The notes under the pieces were generated by a model. It was not told where the DNA came from, did not search any database, and saw nothing but the letters and a program-made list of their open reading frames with translations. The position numbers and the translations under genes were made by a program. Positions 1-64,000 of a DNA stretch of 64,000 nucleotides are shown one piece after another; within the stretch, counting starts at the first letter, position 1, and each line of letters starts with the position of its first letter. Source of the DNA: Agrobacterium tumefaciens (lineage in GTDB: Bacteria; Pseudomonadota; Alphaproteobacteria; Rhizobiales; Rhizobiaceae); assembly GCF_013318015.2 (NCBI RefSeq), contig NZ_CP115842.1, positions 1,859,001 through 1,923,000 on the forward strand, read 5' to 3'.

Positions 1-272
1 GTCAAAACTCCAGCGGGGGCACAACTCGATTGGGCGGAATCACTAAGCAGGGGGATGCGTACCTACGTCATCTGCTTGTGATCGGTGCCAGGAACATCGT
101 CCGATATCCAAAGGCTCGAGCGAAGGTCGATGGAGCTTGGATCGACGCTTTACTGCAACGACGGCGTCCTATGATCGTGGCCGTCGCCGTGGCCAACAAG
201 CTTGCTCGGATCATCTGGGCGATGATGACAAGTGGAGAGATGTTCAGAGAGGCACACGCTAAGACAACGTAA
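1..272 (+). pseudogene. IS110-family transposase, C-terminal part (cut by window start)
   Basis: An open frame enters from outside the window and stops with TAA at 270-272. The visible residues include GGITKQGDAYLRHLLVIGA and, near the end, ANKLARIIWAM, which match the C-terminal domain (Transposase_20 type) of IS110/IS116/IS902 transposases. These DEDD enzymes move the element without classical terminal inverted repeats. About 90 residues are visible, so the catalytic N-terminal domain must lie upstream. It is followed directly by a second, truncated IS, so this is an IS-on-IS scrap region and the element may not be intact. The SSGG...RLGGI...GDAYLR pattern resembles the IS1111 subgroup, but the subgroup cannot be fixed from this fragment. 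Confidence 0.8.
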
Positions 273-529
273 GGCAGCAACCCAAAATCCAGATGGCGTA
301 AGGTGCAGAAGCAAAAGATGGTCATTCAGCGGAGCTGAGGATCGAGCCTGCCCGGAGAGCTTTAAGCGCCCATTCAAGCGCGACCCGTTGATGAGGCCTC
401 GATCCGCGTACTCCATCAGGGCCAGCGACCATAGTATCGGTCGCATCTAAAGGCCGTATACATGAACGCACCCGAATGATGACCTAAACTTGCAGAAAGC
501 CTCTTGCGCCCGCGGGGCCGTCTATACAT
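273..529. other. IS110 3' flank and IS junction, no gene
   Basis: No convincing gene lies here; short frames on both strands lack domain signatures. The stretch is the 3' non-coding end of the IS110-family element and its junction with the truncated IS3-family element. A 10-bp direct repeat, TATACATGAA, occurs at 457-466 and again at 523-532, where the second copy touches the point at which orfB stops matching its family. If the IS110 element belongs to the IS1111 subgroup, this is where its guide (bridge/seek) RNA would be encoded. Confidence 0.45.
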
Positions 530-1189
530 GAAGCTCTCGACATAGCCGTTTTGCATGGGCTTTCCCGGCGCGATGTAATGCCACTCGACCTTGTGATCCT
601 TCGACCAGGCAAGGATGGCATTCGAGGTGAGTTCGGTGCCGTTATCGGAGACAATCATTCCGGGCTTGCCGCGTCGTTCGATCAGCATCGTCAGCTCCCG
701 TGCGACACGGCGGCCGGAGATTGAGGTGTCTGGAATTGCTGCCAGGCATTCACGCGTCACATCATCGACGATGTTGAGCACCCGAAACCTCCGTCCGCAG
801 GCGAACTGGTCGTGGACGAAATCCAGCGACCAGCGGGCGTTTGCCTTCGCTTCGACCAGGATCGGAGCACGCGTGCCGACAGCACGGCGTCGGGCCTTCC
901 GCTTGCGTACTGAAAGCCCTTCCTCGCGATACAGCCGATAGATGCGATTGACGCCGGACGGCTCTCCCTCCCGCCGAAGCAGGACGAACAGTCGACGGCA
1001 GCCGAAACGCCGTCGCTCATTAGCCAACTCGCGCAGCCTTGCTCGCAACTCGGTCTCCACCGGTCGGTTCGACCGGTAACGGATCGTCTTGCGATCGGCA
1101 GATATGATCTGGCAGGCCCGCCGTTCCGAAAGCCCCATGACGGTCTTCAGGTGCGTGACGGCTTCACGCTTGGCGGCGGGCCCTACCAT
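416..1189 (-). pseudogene. IS3-family transposase OrfB, 3'-truncated
   Basis: This is the DDE (rve-fold) integrase part of an IS3-family transposase. Visible features are the HTH_21-like N-terminal region, the first Asp in WSLDFVHDQF, the second in VSDNGTEL and the Glu in NGYVESF. Directly after ESF the expected NGRMRDELLN-type sequence is replaced by about 37 unrelated residues ending at 416. The last part of the catalytic domain and the element end have therefore been lost by recombination or deletion. The frame normally needs a -1 shift from orfA at the A8 run; an ATG at 1189 also exists. It is very unlikely to be active. Confidence 0.85.
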
Positions 1190-1449
1190 TTTTTTTGGAG
1201 AAGCTCGCGGAGTGCGGCCGCATCAAGCATCTGTTCGGCGAGCAGCTTCTTCAGCCTGGCGTTCTCGTCCTCAAGCGCCTTCAGCCGCTTCGCCTCAGAG
1301 ACCTCCATGCCGCCGTATTTGGCTTTCCAGTTGTAAAACGTTGCTTCTGAAATTCCATGCCTGCGGCAAAGGTCGGCCACCTTCGCGCCAGCCTCCTGCT
1401 CCTTCAACACCGCAATAATCTGCTCTTCCGTAAATCGCTGCTTCTTCAT
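1183..1449 (-). CDS. IS3-family transposase OrfA (HTH protein)
   Basis: The 88-residue product starts KKQRFTEEQIIAVLKEQEAG and continues with a helix-turn-helix (VADLCRRHGISEATFYNWKAKYGG), as in the HTH_Tnp_1 (IS3/IS911 OrfA) family. A leucine-zipper-like stretch (KRLKALEDENARLKKLLAEQ) follows, which serves oligomerisation and end binding in this family. The length is normal. The frame overlaps orfB by 7 bp at a slippery A8 run. The ATG at 1447-1449 lies about 60 bp inside the terminal repeat. With orfB truncated, OrfA alone could at most repress or bind IS ends. Confidence 0.9.
   Translation of the reverse strand: MKKQRFTEEQIIAVLKEQEAGAKVADLCRRHGISEATFYNWKAKYGGMEVSEAKRLKALEDENARLKKLLAEQMLDAAALRELLQKKW
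1189..1196 (-). promoter_or_regulatory. Programmed -1 frameshift slippery run (A8)
   Basis: Eight consecutive T on the plus strand (A8 in the mRNA sense) lie in the 7-bp overlap of orfA and orfB. IS3-family elements use A-rich heptamers here to make the OrfAB fusion by -1 slippage. The assignment rests on position and composition; no downstream stimulatory stem was examined. Confidence 0.6.
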
Positions 1450-1521
1450 GCGTCCGTCCTTTAATGGGCCGGACTCTAATCCATTCTGGAGGAAATTCGC
1501 AGTGGCAGGTCAGCGGGGCTC

Positions 1522-3297
1522 CTATTTATCAATAGGTATCAGATCTTTCTCGAAACCTTGGTCAACGAGAAACTCGACAACTTCCGGTATACTCCCGTCA
1601 GCAGTCGCATCTTTGATAATTTGAGTTTTTACAAAAGGAAATCCTCTTTTGATTAACTCTCTCCAACAGTGAATTGAAGGATTATGACGCCAATTCCCAA
1701 CGTTGCCGTCAGTCTCAAAGAGAGGACCACATTTTAGTCCCGCATGGATTAATTTGGTCGTCATCCCGATTTCATACAACGCGATAATGCGGCCTTTATC
1801 TTGCCATGCGAGAACAGAATCCCAGAAGCTGCGGACTGTTTGAGAATTCAAAGCTTTTTGGTTGAGATGAATAAAATAGCTCTGCAGGTGACGTCTGCCG
1901 ATTGTGCTATCAGTCAGTCCAGTAACATCGTAGGGAGAGGCAGATAGTTGGTTGAAAAGCTGTTTCAGTGAAGGCTGTTTAGGTATCATGCTGTCATTGG
2001 CAAAAAGTAGGGTTTTTGCCTGCCAAATCTCGGGGCGTTTCCGCAGCGCGGCTGCCCAGAGGGCGAAATCATGGCCGTCATTTGCGCGAGCGGCGAAGCC
2101 ATCACAGTACTCCTGTCCAGGGTCTTTGCCATCCTTTGGAGGCGTGAGGCTCACGCCAAGACCATAAATGTGAAACCCCTCCTCCTTGAGTGCCCGCATG
2201 TAAGCCAGCGCGTGAGGCGCAAACCGACCATCCTCTCGGAGTAATCCGACGAATAAACAGCAGTTCTTGTCCGCTGGATTCGCGAGTGGGCGATGCTCCA
2301 CCCATGTGGCTTGCACGACGGAGTGGCCAATAATCTGGTCGCCAGCATTCAAAGGCATGGAACTTGTTGCGAAACCTGCTTTCTCAACGATGGCTGGTAT
2401 GAGCTTAAGTAATGTGTGGGAGTCATAGACGCCACTATCGACATCGGCAGGCTCGATATTCATCGTTTTCAACCAAATAAGCGCAGATTTGCGCACTAGA
2501 CACACTGCCGGAAAAGAAGGACGGTTTTTTATCTCTACTAAATCGAGATTCATGAGTTGCGCGAGTCGCCTAGTCTTTCTCTCGTTTTTCTTTCCGCTTC
2601 GACTACTGTCGTCGACGTCCCAAGTCAAAAGCCCAATTCCAGGATTTCTTTGCATAAAACGCCAAGCGGGGCCTAGTTGAGAGTGGACTTTACCAAAACG
2701 TTGCTGGAGTAAATATTGAATAGCGGATCGACTCGCTTCAGAAAATTTCTTTTCATTCGCCAGAAAAACGAATTCACTATCGCTGCTATTAATTTCGGCA
2801 AGAAGGTCTCTCAGCACGGTAGCGGAAAAGAAACCGTCCTTTACCGGGGTGAGTGGCAAAGAACTGTCAACTCCTTTGGCCAGTCGAAAGTTATGAAATG
2901 CCAGCCGTTCTATATTGGAGGCGGCTTGAGTCATAAACCGTCCTAAAGTTATTTCACGTAGCTGTACTCCCGTAGAGGTTCGGACGTCCGGCCAATAAGT
3001 ACCACGTTTGCGTCGTAGGTCGTCGAGAATCTCTCTTAACTTTATCCCGATGAACCGACATTTCCTGTTTCTCGGGATATTGAATACGTGAATAGGAAAG
3101 GTGGATGTAAATTTGAACGTATTGCTTCCATTGATAGTTCTTACCAAGAAATAGGATTTTGTTTTTTGTAAGTTAAGTAAGTACGCTTCTTTTTTTCCGC
3201 CGGCGTCGATTTCTACAGCGCACAGACCGATATCTTGCGACTGTACAACAAAATAGTGTTTATTTATTGTCGATATCATAATTTGTTTTGTAAACAT
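1522..3297 (-). CDS. RgpF-like polysaccharide synthesis protein, large
   Basis: The product is about 591 residues. The first ~330 residues show no family I recognise. The C-terminal ~250 residues resemble rhamnan-synthesis protein F (RgpF, PF05045): a start such as CCLFVGLLREDGRFAPHALAYMRAL, then LLFANDSMI and SASPYDVTGLTDSTIGRRH. RgpF proteins help extend rhamnose-containing cell-surface polysaccharides. It is last in the leftward cluster after a glycosyltransferase and a second RgpF-like gene, downstream of the dTDP-rhamnose genes. ATG at 3297 is taken as the start; a TTG sits immediately upstream at 3300. The gene is visibly AT-richer than the rfb genes, suggesting acquisition by transfer. 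An IS3-type end begins about 10 bp past the stop. Confidence 0.65.
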   Translation of the reverse strand: MFTKQIMISTINKHYFVVQSQDIGLCAVEIDAGGKKEAYLLNLQKTKSYFLVRTINGSNTFKFTSTFPIHVFNIPRNRKCRFIGIKLREILDDLRRKRGTYWPDVRTSTGVQLREITLGRFMTQAASNIERLAFHNFRLAKGVDSSLPLTPVKDGFFSATVLRDLLAEINSSDSEFVFLANEKKFSEASRSAIQYLLQQRFGKVHSQLGPAWRFMQRNPGIGLLTWDVDDSSRSGKKNERKTRRLAQLMNLDLVEIKNRPSFPAVCLVRKSALIWLKTMNIEPADVDSGVYDSHTLLKLIPAIVEKAGFATSSMPLNAGDQIIGHSVVQATWVEHRPLANPADKNCCLFVGLLREDGRFAPHALAYMRALKEEGFHIYGLGVSLTPPKDGKDPGQEYCDGFAARANDGHDFALWAAALRKRPEIWQAKTLLFANDSMIPKQPSLKQLFNQLSASPYDVTGLTDSTIGRRHLQSYFIHLNQKALNSQTVRSFWDSVLAWQDKGRIIALYEIGMTTKLIHAGLKCGPLFETDGNVGNWRHNPSIHCWRELIKRGFPFVKTQIIKDATADGSIPEVVEFLVDQGFEKDLIPIDK

Positions 3298-3379
3298 CAA
3301 TATTCTTGTCTTGCTCCGATCGCTCTTGTTCTATCGTCTATTTGTTCGCTGCGGTTTTAAGTGAAGCGTGGTATTTTCT

Positions 3380-4231
3380 TCATGTCGCCTCGCGATATGT
3401 GCTGATGATACCACGGATGAATCCTAGGGCTTTAGCGCGACGCCGAGGTGAACAAAGCATTGCAGGCGAAAGAAACAAAAATACGGCTTGGCAGAGTGCC
3501 GACAAAAACGGGAAAGGTCGCCTGTGCTTTTTTCCTGTATAAATTCTCGATCTAGCCATATGGTAAGCTTTGAAACGAGCAATTTCGGGTGAGCGACCTG
3601 ACGAGTATCCGCTACTATGCACTATGAGTGCATCCCGAATAAACATAAGCGGCCCAATTTTCGCGAGCCTGAGAGAAAGATCATCGTCCTCATGGTAAAG
3701 GAAGATGTTTGGGTCGAATCCTTTGGCATCGTTAAATATCGCTCTCGAAACGAAAATCGCTGCTCCGCTCAATATAAAAACAGGCCTGTCTTGAGTAGGC
3801 CAACCCCGGGGCATATATTGCCGGCGTGTTAGGAGCCAAGAGCGCCGTTTAAAGTATGGTGTAGAGTCACCATTGGCAATTCGAGGATTGAAGGCAGAAG
3901 CAGCCGGGTAGCGTTCGGCCGCGATTAGCAAAGCCTCGATCGCGCCCTTAGCTAACCTTGCATCTGGATTTAGAAACAACAACCAAGGTGTGGTTGCGGC
4001 CTCTGCTCCAGCGTTACATCCCCGACCAAACCCTTCATTTTTATCAAGTTTTATGACACGTATGTTGGGATTCTCATGGAAATCATGAAGCCGACTATTC
4101 CCGCCGTTATCCACGAGTATAACAGGTGTTAGCTCAGGAACGGACGCAATCATTCCGTGGACAACTTCCTCGCTTCTATAGCAGACCGAAATTACAGTTA
4201 CATCTGCCGGGGATAAATTTGGCACTCTCAA
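3380..4231 (-). CDS. Family 2 glycosyltransferase (rhamnosyltransferase-like)
   Basis: The 283-residue GT-A-fold enzyme has the GT2 layout: an N-terminal VTVISVCYRSEE strand, ILVDNGG, NEGFGRGCNAGAE and WLLFLNPDARL, where the NPD segment takes the place of the DXD nucleotide-sugar/metal site. This pattern is typical of WbbL/RfbF-type rhamnosyltransferases, which add L-rhamnose from dTDP-L-rhamnose to a growing glycan at the inner membrane. That fits the rfbCBDA genes nearby. The start is TTG (4229-4231) overlapping the upstream TGA, with a GGTGGAG ribosome-binding site about 6 bp before it, so translation is probably coupled. Substrate specificity is inferred from context only. Confidence 0.8.
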   Translation of the reverse strand: MRVPNLSPADVTVISVCYRSEEVVHGMIASVPELTPVILVDNGGNSRLHDFHENPNIRVIKLDKNEGFGRGCNAGAEAATTPWLLFLNPDARLAKGAIEALLIAAERYPAASAFNPRIANGDSTPYFKRRSWLLTRRQYMPRGWPTQDRPVFILSGAAIFVSRAIFNDAKGFDPNIFLYHEDDDLSLRLAKIGPLMFIRDALIVHSSGYSSGRSPEIARFKAYHMARSRIYTGKKHRRPFPFLSALCQAVFLFLSPAMLCSPRRRAKALGFIRGIISTYREAT

Positions 4232-5505
4232 ATTAACTCCACCATCGATGTTGTTCCGTTCCGCCGTGTGGGCTGTGTTGCTGCGACTTTGTAGCCTGCT
4301 TGCTTGACAATAGCGGAAAAGGCACGTTCCAAACCATGTTGGAGCGTGCCCTTCTTAGCTCCGTTTTCAGGCTGGAAATCTTTGATGCCTATGTTGGCAC
4401 GCTCAAGCAGGTTGAATGCTGCCGGACGAAACCAAAACATCGTTCCCACGAAGAATTGCGTTTCCTGAGGGTCGAACGTCACGTCCGATCGTTTAAATAT
4501 GTCGCGCATGTGGCCCAATTCGTTCTTTATGTATTGCGATACAGGTTTCCCTTCAAGCGGCAAACTCAAGTTTCGTGGGCCGACAAGGCCAAGTTCGGGA
4601 TCTTCGGAAAAGGATTTTAGTATATGTGTGCCGGCACCATTTGCTAAAAGACAGGCAAGAGTATAGCGTCGGATTCGGTGTCCGGAGATAGTTTCGTTGC
4701 CATTCTTTCGGGACAGCTTACCGTGAATTTTGCAAACGGCGTCATAGTTCTCGAAAACTCCCTGCTTCAAAAGCTCCATAAACGGACCGACATCCCGGCC
4801 GCGATTTTCCATATGGATGATCTTGGCGTTTGGAAATGTTGTAAGTACGTCGTGCCGAAAATTAAAATTTTCCGCCGTAACGCTGACGATGACGTCCAAG
4901 TGTATAGCATTTTGAAGAAGGGTGGACTTAATTTCGGGCCATGTTTCCATGTAGTGTAGATGAACATAAACACAGGCTCGCACAGGTGGATGTGACAAAG
5001 CGTTTTGACAAAAGCCTGCTAGCGGCCATCCCGCATCTAGCCAATCCCACCCATTCTTCTGTTTCGATAGATCATCAAGTCCATATAAACGCAGAGCGCG
5101 ATATTCCACATTGGCGAATGCCGCTGATTCTGCCGCCTGTTGATCACCAGAAAGACAAAGAAGCTTCTCTCCGGGGCCGAAATTTTGAAGTCTATGGCGC
5201 TGAATAGCTGCCCACGCTTTTTGTAGTGAAAAGAATTTCCGGGAAACAGGGATAAAGTCGATACTTGTTTCCCCTTCGATGGGCTTGTTAGCTAGAAAAC
5301 GAACATTTCCGGCCTCGACGGGTTTCTTTAAATCCAGGGCGTAGTGCAGCTGGCCGTTGCTTAAATCCAGTCTGCAACACCTTTCGGCATCATCCGCATC
5401 GAGAAGTTCAATCGCTCGGACTTCAGGATCAATGCTCTGAAACGAGAGTTTGTAATACCCTGGTTCAAGAGAAACTTCCTTCACTTGAGGCATCTGACAG
5501 TCCAT
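4228..5505 (-). CDS. RgpF-like rhamnan synthesis protein
   Basis: The 425-residue product has an unrecognised ~150-residue N-terminal part followed by an RgpF domain (PF05045). Family-like segments include CVYVHLHYMETWPEI, NRGRDVGPFMELL, AVCKIHGKLSR and QFFVGTMFWFRPAAF. These proteins act in rhamnose-rich O-antigen or capsule assembly in the cytoplasm or at the inner membrane. It starts at ATG 5505, follows rfbA after about 165 bp and overlaps the GT2 gene by 4 bp. The 5506-5670 gap contains a CGGACG/CGTCCG inverted repeat followed by a T-rich stretch on the minus strand, possibly a weak terminator or attenuator. AT-richness again differs from the rfb genes. Confidence 0.75.
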   Translation of the reverse strand: MDCQMPQVKEVSLEPGYYKLSFQSIDPEVRAIELLDADDAERCCRLDLSNGQLHYALDLKKPVEAGNVRFLANKPIEGETSIDFIPVSRKFFSLQKAWAAIQRHRLQNFGPGEKLLCLSGDQQAAESAAFANVEYRALRLYGLDDLSKQKNGWDWLDAGWPLAGFCQNALSHPPVRACVYVHLHYMETWPEIKSTLLQNAIHLDVIVSVTAENFNFRHDVLTTFPNAKIIHMENRGRDVGPFMELLKQGVFENYDAVCKIHGKLSRKNGNETISGHRIRRYTLACLLANGAGTHILKSFSEDPELGLVGPRNLSLPLEGKPVSQYIKNELGHMRDIFKRSDVTFDPQETQFFVGTMFWFRPAAFNLLERANIGIKDFQPENGAKKGTLQHGLERAFSAIVKQAGYKVAATQPTRRNGTTSMVELI

Positions 5506-5670
5506 CTCAAAGTACGGTTAGTCAAACAAGAACGGACGGAACGGAATGCGTCCGAACGTTTTGGCGATCTTTACCTGGATAAGCATGTTTCGACAGTCAT
5601 GCTCATGATGGAGCCCAGTTGGGTGGGTAGGGAGCGCGCCCTCTTTGTGGTTTGATGCAGCGAAAGCAGA

Positions 5671-6537
5671 TCATACATTCGCAAGTTTACGCAAATAAAC
5701 GCCATAATCGCCCTTGCCCGCTTTTTCGGCGATCTCGACAAAGTGCGCATTGGAAATGAAGCCTTTGCTCAGAGCAATCTCTTCTGGACACGCTATCTTG
5801 AAGCCCTGACGCTTCTCCAGCGTGCGCACAAATTCGCCAGCTTCGAGGAGGCTTTCGGGTGTGCCCGTGTCAAGCCAGGCGTAGCCGCGGCCCATGATTG
5901 ACACCTTCAATTTGCCCCGGTCGAGATAAATCCGATTTACATCGGTGATCTCATATTCGCCGCGTGCCGAGGGCTTGAGATCGGCGACAATGTCCACCAC
6001 ATCGGCGTCATAGAAATATAACCCGGTAACAGCCCAGTTCGACTTCGGCTGTACCGGTTTTTCCTCGATAGAAAGTGCCCGCATTTCGCTATCGAAATCG
6101 ACGACGCCATAACGCTCGGGATCGTTCACATGATATGCGAAAACCGTCGCTCCATCGTTGACGCTCGTGCCGGCCTGCAGAAGTTCCGGTAGTCCGTGAC
6201 CATAATAGATGTTGTCACCCAGAATAAGGCAGGATGGCGAACCCGCCACGAAGTCCGCACCGATCATATAGGCCTGCGCTAGCCCATCAGGGCTCGGCTG
6301 GACCGCATATTCAATGGAAAGACCCCACTTTGAGCCATCGCCCAGGAGGGACTGGAATAGCGGCATGTCATGGGGTGTAGAGATAATGAGAATCTCGCGG
6401 ATGCCGGCCAGCATCAGCGTGGTCAGCGGATAATAAATCATCGGCTTGTCATAGACCGGTAGAATCTGCTTTGAGACCGCCAATGTCATAGGATGCAAAC
6501 GCGTACCGCTGCCTCCGGCCAGAATGATGCCCTTCAT
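5671..6537 (-). CDS. rfbA: Glucose-1-phosphate thymidylyltransferase
   Basis: The enzyme makes dTDP-glucose from dTTP and glucose-1-phosphate, the first step of dTDP-L-rhamnose synthesis. It has the nucleotidyltransferase signature [16 protein letters not shown] at its N-terminus, then [27 protein letters not shown] and the acceptor-site region VTGLYFYD. The 288 residues match the family (about 290). The start is ATG at 6535-6537, overlapping the rfbD stop (ATGA); this gives the glycine-rich loop at residue 3, as in homologues. It is the fourth gene of the rfbCBDA operon. Confidence 0.95.
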
Positions 6538-7427
6538 GGCGTTTCCTTTTTGATCTGCGCAAGAGCGGCGACAACCGCGCGCGTTGATGTCTGCCATTCC
6601 GGCAATCTTATTCCATAAACTTCTTCCAGCTTGCTGCAATCAAGCCGGGAGTTTGCCGGGCGTCGAGCCGGGGTAGGGTATTGTGCGGTCGTGATGTCAT
6701 TGACAATCATCGACTTTCCGCCGCTTTCCGCAGAAAATGCGAATATCTGTTTGGCAAAATCCGCCCAGTTCGTTACACCTGTTCCGGTCATGTGAAAAAC
6801 GCCGCGAAGATGTGGGGCTGGATCCGTCGCGAGTTTTCTCGCGATCGACACAATCCCGGCGGCGATGTCATTTGCGGAGGTGGGGCATCCAAACTGGTCC
6901 GCAACCACATTGATCTCGTCGCGGCTCTCGCTTAGCCGCAACATGGTTTTTACGAAATTGCTGCCATATTCCGAATAGACCCATGCCGTTCGCAAAATGG
7001 CGTAGTTGCCGGTGTTTTCAGAAACGGCATGTTCGCCTTCGAGCTTCGAGCGACCGTAAACGGAAGCCGGTCCTGTGGGATCGTTCTCGACGTATGCGGT
7101 TGCCTTGGTGCCATCGAACACATAATCGGTGGAGATATGAATGACGGGAACACCGACGTCATTTGCGGCTAGTGCGACGGCTTTTGCGCCGTCCCGATTG
7201 ACGGCGAAAGCGATGTCCGGTTCGCTTTCCGCTTTATCGACGGCGGTGTAGGCAGCGGCCGATACCACGACATCGGGCTTTGCGTCACGCAGCGCTTTTA
7301 AAATAGTGTCGGATCGAACAAGGTCAACTTCCGGCCGACCCAGAGTAACTATCTCCAGATCTGGTCCGGCAAGTGCCTGAAGGGCACTGACGACCTGTCC
7401 TTTTTTTCCGGTGACTGCCAGCCGCAT
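6534..7427 (-). CDS. rfbD: dTDP-4-dehydrorhamnose reductase
   Basis: This is the last enzyme of the pathway; it reduces dTDP-4-keto-L-rhamnose to dTDP-L-rhamnose with NAD(P)H. It is an extended SDR with an N-terminal dinucleotide fold ([15 protein letters not shown], a GxxGQ variant typical of RmlD). Further segments are [26 protein letters not shown] and the catalytic YGRSKLEGE (YxxxK). It has 297 residues, the normal length. The ATG at 7427 lies 5 bp after rfbB, and the end overlaps rfbA by 4 bp, so the genes are clearly cotranscribed. Confidence 0.95.
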
Positions 7428-7432
7428 CCGCT

Positions 7433-8491
7433 TTAGTCCTTCGTCAGAACGCCGAGGCGCTCACCTGAGTAGACGCCTTGACGCAGCGGCTCCCACCACC
7501 ACTCATTGTCGAGGTACCATTCAATGGTTTTGCGGATGCCAGTCGCAAAATTTTCCTGTGCTTTCCAACCCAGTTCCGTTTCGAGTTTTGTTGCGTCGAT
7601 AGCGTAACGGGCGTCGTGACCAGGGCGATCCGTGACATATTTGATAAGCTCGGCATAAGGCTTCGACTGCGGGCGCAGTTCGTCCAGAATGGAACAGATG
7701 CAATTCACCACATCGATGTTCTTCTGTTCGTTTCTGCCGCCGACATTGTACTTTTCGCCGACAAGTCCCGTCTGGACAATGAGCCACAAAGCGCGGGCGT
7801 GATCTTCCACATATAGCCAGTCGCGGATGTTGGCGCCGTTTCCATAGACCGGCAGCGGCTTGCCTTCCAGGGCGTTTAGGATGATCAGGGGAATGAGTTT
7901 TTCCGGGAAGTGAAATGGCCCGTAATTATTGGAGCAGTTGGAAATCACGACCGGAAGGCCATAGGTCCGCTGCCATGCCGTGGCGAGATGGTCGCTTGCG
8001 GCTTTCGAAGCGGAATAGGGCGACGAAGGATCGTAGGGCGTTGTTTCTTCGAAGAGGCCATGCTCTCCGAGTGAACCGTAAACCTCGTCGGTCGAGACGT
8101 GAAGCACGCGGAAGGCTGATTTTGCGTCTTCGGCAAGGCCGTTCCAATATTGCCGTGCTGCTTCCAGCATCGTGAAAGTGCCATTGATATTGGTCTGAAT
8201 AAAATCAGCCGCGCCCGTGATGGAGCGGTCGACATGGCTTTCGGCTGCCAGATGCATCACATAGTCCGGCTGAAATGTCGCGAAAGCGTCATTCATTGCG
8301 GCACGGTCGCATATATCCGCCTGAAGAAAGCGGTGGTTTGGCGCGTTTTCGATAGGCTTCAGTGAAGCCAGATTTCCCGCGTAGGTCAGCTTGTCGACTG
8401 TTAGAACATCCGCGCCGACTTCGCTTACGAGATAGCGCACAAGGGCCGACCCGATAAATCCGGCGCCGCCGGTGACTAGAACGCGCATCAT
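7433..8491 (-). CDS. rfbB: dTDP-glucose 4,6-dehydratase
   Basis: The enzyme converts dTDP-glucose to dTDP-4-keto-6-deoxyglucose with bound NAD+. It has the Rossmann loop [39 protein letters not shown] and the catalytic [11 protein letters not shown] (YxxxK), followed by [18 protein letters not shown]. Its 352 residues are normal. Two ATG codons are adjacent at 8486-8491; the outer one overlaps the rfbC stop as ATGA. It is second in the operon rfbC-rfbB-rfbD-rfbA. Confidence 0.96.
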
Positions 8492-9060
8492 CAGTTTCCA
8501 GTTTTTTGATAGGTGAAATATTCAGGCAATTCGGACAGAGACGGCTGTTTGGCGTCCTTGTCTGAAAGCACGCAACTGTCCATCTTTGGCCAGTCGATGC
8601 CTATGGCCGGATCATCCCATTTCACACCGCGATCATGGGCGGCGCTGTAGGGAGCTGTCACCTTGTAGGAGATAACGGTGTCGTCAACCAGCGTCATGAA
8701 ACCATGGGCAAAGCCTGCCGGGATCCACAGCTGCTCGCCGTTCTCCGGTGAAAGCTCAACGGCTGCCCATTGTCCAAAAGTGGGTGATCCGGTTCTGATA
8801 TCGACCGCAACGTCCAATAGTCGTCCACGAATGCAGCGAACGAGTTTGCCCTGTGCAAAGGGTGGCGTCTGGAAGTGAAGGCCACGAACAGTTCCGGCCT
8901 GTGCGGATAGAGATTCATTGTCCTGCACGAATTCGACATCCGAGACATTCTCGCGAAACCATTCCCGTTTGAAAACTTCGCTGAAGTAACCCCTGCTGTC
9001 GCCAAACCGAGCCGGAATTATCTTTTTTACGTCTGAAATCGAGAATGCTTCTACCTGCAC
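8491..9060 (-). CDS. rfbC: dTDP-4-dehydrorhamnose 3,5-epimerase
   Basis: A cupin-fold epimerase that turns dTDP-4-keto-6-deoxyglucose into dTDP-4-keto-L-rhamnose. It shows [44 protein letters not shown] with the catalytic His, and [12 protein letters not shown]. The start chosen is GTG at 9060, giving 189 residues, close to the family length. It has AGGA about 9 bp upstream and a plausible promoter ahead of it. A longer in-frame start at 9147 (GTG) would add 29 residues that homologues lack. It is the first gene of the rhamnose operon. Confidence 0.93.
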
Positions 9061-9094
9061 TTCGTGGATCCTGTCTGGTCTACCTGCGTAGGAT

Positions 9095-9123
9095 GATATG
9101 ACTTCATCGCTACGGACAGTCAA
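9095..9123 (-). promoter_or_regulatory. Possible sigma-70 promoter of the rfbCBDA operon
   Basis: On the minus strand TTGACT (9118-9123) is followed after 17 bp by CATATC (9095-9100). Transcription would then start about 30 bp before the GTG at 9060. The -35 is good and the -10 only fair. It supports the shorter rfbC start, because the longer start would place this element inside the gene. Confidence 0.35.
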
Positions 9124-9213
9124 TAACGCTTTATCGGTCCACCACACAAGAGTCTCTTGCTCTGCAGCAGAGAGTATAGCGGAAAACGTGCCGGGTCTGT
9201 ATCTCGCCCAAGA

Positions 9214-10110
9214 CTATGTCCGTTTATGCGGCCTGATCGATGTCCTCAGTTCCACCAGTCTTTCCAGTGTCTCAAGGCTTCGATCGGGGCGGGCAGCGGA
9301 GAGGGCGAGCGCCATGGTTTCCATGGCAATGAAGGATGGGGCGTGTAGCGCTACCCCTTCGTTCTTTGCACGGGGCAGCAGGAGATAAGCGTTGGCGTGT
9401 TTTTTGAGCACGCTGTCTTCCTGGCCGAGCAGCATGATAATCGGGATGTCGAGGCGACCGGCCTCAGCGATTGCGGTTTGGGCTTCGCGGTGGGCGCGGC
9501 CGTGCAGGAGCATGATGAGGACGTGGCCGTTTTCAAGGTCGAGCAATTGTTCGGCAAGCGTGATGCCGGTGGCGTTCAGCGCATAGGAGCGAACGCCGGA
9601 GCGCTGGAACAGCCGGGCGGCGTAGGTGGCGATAATGCCGGAGGCTCCGATGCCGAGGACGCCGATGCCGCGTGCATCCGCTAGAAGACGCACGGCGGCG
9701 GCCATGGCGTCGCGGTTTTCCACAGTGGCCAGCATTTCCAGCGCGGTTTTCTGGTTCTCGAGAACGAAGTCGATTGCCGCGTCGCAGTTACCCAATATGG
9801 ATTTCGTGGTAGCAGCCAATTTTTCAACCGGCGAATCCGTCACGCCGAGATAGGCCTCCAGAGTTTCCTTGAGGTCGACCAGCCCCTGAAACCCAAGCGC
9901 CTGAATGGCGCGAATGACCGTCGCATCGGAGGTATTGGTCTCAAAGCCGATCTCCAGCGCCGATTTACAGAGAACGGCATGGCGGTGGCCGTCTATATAT
10001 TCGGCAACGGCAAGCAGCCCTGGCGAAAGACGGTCGCGCCGCTTGCGCAATTGCTCACCGAAACGGTCTGTATGCCTAGGCCTTGATGTACGGGTTTCGC
10101 CAGTCGTCAT
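9214..10110 (-). CDS. MurR/RpiR-family transcriptional regulator
   Basis: An N-terminal HTH_6 domain (SPGLLAVAEYIDGHRH...ALEIGFETNTSDATVIRAIQALGF) is followed by a SIS sugar-phosphate-binding domain (residues ~125-270, with GIGVLGIGASGIIATYAARLF and VLIMLLHGRAHREAQ). RpiR regulators sense sugar phosphates or amino-sugar phosphates. The ATG at 10110 is chosen (298 residues); a GTG at 10149 would add 13 residues. The gene stands alone between the rhamnose operon and the siderophore operon, both on the same strand, so its target is not evident. It could act on itself or on a distant catabolic operon. Confidence 0.85.
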   Translation of the reverse strand: MTTGETRTSRPRHTDRFGEQLRKRRDRLSPGLLAVAEYIDGHRHAVLCKSALEIGFETNTSDATVIRAIQALGFQGLVDLKETLEAYLGVTDSPVEKLAATTKSILGNCDAAIDFVLENQKTALEMLATVENRDAMAAAVRLLADARGIGVLGIGASGIIATYAARLFQRSGVRSYALNATGITLAEQLLDLENGHVLIMLLHGRAHREAQTAIAEAGRLDIPIIMLLGQEDSVLKKHANAYLLLPRAKNEGVALHAPSFIAMETMALALSAARPDRSLETLERLVELRTSIRPHKRT

Positions 10111-10206
10111 GGGACTTTCCGTGAAGGTGAGTTTCTTACTCTTCTTCACGGACTAGCAGGGCGCCAAGCTGGCAGGCAAGTGCTTTTGTCGCCGCGATCG
10201 TTCCCT

Positions 10207-11166
10207 TCACTTTTCAGCCGTCGGCCTTTTCGTCAGGTGCGACTGGATGGCGGAGACCATGAGGCTGAGAGCGGCATAGGAGTTGGAGATTGCCTCTTCC
10301 CGCGGCAGAAGGATGTAGCGACCGTTGCGGCAGGCCTGCAGAAAATTGCAGAAACCCGGCATTACAGCTTCCATCATGTCGATTTCGGCCTGCGGAGAAG
10401 CGCCGGTATCGGAACGATACGGATCGAAAATAAAGTCGGCGTCGAGTTCCGGCAAGCGCTCGGCGCTGATCTCGATGCGCTCGCCGTCTGGAATATTGTC
10501 GATGATGGCTGGGAAACGAAAACCGGCATCTCGCAGCACCCGGCCGAGCGCACGATACGTATGGTAGACGCTGATCTTGCCATTTAGTGGCTGGAACACC
10601 GAGACAGTGCTCGCGCCGGTATCGACCGAGGCCTTCAGCGCTTCGATCTGCGCCCGGTAGCGTCGGTCCAGAACGGCAAGTCGCGCCTGCGTGCCGGTCA
10701 GTTCAGCCAGCACCCTGTAGATATGCGGCGCGCCGTCCTTCGTATTGTCGATGGCGACGGTCGGGGCAATCTGTTCCAGTTTTTCGATAGGGGTGGGGCG
10801 GTCCGGTTCGGTCAGGATGAGATCGGGCTTGAGGGCGACTATCGCTTCCAGATCGGCGTTGATGGAGCCGATATAGGCAATGTCGCTATTGTCGAAATCG
10901 ACACCGGTCAGAATGGCGCTGGAGCGCAGGTAGGGTTTGCCGTCTCCACCCATGCGGCCATGGCTACCCACTGGTATCACACCCAATTCTATCAGCGGGA
11001 TGGTGAGATCGATGTCGTGCAGGGCGACGATACGTTTCGGCTGTAAGGGGACAGACACGGTGCGGCCGAGGTCGTCGGTAAAGGTCCGGCTGCCCTCCGC
11101 GTGAGCAACGCATACCCCCAGAAGAAGTCCGGCGGTTGAAACGAAAGCGAGAATGGTATTGCGCAT
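10207..11166 (-). CDS. Iron-siderophore ABC transporter, periplasmic binding protein
   Basis: This is a class III (FecB/FhuD, Peripla_BP_2) solute-binding protein. The start MRNTILAFVSTAGLLLGVCVAHA is a clear signal peptide with cleavage after AHA. The mature part begins with RTFTDDLGRTVSVPLQPKRIVAL, characteristic of ferric-siderophore/B12 binders, and continues with LKPDLILTEPDRPTPIEKLEQIAP. The start at ATG 11166 lies 7 bp after the permease gene. It is last in a leftward operon of ATPase, two permeases and binding protein. With a TonB receptor transcribed divergently, the substrate is most likely a ferric siderophore, perhaps hydroxamate-type; the exact ligand is unknown. Confidence 0.88.
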   Translation of the reverse strand: MRNTILAFVSTAGLLLGVCVAHAEGSRTFTDDLGRTVSVPLQPKRIVALHDIDLTIPLIELGVIPVGSHGRMGGDGKPYLRSSAILTGVDFDNSDIAYIGSINADLEAIVALKPDLILTEPDRPTPIEKLEQIAPTVAIDNTKDGAPHIYRVLAELTGTQARLAVLDRRYRAQIEALKASVDTGASTVSVFQPLNGKISVYHTYRALGRVLRDAGFRFPAIIDNIPDGERIEISAERLPELDADFIFDPYRSDTGASPQAEIDMMEAVMPGFCNFLQACRNGRYILLPREEAISNSYAALSLMVSAIQSHLTKRPTAEK

Positions 11167-11173
11167 GAAAGAC

Positions 11174-12214
11174 CTATAGGCGGTGCCGGTGAAACCAAAG
11201 AAGGGTAAGAAGCGTGGGGGCGCCCACGGCCGAAAGAACGAGCCCGGTCGGCAATTCCAGCGGTGAAAAAGCGGTTCGGGCAATCGTATCGGCAATTGCA
11301 ACCAGCGTCGCTCCTGCCAGACCCGCGCCCATAACAAGCCCGGTATGGGAGCTGCCCGGCAGCAAAAGTCGGGCGATATGCGGGCCGATCAGGCCGACAA
11401 AACCGATGCTGCCGATAAAGGAGATACAGGACGCGGTGAGAACGACCGCAAGGATGACATGCAGCGCTGATAGCCAGCGGGTGTGAACGCCGAGTGCCGC
11501 TGCATTATTGTCGCCGAGCGCCTGAACATCGGCGGCACGGGCGGTGAGGAGAACAAGACAAAGGGTGATGGCCAGGATGGCTGAAAGGATGGAGACGGCG
11601 CTCCAGGATGCGCCTTGCAGGTTTCCTACCATCCAGATCATCGCCGTCTGCAAATTGCGGATATCAAGCGATGCCATAAGGATAAGCAGCAAAGCTGATA
11701 AAAACCATGAGAAGCCGATACCCGTCAGAACGAAGCGCAGCCGTGAGGTGACACCGGAAAGCGAAAAGACGATTGCAGCACTCGCCATCCCACCGGCGAT
11801 ACCGGCCAGGGGGCGGAATATCACCGGCAGGGATGGCAACAAAAACAGGCAGCCCAGCACCGCGAGCAACGCGCCTTCGCGCACGCCGAGCAGACCCGGG
11901 TCGGCAAGGCTGTTGCGTGTGGTCGCTTGCATGATGGCACCGGCAACGCCCAGCATGGCGCCGGAGACCATGGCAAGCGCCAGGCGCGAAAAGCGAAAGT
12001 CGAGAACCATCACGGCGTCATTCGAGGCGGGATCATTATTTCCAGCGGTCAATAAAGACCACAGGGAGGAGGCCGGGATATATTGGCTGCCGGCGGTGAG
12101 CGACCAGACGGCGACAAGCGTAAGGCAAAGGGTAAGCGTCACCATAATAGCCAGCCGCTGCGGCAAGAGGCGAATTGAAAAATGCGCCAGTCTGATGACC
12201 CTGTAACGGTTCAT
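11174..12214 (-). CDS. FecCD-family iron-siderophore permease (second)
   Basis: The 346-residue inner-membrane protein has the FecCD (BtuC-like) fold of about ten helices. Diagnostic segments are LDFRFSRLALAMVSGAMLGVAGAIMQ, NSLADPGLLGVREGA, the coupling region ALGVHTRW and FIGSIGFVGLIGPHIARLLLPG. The start ATG overlaps the upstream permease stop by 4 bp. Presumably it pairs with the upstream permease to form a heterodimeric channel, in contrast to homodimeric BtuC. The operon also supplies the ATPase and binding protein. Confidence 0.9.
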   Translation of the reverse strand: MNRYRVIRLAHFSIRLLPQRLAIMVTLTLCLTLVAVWSLTAGSQYIPASSLWSLLTAGNNDPASNDAVMVLDFRFSRLALAMVSGAMLGVAGAIMQATTRNSLADPGLLGVREGALLAVLGCLFLLPSLPVIFRPLAGIAGGMASAAIVFSLSGVTSRLRFVLTGIGFSWFLSALLLILMASLDIRNLQTAMIWMVGNLQGASWSAVSILSAILAITLCLVLLTARAADVQALGDNNAAALGVHTRWLSALHVILAVVLTASCISFIGSIGFVGLIGPHIARLLLPGSSHTGLVMGAGLAGATLVAIADTIARTAFSPLELPTGLVLSAVGAPTLLTLLWFHRHRL

Positions 12215-13254
12215 TTCAGCACCCTGCGCACCAACCAGAGAAAGACCGGGGCCCCGACAAGGCCGGTCATTGCCCCAGTCGGCAGTTCCTTTGGCGCAAG
12301 GATCAGGCGGGCGGCGAGATCGGCGGCGATCAGTAAAACCGCGCCGCCGAGCGCGGCTATGGGAATGGCAAGCAGAAGCCGCCCCGTTCTTAGCCGCGAC
12401 ACGAGTGGCGGCACCACCAGACCGACGAAACCGATAGGCCCGGTGACGGCTATGGCCGCGCCACAGAACAGCGATATTGCGGCAAGCGCCAAGATTCGGG
12501 TCGAGCGGACAGGTACGCCAAGCGTTGTGGCGGTGGTGTCACCCAAAGCGAGCAGATCGAGTCGCGGCGCGACGACAAATGCAAGGAGAAGTGCGATAAT
12601 GGCGGCAGGCAGGGCGGCGGCGACGGCTGCCATCGAAATGCCTGCCGTATCGCCAACCAGCCAGAAGCGCATCTGCTGTAATGTTTCCTCGTTGAGAATG
12701 AGGATGGCGGAGGTAAGGGTTCCGGCAAGCGTCGACAGCGAGATGCCGCAAAAGACGAGTTTTGCTGGCGTCAGACCCTGCCGTCCGGCGGACGCGAGCA
12801 GAAGGACGAGCCAGAAGCTGATGCCTGCGCCGGTGGCCGCCAGCACAGGGCGCAAGGCCGGCGTTGCGATTAACCCCAGCGGCGTCACGGTCGCCGCGAC
12901 GACGGCGAGGCTCGCGCCCGCATTTAACCCCAGAATATGCGGCTCGCCCAGCGGGTTTCGAAGCAGGGTCTGCAACAGAAGCCCTGCCACTCCAAGGCAG
13001 GCGCCGGCTTGCAGCGCCGCAAGCAGACGCGGAAGCCGCAGACGCAGCAAAACCTGCTGGTCGAAATTGCGGGCGTCGTAGGAAAATATCAGGTCGTTCA
13101 GAACATGTGGGGCAATGGCGCGCGGGCCAGAGCCAATATGTGCCAGAATCAGAAGCAGCATGGCCAGAAGCATAAGCAGTGTTGCCACAAGCGCGCGGCC
13201 ATAGGCCTGTTCCTGCATGGCGGGCTTGCTGTAGCTCATCCTGGCGAACATCAT
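12211..13254 (-). CDS. FecCD-family iron-siderophore permease (first)
   Basis: A polytopic permease of about 347 residues, with RLRLPRLLAALQAGACLGVAG, NPLGEPHILGLNAGAS, TTLGVPVRSTR and GPIGFVGLVVPPLVSRL, the conserved FecCD blocks including the ATPase-contact helix. The start chosen is the ATG at 13254, overlapping the ATPase stop (ATGA); a second ATG follows immediately. A longer in-frame reading into the ATPase gene is rejected as a shadow. It is translationally coupled both upstream and downstream. Confidence 0.9.
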   Translation of the reverse strand: MMFARMSYSKPAMQEQAYGRALVATLLMLLAMLLLILAHIGSGPRAIAPHVLNDLIFSYDARNFDQQVLLRLRLPRLLAALQAGACLGVAGLLLQTLLRNPLGEPHILGLNAGASLAVVAATVTPLGLIATPALRPVLAATGAGISFWLVLLLASAGRQGLTPAKLVFCGISLSTLAGTLTSAILILNEETLQQMRFWLVGDTAGISMAAVAAALPAAIIALLLAFVVAPRLDLLALGDTTATTLGVPVRSTRILALAAISLFCGAAIAVTGPIGFVGLVVPPLVSRLRTGRLLLAIPIAALGGAVLLIAADLAARLILAPKELPTGAMTGLVGAPVFLWLVRRVLK

Positions 13255-14075
13255 GCCGCGCCAGTCCGTCCGGGCAGGGGAAGGAAAACCGGCCTCGCCG
13301 TGACCGGATGCGTCAGCTGGGCGACAGGCATGTCGAAAACGTCCGAGATGATTTGGGCATCGCACAGCGTCGCTGTTTCCAGCCGGTGCCGCAGCCGTCC
13401 ATCCTTTAGAAAAATCAGGTGATCGGCATATTGCAGGGCGAGATTGATATCATGCAGCACGGCAACGATCGTGCGGTTGTGGTTGGTGACGAGGCCAGCC
13501 AGCATATCCAGCACCTCTATCTGGTGGTGCAGATCCAGAAATGTCGTCGGTTCGTCCAGCAGGATGACATCTGTCTGCTGCGCAAGCGCCATGGCGATCC
13601 ACGCGCGCTGGCGCTGGCCGCCGGAGAGGCTGTCGATTGCTCTTTCGGCAAGGCCTGACATGCCGGTCACGGAAAGTGCCTCGTCCACTGCGTCCGCGTC
13701 TTCCTCGCTCCACTGCTTCAAAAATCCCTGATGCGGGTAGCGGCCACGGGAGACGAGATCGAAGACCGAAAGCCCTTCCGGCGTGTGGTTCTGCTGTGCC
13801 AGCATGCCAAGCCGCTTCGCCACTTCCCGTGTGGGATGATGAAATATGTCGCGGCCGTCGAGAAGGATATGGCCGCCTGCCGGGCGGTGCAGGCGGGCAA
13901 GTGCGGAGAGAAGCGTCGATTTTCCCGACCCGTTCGGACCGAGCAGAACGGTGAATCGGTTCGGGGCAACGTCTATGGACACGTCGGCAAGCACGGGCGT
14001 GTCGCCATAGGCAAACTCAATTGCCTTGGCCGCAAGACGTATGTCCGCGCGTCTATTTTTGCCACCGTCGTCCAA
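13251..14075 (-). CDS. Iron-siderophore ABC transporter ATPase (FepC/FhuC-like)
   Basis: A 274-residue ABC ATPase with Walker A GPNGSGKST, Q-loop AQQNHTPEG, signature [15 protein letters not shown], Walker B DVILLDEPT and switch His in AVLHDINLAL. LAQQTDVILLDEPTTFLD is typical of the iron-siderophore/B12 class. The start is TTG at 14073-14075; no ATG lies nearby, and GGGGAAG sits about 5 bp upstream. It is the first gene of the uptake operon and is transcribed away from the receptor gene. An iron-box motif lies about 40 bp upstream of its start, so expression should rise when iron is scarce. Confidence 0.92.
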   Translation of the reverse strand: MDDGGKNRRADIRLAAKAIEFAYGDTPVLADVSIDVAPNRFTVLLGPNGSGKSTLLSALARLHRPAGGHILLDGRDIFHHPTREVAKRLGMLAQQNHTPEGLSVFDLVSRGRYPHQGFLKQWSEEDADAVDEALSVTGMSGLAERAIDSLSGGQRQRAWIAMALAQQTDVILLDEPTTFLDLHHQIEVLDMLAGLVTNHNRTIVAVLHDINLALQYADHLIFLKDGRLRHRLETATLCDAQIISDVFDMPVAQLTHPVTARPVFLPLPGRTGAA

Positions 14076-14115
14076 GATCTTCCCCGTTTGAATGAGCCGC
14101 CACCAGAATTATTGA

Positions 14116-14130
14116 TGACTGTAGTAGTCA
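14116..14130 (-). promoter_or_regulatory. RirA iron-responsive operator (IRO box), ATPase-operon side
   Basis: The 15-mer TGACTGTAGTAGTCA fits the rhizobial IRO consensus TGA-N9-TCA bound by the iron-sulfur repressor RirA. It lies 41 bp upstream of the ATPase TTG start. Its reverse complement TGACTACTACAGTCA differs at one position from the second box at 14271-14285. Confidence 0.7.
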
Positions 14131-14270
14131 AGTATACAGCTTTCGAAAAGCCGGTTTTTACGCGGTGATTTGCACAAAAAGCGACGATCTGGGCCTCGAA
14201 TCAGAACTGTGGAGGCATGAGGGAGCGCGCATTCGCCAGATGTTTCGCCGGTGACAAGCCGAATTAAAGT

Positions 14271-14285
14271 TGACTACTACATTCA
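14271..14285 (+). promoter_or_regulatory. RirA iron-responsive operator (IRO box), receptor side
   Basis: TGACTACTACATTCA again fits TGA-N9-TCA. It lies about 62 bp upstream of the receptor ATG at 14348. Flanks are conserved with the first box in inverted orientation (TTGATGA...GTAGTAGTCAA on the opposite strand here), so the two divergent promoters carry matching operators. Confidence 0.7.
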
Positions 14286-14347
14286 TCAATTGAAAGAGCG
14301 GTGCATCATCGTCGCGATGACGTAAGGGGCAGCCGGGGACAAGACAG

Positions 14348-16519
14348 ATGCATGACGGTTCGATGATCATTCAGGTAGGCTCGCGAGCGCTGTTGGCGTT
14401 GCTTCTGGCCGGAGTTGCCCTGCCTGCTTTTGCGCAGGAGAATACGGCACCGAAGAAAAATGCCGACGAGACGACCGTGCTTGAGACGATAACCGTTAAT
14501 GCCGACGTCAAAAAAGGCGCGCGCGGTTATCAGCCGATAACCACGGGCACTGCGACGCGCACCGAGACGCCGATCCTCGATATTCCGCAATCGGTTAACG
14601 TCGTGACCAATGAAGTGCTTCGCGACCAGCAGGCGCGCTCGCTGGATGATGCTCTCGCCAATGTCAGTGGCGTTACCCAGTCAAACACGCTGGGCGGCAC
14701 GCAGGATGCCGTTATCCGCCGTGGTTTTGGTGACAACCGCGACGGCTCGATCCTCATCAACGGGCTAAAGACCGCATTGCCGCATTCCTTCAACGATATG
14801 GCGGAGCGAGTGGAAGTGCTGAAAGGGCCAGCCTCCACGCTCTACGGCATTCTCGATCCGGGCGGCATGGTGAATGTCGTGACGAAGAAGCCCGAGGATA
14901 CTTTCTCTGCCGAAGCCTATTCGCGCTTCTCAGCCTTTGGGGCGGGCAAGTATGGTGCATCCGGCGGTTTCGATGTGACCGGACCTATTGCGGGAACGGA
15001 TTTTTCCTATCGCCTGATCGGTCAGGGGGAGAACAGCGACTACTGGCGCAATTTTGGTGAGAAGAAGAACTGGCTGATCGCACCCTCGCTAAAATGGAGC
15101 GGCGAGGATACCGACATTACGGTTTCCTATATGCATGAGGATTACAGCGTGCCCTTCGATCGCGGCACGATCTTCGATCCGGCGACAGGAAAGGCAATCA
15201 ATGTCAGCCGACGTCTCAGGCTGGACGAGGCCTATAACATCACCGATGGCAAATCCGATCTGGCGAGTATCTCAATAGACCGCCAATTGTCCGAAGACTG
15301 GAAACTGTCGCTGAACTACGCCTATAGCCAAAACGAATATTCCGACAACCAGGCCCGCGTGATGGGTTACAATTCCCGCACGGGGCAGGTGACGCGGCGC
15401 GCTGACGCCACGCAATATTCCACCATCTACAACCACGCGGCCCGCGCTGACCTGACCGGTGAGGCTGATATTGGTGGCCTGCGCAACGATCTGCTGTTCG
15501 GCATGTCCTACGATTACAGCGACACGCTGCGCACCAACATGTTGCGATGCGCAAATTCCTCGAATTTCAACATTAACAATCCCGTTTACGGCAGGTTGCC
15601 GGCGTGCACGACGGTCAGGGCCGTCGACAGCGACCAGACGGAGGAGCTTTCCACTGCTTCGATCTATATGCAGGACGCCGTGCATCTGGGCGATCAATGG
15701 ATCGCTGTCGGCGGTTTGCGCTACCAGTATTACGACATCTATGCCGGCAAAGGCCGCCCCTTCGTCGTCAACACCCAGAACAATGGCGGCGAACTCATCC
15801 CCAATGCTGGTCTCGTCTACAAGATCACGCCGAATGCATCCCTTTATGCCAATGTGGCGAAAACCTTCCGCCCGCAATCCTCGATCGGAGCCTATTATGG
15901 CGGGCTCGATCCGGAGGAGGGCATTTCCTATGAGGTGGGCGCCAAGTTCGACCTGTTCACCGGTTTGAATGCCAATATTGCTTTGTTTAATGCCCGCAAG
16001 CGCAATGTCGCCTATTCGGAGGATGTAGGCGGTGTGTCGACGGTGAAGGCCGCCGGTCTCGTTCGCTCGCGCGGGGTGGAGGTGGATATTGCCGGCAACC
16101 TTACCGATAGTCTCGATCTAATCGCAAGTTATGCCTATACGGACGCTCTCGTTCTCGAAGATTCCACCTATGCCGGCAAGCGCTTGCCGAATGTCGCGCG
16201 TCACACCGGCTCGCTGTTTCTTGCCTATGATGTCGGTGAGGTCGGGCCGAACGGCAACACGCTGCGGATCGGCGGAGGAGTGCGGGCCGTCGGCCAGCGT
16301 GCCGGCATCAACGACAATTCCTATGACCTGCCGGGTTATGCCGTGTTCGACGCCTTTGCGACCTATACGCTTCAGCTGGAGAAACCGGTGACCCTACAGC
16401 TCAATCTGAAGAACATCTTCGACAAAAGCTATTATACCTCATCCATTGGCTCCACCAGCTACGCCAATGCTGTCGGCGAGCCCTTCAACGTCAGCCTCAC
16501 GGCCAGCGTGAAATTCTAA
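14348..16519 (+). CDS. TonB-dependent siderophore receptor (FhuA/FoxA type)
   Basis: The 723-residue outer-membrane receptor has a signal peptide (IIQVGSRALLALLLAGVALPAFA), a TonB-box-like ETITVNA, a plug domain (about 55-180; IPQSVNVVTNEVLRDQQA, VEVLKGPASTLYG, GGMVNVVTKKP) and a 22-strand barrel ending in Phe (SLTASVKF). The plug pattern and size match siderophore receptors of the ferrichrome/ferrioxamine group. TonB-ExbBD would drive import to the divergent ABC system. ATG 14348 is taken as the start; ATG 14363 would also give a good signal peptide. An IRO box precedes it. The precise siderophore cannot be read from sequence. Confidence 0.92.
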   Translation: MHDGSMIIQVGSRALLALLLAGVALPAFAQENTAPKKNADETTVLETITVNADVKKGARGYQPITTGTATRTETPILDIPQSVNVVTNEVLRDQQARSLDDALANVSGVTQSNTLGGTQDAVIRRGFGDNRDGSILINGLKTALPHSFNDMAERVEVLKGPASTLYGILDPGGMVNVVTKKPEDTFSAEAYSRFSAFGAGKYGASGGFDVTGPIAGTDFSYRLIGQGENSDYWRNFGEKKNWLIAPSLKWSGEDTDITVSYMHEDYSVPFDRGTIFDPATGKAINVSRRLRLDEAYNITDGKSDLASISIDRQLSEDWKLSLNYAYSQNEYSDNQARVMGYNSRTGQVTRRADATQYSTIYNHAARADLTGEADIGGLRNDLLFGMSYDYSDTLRTNMLRCANSSNFNINNPVYGRLPACTTVRAVDSDQTEELSTASIYMQDAVHLGDQWIAVGGLRYQYYDIYAGKGRPFVVNTQNNGGELIPNAGLVYKITPNASLYANVAKTFRPQSSIGAYYGGLDPEEGISYEVGAKFDLFTGLNANIALFNARKRNVAYSEDVGGVSTVKAAGLVRSRGVEVDIAGNLTDSLDLIASYAYTDALVLEDSTYAGKRLPNVARHTGSLFLAYDVGEVGPNGNTLRIGGGVRAVGQRAGINDNSYDLPGYAVFDAFATYTLQLEKPVTLQLNLKNIFDKSYYTSSIGSTSYANAVGEPFNVSLTASVKF

Positions 16520-16647
16520 GGGTACAGGCGGCGCAATCCATCTGGGTCTTGCCGCTGCTGATGAAAGCAGACTCGTGCGTTTCTTGCATGTCTGCGCTGC
16601 ATTAAAGCCTATTTAATATGCGGCAAAACCGGGTATCTTGTTTTCAT

Positions 16648-16798
16648 CGAAGCGATGCACCTCCTCCCGCAAAGCTTCGGATTGAGATGACCCTATCCTC
16701 CTCCCAAGGGTTGTCTTGTGAACAATGGCACTCCTCCTCCCAGCCGTTGTTCGAAATTTCGGAAAGCCTGCCGCACCTCCTCCCGCGGCAGGCTTTTT
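16648..16798 (+). ncRNA. Tandem array of four CCUCCUCCC-loop small RNAs (cuckoo/CcsR-like)
   Basis: Four consecutive hairpins each expose CCTCCTCCC in the loop. Hairpin 1 is 16648-16679 (CGAAGC/GCTTCG arms), hairpin 2 is 16686-16715 (GATGACCCT/AGGGTTGTC, two G-U pairs), hairpin 3 is 16720-16752 (GAACAATGGC/GCCGTTGTTC, one G-U pair) and hairpin 4 is 16763-16796 (12-bp perfect arms, then T5). The loops are at 16660-16668, 16697-16705, 16733-16741 and 16776-16784. The arms differ in sequence but the loops are identical, so the structure is under selection. Hairpin 4 looks like a Rho-independent terminator, fixing plus-strand transcription. Known relatives are the CcsR RNAs of Rhodobacter and the alphaproteobacterial cuckoo family, whose C-rich loops resemble anti-Shine-Dalgarno sequence. 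No DUF1127 gene precedes them here. The promoter is unclear: CTTGCA (16583) and CCTATTT (16608) are poorly spaced. Confidence 0.8.
16763..16798 (+). terminator. Rho-independent terminator (fourth small-RNA hairpin)
   Basis: AAAGCCTGCCGC and GCGGCAGGCTTT form a 12-bp perfect stem around a loop containing CCTCCTCCC, followed by TTTTT within the arm end and tail. It ends the small-RNA transcript about 20 bp before the convergent dinB 3' end. Confidence 0.8.
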
Positions 16799-16817
16799 CG
16801 TTTTCGGGACAGGGGCA

Positions 16818-17897
16818 TCACAGGCCAAGCGCGAGCTGCGCTTCCTCTTCACTCTCTTCGGTGCTCAGCGAGGAAAGGGTAATCCCCAACAGCCTTACCG
16901 GACGTTTGAATGGAAAGACGGAGGCAAGCAGGCTCTCTGACATCTCCTGGATCGTTGCGAGGTCAGACACGGCTCCCGACACTGTTTTGCTGCGTGTCGC
17001 CTGGCTGAAATCCGAATATTTGATTTTCACGGTCACCGTCTTTCCCGTGATGTCGTGGGCCTCGCAATAACGCCATACTTTCTGAGCCAAAGGGCCAAGC
17101 TCCGCCTTCGCCAGATTGAGATCGTCGATATCCTCGGCGAATGTGTCTTCTGCACCGACAGATTTGCGGATGCGATCGGGCTTGACCTGTCGTTCATCGA
17201 TACCGCGGGCGATGTTGTAGAAGTAAGGGCCGGACTTCCCGAAATGCTGTTGCAGAAAACCGAGTGATTTCGACTTGAGATCGAGCCCTGTTTCGATGCC
17301 GTGCCGTTTCATCCGCTCGGCCGTGGCGGGTCCTACGCCATGGAATTTCTTGACGGCCAGGGCTTCAACAAAGCCAGGCCCATTCTTCGGCGTAATGACG
17401 GCCTGGCCATTCGGTTTGTTCAGGTCGCTTGCCATCTTGGCCAGAAACTTGTTGTAGGAGATGCCGGCAGATGCATTGAGGCTGGTGACCGCCTTGATTT
17501 TTGCGCGGATCTCCAGCGCAATTTCGGTGGCGATCTCCATGCCTTTCAGGTTTTCGGTGACATCGAGATAGGCTTCGTCGAGCGATAGCGGCTCGATCAG
17601 AGGGGTATATTCGGCAAATATCTCGCGTATCTGTTGCGACACCTGCCGGTATACCTCGAAGCGTGGCGGTACGAAGATCAGATCCGGGCATTTCCGTTTG
17701 GCAGTGACGGACGGCATGGCTGAATGGACGCCGAAGGTTCTCGCCTCGTAACTCGCCGCAGCCACCACGCCTCGTGCGGCCGATCCGCCGACGGCGACCG
17801 GCAGGCCGCGAAGTGCGGGGTTGTCGCGTTGCTCCACCGATGCATAAAAGGCATCCATGTCGATATGGATGATCTTTCGAACAGCCGTGTTATCCAT
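16818..17897 (-). CDS. dinB: DNA polymerase IV (Y family)
   Basis: An error-prone translesion polymerase. Catalytic motifs are visible: IIHIDMDAFYASVEQR (first Asp), GVVAAASYEARTFGVHSAM, and LSLDEAYLDVT (second acidic pair). The little-finger domain is present and the C-terminus is QLALGL, a sliding-clamp-binding type motif. The ATG at 17897 is chosen (359 residues); a GTG at 17930 would overlap the upstream helicase gene by 10 bp. It follows the uvrD-like gene closely, so the pair probably forms a damage-inducible operon under the SOS box at 20083-20097. Confidence 0.94.
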   Translation of the reverse strand: MDNTAVRKIIHIDMDAFYASVEQRDNPALRGLPVAVGGSAARGVVAAASYEARTFGVHSAMPSVTAKRKCPDLIFVPPRFEVYRQVSQQIREIFAEYTPLIEPLSLDEAYLDVTENLKGMEIATEIALEIRAKIKAVTSLNASAGISYNKFLAKMASDLNKPNGQAVITPKNGPGFVEALAVKKFHGVGPATAERMKRHGIETGLDLKSKSLGFLQQHFGKSGPYFYNIARGIDERQVKPDRIRKSVGAEDTFAEDIDDLNLAKAELGPLAQKVWRYCEAHDITGKTVTVKIKYSDFSQATRSKTVSGAVSDLATIQEMSESLLASVFPFKRPVRLLGITLSSLSTEESEEEAQLALGL

Positions 17898-17920
17898 CGT
17901 TCCAGCCTGTACGATCTTCC

Positions 17921-19987
17921 CTATTTCCACATCGCCCGCATCCGCGCGCCTACATCGATGCGGATCTGCTGCGCGCTGCGCTCGGAGGCTGCGGCCGAAA
18001 CCAGGGGCCAGGTGGCGGTTTCAAAGAACTGCAGCAAAGTTGCCGGTATGAAGCGGGTTCTAGCGGCATAGACATGCCGGTCGCCCTGCGCGTTCTGGCC
18101 ATGGGTGAAGAACCGTTGCGGGGTTATCAGTGACAGGCTGTCCTTGGCGCGCGTCATGGCGACATAGAGCAGCCGGCGTTCCTCCTCGACTTCATGCGTG
18201 GAGCCGACACCCAGATCGGAGGGTATGCAGCCATCGACCACGTTCAGGATAAAGACGGAACGCCACTCCTGGCCTTTTGCCGAATGAATGGTTGAAAGCG
18301 TCAGATAATCCTCATCGAGCAGCGGCACGCCTGCCTGATCGCTGGTGGCATCCGGCGGATCGAGCGTCAGTTCGGTGAGGAAGCGTTCGCGGGAAGGATA
18401 GCCGCCGGCAATCTGCTCGAGTTGCAGCAAATCGGCCTTCCGCGTCTCGGCATCCTCATGGATGCGTTCGAGGTGGGGCTCATACCAGAGCCGCGCCTGC
18501 TCGATATCTGATGGCCAGCCGCCGTGCAATTTTCGCATGTTCGCCAGCAACTGCACGAAGGATACCCAGTCATCACCGGTTTTGGGTGGCGGCGGAATTT
18601 CGGCTAGGGCGAGCAGAGGTTCAGGATCCGCCGCAATCTTATCGAGAATATTGCCGGCTTTCTTCGGCCCGATACCCGGCAGCATCTGAAGTAGCCTGAA
18701 ACCTGCGACGCGGTCACGCGGGTTTTGCGCGAAACGCAATACCGCCAGCATGTCCTTTACATGGGCACTGTCGAGAAACTTCAGGCCGCCAAATTTGACG
18801 AAGGGAATATTGCGGCGTGTAAGTTCAACTTCAAGCGGCCCGCTATGACTGGAGGTGCGAAACAGCACGGCCTGTTGCTTCAGCGTCATGCCGGTCTCAC
18901 GATTGGCCAGCACCTGGTCGATAATGAAGTTCGCCTGCTCGGTTTCGCTTTTTACTGTCACGAGCTTCGGTCGCTCGAGCGACTGTCGTTCGGTCCAGAG
19001 GTTTTTGGTGAATCGCTCACGGGCAAGGTCGATGACACCATTGGCGGCAGCCAGTATCGGCTGTGTCGAGCGATAGTTGCGATCAAGGGTGATAATATCG
19101 GCAGCCGGGCTGAACGATGCCGGAAAATCAAGGATATTGCGCACCGTTGCTGCCCGGAACGAATAGATCGACTGGGCATCGTCACCTACCACGGTCAACC
19201 CGCGACCGCCCGGCTTCAGTGCCATCAGCACCGCGGCCTGCAGCCGGTTGGTATCCTGATATTCGTCGACCATAACGTGGTCGAAACGATTGCCGATATC
19301 GCCTGCAAGGTCGGGATCGCTGACCATCTGGGCCCAGTAGAGCAGAAGGTCGTCGTAATCGAGAACGTTCTGGGCCTGCTTGGCCTCCACATAGGCGGCG
19401 AATAATTGCTTGAGCTCTTCTTCCCAGCTGGACACCCATGGATAGTGCTGGCGCAGGATTTCTTTCAGCGGCGTTTGTGAATTGACGGCGCGCGAATAGA
19501 TCGCAAGGCAGGTGCCCTTTGTCGGAAAACGGCTCTCGGTCTTGGAGAAACCCAGTTCGTGACGGGCAAGGTTCATCAGATCAGCGCTGTCTTCGCGGTC
19601 GTGGATCGTGAAATCCACGTCCAGTCCAATCTGTTCCGCATAGATTCGCAAGAGGCGCGCGCCGATCCCGTGAAACGTGCCGGACCAGGCCATCGCATCC
19701 GTGAGGGCTCCGGCGTTAGCGCCGATGACCTGCTTGCAGATACGCTCGACACGACGCGACATTTCGGAGGCGGCACGCCGTGAAAACGTCATCAGCAGGA
19801 TACGGCGAGGATCGGCGCCATTGACGATCAGATGCGCCACCCGGTGCGCCAGCGTATTGGTCTTGCCGGAACCGGCACCGGCGATAATCAGCAACGGTCC
19901 AGCCGTGTGTCCGCCTGAAGGCCCAACGCCATGTTCCACGGCCTTGCGTTGCTGCTCGTTCAGTTTGTCCAGATAGGCAACCGCCAT
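17921..19987 (-). CDS. UvrD/Rep-family ATP-dependent DNA helicase
   Basis: A 688-residue SF1A 3'-5' helicase. The motifs run in order: Q-motif LNEQQRKAVEH, I (IAGAGSGKTNTLAHRV), II (VMVDEYQDTNRLQ), III (VGDDAQSIYSFRAA), IV (TLDRNYRSTQPIL), V (LSTIHSAKGQEW) and VI (EEERRLLYVAMTRAKDSL). It unwinds DNA in repair or recombination. It is shorter than E. coli UvrD (720) and lacks its typical C-terminal tail, so it may be a paralogue rather than the main UvrD. ATG at 19987. dinB follows 23 bp downstream, and a LexA-type box lies about 95 bp upstream. Confidence 0.93.
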   Translation of the reverse strand: MAVAYLDKLNEQQRKAVEHGVGPSGGHTAGPLLIIAGAGSGKTNTLAHRVAHLIVNGADPRRILLMTFSRRAASEMSRRVERICKQVIGANAGALTDAMAWSGTFHGIGARLLRIYAEQIGLDVDFTIHDREDSADLMNLARHELGFSKTESRFPTKGTCLAIYSRAVNSQTPLKEILRQHYPWVSSWEEELKQLFAAYVEAKQAQNVLDYDDLLLYWAQMVSDPDLAGDIGNRFDHVMVDEYQDTNRLQAAVLMALKPGGRGLTVVGDDAQSIYSFRAATVRNILDFPASFSPAADIITLDRNYRSTQPILAAANGVIDLARERFTKNLWTERQSLERPKLVTVKSETEQANFIIDQVLANRETGMTLKQQAVLFRTSSHSGPLEVELTRRNIPFVKFGGLKFLDSAHVKDMLAVLRFAQNPRDRVAGFRLLQMLPGIGPKKAGNILDKIAADPEPLLALAEIPPPPKTGDDWVSFVQLLANMRKLHGGWPSDIEQARLWYEPHLERIHEDAETRKADLLQLEQIAGGYPSRERFLTELTLDPPDATSDQAGVPLLDEDYLTLSTIHSAKGQEWRSVFILNVVDGCIPSDLGVGSTHEVEEERRLLYVAMTRAKDSLSLITPQRFFTHGQNAQGDRHVYAARTRFIPATLLQFFETATWPLVSAAASERSAQQIRIDVGARMRAMWK

Positions 19988-20082
19988 GCCTGCATCCTTG
20001 ATATTTGCCTATCCGCACGACGACGGCATTTTTCAAAAGCACTCTTGTTGCAATGATTAGCAAAAACTCAAACAGCAGGCTA

Positions 20083-20097
20083 GAACAAATAATGAAC
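20083..20097 (-). promoter_or_regulatory. LexA SOS box upstream of the uvrD-like/dinB operon
   Basis: On the minus strand the sequence is GTTC-ATTATTT-GTTC, the direct-repeat SOS box (GTTC-N7-GTTC) used by alphaproteobacterial LexA. It lies about 96 bp upstream of the helicase ATG, within the expected promoter area, and has an AT-rich spacer as in known boxes. Confidence 0.65.
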
Positions 20098-20274
20098 GAA
20101 TGTCTATGCCCTCCACACTGCGGTGGACAAACCTGGCTGATCGATATTCGCAGCCTCAATCGGGTTCCGCATGGCGTGTCGACCGGCATGCTTTTCAAAC
20201 CACTGAACCAACCCGGCGGCTGATGAGTTCACCAGTCGCGTCTTGGAAGACGTGTTTGTTGGGAGGACAAAAGC

Positions 20275-21012
20275 ATGAAGCATCTGAAACTATGCCTGAT
20301 CGCTGTTGCGGCACTGGCCACATCGACATTTGCGTTTGCCGAGCAGAAGGCCATGAGGTCTGACGCCACGATCGCGTCGAATATCAATTATCTGCTTTAT
20401 ACGCCCAAAGACTATGCCGGTTCGGACAAAACCTATCCTCTCGTGGTCTGGCTGCATGGCGGCGATCAGGGCGGGAGCGACGTCGAAAAGCTGCGCCGCA
20501 GCGGTCTGCCAAAATTGATCGAAGGGGGTCGTGATTTTCCTTTCATGGTGTTTTCGCCACAAAATCCGAGCGAGGAACTGCTTTATCCGATCGAACGTGT
20601 CGCAAGCGTCCTGGCTTCCGTTGTGGCGGATCATCGGGTGGACCGCAGCCGTATCTATCTGATTGGATATAGCCGGGGAGGGTTCGGCGCCTGGTCAATG
20701 GCCGAGCAGTTTCCACAAACTTTTGCTGCGGTCGTCCCAATTGCCGGTGGCGGCATCCGCCATTACCTCAACCGCACCAATGAAAAGACAGCCTTCTGGG
20801 CCTTTCACGGCTCAAGGGACGAGGTGATTCCTTTGTCCGATACTGTTGTCCTCGTCCAGCGTCTCCAGGAACTGAAACGCAACGTGCGGCTGACGGTTTT
20901 TGAAGATACGAACCATGAAGAGGTGGAGGCAAAAGTGCTCGGCGATGAGGCGATGTGGACCTGGCTTCTCCAGCAAAAGCTTGCAGACGCAAAGACGCCT
21001 TCGGCACCCTGA
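20275..21012 (+). CDS. Secreted alpha/beta hydrolase (esterase-like)
   Basis: A 245-residue protein with a signal peptide (KHLKLCLIAVAALATSTFAFA), so it is exported. The fold shows LVVWLHGGDQGG (oxyanion region), the nucleophile elbow GYSRGGFGAWS (GxSxG), a probable acid in FHGSRDEVIP and the His in EDTNHEEV, so the triad is complete. It resembles dienelactone-hydrolase/LpqC-like esterases with a Peptidase_S9-type layout; the substrate is unknown. GGGAGGA lies just before the ATG. It stands alone between the repair operon and the LacI operon. A GC-rich hairpin follows at 21057. Confidence 0.8.
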   Translation: MKHLKLCLIAVAALATSTFAFAEQKAMRSDATIASNINYLLYTPKDYAGSDKTYPLVVWLHGGDQGGSDVEKLRRSGLPKLIEGGRDFPFMVFSPQNPSEELLYPIERVASVLASVVADHRVDRSRIYLIGYSRGGFGAWSMAEQFPQTFAAVVPIAGGGIRHYLNRTNEKTAFWAFHGSRDEVIPLSDTVVLVQRLQELKRNVRLTVFEDTNHEEVEAKVLGDEAMWTWLLQQKLADAKTPSAP

Positions 21013-21056
21013 ACCCGCAGCGGGTACCGTTTACCGCTGGTATGGAAGCCCATAAC

Positions 21057-21085
21057 CCAGCTCGGCCGCCATAAGGCCGGGCTGG
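21057..21085. terminator. GC-rich hairpin after the hydrolase gene
   Basis: CCAGCTCGGCC and GGCCGGGCTGG pair over 11 bp (one G-U) around a 7-nt loop. No T run follows, so it may be a weak terminator or an mRNA 3'-end stabiliser. Confidence 0.35.
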
Positions 21086-21138
21086 CCGCCTCATAAGCCT
21101 TCGTCAAAACATCTCTCCGCAAGCGTATCTTTCGCCTC

Positions 21139-21194
21139 TTGACACAGAGTAGGGAAGTCGTGCTAATACGCATTAACAGCTAATACGTATTAGC
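21139..21194 (+). promoter_or_regulatory. Promoter with tandem LacI-type operators
   Basis: TTGACA (21139-21144) is spaced 17 bp from GCTAAT (21162-21167), a good -35 with a fair -10. Two operator-like elements follow: GCTAATACGCATTAAC (21162-21177, imperfect) and GCTAATACGTATTAGC (21179-21194, a perfect 16-bp palindrome with central CG as is usual for LacI-family sites). They are 17 bp apart. The first covers the -10, so binding would block initiation. The likely ligand protein is the LacI-family regulator encoded directly downstream. Confidence 0.7.
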
Positions 21195-21222
21195 AATCAA
21201 CGAGTGTCGGGGAGGGCATTGC

Positions 21223-22293
21223 GTGACCAGCCATAAACGCCTTACTCAGAACGATATTGCGAAGCTTGCCGGCGTCAGTCAGGCAACAGTATCGCTTGTT
21301 TTGAACGGCGCGCCGACCGCGATTGCACGTATCCCGGCTGAAACACGCGAACGCGTACAGGCGGTCATTCGCAAGACGGGTTATGTCGCGGACCCGATCG
21401 CGCGCCGCATGGCCAAGGGGCTCAACCGCATCCTCGGCGTCTTCACCTACGAGCCTGCTTTTCCAAGCGCACAGGCGGACTTCTTTACGCCGTTCCTGTT
21501 GGGCATCGAGGAAGAGGCGCAACAGCAGGCGTACGATCTTCTGCTGCTGACCAGTGCCGGCGTCGGCAACAACCGCAAGATTTTTTCCGAGGGCAACAGG
21601 CTCCGGATCGCCGATGGCTGCCTGGTCCTGGGCCGTGAATTCGACCGCAAGGAGCTTACCCGGCTGGTCTCGGAAGATTATCCATTCGTGGCGATCGGCC
21701 GACGCGACGATGCTGGCGGGCCCGTGCCCTATGTTGGCGGCGACTATGCCGCGGGCACACGGCAGCTTGTTGAAGATGCCATGATGCTCGGGCATTCCAA
21801 ACTCGCCTATATCGGCCCTGCGGGTCCGGCGGAATCGATTGCCGACCGCTGGCGAGGTTTCAGTGATGCGCTCGGCACGGCGGCGACGCTTGCATTGCAC
21901 ATAAAGGCGGTAAACCGGCCTGCCGAAAAGATCCTCGATGCAATCATCGAAAGCGGCGCGACGGTGGCATTTTTCATAGAACTGGCGGATGCGGTGCGCG
22001 TCGAGACTTTGGCACGGGAGCGCGGAATTGGGGTGCCCGACGTGTTTTCGATGGTCGTGCTTGGCAGCCATATTCGTGCCGGCCGCAGCCCGGTGCGTTT
22101 CACATCCTATGAAATTCCCCGTGAAGAGATGGGCCGGCAGGCGACTGCAATGCTGGTGAACCGCATCGAGACCGGCAGCCCGGGAAGTCAAATTCTACTC
22201 AAGTGCCAACCCGTCAAGGGTGAAACATTGGGTCCGGCTCCAGTGGCCTCCCCAGATAAGTCCCCAGTCAACAAAACGGATGAGACGACGTGA
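21223..22293 (+). CDS. LacI-family transcriptional regulator
   Basis: A 356-residue repressor with the N-terminal HTH (TQNDIAKLAGVSQATVSLVLNG) and hinge (ETRERVQAVIRKTGYVADPIARRM), then a periplasmic-binding-like effector domain. The start is GTG 21223 preceded by GGGGAGGG. Its stop overlaps the GTG start of the FAD oxidoreductase gene, so it heads the operon it presumably controls. Tandem palindromic operators overlap its promoter, implying autoregulation and relief by a sugar-like inducer carried by the downstream ABC importer. Confidence 0.92.
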   Translation: MTSHKRLTQNDIAKLAGVSQATVSLVLNGAPTAIARIPAETRERVQAVIRKTGYVADPIARRMAKGLNRILGVFTYEPAFPSAQADFFTPFLLGIEEEAQQQAYDLLLLTSAGVGNNRKIFSEGNRLRIADGCLVLGREFDRKELTRLVSEDYPFVAIGRRDDAGGPVPYVGGDYAAGTRQLVEDAMMLGHSKLAYIGPAGPAESIADRWRGFSDALGTAATLALHIKAVNRPAEKILDAIIESGATVAFFIELADAVRVETLARERGIGVPDVFSMVVLGSHIRAGRSPVRFTSYEIPREEMGRQATAMLVNRIETGSPGSQILLKCQPVKGETLGPAPVASPDKSPVNKTDETT

Positions 22294-23900
22294 AAGAGAT
22301 GCAAGCAGACATTCTTGTGGTCGGTGGTGGCCTTGGCGGCGTGGCGGCGGCGCTCGGTGCCGCACGCGCCGGAAAGCGCGTGATCATGACCGAGGAATAT
22401 GACTGGATCGGCGGTCAGTTGACCAGCCAGGCCGTGCCATCGGACGAACATAGCTGGGTCGAGCAGTTCGGTATCACCCGCTCTTATCGCGCACTACGCA
22501 ACGGCGTGCGCCAATATTACCGCGACCATTATCCGTTGACGGAAGGCGCCCGCTCCTGGAGTGACCTCAATCCGGGTGGCGGCTGGGTCAGCCGCATCTG
22601 CGCCGAGCCGCGCGTGAGCCTTGCGGTGATGGAAAGCATGCTTATGCCCCATATCGGTGCCGACCGGCTGACGGTGCTCAAGCCCTATCGGCCGGTTGCT
22701 GCCGATGTGGACGGCGATAGGGTCCGCGCGATCACCGTGCGGCATCGCGACAGCGGAGCGGAGATCGTCATTTCCGCCGACTACATTCTTGATGCCACCG
22801 AGCTTGGCGATCTGTTGCCGATGACGGGCACGGAATATGCCAAGGGGTTCGAGGCGCAATCGGACACGGGTGAGCCCAGTGCGCCGGCCAGCGCCCAGCC
22901 TGATAATGTGCAGGCCGTGTCGATCTGCTTTGCAATCGATCATGTCGACGGCGATCAGACGATCGACAAGCCTGATAATTACGACTACTGGCGCAAGTAC
23001 GAGCCGCATTTCTGGGGTGGGCCGATGCTCGGTTTCACCGCGCCGCATCCGCGCACGCTGGAACACACGACCCGCTCCTTCACGCCCAATCCGGACGACG
23101 ATCCGTTGCTGGTTGATGCCGACCAGCGCAAGGGCGGTGGCGATGAAAACCTCTGGATTTTCCGTCGCATCGCGGCACGCAAGAACTTTGCGCCAGGTTT
23201 TTATAAATCCGACATCTGCCTCGTGAACTGGCCGATGATCGACTACATGGACGGCACCATCATCGATGTGTCGGAAGAAGAAAAGGCGCGGCATCTGAAG
23301 GCGGCGGCCGAACTTTCCTATTCGGTGTTTTACTGGTTGCAGACCGAAGCGCCGCGCCTTGATGGCGGACAGGGCTTTCGCGGCCTGCGCCTCAGAGGCG
23401 ATATTACCGGCACCGAACACGGCCTTGCCATGGCGCCGTATATCCGGGAAAGCCGCCGCATCAAGCCGGTCACGCGCATCGTCGAACAGGATCTTTCCTA
23501 CACGGTTCGAGGTGACAGGGGGGCTGTCCGCTATCGCGACAGCATCGGCATCGGCATGTACCGCATCGATCTGCACCCATCGACCGGTGGCGACAACTAT
23601 ATAGATGTGCCTTCCTGCCCGTTCGAGATTCCGCTTGGCGCACTCATACCCGAGCGCGTGAAGAACCTCATTCCGGCGGGCAAGAACATCGGCACGACGC
23701 ATATCACCAATGGCTGCTACCGCCTGCATCCAGTCGAATGGAATATCGGCGAAGTGGCTGGAATGCTGGCGGCCTATTGCCTGGAAAAAGGTCTCACACC
23801 GCATCAGGTGCAGGAAGACGATGACCATCTTCATGCCTTCCAGACGGCGCTAACCCGCGAAGGCATTGAAATACGCTGGCCGGATATCGCGGCCTATTAG
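22290..23900 (+). CDS. FAD-dependent oxidoreductase (FAD_oxidored, PF12831 type)
   Basis: A 536-residue soluble flavoprotein. The N-terminal dinucleotide-binding loop is ILVVGGGLGGVAAALGAARAG followed by a Glu, then WIGGQLTSQ, a segment seen in PF12831 members. DATELGDLLP and the C-terminal NIGTTHITNGCYRLHPVEWNIGEVAG complete the FAD site. No signal peptide is seen. GTG start overlaps the LacI stop. Its place between the regulator and a sugar ABC importer suggests it oxidises an imported carbohydrate-derived compound or cyclitol; the reaction is unknown. Confidence 0.82.
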   Translation: MKEMQADILVVGGGLGGVAAALGAARAGKRVIMTEEYDWIGGQLTSQAVPSDEHSWVEQFGITRSYRALRNGVRQYYRDHYPLTEGARSWSDLNPGGGWVSRICAEPRVSLAVMESMLMPHIGADRLTVLKPYRPVAADVDGDRVRAITVRHRDSGAEIVISADYILDATELGDLLPMTGTEYAKGFEAQSDTGEPSAPASAQPDNVQAVSICFAIDHVDGDQTIDKPDNYDYWRKYEPHFWGGPMLGFTAPHPRTLEHTTRSFTPNPDDDPLLVDADQRKGGGDENLWIFRRIAARKNFAPGFYKSDICLVNWPMIDYMDGTIIDVSEEEKARHLKAAAELSYSVFYWLQTEAPRLDGGQGFRGLRLRGDITGTEHGLAMAPYIRESRRIKPVTRIVEQDLSYTVRGDRGAVRYRDSIGIGMYRIDLHPSTGGDNYIDVPSCPFEIPLGALIPERVKNLIPAGKNIGTTHITNGCYRLHPVEWNIGEVAGMLAAYCLEKGLTPHQVQEDDDHLHAFQTALTREGIEIRWPDIAAY

Positions 23901-23949
23901 GACGGCGGACTGTCGTTTGATCGAACCCATCTTTGGAGGAGGACTGGGA

Positions 23950-25224
23950 ATGAATAGTCATTGGAAAATGCAAACCACGGCCTGCGCGCTGGCCCTTATC
24001 GGCTCGTTTGCGCTGGCAGGGGCAGCGGCGGCGCAGGATGCGGCGGTCAAGCTGCGCATGACGATCTGGAGTGCCAACGAGGCGCATCTAAAGCTGTTCA
24101 ACGACATCGCAGCCGGCTTCAAAAAGGACCATCCAAATGTCAGCGTGACCTATGAGTCCCTGCCTTTCGACACCTATACCACTGCGTTGACGACCCAGAT
24201 CGCCGGTGGCAACGCCCCTGACATGGCCTGGATTTTCGAGACCTCGGCCTATGATTTCGTGAAGTCAGGCGCGCTATATCCGCTTACCGACACGCTGAAG
24301 GCCGCACAGGGTTACAATCTCGACGAAGTCAGCGCCGGGGCCACGGAACGCTGGTCGCAGGACGGAAAGCTCTTCGCCTATCCGTTCTCGACCTCGCCCT
24401 TTGCGGTCTTCGTCAACAATGATCTCATCAAGGCTGCAGGTGCAAAGACGCCGGCGGAGATGATCGCTGCCGGCGAATGGACCTGGGAAAACGCCATCGC
24501 GACCGCCTCGGCGGTCGCGAAATCCGGCAAGGGCGGGCTTGTCGTCCGCGACTTCAATTACCAGAGCTGGCAATATCTGACCTCCGTGTGGAACGGCTGG
24601 GGCGCATCGCCCTGGAGCGCGGATGGCGCAACCTGCACCATGTCGGAAAAGCCGATGGCGGATGCGGTGTCGTTCATCCATGATGCCATCTTCAGCAAGA
24701 GGGCCATGCCCGGCCCCGGCGAGACGGTCGATTTCTTCGCCGGTAATGCCGCGATGACCATTACCCAGATCAGCCGGGCCTCGCTTTTGCCGAAGGACAA
24801 GCCTTTCGGCTGGGACCTCGTGCCGCTGCCAAAGGGACCTGCCGGTGAATACGCGCTGATCGGACAGGCCGGCATCGGCGTCATGCAGTCCGGCAAGAAT
24901 GCGCAGACGGCGGCCGAATTCGTTGCTTACATGACCAATCCGGAAAATTCGGCAAAGCTCAGCCAGTTCTTCCCCTCGGCGCGCAAGTCGCTGTTGAATG
25001 CGGAGGTGTTGAAAAAAACCAATCCGTTGCTCAGCCAGGAACAGATCGAAAAGGTCGTCATATCAGGCATCGCCACGGGCAAGGTCATGCCCGGCCACAC
25101 CGGCTTTGCCCAGATCCAGCAGATCGTGCGCTCAAACCTCGACGCGGTCTGGCGGCCGGAGGCCGATGTCGCGGGAGCGCTTCAAAAAATCTGCGGCCAG
25201 ATCGCGCCGCTCCTGAAGCGCTGA
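23950..25224 (+). CDS. Sugar ABC transporter, periplasmic binding protein (family 1)
   Basis: An extracellular solute-binding protein of the MalE/UgpB class, 424 residues. The signal peptide ends in ALAGAAAAQD. The mature domain begins VKLRMTIWSANEAHLKLFNDIAAGFKK; PDMAWIFETSAYDFVKSGAL is the typical hinge-side ligand region. ATG 23950 is chosen because GGAGGAGGA lies 6-14 bp upstream; a longer in-frame reading would run back into the oxidoreductase gene. It is followed by two permeases and an ATPase, forming a complete CUT1 importer. Confidence 0.92.
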   Translation: MNSHWKMQTTACALALIGSFALAGAAAAQDAAVKLRMTIWSANEAHLKLFNDIAAGFKKDHPNVSVTYESLPFDTYTTALTTQIAGGNAPDMAWIFETSAYDFVKSGALYPLTDTLKAAQGYNLDEVSAGATERWSQDGKLFAYPFSTSPFAVFVNNDLIKAAGAKTPAEMIAAGEWTWENAIATASAVAKSGKGGLVVRDFNYQSWQYLTSVWNGWGASPWSADGATCTMSEKPMADAVSFIHDAIFSKRAMPGPGETVDFFAGNAAMTITQISRASLLPKDKPFGWDLVPLPKGPAGEYALIGQAGIGVMQSGKNAQTAAEFVAYMTNPENSAKLSQFFPSARKSLLNAEVLKKTNPLLSQEQIEKVVISGIATGKVMPGHTGFAQIQQIVRSNLDAVWRPEADVAGALQKICGQIAPLLKR

Positions 25225-25234
25225 GGAGAAAGCC

Positions 25235-26167
25235 ATGGCTGTCGCGCAGGAGATTACCCGTCCCCGGCATCGCCCTGCATCGGCGTTCTGGACCATCGCG
25301 CGGCGCGACAGTCTTGCTGGCTTTCTGTTCATCGCCCCGCAACTGATCGGGATCATCATCTTCGTGCTGATCCCGCTGGGGCTAGTGTTCTGGTATTCGC
25401 TGCATGAGTGGAACGTGCTCGCCAATACCTTCACCTATACCGGTGCGCAGAACTACCGGATGCTCATCGAAGATGGCAATCTTCTGGAGGTGCTGGGCGC
25501 GACCGGGATATTCTCAGCCGGCCTCGTCGTGTTCAACATGTCGCTGGCGCTGCTGCTTGCCGTGCTGCTCAACCAGAAGCTTGCCGGCATAGCGATATTC
25601 AGAACGCTGTTCTTCTCGCCCGTCGTCGTGTCTCTGGTTGCCTGGACGATCGTCTGGGGTTTCCTGCTGCAGAAGAACGGCGGCATCAACGGCATGTTGC
25701 TGATGGTCGGCATCGAAGGCCCCAACTGGCTGCGCGAGGAGACGACAGCGATGATTTCGGTCATCGTCGTACAGGTCTTCAAGAATGTCGGGCTCAACAT
25801 GATCCTGTTCCTGGCGGCACTTCAGGGCGTGCCGAAGGAACTCTACGAGGCCGCCCGCATCGACGGCGCGCCAGCCTTCAAACAGTTCCGTCGCATCACC
25901 CTGCCGCTGATCAGCCCGACGATCCTGTTGACCTCGATCATCACCATTGTCGGCTCGTTACAGGTTTTTGCTCAGATTGCGGTTTTGACCCAGGGCGGGC
26001 CGGGTCTGTCGACCACGGTGCTGGTCTACTACCTCTATCAGCAGGCCTTCCAGTTCCATTTCTTCGGTTACGGCTCGACGCTGTCCATCCTGCTGTTTCT
26101 GATCGTTGCCGTGCTGACCTTTGCCCAGTGGCAGATGCGCAAGAGGATCGTCTTTTATGAAAGCTGA
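25235..26167 (+). CDS. Sugar ABC transporter permease (MalF/UgpA-like)
   Basis: A 310-residue inner-membrane protein with six predicted helices. The EAA loop, which contacts the ATPase, reads LYEAARIDGAPAFKQFRRITLPLI. The N-terminal part (FLFIAPQLIGIIIFVLIPLGLVFWYSL) is typical of CUT1 permeases. ATG 25235 follows the binding protein by 10 bp and has GAGGAGAAAG upstream. Its end overlaps the second permease by 11 bp. Confidence 0.92.
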   Translation: MAVAQEITRPRHRPASAFWTIARRDSLAGFLFIAPQLIGIIIFVLIPLGLVFWYSLHEWNVLANTFTYTGAQNYRMLIEDGNLLEVLGATGIFSAGLVVFNMSLALLLAVLLNQKLAGIAIFRTLFFSPVVVSLVAWTIVWGFLLQKNGGINGMLLMVGIEGPNWLREETTAMISVIVVQVFKNVGLNMILFLAALQGVPKELYEAARIDGAPAFKQFRRITLPLISPTILLTSIITIVGSLQVFAQIAVLTQGGPGLSTTVLVYYLYQQAFQFHFFGYGSTLSILLFLIVAVLTFAQWQMRKRIVFYES

Positions 26168-26999
26168 CCTTTCCCCCCGCATGCAGGTGGCGCTCTACGG
26201 GTTGCTGTGCGTGCTGCTTGTCCCCTTCGTCTTTCCAACCTGGTGGATGGTTACCTCGTCCATCAAGCCCATAAGCGACATCTTCGCCTTCCCACCGCAG
26301 CTCATACCGCAGAGCCACGACTGGACGACCTATGCGAAGGTGTTCGAGTTGCAGCCCTTCGTGCGGCAATATTGGAACTCCGCCTACATTGCCGCTGTGG
26401 TGACGATCGGCACGATGATCATCTCCTCAATGGCAGGCTATGCCTTCGCACGGATCCGGTTTCCGGGCGCCAATGTGATCTTCATGATCGTGCTGCTTGG
26501 CCTGCTGATCCCGTCCGAAGTGACGATCGTGCCGCTCTTCCAGATGTTCCTGAAGGCAGGCATGGTCAACACCCACTGGCCGCTGATCCTAGTGCCGATT
26601 TTCGGGGCGCCAAGCGTGTTTGCCACCTTCGTCATGCGGCAGTTTTTTGTGACGCTGCCGGGGGAACTGGAGGAGGCGGCACGCGTCGACGGTCTTGGAC
26701 GTTTCAAGATATTTCGCAAGATTGCCTTGCCCTTGGCAAAGCCGGCGCTTGCTTCGGTCGCGATCTTTACGTTCCTGCATTCCTGGAACCTGTTCCTCGA
26801 ACCCATCGTCTTTCTCTCCAGCGCCGAGATGTTCACGCTGCCGCAGGCGCTGACGCAATATACCGACGCCTATGGCGGGCCGATGTGGAACATCCAGCTT
26901 GCCGCAGCGACGCTGACTGCGCTGCCCGTGCTCATCGTCTTCGTGATTGCCCAGAAGCAGTTTGTCGAAGGCCTCGCCCATACCGGCCTCAAGGGCTGA
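26157..26999 (+). CDS. Sugar ABC transporter permease (MalG/UgpE-like)
   Basis: The second permease of the CUT1 importer (280 residues), with about six helices and the EAA loop LEEAARVDGLGRFKIFRKIALPLAKP. It begins at ATG 26157, overlapping the previous stop by 11 bp, giving MKADLSPRMQVALYG. Family-typical WWMVTSSIKP and NSAYIAAVVTIGTMIISSMAGYAFAR are present. It forms the channel together with the MalF-like protein. Confidence 0.93.
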   Translation: MKADLSPRMQVALYGLLCVLLVPFVFPTWWMVTSSIKPISDIFAFPPQLIPQSHDWTTYAKVFELQPFVRQYWNSAYIAAVVTIGTMIISSMAGYAFARIRFPGANVIFMIVLLGLLIPSEVTIVPLFQMFLKAGMVNTHWPLILVPIFGAPSVFATFVMRQFFVTLPGELEEAARVDGLGRFKIFRKIALPLAKPALASVAIFTFLHSWNLFLEPIVFLSSAEMFTLPQALTQYTDAYGGPMWNIQLAAATLTALPVLIVFVIAQKQFVEGLAHTGLKG

Positions 27000-27017
27000 A
27001 GAACCGGAAACCGATTG

Positions 27018-28070
27018 ATGGCTCACGTTACTCTCTCCGACATCCGCAAAAACTATGGCGCGGTCAAAACCATTCACGGCATCGATCTAGCCATTATGGA
27101 CGGCGAGTTTGTTGTGCTTGTCGGGCCTTCCGGCTGCGGCAAGTCGACCCTTTTGCGGATGATAGCCGGTCTCGAAACGATTACCGGCGGTGAGCTCAGG
27201 ATTGGCGAACGGGTCGTCAACGATCTCGATCCCAAGGACCGCGATATTGCCATGGTATTCCAGTCCTATGCCCTATATCCGCATATGACGGTGGCCAGCA
27301 ATATGGGCTTTTCGCTGGAGCACCGCGGTTCCAGCAAGCAGGAAATTGCTGAAAAGGTGAACTGGGCAGCGGATATTCTTGGCCTTGCGCAACTGCTCGA
27401 CCGTTATCCGCGCCAGCTTTCCGGCGGCCAGCGCCAGCGTGTTGCGATGGGCCGGGCCATTGTTCGCAATCCGCAGGTGTTCCTGTTCGATGAGCCCCTG
27501 TCCAACCTTGATGCGAAGTTGCGCGTCGTCATGCGCGGCGAGATCAAGGCGCTGCACCAGAAGCTGAAGACCACCACGATCTATGTGACGCACGACCAGG
27601 TCGAGGCGATGACGATGGCCGACAGGGTCGTGGTTCTCAATGGCGGCAGGGTCGAGCAGATCGGCACGCCGCTCGAACTTTACGACCGCCCGGCAAATCA
27701 GTTCGTTGCGGGCTTCATCGGTTCGCCATCGATGAACTTCCTGACAGGCGCGATAACTGAAAGAGGTTTTGAAACGGCAGGTATCGTGTTGCCCTTGCCA
27801 GTTTCCGCGGCCGGCTTCGTCGGCAAACAGGCCGTTTACAGCATCCGCCCGGAACACTTCCTGCTTGATGCCGGCGGCGTGCCTGCCGAGATAATGCTGG
27901 TTGAACCATTAGGATCGGAAACGCAGGTCACCATGAAACTCGGCGGTTCCAAGGTGCTCGGCGTCTTTCGGGAACGTATAGGGCAGGCAGTCGGCGACAG
28001 CATCATGGTCTCGCCGACGCTTAACTGCGTTCATCTGTTTTCGAGTGAAGACGGAGCACGGCTGAACTGA
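27018..28070 (+). CDS. Sugar ABC transporter ATPase (MsmK/UgpC/MalK-like)
   Basis: A 350-residue ABC ATPase with Walker [11 protein letters not shown]-loop [12 protein letters not shown], signature [15 protein letters not shown], Walker [17 protein letters not shown] and switch His in [12 protein letters not shown]-terminal TOBE/MalK regulatory domain (from about residue 235) contains GSPSMNFL and [11 protein letters not shown] 27018 is used rather than the adjacent TTG 27015. It is the last gene of the LacI operon and energises sugar import. Convergent hairpins follow. Confidence 0.95.
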
Positions 28071-28075
28071 TCACG

Positions 28076-28148
28076 AGGCCCTCTGCCTCTTGCGCGGGCC
28101 GAGGGCCTGATCAGATACTGGACTGCCAGGGAAAACCTCGCAGTCCAG
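28076..28148. terminator. Two hairpins between convergent operons
   Basis: AGGCCCTC (28076-28083) pairs with GAGGGCCT (28101-28108), and CTGGACTGC (28118-28126) pairs with GCAGTCCAG (28140-28148). They lie between the sugar importer (rightward) and the peptide-class transporter (leftward), where bidirectional termination is expected. Neither has a strong T run. Confidence 0.45.
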
Positions 28149-28178
28149 CTGTTCCAATGGCTCACCCCATGACGGCTT

Positions 28179-28916
28179 TCAAAGAAAGCTGCTTTCGAAG
28201 AGTTCGCCTGAATAGGCCGCGTGGGTGATGCCCGCTTCAAGATCGGCCTTGGTCAACTCATCGACGAAGACACCATTCTGCATGACCAGAACGCGGTCGC
28301 ACATATGGGCTATAACCGACAGGTCGTGGCTGACGAGAACGAAGGTGAGGTTCTGCTCGTCGCGCTGATCGGCCAGCAGGTTCAGGATTTCCGCCTGAAT
28401 GGAGACGTCGAGAGCGGATGTCGGCTCGTCGAGAAGCAGGATCGGCGGCTCGAGGATAAGCGCGCGGGCGATCGCAACACGCTGACGCTGGCCTCCGGAC
28501 AGTTCGTGCGGGAAGCGCTCGGCAAAATGCGCGGGCAGGCCAACCTGCTGCAGCGTGGCCGGAACCTTCGACCAGCCGTCACCAAGCCCCATGGAGCGGA
28601 TCGGTTCGGCAAGAGCCCGGCCGATGCGGTGGCGCGGGTGCAGGGAACCATAGGGGTCCTGGAACACCATCTGCGCAAGCTTCAGCTCGTCGCGGCTACG
28701 CACTTTGCCTACAGGCTTGCCTTCGAAAGAGATCGATCCGGTCCAGCCGGATTCCAGGCCGGCAAGCGATCGCAGCAATGTCGACTTGCCGCAACCGCTT
28801 TCGCCAACGATGCCGAGTGTCTCGCCTCGGCTGACCCGAAAGCTGACGTCGCGCACGACGTGATTGCGGGTTTCCTTCGTGCCGTAGACGACATCCAGCT
28901 TGTCTACCGTGATCAT
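28179..28916 (-). CDS. Peptide/nickel-class ABC transporter ATPase (DppF/OppF-like)
   Basis: A 245-residue ATPase with Walker A GESGCGKST, QMVFQDPYGSLHPRHRIGRAL (the OppF/DppF hallmark), signature [15 protein letters not shown], Walker B LLLDEPTSALD and switch His in LVSHDLSVI. ATG 28916 is chosen, overlapping the upstream DppD-like stop (ATGA); a longer frame runs into that gene. It lacks the C-terminal oligopeptide extension of many OppF proteins. It is the last gene of a leftward permease-permease-ATPase-ATPase operon. Confidence 0.92.
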   Translation of the reverse strand: MITVDKLDVVYGTKETRNHVVRDVSFRVSRGETLGIVGESGCGKSTLLRSLAGLESGWTGSISFEGKPVGKVRSRDELKLAQMVFQDPYGSLHPRHRIGRALAEPIRSMGLGDGWSKVPATLQQVGLPAHFAERFPHELSGGQRQRVAIARALILEPPILLLDEPTSALDVSIQAEILNLLADQRDEQNLTFVLVSHDLSVIAHMCDRVLVMQNGVFVDELTKADLEAGITHAAYSGELFESSFL

Positions 28917-29758
28917 CGCATCACCTCCGCATCGATTGCCTGGCGATCCAGCACCTTGAGGCGCCGGACCGGATTGCGGGGATCGGGCATGGCCGCGATC
29001 AGGCCCCGTGTATAGGGGTGTTGCGCATCTTCGAGCTTGGAAAGCGTCTCCACGACGCGTCCGCCATACATGACCAGCACGCGTTCGCAAAAGGCCGCGA
29101 CCATGCGGATATCGTGACTGATGAGGATGAGGCCCGAATTGTTTTCGCGCACCATCTCGTCCAGAAGCAGAAGGACATCCTTGCGGACGCTGACATCGAG
29201 TGCTGAGGTCGGTTCGTCGGCGATGACCAGCTTGGGTTTGGCAAGCAGCATCATGGCGATCATCACGCGCTGTCCCATGCCGCCTGAAATCTGGTGGGGA
29301 TAAAGCCCCATCACGCGGTCAGGATCGTTGATGCGCACGCGCAGCAGCATGTCGCGCGCGGCATTTCTGGCGGCCTTGCCCTTGAGGGCCAGATGCAGCT
29401 CGGCCGCTTCCGCCACCTGCTTTCCGATCGGCAGGACCGGATTGAGGGAATAACGCGGGTCCTGCATGATGAGCGCCATCTCGCTGCCGCGGATCGCACC
29501 CATCTGGCGCTCGGATTTTTCAAGCAGCGGTTCGGAGAGGAAATCCATCCGTTCTGCCGTCACCGTGGCGCTCTTGGGCAGAAGGCGCATGGCGGCACGA
29601 CCGGTTGTGGACTTTCCGGACCCGGATTCGCCGACGATACCGACACGCTCGCGTCCAACGTCGAAGTTGACATTGGAGACGGCGGGGATGGCGTTGCGGC
29701 CAAAGCGAACGTTAAGATCGCGGACCGAAAGAATGGGAGAGCTATCAGGAACGGGCAT
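28913..29758 (-). CDS. Peptide/nickel-class ABC transporter ATPase (DppD/OppD-like)
   Basis: A 281-residue ATPase with Walker A GESGSGKST, ALIMQDPRYSLNPVLPIGKQ, signature ISGGMGQRVMIAMMLL and Walker B VIADEPTSALDVS. The C-terminal HPYTRGLIAAMPDP is the family's oligopeptide/ATPase C-terminal motif start. It begins at ATG 29758 (MPVPDSS), overlapping the permease end by 14 bp. It partners the DppF-like ATPase. Confidence 0.92.
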   Translation of the reverse strand: MPVPDSSPILSVRDLNVRFGRNAIPAVSNVNFDVGRERVGIVGESGSGKSTTGRAAMRLLPKSATVTAERMDFLSEPLLEKSERQMGAIRGSEMALIMQDPRYSLNPVLPIGKQVAEAAELHLALKGKAARNAARDMLLRVRINDPDRVMGLYPHQISGGMGQRVMIAMMLLAKPKLVIADEPTSALDVSVRKDVLLLLDEMVRENNSGLILISHDIRMVAAFCERVLVMYGGRVVETLSKLEDAQHPYTRGLIAAMPDPRNPVRRLKVLDRQAIDAEVMR

Positions 29759-30644
29759 GACGCGGATCCAGTAGGTCGCGCAGCGTATCGCCAGCGATGT
29801 TGAAGGCAAGGCTCGTCAAAAGGATCGCGATGCCGGGCATGACGGCGACCCACCAGTAATCGAGCATGAATTTACGGCCGCTGGAAATCATCGCCCCCCA
29901 TTCGGGAAGCGGCGGCTGCGCGCCAAGACCGAGGAAGCCAAGCGAGGCGGCCGTCAGGATGATACCGGCCATATTCAACGTCAGTCTGACGATGACCGAA
30001 GGAATGCACATCGGCGCGATATAAAGAAACAGGATGCGCATCGGCGAGGCCCCGTAGAGGCGTGCGGCCGCAACATAGTCGGTGTTGCGCACGACCAGCG
30101 CTTCGGCCCGCGCCAGACGCGCGATGGGCGGCCAGGCGGTCAGCGAGATCGCGATGATTGCGGTGCCGAGACCGGCTCCCATTGCAGCAGCAAAGGCAAG
30201 TGCCAGAACGAGCGAAGGGAAGGAAAGGACAATATCGGTCGCGCGCATCAGAATGGCGTCGGTTCTGCCGCCGAAGAAACCGGCCATGACACCGATTGCA
30301 AGGCCGATAGGGCCGACGATGACCGAGACCGACAAGACGGTCTGGATCGTGATGCGGGTGCCATAGACGAGGCGGCTGAAAATGTCTCGGCCAAATTCGT
30401 CGGTTCCCGCCAGATGCGCCCAGCTGGGAGGCTGAAGCGCATTGTCGAGCACCTGGCGCACCGGATCATATGGCGCAATCAGGGGAGCGAAAATGGCAAC
30501 CACGACCAGAATGGCGAGAATGGCAAAGCCGAACATTCCAAGCGGCTCGTCGCCAAGCTTCCGCAGCGTCCGCGCCGTCGTTGTGGATATCCGAGACAAC
30601 GCGCTGCGGCTCCGCACGGGAGTGTTCTGAGTTATATCGGTCAT
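29745..30644 (-). CDS. Peptide/nickel-class ABC permease (DppC/OppC-like)
   Basis: A 299-residue permease with the OppC_N segment (FGFAILAILVVVAIFAPLIAPYDP), HLAGTDEFGRDIFSRLVYGTR (diagnostic for DppC) and the EAA-type loop TDYVAAARLYGASPMRIL. It has about six transmembrane helices. ATG 30644 overlaps the DppB-like stop by 4 bp. It is inferred to carry the same substrate as the SBP encoded at 33705-35291. Confidence 0.93.
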   Translation of the reverse strand: MTDITQNTPVRSRSALSRISTTTARTLRKLGDEPLGMFGFAILAILVVVAIFAPLIAPYDPVRQVLDNALQPPSWAHLAGTDEFGRDIFSRLVYGTRITIQTVLSVSVIVGPIGLAIGVMAGFFGGRTDAILMRATDIVLSFPSLVLALAFAAAMGAGLGTAIIAISLTAWPPIARLARAEALVVRNTDYVAAARLYGASPMRILFLYIAPMCIPSVIVRLTLNMAGIILTAASLGFLGLGAQPPLPEWGAMISSGRKFMLDYWWVAVMPGIAILLTSLAFNIAGDTLRDLLDPRHARS

Positions 30645-31669
30645 CGAGCGACCTCCCGTGTCCGCGGGTCAAGCGTGGTGTAGGCCACGTCTGCGAGGAA
30701 GTTGAGCATCATGAAGATGAAGCCGATGACGATCGTGGCTGCGAGGATCGCATTCATGTCACCAATAAGCAGTGCATTCGTCATGTATTGTCCGATGCCG
30801 GGCCAGGAAAAGACGATTTCGGTCACAACGGCGCCTTCCAGCAGGTTGCCATAGGAGATGGCGAGAACGGTGATCAGCTGCACCGCGATATTCGGCAGTA
30901 CATGGCGGGTTACGGTGCGCGCCGGGCTGACGCCTTTCGCACGCGCCGCAATCACGTAATCCTGGCTAAGCTGTTCGAGGGTGAAGGCGCGGGTCATGCG
31001 GGTAATGTAGGCCATTGCCATATAGGCAAGGATGATCGCCGGCAGCATGATATGCGCGAGCGCATTCCAGAAAATCTCTGTCTCACCTGCGAGAAGAGTG
31101 TCGACCAGCATCAGCCCTGTTCTCGGCTCCACGAGGCCTTCGTAAAAGACGTCCACGCGACCGGGCCCGGCGACAAGGTTGAGATTCGCATAAAAAATCA
31201 CGAGCCCGACGATACCGAACCAGAATACGGGTATCGAATGCCCCACCAGCGCAAAGACACGTGCGAACTTGTCGATGAACGTGTCGCGAAACAGGGCCGC
31301 GGCGAGACCGAGCGGGACGCCGATGACGGTGGAGATGATGATTGCCAGCGTTGCAAGCTCAAGCGTCGCCGGGAAGGCTTGCGCCAGGTCCCGCGTTACC
31401 GGGTTTCCGGTCAGGATAGCTATACCGAAATCGCCGTGCAGCAGGCCGCGGAGATAGATGAAAAACTGCTGGTAGAGAGGGAGATCAAGCCCAAGCCGAG
31501 CCCGCATGGCTTCATAGGCCTTGGGATCTGCAAGCTCACCGACGATTGCCCCGACCGGATCGGTCGGCATCACCCGGCCAATGATGAAGGTGATGCAGAG
31601 CAGGATGAAGAGGCTGACGACAAGTTGCAGGAAGCGATGTCCAAGCCCGCGCAATGAAATTTCAGTCAT
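30641..31669 (-). CDS. Peptide/nickel-class ABC permease (DppB/OppB-like)
   Basis: A 342-residue permease starting TEISLRGLGHRFLQLVVSLFILL, with RARLGLDLPLYQQFFIYLRGLLHGDFG (DppB hallmark) and the EAA loop QDYVIAARAKGVSPARTVTRHVLPN. ATG 31669 is chosen; a GTG at 31687 would add six residues. It is the first gene of the leftward operon. The 205-bp gap to the divergent GntR gene holds an ATGACGT inverted repeat likely to serve as an operator. Confidence 0.92.
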   Translation of the reverse strand: MTEISLRGLGHRFLQLVVSLFILLCITFIIGRVMPTDPVGAIVGELADPKAYEAMRARLGLDLPLYQQFFIYLRGLLHGDFGIAILTGNPVTRDLAQAFPATLELATLAIIISTVIGVPLGLAAALFRDTFIDKFARVFALVGHSIPVFWFGIVGLVIFYANLNLVAGPGRVDVFYEGLVEPRTGLMLVDTLLAGETEIFWNALAHIMLPAIILAYMAMAYITRMTRAFTLEQLSQDYVIAARAKGVSPARTVTRHVLPNIAVQLITVLAISYGNLLEGAVVTEIVFSWPGIGQYMTNALLIGDMNAILAATIVIGFIFMMLNFLADVAYTTLDPRTREVAR

Positions 31670-31807
31670 CGCAAATCGCACTTCCACGAGAAAACGCTGT
31701 CAGCGATGCCACTTTTTGAACGGCTCGCCGCAGACGAGCAATTCTACCCTGCAAAAACTTTTGATGGTACTTCATCCCAACTCCTCCCTGAGCTAACATG
31801 AAAACAT

Positions 31808-31834
31808 ATGACGTAACGCCACGTCATCATATGA
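31808..31834. promoter_or_regulatory. GntR-type operator in the divergent promoter region
   Basis: ATGACGT-N6-ACGTCAT (31808-31827) is a perfect inverted repeat. It overlaps GTCATCATATGA (31823-31834), whose reverse complement TCATATGATGAC recurs at 32620-32631 before the mannonate dehydratase gene. The repetition at both promoters suggests binding by the GntR regulator between them. Confidence 0.55.
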
Positions 31835-31874
31835 GTAACGAAGGGATTCGTTTTCTGCAAGAGGGAAGAGTGGC

Positions 31875-32588
31875 ATGATGGGCGATAGGGAAAAGCCGCG
31901 GGAGCGGCGGGCACAACAGATCATCGATAATCTCAGTGCAGAAATTCGCAGTGGAAAACTGAAGAACGGCGATCAGCTTCCCACGGAACCGCAGCTTGAG
32001 CGCACCTACGGCGTGAGCCGCACAGTGGTTCGCGAGGCGATCGCGGATCTGCGCTCTTCCGGCTATGTCATTCCCATCCATGGCAAGGGCGTGTTCGTCA
32101 GCAATGTCAGCGAGTGGGCGGGTGTGAAGCTGACGCAATCCGAAGTTGGCACAATTGCAGAAACGCTGGAAATGCTTGAGTTTCGGCTCGCAACCGAAGG
32201 CGAAGCAGCGGCAATTGCCGCCTATCGCCGCACAGCCCAGCAGGAAGCGGCAATTTCCGCAGCCCATCGGAAAATGGGCCGGGCCATCGATGCGGGCGAA
32301 AGCACCGTCAGTGCCGATTACGAGTTTCACACGGCCATTGCGATAGCGACCAACAACCGGTTCTATCTCGAGGCACTGCGCCAGTTCGGGTCACGCTCGA
32401 TACCGCGCGGTCAGTTTCCAACCCTGCCGGAGACGGGCGACGCGGATTATCTGCGCAAAGTGCAGGCCGAGCATGAGGCAATCCTGCGCGCCATCGTAGA
32501 GCAGGATCCGGATGCCGCGCGGAAAGCCATGCGCGATCATATGCTTGCGAGCCAGCGTCGATACAGGTTGCTTTCCGAGGCGCAATAG
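31875..32588 (+). CDS. GntR-family regulator, FadR/UxuR-like
   Basis: A 237-residue regulator. The winged HTH is near residues 12-75 (IRSGKLKNGDQLPTEPQLER, VSRTVVREAIADLRSSGYV). The all-helical FCD effector domain has the metal/ligand residues in DYEFHTAIA and EHEAILRAI. FadR-subfamily regulators of this kind often respond to sugar acids such as glucuronate or fructuronate. ATG 31875 follows GAGGGAAGAG; a second ATG is adjacent. It lies between the divergent transporter operon and a mannonate dehydratase gene, so a uronate-related inducer is likely. Confidence 0.9.
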   Translation: MMGDREKPRERRAQQIIDNLSAEIRSGKLKNGDQLPTEPQLERTYGVSRTVVREAIADLRSSGYVIPIHGKGVFVSNVSEWAGVKLTQSEVGTIAETLEMLEFRLATEGEAAAIAAYRRTAQQEAAISAAHRKMGRAIDAGESTVSADYEFHTAIAIATNNRFYLEALRQFGSRSIPRGQFPTLPETGDADYLRKVQAEHEAILRAIVEQDPDAARKAMRDHMLASQRRYRLLSEAQ

Positions 32589-32618
32589 CATCTCGACACT
32601 CATCTTATTTCGTGCGAT

Positions 32619-32631
32619 GTCATATGATGAC
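32619..32631 (+). promoter_or_regulatory. Second GntR-type operator, upstream of uxuA-like gene
   Basis: GTCATATGATGAC lies 25 bp before the ATG at 32656. Twelve of its bases match the reverse complement of 31823-31834. Placed between the regulator and the dehydratase gene, it could control an internal promoter. Confidence 0.5.
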
Positions 32632-32655
32632 TAGCATGGAGTGAGGAGAGAATCG

Positions 32656-33636
32656 ATGTATGTCGGCACCCAGGTGACAGCGCGCGATGACGAGGATTTC
32701 AAGGTTTGGGCGCAGCTTGGCGTCAAGAATATCAACGCCGATCCGCCTGGTGCACCCGCAAGCTGGACCTTTGAGGATTTTGAGCGCCACCGTGACAAGG
32801 TCGAGAGCTTTGGCCTCGTGCTCGACATGGTGCAATTGCCGTTGCCATCAAGGCCGATCGAACAGGCATCGTTTCCCGATATCCTGCTTGCCGGGCCAGA
32901 ACGCGACCGGCAGATCGATGCCGTCTGCAGAATGATTGAGGATATCGCCAGGGCCGGCATCCCGGCGGCGAAATATAACCTCAATCTCATCGGCATCCCG
33001 CGTACTGAAATGGAGCGCGGGCGTGGTGGTTCGCTCAATGAAGCCTGGCGATGGGACAAGGCGGACCATGATGCGGCTCCGGGCCTTGCCGGTGTTCTAT
33101 CCGAGGACGAAAACTGGGAACGCATCGACTATTTCCTCGAACGCGTGGTGCCGGTTGCCGAAAGCAACAAGGTCCGGCTCGCCTGCCATCCGCATGACCC
33201 CTACACCCCGCCCGGCTACAAGGGTGTCACCCGGGTGCTCGGCACCGTCGAGGGCTTGAAGAAATTCGTGCAGATGCGGGAAAGCCCTTATCACGGACTG
33301 AATTTCTGCCAGGGATCGATCGGCGAGATGCTCGACAATCCGCGCGAGGAGATCGACGAGATCATCCGCTGGTTTGGCAGCCGCGACAAGATATTCAATG
33401 TCCATTTCCGCAACATCAGCGGCGGCAAGCTGTCTTTCATGGAAACGTTTCCCGACGAGGGTGACATGGACATGGTCCGTTCGCTGAAGCTCTACCATGA
33501 ACTCGGCTATCGCTACATGATCATGCCCGATCATGTGCCGACGATTGCGGGCCGCGATCCCGTCGGTGTCGCCTTTGCGTTTTGCTACGGCTACATCGCC
33601 GCGCTCATCGAGGCGCTTAATAACAACCATCTTTGA
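32656..33636 (+). CDS. uxuA: Mannonate dehydratase-family protein
   Basis: The family enzyme (TIM-barrel, PF03786) dehydrates D-mannonate to 2-keto-3-deoxygluconate in glucuronate breakdown. The visible core includes PAAKYNLNLIG, RLACHPHDPYTP, NFCQGSIGEM, NVHFRNISGGKLSFMETFPDEG and YMIMPDHVP, which hold the metal-binding Cys, His and Asp residues. At 326 residues it is somewhat shorter than E. coli UxuA (394). ATG 32656 is preceded by GAGGAGAG; a GTG at 32641 is the alternative. The transporter and GntR neighbours support a role in uronate use, but a related sugar acid is possible. Confidence 0.85.
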   Translation: MYVGTQVTARDDEDFKVWAQLGVKNINADPPGAPASWTFEDFERHRDKVESFGLVLDMVQLPLPSRPIEQASFPDILLAGPERDRQIDAVCRMIEDIARAGIPAAKYNLNLIGIPRTEMERGRGGSLNEAWRWDKADHDAAPGLAGVLSEDENWERIDYFLERVVPVAESNKVRLACHPHDPYTPPGYKGVTRVLGTVEGLKKFVQMRESPYHGLNFCQGSIGEMLDNPREEIDEIIRWFGSRDKIFNVHFRNISGGKLSFMETFPDEGDMDMVRSLKLYHELGYRYMIMPDHVPTIAGRDPVGVAFAFCYGYIAALIEALNNNHL

Positions 33637-33704
33637 CTGTTTCAGGCCGGTTGGCGCACGTGGCGCTGCCGGCTTGCAATTACCGATCTGTAGGAGGAGC
33701 AGGT

Positions 33705-35291
33705 ATGAAAAAATCAATGATCCGTCTCGCATTCACCACCGTTCTGGGCGCCATGTTGGTGCAGGCGTCGCCGGTGGCGGCCAAGACCCCCAACGACCAG
33801 CTCGTCGTCGGGACGTCGCTTGCCCAGGTGCTGTCGCTAGACCCCCATCAGGCTACCGAAGCGAAAGCCAACGAAATCATGGCCAATCTTTACGATCGGC
33901 TGATCTCGGTTGATGGCTCGGGAAAGGTTTCGCCGCAGCTGGCAGAGCGCTGGGAGACAGATGACAAGGGCATCACGTTTCATCTTCGCGCCGCCAACTT
34001 TGCGTCGGGCAATCCCGTTACCTCCGCAGATGTGGTTTATTCGTTCAGCCGCCTTTTGAAGATGAATCAGGCGGCGGCCGCCAACCTCAAGCGCGTCGGT
34101 TACAACGCGGAAAATGTCGACAAGCTGGTGAGCGCCCCGGACGAAAAGACGGTCCGCATCGAACTGTCAGGGCAAACGACATCCGAACTGCTGCTCTATC
34201 GTCTGGCGATGGTCATTGCCAGCGTTGTCGACAGCAAGGAGCTCAAGTCCCATGAAGTTGACGGCGACTGGGGCAATGCGTGGCTGAGAACAAATTCCGC
34301 CGGTTCAGGCCCCTTCACCCTCAATCGCTGGTCGCCGAACGAAATCATCATTCTTGAGGCCAACAAGGACTATGTAGCCGGCAGCCCGAAAATGCGCCGC
34401 GTGATCGTGCGGCATGTACCGGAAAGCCAGGTGGAGCGCCTGATGCTGGAGCGAGGCGACATCGACATTGCCAGCGCGCTGACGGCATCCGACCTTGCGA
34501 CCTTCAACAACAAGGAAGGTTTTCAGATCCAGCGCGTGCCGACGGGTGGTTTCTACGTCCTGTCCATGAATGCTGGCAAGGAGCCTCTTTCCAACCCCAA
34601 GGTTCGCGAAGCGATTGCTTACGGCATCGACTACAAGGGAATGGAAAAGACCATCATGGGCCCCTATGGCAGGGCGCGCACCGTTCCTGTTCCGGAGAAT
34701 TTCGAATATGCCATTCCAAGCCCCGACTGGAAGCTTGATGTCGAGAAAGCGAAATCTCTCCTGAAGGAAGCCGGTTATGAGAATGGCTTCACGCTTAATC
34801 TGAAGACAATTGCCCAAACGCCGCGCATCGATCTTGCTACGGCCATCCAGGCATCGCTCAGCCAGGTCGGTATCAAGGTGAACATTCAGCAGGGTAACGG
34901 TTCGGACGTGATTGCCGCTCACCGTGCGCGGGACTTCGATCTGCTCATTCCGCAGACGGGCGCATATATGCCCAACGTCCTCGGCTCGATGGAGCAGTTC
35001 TCCAGTAACCCCGACAACTCGCTTGCTGCCAACAATGCCGGCAATTTCGTCTGGCGCTCTGCCTGGGACATTCCGGAACTGACGGCTCTGACCGCAAAGG
35101 CTTCCCTTGAGCCCGATGCCAAGAAACGTGGGGAAATCTACACCCAGATGCAGGAAATGTTCGTCGCGCAGAAGCCAGCGGTTCTGCCTCTCTTCGAGAG
35201 ATACGAGCCGATCGTTTTGACGTCGCGCGTCAAGGATTATGTCGGTCACCCAAGCCAGACGACGCGACTGGAAAACGTGACGAAGCAGTGA
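33705..35291 (+). CDS. Peptide-class ABC transporter, periplasmic binding protein (SBP family 5)
   Basis: A 528-residue protein with a signal peptide (KKSMIRLAFTTVLGAMLVQASPVAA). The family 5 layout is clear: LSLDPHQATEAKANEIMANLYDRL, SPQLAERWETDDKGITFHLR, NPVTSADVVYSFSRLL and NPKVREAIAYGIDYKGM. ATG 33705 follows AGGAGGAGC. It sits after the mannonate dehydratase gene, while its likely permeases and ATPases are divergent at 28179-31669. Family 5 proteins mostly bind peptides but some bind oligosaccharides, which the context here favours. A clear terminator follows. Confidence 0.9.
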   Translation: MKKSMIRLAFTTVLGAMLVQASPVAAKTPNDQLVVGTSLAQVLSLDPHQATEAKANEIMANLYDRLISVDGSGKVSPQLAERWETDDKGITFHLRAANFASGNPVTSADVVYSFSRLLKMNQAAAANLKRVGYNAENVDKLVSAPDEKTVRIELSGQTTSELLLYRLAMVIASVVDSKELKSHEVDGDWGNAWLRTNSAGSGPFTLNRWSPNEIIILEANKDYVAGSPKMRRVIVRHVPESQVERLMLERGDIDIASALTASDLATFNNKEGFQIQRVPTGGFYVLSMNAGKEPLSNPKVREAIAYGIDYKGMEKTIMGPYGRARTVPVPENFEYAIPSPDWKLDVEKAKSLLKEAGYENGFTLNLKTIAQTPRIDLATAIQASLSQVGIKVNIQQGNGSDVIAAHRARDFDLLIPQTGAYMPNVLGSMEQFSSNPDNSLAANNAGNFVWRSAWDIPELTALTAKASLEPDAKKRGEIYTQMQEMFVAQKPAVLPLFERYEPIVLTSRVKDYVGHPSQTTRLENVTKQ

Positions 35292-35319
35292 CTGCGAACC
35301 ACTAGACGGAAAACATGTG

Positions 35320-35349
35320 ACGGGCGGTGAATTTACCGCCCGTTTTTTT
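35320..35349 (+). terminator. Rho-independent terminator after the SBP gene
   Basis: ACGGGCGGT and ACCGCCCGT form a 9-bp perfect stem around a 5-6 nt loop, followed by TTTTTTT. It ends the GntR-uxuA-SBP transcription unit. Confidence 0.9.
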
Positions 35350-35532
35350 GTGGGTCCCCCGACTGCTTGCCAATTAAGACAGGGCCGCCGTGCGAACTAT
35401 TACGCCCGCATCCTTGAATTCTTGGGGTTTTCGCGATGGCTTTAGCGGGTTAGACCGTGCAGCGATCGACCCTTTCCCAGAGCGGGATTCCCAAACCCCG
35501 CTCGCTCACATTCCACTAAATGCGTTGGCACC

Positions 35533-36636
35533 ATGAGCTTCCCACAGATAAAACTTCCCGCAAGGCCGCTCAGTTTGAAGCGCGGTGTCATTTCGGTACC
35601 GGCGGCTTATTATTTTTCCATTCCCGTGCTGCTGGTGATTACAGTGGTCCTGCTCGTGGCCGAAGGCCCGGGTGTGTTGCGCGACTATCAGATCAGCCGC
35701 GACCCGCTGGAGATCGAAAGCGGCGATATCAACGGCAGTTGCAAGACCCGCAAGGCGATCTTCACGAATTGCGAAGCGGAGCTTTCCTACGACCATGGCG
35801 GTGTGAGCTACAAGAAGGATGTCGAGGTCATGTTCGTCGATTTCCATTCAGGTGACTATGAAACTGGTCTGGTCATTTCGGCGAAGAATCCCGAACTTGC
35901 AACGATTTCACTTGGCCTCGATATGCTCTGGAACCGGATCATAACCCTGGGCGTGTTTGTTGCCCTGCTCGGTTTCGGCTGTTTCGCACTGCTGCTTACA
36001 CTTATCCGCACCTTGCGGGCTCGTCTGCGTCTGCGGCACCCGGCGCCATTGACTGTTATTCCGGTGGCGCTGACGGCGGTCGCCGAAAAACGCAGCCGTC
36101 TCTTCGTGACCTATGCCGATACGGTCAGGGAAGGGAAGACGAAGAGGCAATCCTTTACCTACCTGGAGAGAGGGCGAATCCCGGTCGTCGTCGGCCACAC
36201 CGGCAAACACGATGTCGCACTGGCGGTCTGGCACGGTGAAACCCCGCTGCCCGTTCTGCTTGACGATCAGCTGGAGCGAATTGACCTATCGGAACAGGAA
36301 AGAGCGGAAGCACTTGCTTCGCTCGAACCGGTGCTTGCGAACCGTGGGCAGGAGGGTGTACCCGCCCCCGGCGCGGCGGTGACAAAAGCCCCGAGCCTTG
36401 CGCGACGGCTGGCAACGTTCGTTGCAATTGTCGCCTTTATCGTCGTTGCAACCTTGGGGTACTGGCTGTGGTACGTCACCAGCGCGCCTTCGCAATTCAA
36501 CTCTCCGGGCATGGACCTCAACAACATGATGCCCGCGGCGCTCAACGAGTGGGGCTGCGCGCGTCTGCAGGAGCGTTTTGCTGATGGTCCGGCACCTTTC
36601 GGTTGTGCCGGGGACGATTTTCGAAGCTGGAAATAA
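35533..36636 (+). CDS. Membrane protein of unknown function
   Basis: No family recognised. The 367 residues show three likely transmembrane segments: about 22-46 (SVPAAYYFSIPVLLVITVVL), 130-160 (WNRIITLGVFVALLGFGCFA) and 295-318 (LATFVAIVAFIVVATLGYWL). The region between TM1 and TM2 contains a CKTRKAIFTNC pair and the C-terminal tail a second pair (GCARLQERF...FGC). Both Cys pairs would face the same side if the topology is simple, suggesting periplasmic disulfides. A basic ~130-residue loop sits between TM2 and TM3. It stands alone, with ordinary codon use. The function is unknown. Confidence 0.7.
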   Translation: MSFPQIKLPARPLSLKRGVISVPAAYYFSIPVLLVITVVLLVAEGPGVLRDYQISRDPLEIESGDINGSCKTRKAIFTNCEAELSYDHGGVSYKKDVEVMFVDFHSGDYETGLVISAKNPELATISLGLDMLWNRIITLGVFVALLGFGCFALLLTLIRTLRARLRLRHPAPLTVIPVALTAVAEKRSRLFVTYADTVREGKTKRQSFTYLERGRIPVVVGHTGKHDVALAVWHGETPLPVLLDDQLERIDLSEQERAEALASLEPVLANRGQEGVPAPGAAVTKAPSLARRLATFVAIVAFIVVATLGYWLWYVTSAPSQFNSPGMDLNNMMPAALNEWGCARLQERFADGPAPFGCAGDDFRSWK

Positions 36637-36821
36637 AGGCTTTCCCTCTTGGCGTATATTGGGCCGGTCGCAAGAGCTTGATGGGCTGGCGCGTCGGCCC
36701 GGCGTCTCCTGGCTCATTGTCGGTGAGATCGATCAATTATCCAAAGTTGCATTAGAGATTTATAAATAAACCAACTCCATAGTGCGATCGTGGGCGGTTC
36801 TCGAGGCTGGGAGAGTGCATC

Positions 36822-39161
36822 ATGTTCACGGTTCTGGAATGCGTTGCGGTACAACACGATCATGCGATCGTGCAGCTTGCAGCGGTTATTTGCCTGCTTG
36901 GCATGCATGCTTTCTTCCATTTGTTGTTGCGTGCGGAAGAAAGCCCGGCTGGCCGCAAGCCTTACTGGGTGCTGGTTGCCGCCTTTGCAGCGGGGCTCAG
37001 CGTCTGGGCCACGCATTTCGTTGCCATGCTTGCTTATAAGGGTTCAGTCCCGATCGGCTTTGATTTCCAGTTCACGGCGCTGTCGGCGGTTCTGGCCGTT
37101 CTGGGGTTCTGGCTGGCGCTTAGGGCGCGCTCGCAGGCGAGCTACAGTCCCGTTATCGTCGGAACGCTGGTTACCCTTTCGGTTGCCGTCATGCATTTCG
37201 TCGGCATGGCGGGCATGGATGTGGCCGCTACGATCAGCTATCGCTGGGGCCCCGTTTTGGGCGGCTTTGCCGTTGCCTGGGTATTTTTTCTGCTGGCCTT
37301 TTTCCTGTTCCTTCGTTCCGCCGCATGGAAACGCATCGTCATTCCGGCCGGATGTTCGATCGTGGCAATCTGCGCTTTGCATTTCACCGCCATGTCGGCC
37401 ACGATCCTGTCGCCGGATCCGTCCGTCGCTGGCCCGGATCCCGACAATCTCGCCAGAGTGATCATGATTGCTGCCGTTTCGGGCGTGACTTTCCTGGTCC
37501 TCGCAGCCACTGCCACCGCCGCTCTCGTTGACCGTTACCTTGTCGATCTCAAGGGGCTTGTGGATGCGACGCTGGATGGTCTTGCCGTGGTCCGTGATGG
37601 CCGCATTGTTGAGCTGAATACCCGTTTTGCCGGGCTTGTCGGCAGCGATGAGGCATCGCTGATGGGTAAAAATCCCGATGATCTCTTCAAGGCCATGGAC
37701 GGACAGCCCACCTATCTGCCGCGCCTCGCGCCGGTTGAGGCAATCCGCGAACGCACCGACCGGCCGCAGGTGTTCGAGCTTGCCGTGCGCACCATCGAGT
37801 ATCGCGGCCATCCTTGCGAAGTGCTGGCCATTCGCGACCTGACGGAAAAGCGGGAGGCGCAAAGAGAGATCGAATATCTGGCCCGCCACGATGTGCTGAC
37901 CGGCCTTTCGAACCGCACCATGTTCCAGACGCGGCTGCACCAGCAGATCGAACATTGCGACGCGGAGGATGAGTTTGCCTTGCTGGCGCTCGATCTCGAC
38001 CGGTTCAAGGCGGTCAACGACATTTTCGGCCATGCCGAGGGCGACCGGGTGCTGAAAAAAGTTGCGACCATCCTCGATGAATGCGCAAGGCCGGGAGATA
38101 TCGTCGCCCGTCTTGGCGGCGATGAATTCGTTATCCTGACTGCCCGGCACACCAAATCGGAGGAGGCACGTCTGCTTGCCGAGACAATCCTTGCCATGTT
38201 CGGGTTGAAAATGAATGCGGCCAACGACCCGACCGCTGTCGGCGTCAGCATCGGCATCGCCGTCTTTCCGCGGGACGGGAACAGCAACGAAAGCATCTTG
38301 CACGCCGCTGATCTGGCGCTCTACCGCGCCAAGATGGGTGGGCGCGGAATATTGTCCTTTTATGATCCCCTGATGGATCAGGAGGCCCGCGAGCGCCGCC
38401 AGCTCGAAACTGATCTGCGGCTCGCCATCAACCGCAACGAATTGGTGTTGAACTATCAACCTGTCCTTTCCGTCGAATGTGGTCAGGTCGTCGGTTATGA
38501 GGCGCTGGTACGCTGGCAGCATCCGACACGGGGTGTCGTACCTCCGGATGTCTTCATTCCGATTGCAGAGGAAAGCGGGATCATCATCTCGCTCGGCGAA
38601 TGGGTGCTGCGCGAGGCCTGCCGCCAGGCGAGCACCTGGGCGCCGCACCTCAAAATCGCAGTCAATGTTTCACCATTGCAGTTTTCGCTCGCAAATCTCG
38701 GCCATGTCGTCTGCACGGTCCTCATGCAGTCCGGCCTTTCGCCGAACCGGCTGGAACTCGAGATCACCGAAGCCGCGTTGCTGAAGGACCGCAAGGCGAC
38801 GCTGATCATCCTCAACCAGTTGAAGGCGCTGGGTGTGGCCATCGTCATGGATGATTTCGGCACCGGCTATTCATCGCTCAGCAACTTGCAGAGCTTCCCC
38901 TTCGACAAGATCAAGATCGACCGCAGCTTCATCGCCGCCATGAGCGAGGATGATAATGCCCGCGCCATCGTGCGCGCGGTGATCGGCCTCGGTCGCAGCC
39001 TCGATCTGCCAGTGACGGCGGAGGGTATCGAAACCGACGCGCAATATCGCATGGTTGTCGATGAAGGTTGCGCGCAGGCGCAGGGTTATCTCTTCGGCAG
39101 GCCGGATGTGGCTCCTGCCGCGGCGGCAAGCACTGGCAAGCGGAAGAAACATTCCGTCTGA
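36822..39161 (+). CDS. MHYT-PAS-GGDEF-EAL cyclic-di-GMP protein
   Basis: A 779-residue membrane-bound signalling protein. The N-terminal MHYT domain (~1-235) has WATHFVAM, MHFVGM and LHFTAM repeats in its helices; this domain is proposed to bind copper and sense a gas or redox state. A PAS-like region follows (~245-345), then GGDEF (~350-510) with intact RLGGDEFVIL, then EAL (~525-770) with intact YEALVRW, DDFGTGYSSL and EGIET. Both catalytic signatures look complete, so it could make and degrade cyclic-di-GMP, with the net activity unknown. It starts at ATG 36822 and is monocistronic. Confidence 0.95.
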   Translation: MFTVLECVAVQHDHAIVQLAAVICLLGMHAFFHLLLRAEESPAGRKPYWVLVAAFAAGLSVWATHFVAMLAYKGSVPIGFDFQFTALSAVLAVLGFWLALRARSQASYSPVIVGTLVTLSVAVMHFVGMAGMDVAATISYRWGPVLGGFAVAWVFFLLAFFLFLRSAAWKRIVIPAGCSIVAICALHFTAMSATILSPDPSVAGPDPDNLARVIMIAAVSGVTFLVLAATATAALVDRYLVDLKGLVDATLDGLAVVRDGRIVELNTRFAGLVGSDEASLMGKNPDDLFKAMDGQPTYLPRLAPVEAIRERTDRPQVFELAVRTIEYRGHPCEVLAIRDLTEKREAQREIEYLARHDVLTGLSNRTMFQTRLHQQIEHCDAEDEFALLALDLDRFKAVNDIFGHAEGDRVLKKVATILDECARPGDIVARLGGDEFVILTARHTKSEEARLLAETILAMFGLKMNAANDPTAVGVSIGIAVFPRDGNSNESILHAADLALYRAKMGGRGILSFYDPLMDQEARERRQLETDLRLAINRNELVLNYQPVLSVECGQVVGYEALVRWQHPTRGVVPPDVFIPIAEESGIIISLGEWVLREACRQASTWAPHLKIAVNVSPLQFSLANLGHVVCTVLMQSGLSPNRLELEITEAALLKDRKATLIILNQLKALGVAIVMDDFGTGYSSLSNLQSFPFDKIKIDRSFIAAMSEDDNARAIVRAVIGLGRSLDLPVTAEGIETDAQYRMVVDEGCAQAQGYLFGRPDVAPAAAASTGKRKKHSV

Positions 39162-39367
39162 AAGAGGAGTGCGGCGGCGTGATGCCGTCGTAATTCCATT
39201 CTCCTACGCCAATGGAACGAGAGCGAACGCAGATCGTTAGGATTGTGTGTGGTGCGTCCGTGTCGCCACCGCCGCAGCCGGCGGCAGACGACAGCCCTGA
39301 CCTTCCGATGATGAATTCGCTGGTCATGAGACGCACCAAGGATGGAATCTATCTCTGGGAGAAACCA

Positions 39368-40261
39368 ATGACAGACCGCCTTGAGCCGCAGGACCCGCGC
39401 AACCAGTATCCGCGCCCGCCCTTTTCAACGCCGACTCAGGAAATGCCGGGGCTGGTCACGAACATGATGCCTTTCCCTGATCATGGTGAAAAGACCTATC
39501 GCGGCAGCGGCAAGCTTGCCGGGCGCAAGGCGCTCATAACCGGCGGTGATTCCGGCATCGGTCGCGCCGTGGCAATCGCCTTTGCGCGAGAGGGTGCAGA
39601 TATCGCGATATCCTATCTGCCGGAGGAAGAATCGGACGCCGAAGAGGTGGTAGCACTTATCGAAGCGGAAGGCCGCGTTGCGGTCGCCTTACCCGGAGAT
39701 ATTACCGATGAGGCATGGTGCCGCCAACTGGTTGAAAAAGCGTTAGGTGATCTCAACGGCCTCGATATTCTGGTGATCAATGCCGCAAGACAACAATATC
39801 GCGAGGGTATCGCCGAGCTGTCGACTGAAGATTTCGACCGCACGATGAAGACCAATCTCTACGCGCTGCACTGGATTGCGCAGGCCGCCGTCCCTTATCT
39901 GCAGCGCGGATCGTCGGTAATCACCACCGCATCTATACAGGCCTATGAGCCGTCTCCCATTCTTCTTGATTATGCCACTACGAAAGCCGGCATCGTTGCC
40001 TATACGAAAGCGCTCGCCAAACAGCTTATCGAAAAGGGCGTTCGGGCAAATGTCGTCGCGCCTGGTCCGTTCTGGACGGTTTTGCAGCCAAGCGGCGGGC
40101 AGCCGGACGAAAAGGTCAGGAATTTCGGTAAGGACAGCGATTTTGGCCGTCCAGGCCAGCCTGTGGAACTGGCACCGGTCTATGTGCTGCTGGCTTCGCA
40201 GGATGGCAGCTTCATCAATGGCGAGGTCTATGGTGTGACCGGAGGCCGGGGCATTGCCTGA
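39368..40261 (+). CDS. Short-chain dehydrogenase/reductase (general-stress type)
   Basis: A 297-residue classical SDR with an N-terminal extension (QNQYPRPPF-like region NQYPRPPFSTPTQEMPGL) typical of the YdaD/YhdF group. It has the cofactor loop ALITGGDSGIGRAVAIAFA, NAARQQY in place of NNAG, and the active site SIQAYEPSPILLDYATTKAG (S-Y-K). ATG 39368 is preceded by GGGAGAAA; the longer in-frame start gives a non-homologous leader. It lies just upstream of the NHEJ genes, which could make it part of a desiccation/stress block. The substrate is unknown. Confidence 0.88.
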   Translation: MTDRLEPQDPRNQYPRPPFSTPTQEMPGLVTNMMPFPDHGEKTYRGSGKLAGRKALITGGDSGIGRAVAIAFAREGADIAISYLPEEESDAEEVVALIEAEGRVAVALPGDITDEAWCRQLVEKALGDLNGLDILVINAARQQYREGIAELSTEDFDRTMKTNLYALHWIAQAAVPYLQRGSSVITTASIQAYEPSPILLDYATTKAGIVAYTKALAKQLIEKGVRANVVAPGPFWTVLQPSGGQPDEKVRNFGKDSDFGRPGQPVELAPVYVLLASQDGSFINGEVYGVTGGRGIA

Positions 40262-40280
40262 TCGGCTTTGAGGACTTGAC

Positions 40281-40565
40281 ATGAAACGACAGACAGAACG
40301 TTCAGACAGAGATGTGAAGCCCTTCGATGTCCGCGACCGGCTGATACTGGCGCTTTATGCGCAGCTGAAGGCCGAGCGGCAAACGCGCGAGGCGATGGAA
40401 AGGGTCATCCGCAATGGCGGGCTTTCGCCAGAGGTGCTGGAGGCAATGGCATCCGACCCTGTGCCGGTGTTGGCGGAGGCGGACGTTCCCGCTATCGAGC
40501 GTATCCTTGCTGCGGACCGGGGCAGAGGCCAATCCTCTCAAGACGACCATGGGCGGCGATCATGA
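40281..40565 (+). CDS. Small protein of unknown function in the ku operon
   Basis: A 94-residue hydrophilic, likely helical protein. I recognise no domain. Its charged core is RLILALYAQLKAERQTREAM followed by ERVIRNGG. It starts 20 bp after the SDR gene and its TGA overlaps the ku ATG (ATGA), so translation is probably coupled to Ku. It may be an NHEJ accessory factor or a chance operon partner; nothing in the sequence decides. Confidence 0.6.
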   Translation: MKRQTERSDRDVKPFDVRDRLILALYAQLKAERQTREAMERVIRNGGLSPEVLEAMASDPVPVLAEADVPAIERILAADRGRGQSSQDDHGRRS

Positions 40566-41392
40566 ACCGAAGAGCGAGCTGGAAGGGTCATCTGACATTC
40601 GGCGATTTCAACTGTGAAATCGGTCTCTATTCCGCGCTCACTTCATCGGAAAAGATCTCCTTCAACATCGTCAACCGAAAGACCGGCCATCGCGTCGAAC
40701 GGCAATATGTCGATAGCGATACCGGCGACGCTGTCGACCGCGAGGATCAGGTCAAGGGATATGAACTCGACAATGGCGACCATATCGTCATCGAGGGAGA
40801 TGAGATCGCAACGTTGATGCCAGAAAACGACAAGGTCATCCGCATCAGGCATTTTCTGAGCCACGACGAGATCGACAAGCTCTATTTCGATAAATCCTAT
40901 TATCTGGCGCCGACGCAGGAAGGTGGCGAAGAGGCTTTGACGCTGCTGGCAAAAGCCATGGACGACGAGAAGGTCTCGGCACTTGGGGAAGCGGTACTCT
41001 TTCGCCGAAACCGCGTGCTGTTGATCCGTCCAAGCGGCAAGGCGCTCGTGGCGACGACCTTGAATTTCGGCTACGAGGTTCGCTCGCAAACCACCGTTTT
41101 CAAGTCCATTCCCGATATTCAGTTCGATGAAGAGATGCTTGAACTCGCCGGTCACATCATCGGGAAACGGGCAGGCACATTCGATCCGGCGGAATATACC
41201 GATCGTTACAATGATGCGCTGGCGGAACTGGTGAAGGCGAAGATCGAGGGCAGGGAAATCAGCAAACAGCCGCCGCGCAAGCAAGATAACATCATCGACT
41301 TGAAGGAGGCTTTGCGCCGCAGCGCCGGTGACGGCGACAGCGGAAAATCTACCGCTAGTGCGGGGCGCAAATCCTCCCGGAAAGCGAGCTGA
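40562..41392 (+). CDS. ku: Ku-family non-homologous end-joining protein (first copy)
   Basis: A 276-residue bacterial Ku, which encircles DNA ends as a homodimer and recruits LigD. It has ASWKGHLTFGDFNCEIGLYSA at the N-terminus, the core FNIVNRKTGHRVERQYV (usual for rhizobial Ku) and the bridge region DEIDKLYFDKSYYL. The C-terminal tail contains DNIIDLKEALRRS (41285-41323) and then a basic Ser/Lys-rich end. It overlaps the small upstream gene by 4 bp and is followed after 3 bp by ligD. Confidence 0.94.
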   Translation: MNRRASWKGHLTFGDFNCEIGLYSALTSSEKISFNIVNRKTGHRVERQYVDSDTGDAVDREDQVKGYELDNGDHIVIEGDEIATLMPENDKVIRIRHFLSHDEIDKLYFDKSYYLAPTQEGGEEALTLLAKAMDDEKVSALGEAVLFRRNRVLLIRPSGKALVATTLNFGYEVRSQTTVFKSIPDIQFDEEMLELAGHIIGKRAGTFDPAEYTDRYNDALAELVKAKIEGREISKQPPRKQDNIIDLKEALRRSAGDGDSGKSTASAGRKSSRKAS

Positions 41393-41395
41393 TCC

Positions 41396-43888
41396 ATGGG
41401 TTTGCAGAGCTATAACGCCAAGCGCAGTTTCGACAAGACGCCGGAGCCGAAGGGCGACAAGGTCGATGCGCAGGGATCGAGTTTCGTCATACAGAAGCAC
41501 GATGCCCGCCGACTGCATTACGATTTCCGGCTGGAGATGGACGGCGTCCTTAAAAGCTGGGCGGTAACCCGCGGGCCGAGCCTTGACCCGGAGGACAAGC
41601 GCCTTGCGGTGCATGTCGAGGACCACCCTCTAAGCTACGGCGACTTCGAAGGCGTAATCCCGAAAGGTCAATATGGCGGCGGCACCGTGATTGTTTGGGA
41701 TCGTGGTGTCTGGCGCGCGATTGGCGACGCCAAGAAAGGCTACCGCAAAGGCCATCTCGAATTCGAACTGGAGGGCGAAAAGCTTAAAGGCCGCTGGCAT
41801 CTTGTACGTATGCATGGAAAGCCCGGTGAAAGCCGTGAAAACTGGCTGCTGATCAAGGGCGACGACGAAGAGGCAAGGCATGATGGTGGCCCCGATATTC
41901 TGGAGGAGCGGCCGGAATCCGTGAAGACTGGCCGAAGTGTTGAAGAAGTTGCCGCCAAGCCGAAAGACACCTGGAATTCGAAGCCCGTATCGAAAAAGAG
42001 CGTTAGTTCTTCCTCGGGCAAAAAACAGGCGCATGCCCTGCCGAAAGGTGCCCGCAAACAGGCGCTGCCATCCTTCGTGCCGCCGGCACTTGCGACGCTG
42101 AAACCCAAGCCACCGGAAGGCTCCCGCTGGCTGCATGAGATCAAGTTCGACGGCTATCGCCTGCAGGTCCGTATCGACCACGGCAAACTCCAGCTTCTGA
42201 CCCGTAGCGGACTGTACTGGACCGAAAAGTTCGGCGATGCCGTGGCGGGAGCGCTCAAGTCGCTGCCGGCAGAAACACTGATGATCGACGGCGAAATCGT
42301 GGTGGAACGTGACAGCGGCGCCTCGGATTTCTCAGCCTTGCAACAGGACTTGAGCGAAGGGCGCAGCGACCGCTTCGTTTTTTATGCCTTCGATCTCCTG
42401 TATCTGGATGGCACGGATTTGCGCGGGGCAGCGCTGACCGATCGCAAGGCATTACTGGAAAAGCTTCTGCCCGCCAGCAACCCGCATCTTCGCTACAGCG
42501 AACATTTCGAGGAAAGCGGCGGGCTTGTTCTCGATCATGCCTGCCGCCTCAGCCTCGAGGGCGTCATCTCGAAGGTCAAGGACAGCAAATACGTCTCGGG
42601 CCGCAAGGGAAATTGGGTGAAATCCAAGTGCTCGATGCGGCAGGAGTTCGTCATCGGCGGCTACACGCTGTCATCCGCGTCGGACCATGCCATCGGCTCA
42701 CTGGCGCTCGGCGTTTATGAGGAAGGCAAGCTGCGTCATGTCGGCCGCGTCGGTACCGGCTATACCGCTGACATTGCCGAAATGCTGCTTGGCCGCCTGA
42801 AACCGCTCGGTATCGATGATAGTCCTTTCGGCGAAAAGCTCACGGCACTTGCGCGCCGCGACCTCTATTTCGTCAAGCCGGAACTGGTTGCAGAAGTGGA
42901 GTTTCGTGCCTGGTCCGGAGATGGCAATCTGCGCCATGCATCATTCCGCGGCTTGCGGGAAGACAAGCCGGCGGGCGAAATCGAACGCGAGGATAAAGCA
43001 GTGTCGGAACAAGGGACGCCGCAGTCAAAGATCAAGTTCACCCATCCGGAACGGCTTTATTGGCCGGACGATGGCGTGACCAAGGAAGGGCTTGCCGATT
43101 ATTACACGCAGGTCTGGCGCTATATGGCCCCCTTTGTCGTCAACCGGCCTCTGGCGCTGCTGCGTTGTCCTGAAGGGATCGATGGTCAGCGTTTTTTCCA
43201 GAAACACGCCTGGCGCGGTGTGAACAAGGCGATAGAACAGATCAAGGATCCGAAGGACAAGGGCGGGGAACCACTGATCAGGATTACGGATTTCGATGGC
43301 ATGATGGCCCTGGTCCAGTCCGCTGCGCTTGAAATTCACCCATGGGGGGCGACAACCGCGAACTGGGAAAAGCCTGACATGATCACCATGGATATAGACC
43401 CCGGCGAGGACGTGTCATGGCAGGATGTAATCGATGCGGCACTGGAACTGAAGCGGCGTTTCGAAGATGCCGGTCTGGCCGCTTTCGTGAAAACCTCCGG
43501 CGGCAAGGGGTTGCATGTCGTGACACCCTTGAAACCGGAAGCGGGATGGCCGGCCTTGAAGGCCTTTGCAAAGACCATGGCGGATGACATGGCCAAGGCG
43601 GAGCCGGAGAAATATCTTGCGGTGGCAACCAAAGCGAAACGCCAGGGCCGCATCTTCCTCGACTATCTGCGTAATGGCAGGGGCAATACGGCTGTTGCGC
43701 CCTATTCGACACGTGCCCGACCGGGAGCCGCCATTTCAGCGCCAATCGAATGGACGGAACTCTCAGATGAGATAGGTCCGGCACACTTCACGGTCAGCAA
43801 TATCGGCGCGCGCCTTTCTGCCCTGAAGAAGGATCCATGGGACGGCTTTTTCGCTGCCGCGCGACCCCTGCCGAAAAAGGCCCGATGA
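41396..43888 (+). CDS. ligD: ATP-dependent DNA ligase D (PE-Lig-Pol)
   Basis: An 830-residue multidomain repair ligase. The order is phosphoesterase (~1-155; QKHDARRLHYDFRLE and VHVEDHPL), ligase (~215-510; nucleotidyl Lys in HEIKFDGYRLQ, then IDGEIVVE) and polymerase/primase (~545-830; THPERLYWPDDGVTKEGLADYY, MDIDPGEDVSWQDV, VKTSGGKGLHVV). The Pol domain is C-terminal, the common proteobacterial order. A Ser/Lys linker (about 195-225) joins PE and Lig. It is cotranscribed with ku. A second ku faces it, ending 3 bp away. Confidence 0.95.
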   Translation: MGLQSYNAKRSFDKTPEPKGDKVDAQGSSFVIQKHDARRLHYDFRLEMDGVLKSWAVTRGPSLDPEDKRLAVHVEDHPLSYGDFEGVIPKGQYGGGTVIVWDRGVWRAIGDAKKGYRKGHLEFELEGEKLKGRWHLVRMHGKPGESRENWLLIKGDDEEARHDGGPDILEERPESVKTGRSVEEVAAKPKDTWNSKPVSKKSVSSSSGKKQAHALPKGARKQALPSFVPPALATLKPKPPEGSRWLHEIKFDGYRLQVRIDHGKLQLLTRSGLYWTEKFGDAVAGALKSLPAETLMIDGEIVVERDSGASDFSALQQDLSEGRSDRFVFYAFDLLYLDGTDLRGAALTDRKALLEKLLPASNPHLRYSEHFEESGGLVLDHACRLSLEGVISKVKDSKYVSGRKGNWVKSKCSMRQEFVIGGYTLSSASDHAIGSLALGVYEEGKLRHVGRVGTGYTADIAEMLLGRLKPLGIDDSPFGEKLTALARRDLYFVKPELVAEVEFRAWSGDGNLRHASFRGLREDKPAGEIEREDKAVSEQGTPQSKIKFTHPERLYWPDDGVTKEGLADYYTQVWRYMAPFVVNRPLALLRCPEGIDGQRFFQKHAWRGVNKAIEQIKDPKDKGGEPLIRITDFDGMMALVQSAALEIHPWGATTANWEKPDMITMDIDPGEDVSWQDVIDAALELKRRFEDAGLAAFVKTSGGKGLHVVTPLKPEAGWPALKAFAKTMADDMAKAEPEKYLAVATKAKRQGRIFLDYLRNGRGNTAVAPYSTRARPGAAISAPIEWTELSDEIGPAHFTVSNIGARLSALKKDPWDGFFAAARPLPKKAR

Positions 43889-43891
43889 GCG

Positions 43892-44683
43892 TCAGCCTTT
43901 CTTGTCCGAGGCAAGGCTTTTCTTCAAGGCATCCATGATGTTGATGACATTGCCGCCGGTCCGGGTTTTCGTGCCGGTCTTCTTTTCCGGGGAAGAGACG
44001 GTCTTGCTCTTGGTTTTTAGCAAAGCGCTGATCTTTTTCTGGATCGGATCCTGCACCAGCGCCGGTTTCCATCCCGTCATCTGTTTGCCGATGCGTTTTT
44101 CCATCGCGTCCAGCAGCGGCTTTTCGAATTTCATCTTCGGATCCAGCGCGTCGATGCTTTCGCGCACTTCCTCGCCATAGTGCAGGGTCCACAGAATGAT
44201 GCCCTTGCCTGACGGTTCCAGCAGAACCGCTCTTTCGCGGCGATAGAGAACAAGCCGCGCAATGCCGACAACGCCGTTTGCCCGCATGGCTTCCCGGATC
44301 ACGCTGAAGGCTTCTGTGCCGATCTTGTCTTCCGGGCGCAGGAAGTGCGGCCGGTCGTACCATATCCAGTCGATAGAACCTGTGGGTACGAAGGTCTGGA
44401 TGTCGATGGTGCGGGTGCTTTCGAGCGCGACCGCATCGATCTCGTCATCCTCCAGCAACACATAATCGTCTTCGGCGCGGGGAAACCCCTTTACCTGGTT
44501 CTTTGCGGCCACCGGCTTGTGGGTAACGCTGTCGACATAGCGGCTTTCGACGCGATTGCCGGTTTTGCGGTTGAGGACGTGGAAGCGGTATTTGTTGCTT
44601 TCGGTCGTGGCAGGAGTCAGCGAAACTGCGGCCGTCACCAGCGACAGCTTCAGATAGCCCTTCCAGAAAGCCTGCCGTGCCAT
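43892..44683 (-). CDS. Ku-family protein (second copy)
   Basis: A 263-residue Ku paralogue with ARQAFWKGYLKLSLVTAAVSL at the N-terminus and FHVLNRKTGNRVESRYVDS in the core. Its C-terminus has NVINIMDALKKS (43916-43951), closely matching the tail motif of the first Ku. ATG 44683 is chosen (MARQAF); a longer frame has an unrelated leader. It is convergent with ligD. Rhizobia often carry several Ku proteins, which may be used under different conditions or as heterodimers. Confidence 0.93.
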   Translation of the reverse strand: MARQAFWKGYLKLSLVTAAVSLTPATTESNKYRFHVLNRKTGNRVESRYVDSVTHKPVAAKNQVKGFPRAEDDYVLLEDDEIDAVALESTRTIDIQTFVPTGSIDWIWYDRPHFLRPEDKIGTEAFSVIREAMRANGVVGIARLVLYRRERAVLLEPSGKGIILWTLHYGEEVRESIDALDPKMKFEKPLLDAMEKRIGKQMTGWKPALVQDPIQKKISALLKTKSKTVSSPEKKTGTKTRTGGNVINIMDALKKSLASDKKG

Positions 44684-44780
44684 GATCCGCGATCCGCCTT
44701 GTCGCCTGTTGTCTCCCGGATCAACAACCACAGGGTGGCTTTTGTTCCGGGAGCTTTGGCAGAGAGGGCGGGTCTCTGTC

Positions 44781-45785
44781 TCAGCCGAACAGCGATGTAA
44801 GACCATAGACAGATGCGGATATCAGGGCAGCGGCCGGCATGGTCACGACCCAGGCAATGACGATATTGCCCGCAAGGCCCCAGCGCACCGCCGAGACGCG
44901 ACGCGCGGCACCGACGCCGATAATGGCGCCGGTGATCGTGTGGGTGGTGGACACCGGAATGCCGAGCCACGTCGCGCCGAAAAGTGTCAGCGCACCGCCG
45001 GTTTCGGCGCAGAACCCCTGCATCGGGTTCAGCCTGGTGATTTTCGACCCCATAGTGTGCACGATGCGCCAGCCGCCGAAAAGCGTACCGAGCGCCATGG
45101 CCGACTGGCACGAGATCACCACCCAGAACGGCACGTAGAAGCTCTCTCCAAGATGCCCCTGGCTGAACAGCAGCACAGCGATGATGCCCATGGTCTTCTG
45201 TGCGTCATTGCCGCCGTGGCCGAGCGAATAGAGCGAGGCGGAAATGAACTGCATGATGCGGAAGGTACGATCCACGGCGAAGGGCGTCTGGCGGACGAAC
45301 AGCCAGGAGACGGCAAGCACCAGCAGCAGTGCCAGGAAAAAGCCGATGGCCGGCGACATGAAGATCGCGCCCACGGTTTTCAGAAGACCCGACCAGACGA
45401 TGGAATTGAAACCGACCTTCGCAAAGCCCGCACCGACGAGACCGCCGATCAAGGCATGTGACGAGCTGGAGGGAATGCCGAAAATCCAGGTGACGATGTT
45501 CCAGACGATGGCGCCCATCAATGCCGCGAAGATGACCTGCGGGGAAACGATGGCCGGATCGATGATGCCGGTGCCGAGCGTTTCGGCCACATGCAGGCCG
45601 AAGAACAGGAAGGCGATGAAATTGAAGAAGGCCGCCCATGCCACCGCATATTGCGGGCGCAATACACGGGTGGAGACGATGGTGGCGATGGAATTTGCGG
45701 CGTCGTGGAGACCGTTCAGAAAATCGAAGAACAGCGCGATGGCGATAAGGCCGACAAGCAGCGGCAGTGCAAGCGCGACATCCAT
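44781..45785 (-). CDS. pit: Low-affinity inorganic phosphate transporter
   Basis: A 334-residue Pit-family (PHO4) proton-phosphate symporter with about ten helices. Signature segments are DFLNGLHDAANSIATIVSTR near the N-terminus, IPSSSSHALIGGLVG, SLGHGGNDAQKTMG and IPVSTTHTITGAI. ATG 45785 overlaps the stop of the DUF47 gene (ATGA). Together they match the orfA-pit operon of Sinorhizobium meliloti, which PhoB represses when phosphate is short. A Pho box lies upstream of the pair. Confidence 0.95.
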   Translation of the reverse strand: MDVALALPLLVGLIAIALFFDFLNGLHDAANSIATIVSTRVLRPQYAVAWAAFFNFIAFLFFGLHVAETLGTGIIDPAIVSPQVIFAALMGAIVWNIVTWIFGIPSSSSHALIGGLVGAGFAKVGFNSIVWSGLLKTVGAIFMSPAIGFFLALLLVLAVSWLFVRQTPFAVDRTFRIMQFISASLYSLGHGGNDAQKTMGIIAVLLFSQGHLGESFYVPFWVVISCQSAMALGTLFGGWRIVHTMGSKITRLNPMQGFCAETGGALTLFGATWLGIPVSTTHTITGAIIGVGAARRVSAVRWGLAGNIVIAWVVTMPAAALISASVYGLTSLFG

Positions 45786-46429
45786 CAGACGTTCTCGATA
45801 ACGATGCCGCTGATCTCGTTCGCCACGTCCTCGAAGCGGTCGACGACCTTTTCGAGTTCGCCGTAGATCTCGCTGCCGATCATATAGGCCATGGCATTGC
45901 CGGTCGCACCATGGCGCCGGAAGAGGTCCTTCAGGCCCTGGTCATGAAGCTCGTCGGAGCGCCCTTCGACGCGGGTAACCTCTTCGGCAATCACCGACAG
46001 CCGCTGGGCATTGGTGCCAACCTTTTCCAGAAGCGGAATGGCTTCGGCGACGAGGGTTGCCGCACGCACGATCTCGTGGCCCATCTCGCGCATCAGCGGG
46101 TCGAATTCGGTTTGCTCGAACAGCCGGATCGTCTTGACGGTCTTGTGCATCATGTCGATGGCGTCATCCATGGACTGGATGAGGTCCTTGATATCGCCAC
46201 GATCAAAGGGCGTTATGAAGCTGCGGCGCACCGCAAGCAGAACGTCGCGGGTAATATCATCCGCCTGGTCTTCGAGGGCGACGATAAGGTCGCAGTTTTT
46301 CTCGACGTCGACGCCGCTGAGAAGGTGGTCCAGAGCTGCGGCGGCTTTGACGACCGTTTCCGAATGTTTGCTAAACATGTCGAAGAAACGGTCCTCGCGC
46401 GGCATCAGCTTGCGAAAAATGCTCATCAT
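45785..46429 (-). CDS. DUF47/PhoU-like Pit accessory protein
   Basis: A 214-residue all-helical PhoU-like protein (DUF47, PF01865). Blocks are MSIFRKLMPREDRFFDMFSK, ALEDQADDITRDVL, PFDRGDIKDLIQSMDDAIDMM and the C-terminal HQGLKDLFRRHG-type segment. Members are encoded with Pit transporters and are thought to modulate or assist them. Two ATG codons are adjacent at 46424-46429. It heads the operon and overlaps pit by 4 bp. Confidence 0.93.
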   Translation of the reverse strand: MMSIFRKLMPREDRFFDMFSKHSETVVKAAAALDHLLSGVDVEKNCDLIVALEDQADDITRDVLLAVRRSFITPFDRGDIKDLIQSMDDAIDMMHKTVKTIRLFEQTEFDPLMREMGHEIVRAATLVAEAIPLLEKVGTNAQRLSVIAEEVTRVEGRSDELHDQGLKDLFRRHGATGNAMAYMIGSEIYGELEKVVDRFEDVANEISGIVIENV

Positions 46430-46472
46430 GCGAATTGGCCCTCAATGGCGCTTTATTAGTTGTGGGGGGTGA

Positions 46473-46490
46473 TTGTCATAAAACTGTCAT
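46473..46490. promoter_or_regulatory. Pho box (PhoB-binding site)
   Basis: TTGTCAT-AAAA-CTGTCAT is two 7-bp direct repeats separated by 4 bp, the classical Pho box. It lies 44 bp upstream of the DUF47-pit operon and about 20 bp before the divergent Nudix gene start, so it could affect either. For rhizobial orfA-pit, PhoB acts as a repressor. Confidence 0.8.
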
Positions 46491-46509
46491 AAATGCACGC
46501 GGGGCATTG

Positions 46510-47085
46510 ATGCAACCCGGAAAATCGGCAGTATCAACGGATATGAAATCCATGAAGAAAAGCCGGAAAGCCCGTCCGGCGCGTTCCCTGACATTGCTTC
46601 AGCAACTTGCTGCTGTTCCTGAAAAGCTGTTCACCGGCTCTTTCCGGCAGCAATATGCCGCCTTATGCTTCCGTTATACCGGAAGCGGCGAAGAGATCGA
46701 AATCCTCGTCGTCACCTCCCGCACCAGCGCACGCTGGATCATTCCGCGCGGCTGGCCGATGAAACGCAAGAAGCCGCATGAGGCTGCCGCGATCGAGGCG
46801 TGGGAGGAAGCGGGCGTTCGCGGCCGCGTGAGGAAGGACGCCGTTGGCCGCTACACCTATCTCAAGATGCTCGACAATGGCGATGTCGTTCCCTGCGTTG
46901 TCGATGTCTTCCAGATCGAGATCACCGGGGAGGAAACGAGTTTCAAGGAGCGCGGCGAACGCCTTCTGGAATGGGTTCGCCCGGACGAGGCAGCAAGGCG
47001 CGTCCGGGAAATCGAACTGAAATCGCTTCTGGTCGACTTCCGCCCGAGGGGGAAGAGGAAACGCCTGACCGAAGAAAAGTCCTGA
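46510..47085 (+). CDS. Nudix hydrolase, DIPP-type
   Basis: A Nudix protein of about 191 residues that likely hydrolyses a nucleoside- or inositol-polyphosphate. The Nudix box is recognisable as GWPMKRKKPHEAAAIEAWEEAGV, but where the consensus has Arg-Glu (REUXEEXGU) this one has Ile-Glu. WIIPRGWPMKR and the C-terminal LLEWVRPDEAARRV fit bacterial diphosphoinositol-polyphosphate-phosphohydrolase-like (DIPP) proteins. ATG 46510 is used; ATGs at 46543 and 46552 are alternatives. It is divergent from DUF47-pit and shares its Pho-box region, which fits a polyphosphate-related role, though that is inference. Confidence 0.8.
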   Translation: MQPGKSAVSTDMKSMKKSRKARPARSLTLLQQLAAVPEKLFTGSFRQQYAALCFRYTGSGEEIEILVVTSRTSARWIIPRGWPMKRKKPHEAAAIEAWEEAGVRGRVRKDAVGRYTYLKMLDNGDVVPCVVDVFQIEITGEETSFKERGERLLEWVRPDEAARRVREIELKSLLVDFRPRGKRKRLTEEKS

Positions 47086-47106
47086 CGGCAGACGTCACCA
47101 GCGAAC

Positions 47107-50100
47107 CTAGGATGGTGAAGATGGACGTTTGGTCGATCCGGTCTCCCCCATCTCGTCCGATGCCTTCGGTAGCAGGCGGGCGAAACGCCGGGTGATGCTG
47201 TCGATGTAAGACAGGATTGTCGGCACCACGATCAGGGTGAGCAGGGTGGAGCTGATGAGGCCGCCGATCACTGCGTGCGCCATTGGCGCGCGCTGCGCCC
47301 CGCCACCGCCAACAGCCAGCCCGAGCGGGATCATGCCGAAGATCATTGCAAGCGTCGTCATGATGATCGGGCGGAAGCGGATGATGCCGGCGCTCGCCAG
47401 CGCTTCGTTGAGCGGAAGTCCACGCTTCCTTTCGCGGTTGGCAAAATCGACAAGCAGGATGCCGTTCTTTGTAACGAGGCCCATCAGCATGATGAAGCCG
47501 ATCAGCGAGAACATGTTGATCGTGCTGCCGGCAACCAAGAGCCCGACGAGGACGCCGATGAGAGACAGCGGCAGCGACGCCATGATCGCGAGCGGTTGCA
47601 GAAAGCTGCCGAATTGCGAGGCGAGCACGATGTAGATGAAGATGACCGCCATTGCGAGCGCGGTTACCATGTGGCCAACCGTCTCCTCCATGGTTTCGGC
47701 GTCGCCGCCGAAACGGATACGGTAGCCGTCCGGCAGGTCGCGGGCGGCGGTAAGGGTTTTCAACACATCTGTCACTTCGCCAAGCGCTCGTCCGGATATG
47801 TTGGCCGAAACCAGCACCTCGCGGCGATTGTCGATGCGGCGGATTTCGGCGGGTACTTCCACGGTGGTGATATCGGCGACCTGATCCAGACGTACCAACA
47901 GGGGCGAGCCGTTGGATGCCGTGCGGCTGGTGGCGATCATCAACTCGCTGATCCTCGCCGTGTCGGCACGCCGCTCGCCGGGCAGGCGCACGACGATGTC
48001 GTAGCTGTTACCGCCCGCATCCGTCCATTTCGACACGTCCTCACCGGCGATGAGCGGCGAGAGCGCTGAGGCAAGGTCGGATCGGGAAATGCCGAGATCG
48101 CTTGCCGCCTCGCGTTTCAGGCGTACCGAAAGGATGGAGGTCACGTCGCGGGTGCTTGAGGTCACATCCACGAGGCCGGGGATTTTTTTCATGTCTTCCA
48201 TCAGACCGTCGGCGATCTTTTCGAGGATCGCCCGGTCGTCGCCAAGAATGCTGAGCTGGACGGGGCTTTCGCCACCGCCGAGGCCGTTTTGCAGGATCGC
48301 GACCTCTATGCCCGATATGGCCGACAGGCGTTTGCGGATCGGATCGGCCAGCGTGACCGGAGTTCGGGTGCGCATCTCCAGCGGCACCAGTCCCACCAGA
48401 ACGGCGGCGCGATGTTTACCGACGGTGCCGCCGGTATTGACGGTGGAATAGAGCATCTCGACTTCCGGGAATTCCTGGAGTGCCTTCTCGACCTGCCGCA
48501 CCTTCGCCGTGGTGTAATCCAGCGAGGAGCCGACCGGTGCCGTGACGTTGATCTGGAAGCGGCCTTCATCCGTATTCGGGACGAATTCCGCACCGACCAA
48601 CGGCACCATGAGCAGGCTGCCGACAAAAATGCCTGATGTGACGAGCAGGGTGACGAGCCGGTGGTGCAATGTCCAGCCGATCACGTGCCGATACTGATCG
48701 GCGAGCCATTCGAAGCCGTGATCGAAACGGGCGATTAGCCGGCCTACCGGCCCGCGCCGGGCGTTGGGTTGCGCATCCGGATCGTACCAGACGCTCGACA
48801 GCATCGGATCGAGCGTGAACGCGACGAAAAGCGAGATCAGCACGGCAGCTGAAACGGTGATGCCGAATTCGTAGAAGAACCGGCCGACGATGCCGTCCAT
48901 GAAAGCGACGGGCAGGAAGACCGCCGCGATTGTCGCCGTTGTCGCGATAACCGCAAGTCCTATTTCGTTCGTGCCGTCGAGTGCTGCGCGGATATGGGAT
49001 TTCCCCATGTGAAGGTGACGGGTGATGTTTTCGCGCACGACGATGGCGTCATCCACCAGAATGCCGATGGAAAGCGTCAGCGCCAGGAGACTCAGTGTAT
49101 TGAGCGTGAAGCCCATAACATCAATGACCGCCAGCGTGCCGATGATCGCAATCGGCAGTGTCAGTCCGGTGATGACGGTGCTGCGCCAGGAATTGAGGAA
49201 CAGGAAGACGATGGCCACGGCAAGTGCCGCCCCTTCTATCAACGTCGTCTGCACCTGCGTGACGGATTCCCGGATGGGAATGGATGTGTCCGTAATGACT
49301 CGCAATTGCACGTTTTGCGGAACAAGGTCGGCATTGAGGGCGTCCAGGCGCTTTCTCACATCCGCGACAACCTGAACCGTGTTGGCATCCTGAACCTTGA
49401 CGATGTCGATCGCCAGCGCAGTCTGGCCATTATAGAGGGCACGGTTTTCTGGGTCGGCAGCCCCTTCGGAGAGTGCGGCGATGTCGCGAAGATAAATGGC
49501 TGCGCCACCGCGCCGGGCGACGACCATGTCCAGCAGCGCCTGCGGTTCGGCGATGCGGCCCTGCACCTGGATCGTGCGTTCGGAAACGGTATCGACAAGG
49601 CTTCCAGCCGGGCTGTTGCTATTGCCGGTGCGTAGCGCGCTCACCACCTCGTTGATGCCGATCCCAAGCGCGCGCATGCGGGTGTCGTCGATCACAATGT
49701 CGATCTGCCGCTTGCGGGCGCCAACCAGCGTTGCCTGCCCCACGCCGGGAACAGTCGTCAGTTGCCGCACCACCTTCTGGTCGGCAAGGGTGGTGAGTGC
49801 GGGTACGTCGAGCGACGTCGAGCTTATCGCCACCGACAGGATAGGCTCGGCGGCGGGATCGAACCTGGATATGACCGGCTTTTTGGCCTCTTGCGGGAAA
49901 TTCGCGTCGATGGCGGCGATCTTGTCGCGCACGTCCTGTGCCGCGGTCGCGCTCTTAACCTCGAGCTTGAATTTTGCGACGACGACAGAGCGTCCCTCGT
50001 AGGAGGTTGACGTGATCTCGTCCAGACCGCCGATGGCGTTCAGCGCATCCTCGACCGGGCGCGTCAATTCTGTCTCCACCGTTTCCGGCGTGGCGCCCGG

Positions 50101-50253
50101 ATAAGCGGTGGACACCACGACGACCGGAACGTCGACATTGGGGTAGAGGTCGAGCCCCAGCCGCTGCAACGAGAAAAGACCCATGACCAGAAGCGCCACC
50201 ATCATCATGGTGGCGAAAACAGGGTGGGAGACGGATATGCGGGTCAGAAACAT
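47107..50253 (-). CDS. RND multidrug efflux transporter (HAE1, AcrB-like)
   Basis: A 1048-residue inner-membrane pump, normal length for AcrB/MexB. The N-terminal segment is TRISVSHPVFATMMMVALLV. Proton-relay acids are in LALTLSIGILVDDAIVV (two Asp, TM4), with FLPVAFMDGIVGRFFYEFG and the C-terminal half SLIGFIMLMGLVTKNGILLVDFAN also conserved. Porter loops contain the usual repeats. It exports drugs or toxic compounds using proton flow. It follows the adaptor gene by 1 bp. No outer-membrane channel gene is next to it, so a distant TolC-like protein must be used. Confidence 0.95.
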   Translation of the reverse strand: MFLTRISVSHPVFATMMMVALLVMGLFSLQRLGLDLYPNVDVPVVVVSTAYPGATPETVETELTRPVEDALNAIGGLDEITSTSYEGRSVVVAKFKLEVKSATAAQDVRDKIAAIDANFPQEAKKPVISRFDPAAEPILSVAISSTSLDVPALTTLADQKVVRQLTTVPGVGQATLVGARKRQIDIVIDDTRMRALGIGINEVVSALRTGNSNSPAGSLVDTVSERTIQVQGRIAEPQALLDMVVARRGGAAIYLRDIAALSEGAADPENRALYNGQTALAIDIVKVQDANTVQVVADVRKRLDALNADLVPQNVQLRVITDTSIPIRESVTQVQTTLIEGAALAVAIVFLFLNSWRSTVITGLTLPIAIIGTLAVIDVMGFTLNTLSLLALTLSIGILVDDAIVVRENITRHLHMGKSHIRAALDGTNEIGLAVIATTATIAAVFLPVAFMDGIVGRFFYEFGITVSAAVLISLFVAFTLDPMLSSVWYDPDAQPNARRGPVGRLIARFDHGFEWLADQYRHVIGWTLHHRLVTLLVTSGIFVGSLLMVPLVGAEFVPNTDEGRFQINVTAPVGSSLDYTTAKVRQVEKALQEFPEVEMLYSTVNTGGTVGKHRAAVLVGLVPLEMRTRTPVTLADPIRKRLSAISGIEVAILQNGLGGGESPVQLSILGDDRAILEKIADGLMEDMKKIPGLVDVTSSTRDVTSILSVRLKREAASDLGISRSDLASALSPLIAGEDVSKWTDAGGNSYDIVVRLPGERRADTARISELMIATSRTASNGSPLLVRLDQVADITTVEVPAEIRRIDNRREVLVSANISGRALGEVTDVLKTLTAARDLPDGYRIRFGGDAETMEETVGHMVTALAMAVIFIYIVLASQFGSFLQPLAIMASLPLSLIGVLVGLLVAGSTINMFSLIGFIMLMGLVTKNGILLVDFANRERKRGLPLNEALASAGIIRFRPIIMTTLAMIFGMIPLGLAVGGGGAQRAPMAHAVIGGLISSTLLTLIVVPTILSYIDSITRRFARLLPKASDEMGETGSTKRPSSPS

Positions 50254-50254
50254 C

Positions 50255-51403
50255 TCAGCCTGCCTTGTCGACGGTAACGGCCATGTCGGGCTGCAATTCG
50301 GGAAGCGGTGCGGTCAGGATCGTTTCGCCGTCCTCTAGACCGGCGCCTATCTCGATCAGGCTGCCATCGTTCCAGCGCGATCCCACAGCCACCGTCTGGC
50401 GGCGAAGGTGGCCGTTCAGGACTTTAAGGATGTGATAGCCGGTTTCGTCTTTCCGAAGCGCGATTGCAGGAACGACAAGCGCATCGTTTTTTTCGCGCAC
50501 GAGGATGGACCCGCTGGCGAACATTCCTCCCCACAGCCGGCCGTCGCGGTTGGCAAGCCGCAGATAGACGGCGACAAAGCGCGTCCCGTCTTCGGCAACC
50601 GGGCTGATGCGCTCAACGGTGCTTCTGAGAGGCTGGCCGCCGATGCCGTCAATATCGAGTTCGGCGGTCTGGCCAACGGCGACACGTGGGATGTCGCGCG
50701 TGGCAACGAGAACCTTCGCCTCAAGCATGCTTGTATCGACCAGCGTCATGAGTTCACCATCGGCACTGACGCGGGAGCCGGTTTCTGCCTGCCGGCGAGT
50801 AATGGTGCCATCAAAAGGCGCGCGGATTTCGGCATTGCGAAGGGCAAGGCGGGCGATATCCACCTGCGCCGAAAGGCTCTGAAGCCTTGCTGTTTTCACA
50901 ACGACATCGCTCTTCGCCTTGTCGAGCTGTTCAGCCGATGCGATGTTTTTTGAAGCTAGCTGTTCGGTTCGGGTGAGGGCCTGCATCGCCAGTGTCAGTT
51001 CGGCCTCGGCCGCATCCCGGTCGCTCTGCCGCAGCAGGAGAGTCGATTGCAGTTCCTCGGTTTCGAACCGTACCAGCAGGTCGCCCGCCCGCACCGCCTG
51101 TCCGTCCCGGACATTCATATCCAGAATTTTTCCAGCCTCGCGGGCGCGGATCACGACACGGCTGACCGGCTGAAGTTCGCCACTGATGCTGAGCCGCTCC
51201 GCCATCGCTCGTGCGCCGATCCTTGCGATTTCCGCAGCCGTCAGTTCGAACGGGATACCGGCCGGGCTCATCGAGGTTGACGCCATGATCCCCTTCACGC
51301 GCTCGTTCGCATCGACGCTTCCGCGCGCCGGATCAAGAGCCGTGACGACGAGAGCGCAGCCCGCAAGCGCGATCCCCGCCTTGATCGTTCTTTTCACCCA
51401 CAT
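50255..51403 (-). CDS. RND efflux periplasmic adaptor (membrane fusion protein)
   Basis: A 382-residue adaptor beginning WVKRTIKAGIALAGCALVVTAL, a signal/anchor sequence. It has a lipoyl half-motif (VIRAREAGKILDMNVRDGQAVRAGDLLVRFE split by the helical hairpin), a coiled-coil hairpin (~125-200) and the second lipoyl half IRAPFDGTITRRQAETGSRV. ATG 51403 is chosen for its GGAAGGA ribosome-binding site; ATGs further upstream (51430) lack one. It links the RND pump to an outer-membrane channel. It is transcribed divergently from a two-component system that probably controls it. Confidence 0.9.
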   Translation of the reverse strand: MWVKRTIKAGIALAGCALVVTALDPARGSVDANERVKGIMASTSMSPAGIPFELTAAEIARIGARAMAERLSISGELQPVSRVVIRAREAGKILDMNVRDGQAVRAGDLLVRFETEELQSTLLLRQSDRDAAEAELTLAMQALTRTEQLASKNIASAEQLDKAKSDVVVKTARLQSLSAQVDIARLALRNAEIRAPFDGTITRRQAETGSRVSADGELMTLVDTSMLEAKVLVATRDIPRVAVGQTAELDIDGIGGQPLRSTVERISPVAEDGTRFVAVYLRLANRDGRLWGGMFASGSILVREKNDALVVPAIALRKDETGYHILKVLNGHLRRQTVAVGSRWNDGSLIEIGAGLEDGETILTAPLPELQPDMAVTVDKAG

Positions 51404-51592
51404 AACATAATCCTTCCAGGCAAAACTCATCCTGTGACCGCCGATCGAGCGGTCATGTCGCCTGTCTTGCAGGCTGATGGCTTCTGGATAAGTGTTGATA
51501 ATTGCAGCAGCATTACCCGCCCGCATCTTCTGCGCCGCAATACTGCCGCAACCTTTCTGGCAGACAAGGAGGGGGCGAAGGGACGGTGGCAA

Positions 51593-52267
51593 ATGAGACT
51601 TCTGTTGATTGAGGACGAAAAGGAAATGGCGGATGCGCTGTCAACGACGCTCGGCAAGCAGGGGATCGTCATCGACCATACGATGCGGCTCGGCGATGCG
51701 ATGGAGCTGGCGCGCCAGCATGTCTATGATGCCATTCTGCTCGACCGTCGTCTGCCGGACGGGGAGGGGCTGACCTTCATTCCAAAGCTGCGCCGCGCCG
51801 GTATCGATACGCCGATCATTTTATTGACGGCGATGAACGAACCGGAGGAGCGGATCGAGGGGCTGAATGGCGGCGCCGACGACTATCTCGGCAAGCCGTT
51901 TCTCGTCGGCGAACTGCTGGCGCGGCTGCGCGCGGTTTTGAGAAGGCCGGCAAGCATCGCCCCGTCGCAGATCGCTGCAGGCCGCATCGTGATCGATCCG
52001 CTTCATCTCAGCGTCACGATCAACTCGCTTCCCTTTGATCTGCCAAGGCGCGAGCTGATGGTCCTCATCACGCTGGCGAAACGAAAAGGCAAATCCGTGC
52101 TGCGCTCGACGCTTGAGGCCGCCGTCTACAATTACGAGGAGGAAATCCAGTCCAATGCGCTCGATGCGCATATATCGCGACTGCGCAAACGCCTCCTTGA
52201 CGCTTCGGCCGGGGTCAGCGTGCATAATATTCGCGGCATCGGTTATCTGCTCAGGGAAGACACATGA
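51593..52267 (+). CDS. OmpR/PhoB-family response regulator
   Basis: A 224-residue two-domain regulator. The receiver domain has the acidic pocket in LLIEDEKEMADALS, the phosphoacceptor Asp in ILLDRRLPDGEG, Thr in ILLTAMNE and Lys in YLGKPFLVGELLARLR. The C-terminal winged helix ends SNALDAHISRLRKRL and VHNIRGIGYLL. ATG 51593 is used. It overlaps the histidine kinase gene by 4 bp (ATGA) and lies opposite the efflux operon, its likely target. Confidence 0.95.
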   Translation: MRLLLIEDEKEMADALSTTLGKQGIVIDHTMRLGDAMELARQHVYDAILLDRRLPDGEGLTFIPKLRRAGIDTPIILLTAMNEPEERIEGLNGGADDYLGKPFLVGELLARLRAVLRRPASIAPSQIAAGRIVIDPLHLSVTINSLPFDLPRRELMVLITLAKRKGKSVLRSTLEAAVYNYEEEIQSNALDAHISRLRKRLLDASAGVSVHNIRGIGYLLREDT

Positions 52268-53598
52268 AAGTGCAGGGCAAGTCCAATCCGTCCTTGTGGT
52301 GGCAATTGAGCTGGCAGCTCAGCATTGTCGTCTCCTCCATGATCGCGGTCGTCATCGTCGGGCTTTGCGTTTACGGGGTGATGAAGCTCTCTCCCAATAT
52401 CGGGCTCTGGAACGATTTGTCGGCGACGCTTGACGAGTCTCTTTCGCTTGATCCGCAAAAGGGTCTGGTCGTTACCGAGGGGCCGGCATTACGCGCCTTG
52501 AAGGCGAAGAATGAAACGTTGTGGTTCGTGGTCTCGACACCTGACGGTCACGCGGCGACCTTCGGAACCGTACCGGCTGTTTATGCCGAACTGGCGCGCT
52601 ACGTTCATCTGATGACGGACGCCGATATTCGCGGCGGCAGCGGCATATCCGAGGTTGCTTCGGCTGAAAGTATCGAGACGACGTCGGGACCCGTCAGGAT
52701 CATGTTCGGCGGAACCTCTAATGCACGAGCGTCGTTTCTGACGCTTCTTGCCGGCACCTATCCGATTTATGTCCCCCTGCTGGCGGTTCTTTTGCCTGCG
52801 GTGTTTTTCTCCGTGCCGCACATTGTGCGCCGGGCGCTTGCCGGCCTGAGTTCCGTCGTCAGAAAAGCACCGGAGATCGACCCGCGACGACCGGGTTCGA
52901 AGCTTCCTGTCGAAGATGTGCCGCGCGAAGTTGTTCCGTTGATCGTTTCCTTCAACAGCGTTCTCGAGCGGCTCGAAGAGCAGTTCCAGGCGCGGCAACG
53001 TTTTCTGATCGATGCCGCGCACGAATTGAGGACGCCGATTGCAATCATGCAGACCCGGATAGAGGGCCTGCCCGGACCGGACCAGCAGCGCCTGATGGAG
53101 GATGTCGCGCGGCTCGGTGAAACCGCCGAACAGCTTCTGGCCTTTGAGCGAAACGATCAGGTGAACGACCGGCGCGAGGTGGTGGACCTGGTCGATATCG
53201 CCAAAACGGTGGTGGCAGAGCTCGCGCCGCTTGCGCTTTCGGCAGGTTACGACATCTCCTTCGAAACGCAGATCGAAAAATACGACATGCAAGGCAACCC
53301 CTTCGCCCTGCCGCGCGCCATCAGCAATATCGTGCGCAACGCTATCGACCATGGTGGAAACAAGGGGCTGATCCATGTTTCGGTTCTCGCAAACGGCGAA
53401 ATCGCGATTTCCGACGAGGGGCAGGGCATACCCGAGGACCAGCAGGAGCGGATATTCGAACCTTTCTATCGGGTCACGCCGAAAAGCACGGGTGCCGGAC
53501 TTGGCCTCAGCCTCGTCAAGAAGATCGTCGCCAATCATAACGGCCGTATCGTGCTGGAAAGCAACCCCTCTGGAAGCACGTTCCGGGTTCGATTCTGA
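52264..53598 (+). CDS. Sensor histidine kinase
   Basis: A 444-residue membrane kinase. TM1 is about residues 17-40 (LSIVVSSMIAVVIVGLCVYG), followed by a periplasmic sensor (~45-160) and TM2 about 165-190 (IYVPLLAVLLPAVFF). HAMP-like and DHp segments carry the H-box RFLIDAAHELRTPIAI. The HATPase_c domain has N-box NIVRNAIDHGG, G1 ISDEGQGIP, F-box IFEPFYRV and G2 GAGLGLSLVKKI. It phosphorylates the regulator encoded just upstream. The signal is unknown; envelope stress or an efflux substrate is plausible. Confidence 0.94.
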   Translation: MKVQGKSNPSLWWQLSWQLSIVVSSMIAVVIVGLCVYGVMKLSPNIGLWNDLSATLDESLSLDPQKGLVVTEGPALRALKAKNETLWFVVSTPDGHAATFGTVPAVYAELARYVHLMTDADIRGGSGISEVASAESIETTSGPVRIMFGGTSNARASFLTLLAGTYPIYVPLLAVLLPAVFFSVPHIVRRALAGLSSVVRKAPEIDPRRPGSKLPVEDVPREVVPLIVSFNSVLERLEEQFQARQRFLIDAAHELRTPIAIMQTRIEGLPGPDQQRLMEDVARLGETAEQLLAFERNDQVNDRREVVDLVDIAKTVVAELAPLALSAGYDISFETQIEKYDMQGNPFALPRAISNIVRNAIDHGGNKGLIHVSVLANGEIAISDEGQGIPEDQQERIFEPFYRVTPKSTGAGLGLSLVKKIVANHNGRIVLESNPSGSTFRVRF

Positions 53599-53924
53599 TA
53601 GCGCTTTGCGCGCTGTAGACCGGTCGCGGCGATTGTAATGCTGCCGCAACGTTCGCGGTCATAATGTGTGGGCACGGGATCAACCGTGCCAACCGGAGTA
53701 CTCACAGTGACGCACCCACCGGATCGTTTTCTTCCGGATTGCCGGCGAGAAGACGGCGCGTAGAAAGCGCGTCGCCGGCCCGGAACCTCGCGCAATGCCG
53801 TAGCGCCAATAATCGCAGCAGAGCACCAATCCGATTTCATATTCGGTTCATCCTGGGCGCGCACAGTCCCGGCCAAATCACTCCACGCCCCAGTCCAAAC
53901 AGTCATACTCCCCGGAATTTTACG
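53599..53924. other. Intergenic region after the two-component system
   Basis: No gene is convincing here. A TCATAAT-like -10 with TTGTAA upstream occurs around 53634-53664. A small hairpin GGCACGG/CCGTGCC lies at 53671-53690. AATGCTGCCGCAAC at 53637-53650 repeats, with one mismatch, a 14-mer (51539-51552) just ahead of the response regulator gene. Nothing else was recognised. Confidence 0.35.
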
Positions 53925-54906
53925 ATGTCGCATACTGAAATCGCCGCATTCGCTGCGGAAAAAAACTCGGCGAAACCCGAGCCGGTCATCGCTGCGCAAA
54001 CCATGACTGGCGATGGGCTGGAACTCCTCCGTTTTCCCCTGGCCTGGAGCGTTGCGACCTTCGTTATGCGCGCCCACTGGAAACGGGGGCTTCCTTTTCT
54101 GGATGCGTTTTTTGGCTCATCCGCTTGTAACCCTGCGGTGGTGGCGGTTTCTGTCCCGGTTCTCGGCGACGCAAAAACTGCCACCGCCGCATGACGAGCT
54201 TCTTCAGAAACCCCTGTCGAAATTCCTCGTCGGCAAAATCTCCTATGGAAGACGGTTGGATTTTCTCATGAAGAATTTCGTCATCGCCGGCGGTTGTTTT
54301 TCCAGAGAGGTTATGGCTGCGCTCTGGAGTGGAAAAACGATCGAAATCGGCACCATAGGCGGTCGTGCTGACGAATATCGCTGCACGCTTGCTCTTGCGG
54401 ATTTATGTGGCGGCCGCCACGAAGGCGCTCTCGCGGTTCGGCTGATCAGAACCCGTGACGACGTCACCTTGTGGACGACGAAGTTTATCTTCGTGACGCA
54501 GGATGGGGGCGGGTACAGGACGATTGCCGTTGGCGGCATGCAGGGGCCACGCGCTGCAAAGCAGGAGATGGTGGCAGTAACGCGCGACCTTGCGGGTCTT
54601 CGCCCGAAGGATGCCGTTTTGATGCTGCTGCAAGGTCTAATAGAGACGGAAGCGGGTTCCTATTTCGCAGTCTCCCACGCCCGACATCCGATCAATTATC
54701 GTCGCGCGCGGCGGCAGAAAATGTTGCTTTCCGACATAGACGCATTCTGGCGGGAACGTTCCGCCGAGCCGGACGACGTGTTCGGTTTTCAGGTGCCGGT
54801 TTCAAGCCTCGAGGGCGCGGACAAACGCAGCAAGATGAAGCTTGCCTTCTTTGCCATGGCCGGCCGGCTTTGCGAGGGTAAAGCTGGGAGTGCTGCGAAG
54901 AGTTGA
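53925..54906 (+). pseudogene. VirK/YbjX-family (DUF535) gene with apparent frameshift
   Basis: Two adjoining frames together encode a DUF535 protein (VirK/YbjX family; function uncertain, linked to virulence or envelope stress in enterics). The first frame (SHTEIAAFAAEKN...RGLPFLDAFF) leads into a T6 run at 54108-54113. The second continues LAHPLVTLRWWRFLSRF and goes on to the conserved LPPPHDELLQKPLSKFL and the C-terminal domain (FVTQDGGGYRTIAVGGMQG, SHARHPINYRRARRQKM). Removing one T gives a continuous FLDAFLAHPLVTLRWW, as expected for the family. Hence either a real disruption or a homopolymer sequencing error. If broken, a shorter start inside the second frame (ATG 54103) remains. Confidence 0.7.
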
Positions 54907-54937
54907 GGCCGCAGATCCGAGTTGGCCCTCGACACCG

Positions 54938-55858
54938 TCATGCCGCTGCATCGGCAACACGGCCGAGTTTTTGCAGGCCGCATTCGCGGACGATCTCGGC
55001 AATGTGGGTAAACTGCGCCGAGAGCGGATTGCTCTTGCGCCACACCATGCCGATGGTGCGGGATGGTCTTGGCTCTGCCAGCCGAAATACCGAGACGGTG
55101 GATTGCCGCGTTTCCATATCGACAGCCATCTGCGGAATGAGCGTGACGCCGATGCCGGCGCCGACCATCTGGACCAGTGTCGAGAGCGAACTGCCCTCCA
55201 TCAGCACGCGCGGCGGCGCGTTCGTTGTACTACAGAAAGACAGTGCTTGATTGCGGAAACAATGGCCTTCCTCGAGCAGCAGCAGGCGCATCTCACCGAG
55301 CTTGCCAGCGCTTGGCACCGGCATCCCGGCATCCTCCATCGGCCGCACCAGAATGAATTCCTCGGAAAACAGCGGAACCTCTTCCAGCGACGCTTCAGAC
55401 ACCGGAAGCGCGACGATTGCCATGTCCAGCCGGGCTTCCAGGAGGTCCTCGATCAGTTTCTGTGTCACCGCCTCGCGCGGACGCGTTTCCAATCCCGGAT
55501 AATGCCGGGTGAGCGTCTTGATGACCTGCGGTAAAAGATAGGGCGCGACCGTTGGAATGACGCCGATGCGCAGGCGGCCGCTGAGCGGGCCGTGCCTTGC
55601 CCTCGCCAAATCCTGCAATTCATCCACCGAACGCAGGATCAGGCGGGTGCGTTCGGCGAATTCATCGCCGAGAGCGGTCAGCCTGATCTGGCGGCTGCCC
55701 CGTTCGACGAGCGGCGCGCCAATCAGCTCTTCCAGTTCCCTGATCTGTAGCGAAAGTGCTGGCTGGGAAATGGCGCATGCCTCCGCCGCCCGCCCGAAAT
55801 GGCCGATCTTCGCCAAGGCGTCGAAATAACGCAGGTGTTTCATCGATAGTCCAATCAT
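54938..55858 (-). CDS. oxyR: Hydrogen-peroxide-sensing LysR regulator OxyR
   Basis: A 306-residue LysR protein. The N-terminal HTH (FDALAKIGHFGRAAEACAISQPALSLQIRELE) is followed by a sensor domain carrying both redox cysteines in HCFRNQALSFC, with the nine-residue spacing of Cys199/Cys208 in E. coli OxyR. That, and the divergent catalase gene, makes the call firm. It activates antioxidant genes when oxidised. ATG 55858 is used since homologues have about five residues before the RYF segment; ATG 55843 is the alternative. Confidence 0.94.
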   Translation of the reverse strand: MIGLSMKHLRYFDALAKIGHFGRAAEACAISQPALSLQIRELEELIGAPLVERGSRQIRLTALGDEFAERTRLILRSVDELQDLARARHGPLSGRLRIGVIPTVAPYLLPQVIKTLTRHYPGLETRPREAVTQKLIEDLLEARLDMAIVALPVSEASLEEVPLFSEEFILVRPMEDAGMPVPSAGKLGEMRLLLLEEGHCFRNQALSFCSTTNAPPRVLMEGSSLSTLVQMVGAGIGVTLIPQMAVDMETRQSTVSVFRLAEPRPSRTIGMVWRKSNPLSAQFTHIAEIVRECGLQKLGRVADAAA

Positions 55859-56050
55859 AAGCTGAGCATATCGCAGCCTTTAGAATATACAATTGGAAAT
55901 TATGGAACCCGGCTGTTAGTCATCGTCATGACAGAAAGAGGATGTAGCTGTTCGGTATCACCAGCGTCACTGCGCGGTTTCCGTAAGAATGACCTGCTGT
56001 GGGCTGTGGTTCCAACATGCTGCGCATGTCGAATTGACTATGTCGTTTAA

Positions 56051-58246
<2,196 letters not shown>

Positions 58247-58267
58247 TAAGGCTGACTAGTCCAAAAA

Positions 58268-58299
58268 GCCCCTCCCTGAGCGATCAGGGAGGGGCAATT
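58268..58299 (+). terminator. Rho-independent terminator after katG
   Basis: GCCCCTCCCTGA and TCAGGGAGGGGC form a 12-bp perfect stem with a 4-nt loop, followed by AATTTT. It lies between katG and a convergent small gene and could serve both strands (AAAAA precedes it). Confidence 0.92.
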
Positions 58300-58301
58300 T
58301 T

Positions 58302-58478
58302 CTATCTGCGGTCTGAGGATGGAACCGGTTTTCCGGGTGATGGCTTTTCGCCACTATCCCCCGGCGCCTTGCCGCCCTTTTCATTCTCATGCGCATCCGG
58401 CCCAGCGACGATGACGCCGCGGCCCTGCTCTTCGCGCTTCTTGTCGGCGAAATCGCCGGGTTCCTTTTTGTCGTTCAT
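58302..58478 (-). CDS. Small hydrophilic protein, unknown function
   Basis: A 58-residue, highly charged, low-complexity product (NDKKEPGDFADKKREEQGRG ... ending KPVPSSDRR), probably disordered. ATG 58478 has GGGAG about 6 bp upstream, better than the longer frame start at 58550. No domain was recognised. It is convergent with katG, sharing the terminator. Small hydrophilic stress proteins of this look are common in rhizobia, but no function can be assigned. Confidence 0.6.
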   Translation of the reverse strand: MNDKKEPGDFADKKREEQGRGVIVAGPDAHENEKGGKAPGDSGEKPSPGKPVPSSDRR

Positions 58479-58730
58479 AGTGATCTCCCTTCGTGATTTC
58501 ATTTGTCTGGAGATCAAACGGCTGGTCGGGGCAGAGGTTCCAAGGCTCACATTGGAGCGGGATCGTCTGCCAGCACAGCAATGTTTTGCATTACAACCAT
58601 CTTTGCTATTAACATGAATTGATAAGTCATGTTATTGCGGCCTCATATGGTGGAGCGTGCGGCGCCGTTATCCTGACGCGCATGTCTTACATGGCTTCAA
58701 CCTCGGCTCGACAACTGAACGGTACCCGCA

Positions 58731-59624
58731 TTGAGTTTCTGGCACTCCATGACCTGGCACACGGAAGGGATCAGCGTCACTGCGCCGGTCAAATGGCGCC
58801 AGCTGGACGGGCTCGTCAGCGCCTTCTGGGAGGCAGAGAGCCAGATGGGCGCGAAGGGTTATTACCTGGCCGCCGATCCACGTATCATGATATTTTTCAA
58901 CGATGTCTCGTCGCGCATCAGCATTTCCAACCGCGACGGCGAGTTCACGCAGCACTCCCGCCCCATGACGCGGGCGGTCTATGTGCCGGCCGGTGTGCCG
59001 ATGTGGACGAGCAGCAATGCTACGCACAGGTTTTCGCACCTCAATCTGCATATCCACAAGGACCGTCTGCTGCGTTTCCTGTCGCCATCGGTCGGCAGTT
59101 CGGCGGCGATGACAGCCTTGCGCCGCCCGGTCGAGATACAGGATATCGGTTCGGTCGAAACACTGGCTGGACTGCTTGTCGATGAACTCGCCGAGCCTTC
59201 GAAACATGCGGTATATGCGGAAAGCCTTGTTGGCAGCATCGTTGCCGGTCTTCTCGATATTCCCGGATCTTTGCCGGAACAGGTAAATGGCAGGCTGACG
59301 CAGGCGCAGATGAACAAGCTGCTTGCCCGTGTCGAAAGCCGCGGTGACGACCGCATGACGGTTGCAGAAATGGCCGACATCGTCGGGCTTTCGGAAAGCT
59401 GGTTCGCAACGGTGTTCCGCCAGACAACGGGCAAGACGCCGCTGCAATGGCAATTGGAGCGGCGGATAAGCCTTGCCCAGAAACTGCTGCTGGAAGGTGA
59501 TCTTACCGTGGCCGATATCGCCGCCCAGCTCGGCTTTTCCGATCAGGCCCATTTGACCAAAGCCTTCCGCCAGTCCGTGGGCAATACGCCAGCCGCCTGG
59601 CGGCGCATGCACAGGCTGCTTTGA
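58731..59624 (+). CDS. AraC-family transcriptional regulator (PchR-like)
   Basis: A 297-residue regulator with a ~190-residue effector region and a C-terminal double HTH (about 205-297): TVAEMADIVGLSESWFATVFRQ and TVADIAAQLGFSDQAHLTKAFRQ, then GNTPAAWRRM. It sits next to a TonB receptor, binding protein and permease gene, as siderophore-sensing AraC activators (PchR, FoxR type) often do. The start is uncertain: TTG 58731 is the most upstream; ATG 58749 (MTWHTEG) is equally possible. Upstream 58479-58730 shows no gene. Confidence 0.85.
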   Translation: MSFWHSMTWHTEGISVTAPVKWRQLDGLVSAFWEAESQMGAKGYYLAADPRIMIFFNDVSSRISISNRDGEFTQHSRPMTRAVYVPAGVPMWTSSNATHRFSHLNLHIHKDRLLRFLSPSVGSSAAMTALRRPVEIQDIGSVETLAGLLVDELAEPSKHAVYAESLVGSIVAGLLDIPGSLPEQVNGRLTQAQMNKLLARVESRGDDRMTVAEMADIVGLSESWFATVFRQTTGKTPLQWQLERRISLAQKLLLEGDLTVADIAAQLGFSDQAHLTKAFRQSVGNTPAAWRRMHRLL

Positions 59625-59675
59625 ATGGTCGCCTTGCCGTTTACGCGGAGCGGGTTCGGCGCATGCCTTGAGCTT

Positions 59676-59709
59676 CGTTCCACGTCACCCCAGGGGATGA
59701 CGTGGAACG
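59676..59709. terminator. Long hairpin between convergent genes
   Basis: CGTTCCACGTCACCCC and GGGGATGACGTGGAACG pair almost perfectly (12 + 4 bp with one bulged A). It lies between the AraC gene and the convergent receptor gene. Without a T run it may act as a bidirectional terminator or be a dispersed palindromic repeat. Confidence 0.55.
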
Positions 59710-59755
59710 TTAGGATGGTTACGTAGTATGTTGAAAAGTAGGGATATACTTACCC

Positions 59756-61876
59756 TCACCACGTCTTGCGCAGCGTAGCTGAGAACGCTCGGCCGGGGTT
59801 GTAGAAGTCTGCGCCGAAACCGCCATAAGAGACGTGCTTCTCGTTGAAGAGGTTGGAAACATTCACCTCTAGCGAGGTGGTTTCCTGGATTTTGTAGCTG
59901 AACGCTGCGTCCATGGTCACGCTGCTGCCGGTCGAAACCTTGTTCGCGTCATCAAAATAATACGAGCCGGTGAAGCGTCCGCCGAGCCCGAAGGTCATGT
60001 CGCCGCGTTTGTCGTTGCCGGCCAGCGTGTAGTTTACCCAAAGCGAGGCCTGATGTTCAGGCACGAATTGCGGGCGGTTGCCGACATTGCCAGCGATGCC
60101 GTTTTCGGTGATTTCCGCGTTGAGATAGGAATAGGCCGCCGTCAGGCTCAGCTCGTCGGTAACCTCCGCCTTGGCCTCGAGGTCGAGACCGCGCACGCGC
60201 ACCTCGCCGATGGTGGTGGGCAGGCTGGTGATCGGGCTGGTGACGGTAATATTGTTTTTCGTGAGGTCGTAGATCGATGCCGTGAACAGGGCAGGGAAGG
60301 CATCCGGGCGATACTTCACGCCAAGCTCGATCTGCTCGCCGCGTTCGGGCTCGACGGTCAGGCCCGAGGCCGGCACCACGGATTCGGCGTAGCTGATATA
60401 GGGCGCGATCTCGTTCGTGACCTTGTAAGACACGCCGATGCGCTTTGTCAGTTCGCTGATGTCGCCGCTTGCCGTCGTGCCGTTCAGCCTGTTGGTCTGG
60501 TCGGTGTCGATCCAGTCATTGCGCAGACCGGCGCTGACGGTCAGCCTGTCGAAGAAGGTCAGGTCCTGCTGGAGGTAGAGTGCCCTTGTCTTTTGATCCG
60601 TCAACGAGCTGGCGTAGAGCGGCACCGAAGCGGGCGCACCGGTATAGACCGGGTTCAGCCAGTTGATGCCTGGCGCAGAACCGAAGTAGCTTTTGCTGCC
60701 GGACGAGTAGTCGTTATAAAAAACGCCGACAAGGCTGCGGCTTTCGACGCTTTCGAACGTCGCGTCATATTGCAGCCGGGTGTCGATCAGGAAATTCTCG
60801 GTTTCGGTCTCGTTGCCGAAATAGGAACGGTTGGCGATGGTCGAGCCATTGGTCGGTGTGGACGAGATATACGCATAACCGAAATCGGTATTTGCCTTGC
60901 TGTAGCGCGCGTTCGAACTCAGCGTCAGGCCAGAGCCGAAATCATGGTCGAACATCACGCTCAGCGAATTGCGGTTGGTGCCGCGGTAATTATAGTCCGG
61001 TTCACCGAAGAAACGGCTCCTGTCGAAATGCGAGCCGACCGGATGGCCGCCGCCGCCGGGAACGCCGTCCTTGTTGAGATGATCGTAAACGACGGTGAGG
61101 CTGGTGGCATCGGTGGGCCGCCATGTCAGGCCGCCCATGAAGAATTTTTCATCGTCGCGGGAATAGTCATATTCCGCGTCGGCATTTCTGAGCTTGCCGG
61201 TCAGGCGGTATGACAGGGTATCGTCGCTGGTGATATTGTCGCCGAAATCGAAGCCGGTTTCAGCGCGGCTATAGGAACCGCCTGTCACATAGGCCTCACC
61301 AAAGCGGCTGCGTTTGGGAACCTTGGTCGAGTAGTTCACCGAACCGCCGGGATCGGATACGCCAAAGGTCGTGGAATTGCCGCCCTTCAGGACTTCCACG
61401 CGCTCATAGGCATAGGTCTCTTCGCGCAGCGCGCCGAAGGGACGGCCGAGCGTCAGCCCGTCTCGATAGGTGTAGGCGTCGAAACCGCGAATCTTGAAAT
61501 AGTCGAAACGGTCGTCCGAGCCGTAGAAATCCGTGGTCACACCTGCCGTATATTGCAAGGCTTCTTCCACGGTCTGCACACCACGCTGCTGCATTTCCTT
61601 GGCGGTGATGACGGAAACGGCGGCCGGCGTATCGAGAATGTCGGTTGCCATCTTGCTGCCGCTTGTCGTGCGGGTGGCGACGATCGACTTCTGGTCATTG
61701 TCACCGCTGTCGATGGTGATGCGCTCGAGAACCGTGCTTCCGCCCGTATTGGCGGCCTCCTGCGCCAGCGAACGAGCGGGCAGTACCGTCACAAGCGCCG
61801 TGCAGGCAAGAAGGGCTGCCTGCCCATAGCGCAGTCGCGCGGTCCTGCGGTTGACGCCATTCATTTCAGTGTTCAT
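59756..61876 (-). CDS. TonB-dependent siderophore receptor (second system)
   Basis: A 706-residue outer-membrane receptor. The signal peptide is long (NGVNRRTARLRYGQAALLACTALVTVLPARSLA). A TonB-box-like VLERITIDS and a plug domain follow (TPAAVSVITAKEMQQRGVQT, VEVLKGGNSTTFGVSDPGG). The barrel ends in an aromatic residue (AFSATLRKTW). The family is FhuA/FoxA/FiuA-like. ATG 61876 is chosen; ATG 61864 is close by. It is divergent from a FecB-like gene, with a 16-bp palindrome between them, and convergent with an AraC regulator. The siderophore is unknown. Confidence 0.92.
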   Translation of the reverse strand: MNTEMNGVNRRTARLRYGQAALLACTALVTVLPARSLAQEAANTGGSTVLERITIDSGDNDQKSIVATRTTSGSKMATDILDTPAAVSVITAKEMQQRGVQTVEEALQYTAGVTTDFYGSDDRFDYFKIRGFDAYTYRDGLTLGRPFGALREETYAYERVEVLKGGNSTTFGVSDPGGSVNYSTKVPKRSRFGEAYVTGGSYSRAETGFDFGDNITSDDTLSYRLTGKLRNADAEYDYSRDDEKFFMGGLTWRPTDATSLTVVYDHLNKDGVPGGGGHPVGSHFDRSRFFGEPDYNYRGTNRNSLSVMFDHDFGSGLTLSSNARYSKANTDFGYAYISSTPTNGSTIANRSYFGNETETENFLIDTRLQYDATFESVESRSLVGVFYNDYSSGSKSYFGSAPGINWLNPVYTGAPASVPLYASSLTDQKTRALYLQQDLTFFDRLTVSAGLRNDWIDTDQTNRLNGTTASGDISELTKRIGVSYKVTNEIAPYISYAESVVPASGLTVEPERGEQIELGVKYRPDAFPALFTASIYDLTKNNITVTSPITSLPTTIGEVRVRGLDLEAKAEVTDELSLTAAYSYLNAEITENGIAGNVGNRPQFVPEHQASLWVNYTLAGNDKRGDMTFGLGGRFTGSYYFDDANKVSTGSSVTMDAAFSYKIQETTSLEVNVSNLFNEKHVSYGGFGADFYNPGRAFSATLRKTW

Positions 61877-61977
61877 TGCTAAATTCCAGAAGTTGATGCC
61901 CCAATCGCCGCTTCCACGGCCCGCTCTCGAAGCGCCCAATAACTTGAGAAAGTTTGTCCGGTATTGTAACTTTTTGC

Positions 61978-61993
61978 GGTTTTGTACAAAACC
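61978..61993. promoter_or_regulatory. 16-bp perfect palindrome in divergent siderophore promoters
   Basis: GGTTTTGTACAAAACC is a perfect 16-bp inverted repeat in the 222-bp region between the receptor and the binding-protein gene. It matches neither the TGA-N9-TCA nor the Irr-box (TTTAGAA/TTCTAAA) pattern that I know. It may be an operator for an unidentified regulator. Confidence 0.45.
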
Positions 61994-62098
61994 CCGGAAA
62001 TTTCACCACTGTTGTGGCGGCATTTCCTCACCGGGGTTGACGGGGGCATGTGAAGCTGAGAGTTCAAGTCCACTTTTGAACCGTTGAGAGCTTCGCCC

Positions 62099-63109
62099 AT
62101 GCTTTTCCTGTTTCGCTGCCTCGCGCCGGCATTCGTGTTTTTTCTGTGGATGATCGTGCCGACCATTGCCTCGGCGGAAGAGGCGACGCGCTATCCCGTC
62201 GTCATCAAACACGCCTTCGGCACGACCACGATTGCGAGGAAGCCTCAGCGTGTCGCGACCGTCGCCTGGGCAAACCACGAAGTGCCGCTGGCGCTCGGCA
62301 TCGTGCCCGTCGGTTTTGCCGCTGCCAATTTCGGCGATGATGACGGTGATGGATTGCTGCCGTGGGTGGCGAAGCAGCTTTCTGAAATGGGTGCTGCAAA
62401 GCCTGTTCTGTTCGACGAGGGTGATGGTATCGATTTCGAGGCCGTGGCGGCAACGCAGCCGGATGTCATCCTCGCCGCCTATTCCGGCCTCAGCCAGTCC
62501 GACTACGATACGCTAAGCCAGATCGCACCGGTCGTTGCCTATCCCGTGTCACCGTGGGCAACCGACTGGCGCGAGATGATCCGGCTGAACAGTGCCGGGC
62601 TTGGCATGGCGCCGGAAGGTGAGGCGCTGATCAAACGCATCGAAGGTGAGATCGCGCAGGTGGTTGCCGGCCATCCGCAGCTGAAAGGCAAGTCTGCGAT
62701 GTTCGTCACCCATCTCGACGCCACCAATCTCAGTGTCGTCAATTTTTATACCGCCAATGACAGCCGGGTGAAATTTTTCACCGATCTTGGGCTTACCTTG
62801 CCGAAGAGCGTGGCGGAGGCGACGAAACCGGGGCAATTTGCCGCCGGCGTCAGCGCCGAGCGAGTCGATGCCTTCGACGATGTCGATATCGTCGTGACCT
62901 ATGGCAGCCAGCCATTGCTCAAGGCGATGCGGGCCGATCCGCTGCTTGCCCGCATGCCCGCCGTTGCCGATGACGCCATCGTCATGCTGGGGCGTGATCC
63001 GCTCGGCACCGCATCCAATCCCACACCGCTGTCGATTTCCTGGGTTATGAAGGATTACGCCGATCTTCTGGCGAAAGCAGCGGATAAGTCCTCTGGTAAA
63101 GCGAAATGA
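62099..63109 (+). CDS. Iron-siderophore ABC transporter, periplasmic binding protein (second system)
   Basis: A 336-residue class III binding protein (Peripla_BP_2). The signal peptide is LFLFRCLAPAFVFFLWMIVPTIASA. It shows HAFGTTTIARKPQRVATVAWANHE and DFEAVAATQPDVILAAYSGL, typical of FecB/FhuD-like siderophore binders. ATG 62099 is used; a TTG at 62084 is in frame upstream. The stop overlaps the permease start (ATGA). It is divergent from the TonB receptor, to which it likely passes on the ligand. Confidence 0.88.
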   Translation: MLFLFRCLAPAFVFFLWMIVPTIASAEEATRYPVVIKHAFGTTTIARKPQRVATVAWANHEVPLALGIVPVGFAAANFGDDDGDGLLPWVAKQLSEMGAAKPVLFDEGDGIDFEAVAATQPDVILAAYSGLSQSDYDTLSQIAPVVAYPVSPWATDWREMIRLNSAGLGMAPEGEALIKRIEGEIAQVVAGHPQLKGKSAMFVTHLDATNLSVVNFYTANDSRVKFFTDLGLTLPKSVAEATKPGQFAAGVSAERVDAFDDVDIVVTYGSQPLLKAMRADPLLARMPAVADDAIVMLGRDPLGTASNPTPLSISWVMKDYADLLAKAADKSSGKAK

Positions 63110-64000
63110 CAATGGAAGGGCCTTCCAGAGGTCCGGCCGTGCTGCCAGGTGGCCGCTCCAACCGCATGCGGACCGCATGGCTCAGCGCCGTGCTGGCGCT
63201 TCTGGCGCTGCTATGTGCGCTTTCCGTGGCGATTGGCACCCGTGACGTCACGTTCGCTGACATCACGGCAGCGCTTGCCGGTCGCGTCGAGACGGTGGCG
63301 GAAGCGGCTGTCGCGGTTCGCCTGCCGCGAACGCTGCTTGCCCTGCTGTCTGGGGCAGCGCTCGGGCTCGCTGGCGCCATCATGCAGGGCGTTACGCGCA
63401 ATCCGCTTGCCGATCCCGGTATTCTTGGCGTCAATATGGGCGCATCACTTGCCGTCGTTATCGCCATCGTCTGGTTCGGCATTGCCTCGGCGCAGGCCTT
63501 TATCATCACGGCGATTGTCGGGGCGGGTGCAGCTGCGGTTTTCGTTTATGTCGTCGGCTCGCTCGGACGCGGTGGGGCCACGCCGCTGAAACTCGCTCTG
63601 GCCGGTGCCGCCACCTCTGTCGCCTTCTCCTCACTCGTCATTGCCGTCGTGCTGCCGCGCAGCGATATTGCCGGCGGCATCCGTTCCTGGCAGATCGGCG
63701 GTGTCGGTGGTGCGACCTTTGACCGGATTGAGACCGTGCTGCCGTTTCTCGCCGCCGGTTTTGCCATCAGCCTTCTTTCGGCACGCAAGCTGAATTCTCT
63801 GGCGCTTGGTGATGAGTTGGCCGCCGGTCTTGGCGAGAATGTCGTAGTCGCGAGAGCTATCGCATCCTTTGGATCTATCCTCCTCTGCGGTGCGGCGACT
63901 GCCATCTGCGGGCCAATCGGTTTCGTTGGGTTGGTCGTTCCGCATCTCTGCCGCCTGCTCGTTGGCGTCGACAATCGCTGGCTTCTGCCATTTTCCGCGC
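63106..64000 (+). CDS. FecCD-family iron-siderophore permease (cut by window end)
   Basis: An open frame from ATG 63106 (overlapping the binding-protein TGA) runs off the window with no stop. The ~298 visible residues carry FecCD blocks: RLPRTLLALLSGAALGLAGAIMQ, NPLADPGILGVNMGAS and GPIGFVGLVVPHLCRLLVG. ATG 63112 is an alternative start. The remaining ~40 residues, probably a second permease and an ATPase, lie beyond 64000. It is the inner-membrane channel of the second siderophore system. Confidence 0.92.
   Translation, partial: MTMEGPSRGPAVLPGGRSNRMRTAWLSAVLALLALLCALSVAIGTRDVTFADITAALAGRVETVAEAAVAVRLPRTLLALLSGAALGLAGAIMQGVTRNPLADPGILGVNMGASLAVVIAIVWFGIASAQAFIITAIVGAGAAAVFVYVVGSLGRGGATPLKLALAGAATSVAFSSLVIAVVLPRSDIAGGIRSWQIGGVGGATFDRIETVLPFLAAGFAISLLSARKLNSLALGDELAAGLGENVVVARAIASFGSILLCGAATAICGPIGFVGLVVPHLCRLLVGVDNRWLLPFSA

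Follow-up and report, generated by a model that had tools for sequence, protein, structure and literature searches.

'Cuckoo' RNAs are defined by a variable number of hairpin modules with C-rich loops and diverged stems, and a single family with a variable hairpin number, as well as the four-hairpin form SmelA099, was put forward in 2011 (PMC3927594, section 2.7). In S. meliloti, LsrB activates NfeR1, and the anti-Shine-Dalgarno (aSD) loops of NfeR1 silence ntrB and transporter mRNAs, according to the accessible text of PMC10746234. We compared with these systems an array of hairpins found in a 64,000-nt stretch of Agrobacterium tumefaciens DNA (the window). The array resembles alpha-r14/NfeR1 (Smr14C2) in its CCUCCUCCC hairpin loops, variable stems, final terminator-like hairpin, multiple copies per genome and apparent promoter of its own with an LsrB-type site, but it has four hairpins rather than three. 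By its published description (PMC3927594), SmelA099 has the same four-hairpin layout and CCUCCUCCC loop. The CcsR1–4/ccaF1 locus (CIN1) of Rhodobacter sphaeroides is similar in that, as the papers describe it, four homologous C-rich-loop sRNAs stand in a row; in contrast to CIN1, the present array has no upstream DUF1127 gene, and an LsrB-type box is found instead, no RpoH-type promoter being evident by eye. AbcR1 (Rfam RF00519) is likewise an sRNA with aSD motifs that carries the same LsrB box in the source genome, but it belongs to a different family and lacks a CCUCCUCCC array.

We assign a probability of roughly 0.8 to the reading that this is an independently transcribed four-hairpin ar14 sRNA, activated by LsrB/VtlR, whose aSD loops silence target mRNAs, and that its DUF1127 partner was lost or displaced and a siderophore receptor gene became its upstream neighbor. 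Structure, family, promoter box and the neighbors of relatives are shown in silico; that the array is expressed, that LsrB binds to and controls it, that it acts on targets and how the locus arose are inferences drawn from them. What is new is the context of the array, namely its promoter and neighbors. We do not claim the LsrB link as unpublished, since LsrB reportedly controls many A. tumefaciens sRNAs (work by Eisfeld in 2021).

Four hairpins with a common loop form an ar14 array

An earlier sequence-only reading had described four hairpins sharing one loop between positions 16648 and 16798, and our loop search and fold prediction agree on this arrangement (Table 1). The sequence CCTCCTCCC occurs on the + strand at 16660, 16697, 16733 and 16776, and once on the − strand at 12064, unrelated to the array; these five occurrences in the window compare with 0.41 expected, and a count of at least 5 was reached in 0 of 100 shuffles. 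In each of the four predicted hairpins CCUCCUCCC is unpaired, the terminator hairpin comes last, and the weakest is hairpin 1, which has an internal loop. Folded as a whole (160 nt), the array reaches −64.1 kcal/mol (z = −6.7), a value equalled in 0 of 200 shuffles. The stems have diverged and yet stay paired, as had been noticed: when 3′ arms were swapped among the array's four hairpins, all 12 mismatched combinations were weaker (−1.1 to −9.4 kcal/mol) than the cognate arms (−12.2, −13.2, −14.4 and −24.2 kcal/mol), and thus no 5′ arm has a better partner than its cognate 3′ arm.

Table 1 Features of the array locus (positions in the window)
Feature	Positions	Strand	Remarks
TonB-dependent siderophore receptor, variable upstream neighbor	14348..16519	+	TIGR01783, 347.9 bits (cut-off 223.5)
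Identity break with same-species genome G034, approximate	16573		just 5′ of activator box
LsrB/VtlR activator box GCATGTCTGCGCT (candidate)	16586..16598	+	fits published GCAT-N3-TG-N3-T
Conserved block GCAT-N2-CTG-N3-TGCA	16586..16601	+	aligned copies
−10-like TATCTT (inferred)	16634..16639	+	majority residues in aligned copies; no clear −35 hexamer
Hairpin 1	16648..16679	+	−12.2 kcal/mol; CCUCCUCCC loop 16660–16668
Rfam RF02344 (ar14) match	16678..16800	+	102.2 bits, E 1e-17, full length 1–123
Hairpin 2	16684..16717	+	−13.2 kcal/mol; CCUCCUCCC loop 16697–16705
Hairpin 3	16719..16753	+	−14.4 kcal/mol; CCUCCUCCC loop 16733–16741
Hairpin 4	16761..16798	+	−24.2 kcal/mol; CCUCCUCCC loop 16776–16784; appears to double as intrinsic terminator
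dinB (DNA polymerase IV), convergent neighbor of array	16818..17930	−	

Hairpin 4 looks like an intrinsic terminator, in line with the original description, because a T run lies 3′ of it and a terminator script that allows wider loops detects it. It is absent from the output of a consensus terminator scan because its loop of 10 nt falls outside the 3 to 8 nt that this scanner permits.

The array belongs to ar14, the family of alpha-r14 and NfeR1 within the 'cuckoo' RNAs, which bears out the previous assignment to the cuckoo/CcsR family of C-rich-loop sRNAs. An Rfam scan of the window gave one match above cut-off, that to RF02344, for which the curated gathering cut-off is 58.8 bits. The ar14 model comprises three hairpins and covers hairpins 2–4, which leaves hairpin 1 outside the match as an extra module, and the array thus departs from the three-hairpin layout of ar14. 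Because three- and four-hairpin forms had already been grouped together (PMC3927594), we treat it as a variant within the family; it has the C-rich-loop modules, variable in number and with diverged stems, that define the cuckoo RNAs (section 2.7 of the same paper). A covariance-model scan of the whole genome (6.0 Mb, six contigs), as had been proposed, found four ar14 copies, all above cut-off, and all 10 genomic pairs of CCTCCTCCC spaced 20–45 nt fall within them. Copies L001 and L002 have three loops, and L003 (the present array) and L004 have four. Each of the 39 genus genomes has ar14 matches, all above cut-off; of 61 genomes sampled across the family, 60 have a match, and in 56 it exceeds the cut-off. 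In other genera, some ar14 matches follow one another directly (G064:C45:28034-28528, G074:C1:1272388-1272745 and G079:C1:893953-894316), which suggests longer arrays.

Stem pairing is maintained among related arrays

To this comparison the genus contributed 139 ar14 matches, of which 93 were examined (L001–L004, L085–L113 and 60 lower-scoring matches) and 46 higher-scoring ones were left out. Nine of the 93 lacked a cluster of two exact loops and were set aside (L162, L164, L166, L167, L168 and L170–L173); the remaining 84 and eight named loci make up the 92 arrays used below. Structure was assessed on 44 distinct four-loop arrays (47 less three duplicates) that were picked for four exact loops, and the invariance of the loop is therefore due in part to selection.

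Across the 44 arrays, 98.4% of cells are paired, compared with 38.0–53.9% when the partner is slid by 1–3. The covariation score was equalled in 0 of 500 shuffles, as was the number of cells changed on both sides (74, against a shuffle mean of 27.3), and the 8 pairs that changed on both sides were matched in number by 6 of 500; the shuffle control leaves relatedness in place, and the slid-partner control agrees with it in direction. Compensated changes in hairpins 1 and 3 include G-C for C-G at one pair (17 sequences) and U-A for C-G at another (19 sequences). The count of further pair types (23) gives no support, because 496 of 500 shuffles equal it. RNAalifold did not recover hairpin 2 from the 44 arrays, in which its stem misaligns; when arms were swapped between arrays (n = 47), cognate hairpin 2 arms averaged −14.6 kcal/mol versus −9.5 kcal/mol with a foreign 3′ arm. 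The same swap had no effect on hairpin 4 (−24.1 kcal/mol both ways) because its stem is nearly invariant across arrays.

Loops that stay constant while stems drift would also be expected if the loops served as decoys, sequestering an RNA-binding factor or a ribosomal component, rather than as target-specific seeds. However, the constancy is that of arrays picked for four exact loops, and loop-dependent silencing of a target is reported for NfeR1 in the accessible text of PMC10746234, and we consider a decoy role very unlikely.

A candidate LsrB/VtlR box precedes the array

The array seems, from the conserved sequence upstream of it, to have its own promoter. The LsrB/VtlR consensus GCAT-N3-TG-N3-T, proposed for Brucella and A. 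tumefaciens, lies at −61 to −49 of PabcR1 (PMC8844928, section 5), and the box upstream of the array, at about −58 relative to the predicted 5′ end, fits it exactly. On this fit LsrB may bind at 16586–16598. The motif of NfeR1 is given differently, as TGCA-N6-GCAT, in the accessible text of PMC10746234. For S. meliloti an NtrC site has been described as well.

The box recurs in related copies. After 31 of the 92 copies were dropped for having no 5′ anchor, 60 distinct anchored copies were left to compare; in 55 of these, but in 0 of 180 control segments, the block GCA-N3-CTG-N3-TGC begins 58–60 nt upstream. The published consensus is present in 39 of the 44 anchored copies outside the three-loop class, whereas none of the 16 anchored three-loop copies and none of 300 control segments have it. 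When unanchored copies are included, it precedes 41 of 47 four-loop, 4 of 37 three-loop and 5 of 8 two-loop copies, and it lies upstream of 16 of the 17 arrays linked to dinB (see below). Among the 31 unanchored copies, 24 carry GCANNNCTGNNNTGC and 10 the published consensus, and the extended box is absent in 12 of the 92 arrays (L005, L114, L116, L119, L123, L129, L131, L134, L137, L157, L158 and L159). In the three-loop copies (L001, L002 and their relatives), GCAA mostly replaces GCAT in the activator box, a substitution that may correspond to a different affinity for LsrB.

GCAT-N3-TG-N3-T is a short motif, with 13 matches on both strands of the window, one of which is near the array. A more stringent version of the box, built from the ar14 copies, matches at 8 places in the 6.0-Mb genome, compared with 1 for a reversed control pattern, and these 8 comprise the present array, copy L004, two AbcR homologues and four others; the two AbcR-linked matches played no part in deriving the pattern. 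One AbcR box lies directly 3′ of a LysR-family gene, in the order thioredoxin reductase – LysR – AbcR – AbcR – ArsR. The accessible text of PMC7486931 describes vtlR-abcR1-abcR2 of A. tumefaciens in that same arrangement, with direct activation of abcR1 by VtlR, and reports that VtlR controls AbcR1 and not AbcR2, with which the failure to find the published consensus at the second AbcR RNA of the pair agrees. Among the matches listed, no NCBIfam model exceeded its cut-off for this LysR gene, whose LsrB name rests on its neighbors. Through the published binding consensus, the four-hairpin C-rich-loop RNAs of the genus are tied to the LsrB/VtlR circuit.

Other promoter types were also sought. 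A consensus scan of the window found no sigma-70 promoter. By eye, CTTGCA-N19-CCTATTT is present upstream of the array, but its CTTG is not conserved and the RpoH1 promoter of S. meliloti, CTTGAA-N16-CCTATAT, has a spacing of N16 rather than N19; an RpoH promoter was set aside on this spacing, again by eye.

Two LsrB-type boxes were noted in passing. One stands before a gene for an ABC substrate-binding protein of the glycine-betaine type (OpuAC; L205, G000:C1:540427), and the other lies about 102 nt before the model match of an AbcR homologue on contig C3 (L203, G000:C3:384564-384742).

The array adjoins dinB without a DUF1127 partner

Seventeen of the 92 arrays adjoin dinB in convergent orientation, and the last loop ends 108–193 nt from the dinB match. 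These arrays are dinB-linked by selection, eight coming from the named dinB matches listed and nine from the genus. Among the matches listed, 80 named dinB loci include eight with an array and 72 without, and the five most similar dinB loci among them (88–90% identity) all have one. Within the genus, 8 of 43 four-loop arrays examined stand beside dinB. The gene upstream of the 17 dinB-linked arrays is DUF1127 in 6, the present receptor in 4 and another gene in 7.

The sequence-only reading had emphasized that the usual DUF1127 partner is missing. This is correct for the locus itself, as no DUF1127 gene lies in the approximately 1.5 kb upstream of L003, a stretch occupied by the receptor gene, but the array is not exceptional in this respect, because over the same distance the gene is also missing from 14 of the 43 four-loop arrays that were examined within the genus and from 31 of 31 three-loop copies. 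The absence carries information, as DUF1127 precedes the other 29 four-loop arrays, including copy L004, 86 kb away, where it lies 245–388 nt before the first loop. The pairing, common for four-loop arrays, is thus separable from the array. Since 6 of the 17 dinB-linked arrays have DUF1127, loss or displacement of this partner is probably the simplest history of the locus.

The frequency of DUF1127 before four-loop arrays in the genus and beside dinB, together with the maturation of CcsR RNAs by CcaF1 in Rhodobacter (accessible text of PMC10253847), would suit a CcsR/CIN1-type product that requires a DUF1127 RNA-binding protein in order to mature, with the protein supplied in trans from the locus 86 kb away. 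We regard this as rather unlikely. In A. tumefaciens, short DUF1127 proteins are reported to work through protein contact with the kinase PhoR (accessible text of PMC12501420); the gene is absent upstream of the 14 four-loop arrays mentioned above, and an RpoH-type promoter was not evident by eye.

The upstream siderophore receptor is a variable neighbor

The gene upstream of the array had been called a siderophore receptor with its stop at 16519; the stop is correct and the TIGR01783 match supports the name. Siderophore ABC-transport genes (10207–14075, − strand) diverge from it on the opposite side. Two TGA-N9-TCA boxes, which we take to be of the RirA/IRO type, precede the receptor at 14116–14130 and 14271–14285, where the rate in the window as a whole predicts 0.13.

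In G034, a genome of the same species, the array, its promoter and dinB are nearly identical to those here, but the upstream gene is an FkbM-domain methyltransferase that points away; the receptor is not beside the array, and no close match to it was found at E ≤ 1e-200. Of the 39 genus genomes, nine carry a close receptor orthologue (at least 88% identity), and in four of these nine (G000, G013, G026 and G027) the array is beside the receptor. In G016, G023 and G024, the arrays listed lie away from it. In G003 and G011, the receptor is followed by its own GC-rich hairpin-T terminator and then by a uvrD-like helicase gene (L198 and L199), and neither array nor dinB is found in the stretch 3′ of the receptor examined. 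A uvrD-like gene also follows dinB in 7 of the 17 dinB-linked loci, including two that do not belong to the genus set; G003 and G011 may therefore have lost the array and dinB just as well as the present locus may have gained them. Whether by loss or by gain, the link between receptor and array is confined to four of the loci seen, and the array has probably come to stand beside a gene for iron uptake recently and incidentally.

The sequence-only reading had raised iron-linked expression of the array by read-through from the receptor. Read-through is possible, because a script detected no terminator-like site in the interval from the receptor stop to the array at the four loci that have both, and a separate terminator scan of the window found none there either. 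The script's negative is weak, however, because it disallows G-U pairs and missed the array's own terminator in three of the four loci. A transcript from the receptor gene could extend through the array as far as hairpin 4, which would give the array a secondary input confined to this lineage. Read-through is not conserved (G034; G003 and G011), and it is not required, because a conserved block with the published LsrB site precedes the array.

A stronger version makes the array the 3′ UTR of the receptor mRNA, produced mainly by read-through under iron limitation and then processed into sRNAs. In its favor are the lack of a detected terminator, in contrast to the G003 and G011 orthologues, and the two putative iron boxes before the receptor. 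Set against it are the weakness of the script, the presence of the receptor beside only 4 of the 17 dinB-linked arrays and not in G034, and the fact that the block shared with G034 from about 16573 carries its own activator box; we judge the 3′ UTR origin to be quite unlikely. An intermediate scheme, in which an LsrB-driven aSD array was captured as the 3′ end of a receptor gene without a terminator, such that iron starvation is a second input and the receptor message releases a translational silencer, strikes us as unlikely.

Proposed mechanism and candidate targets

In the reading that we prefer, activation by LsrB/VtlR and independent transcription, the LysR-type regulator would bind at about −58 and activate the array's own promoter. 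Transcription would start near 16644–16647 and yield an RNA of about 155 nt with hairpin 4 at its 3′ end. Its four exposed CCUCCUCCC loops would serve as redundant aSD seeds on the ribosome-binding sites of target mRNAs, probably those of transporter and metabolic genes, and block their translation. By analogy with NfeR1 as described in the accessible text of PMC10746234, the array RNA would thus be an LsrB-responsive blocker of ribosome-binding sites. In the lineage, an array beside dinB would have had its DUF1127 gene lost or displaced, and the receptor gene would have come in upstream.

According to the accessible text of PMC7143759, northern blots in S. meliloti gave reliable detection of only one of the six copies, and the copy at 16648–16798 could therefore be nearly silent. 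On the same grounds the array could be a relic copy without expression, but its promoter box and compensated stems are conserved among relatives, and a relic seems distinctly improbable to us.

A search for perfect 9-nt complements in the arrangement GGGAGGAGG-N3-9-ATG gave 8 matches versus 3 in a reversed control; these are too few to define a target class, and perfect complements were rejected as such. No obvious transporter is among the 8 candidates. Four of the frames preceded by a complement span only 7–18 codons, and the other four, of at least 280 aa each, appear by eye to be acyl-CoA dehydrogenase-, intradiol dioxygenase-, amidohydrolase- and alcohol dehydrogenase-like.
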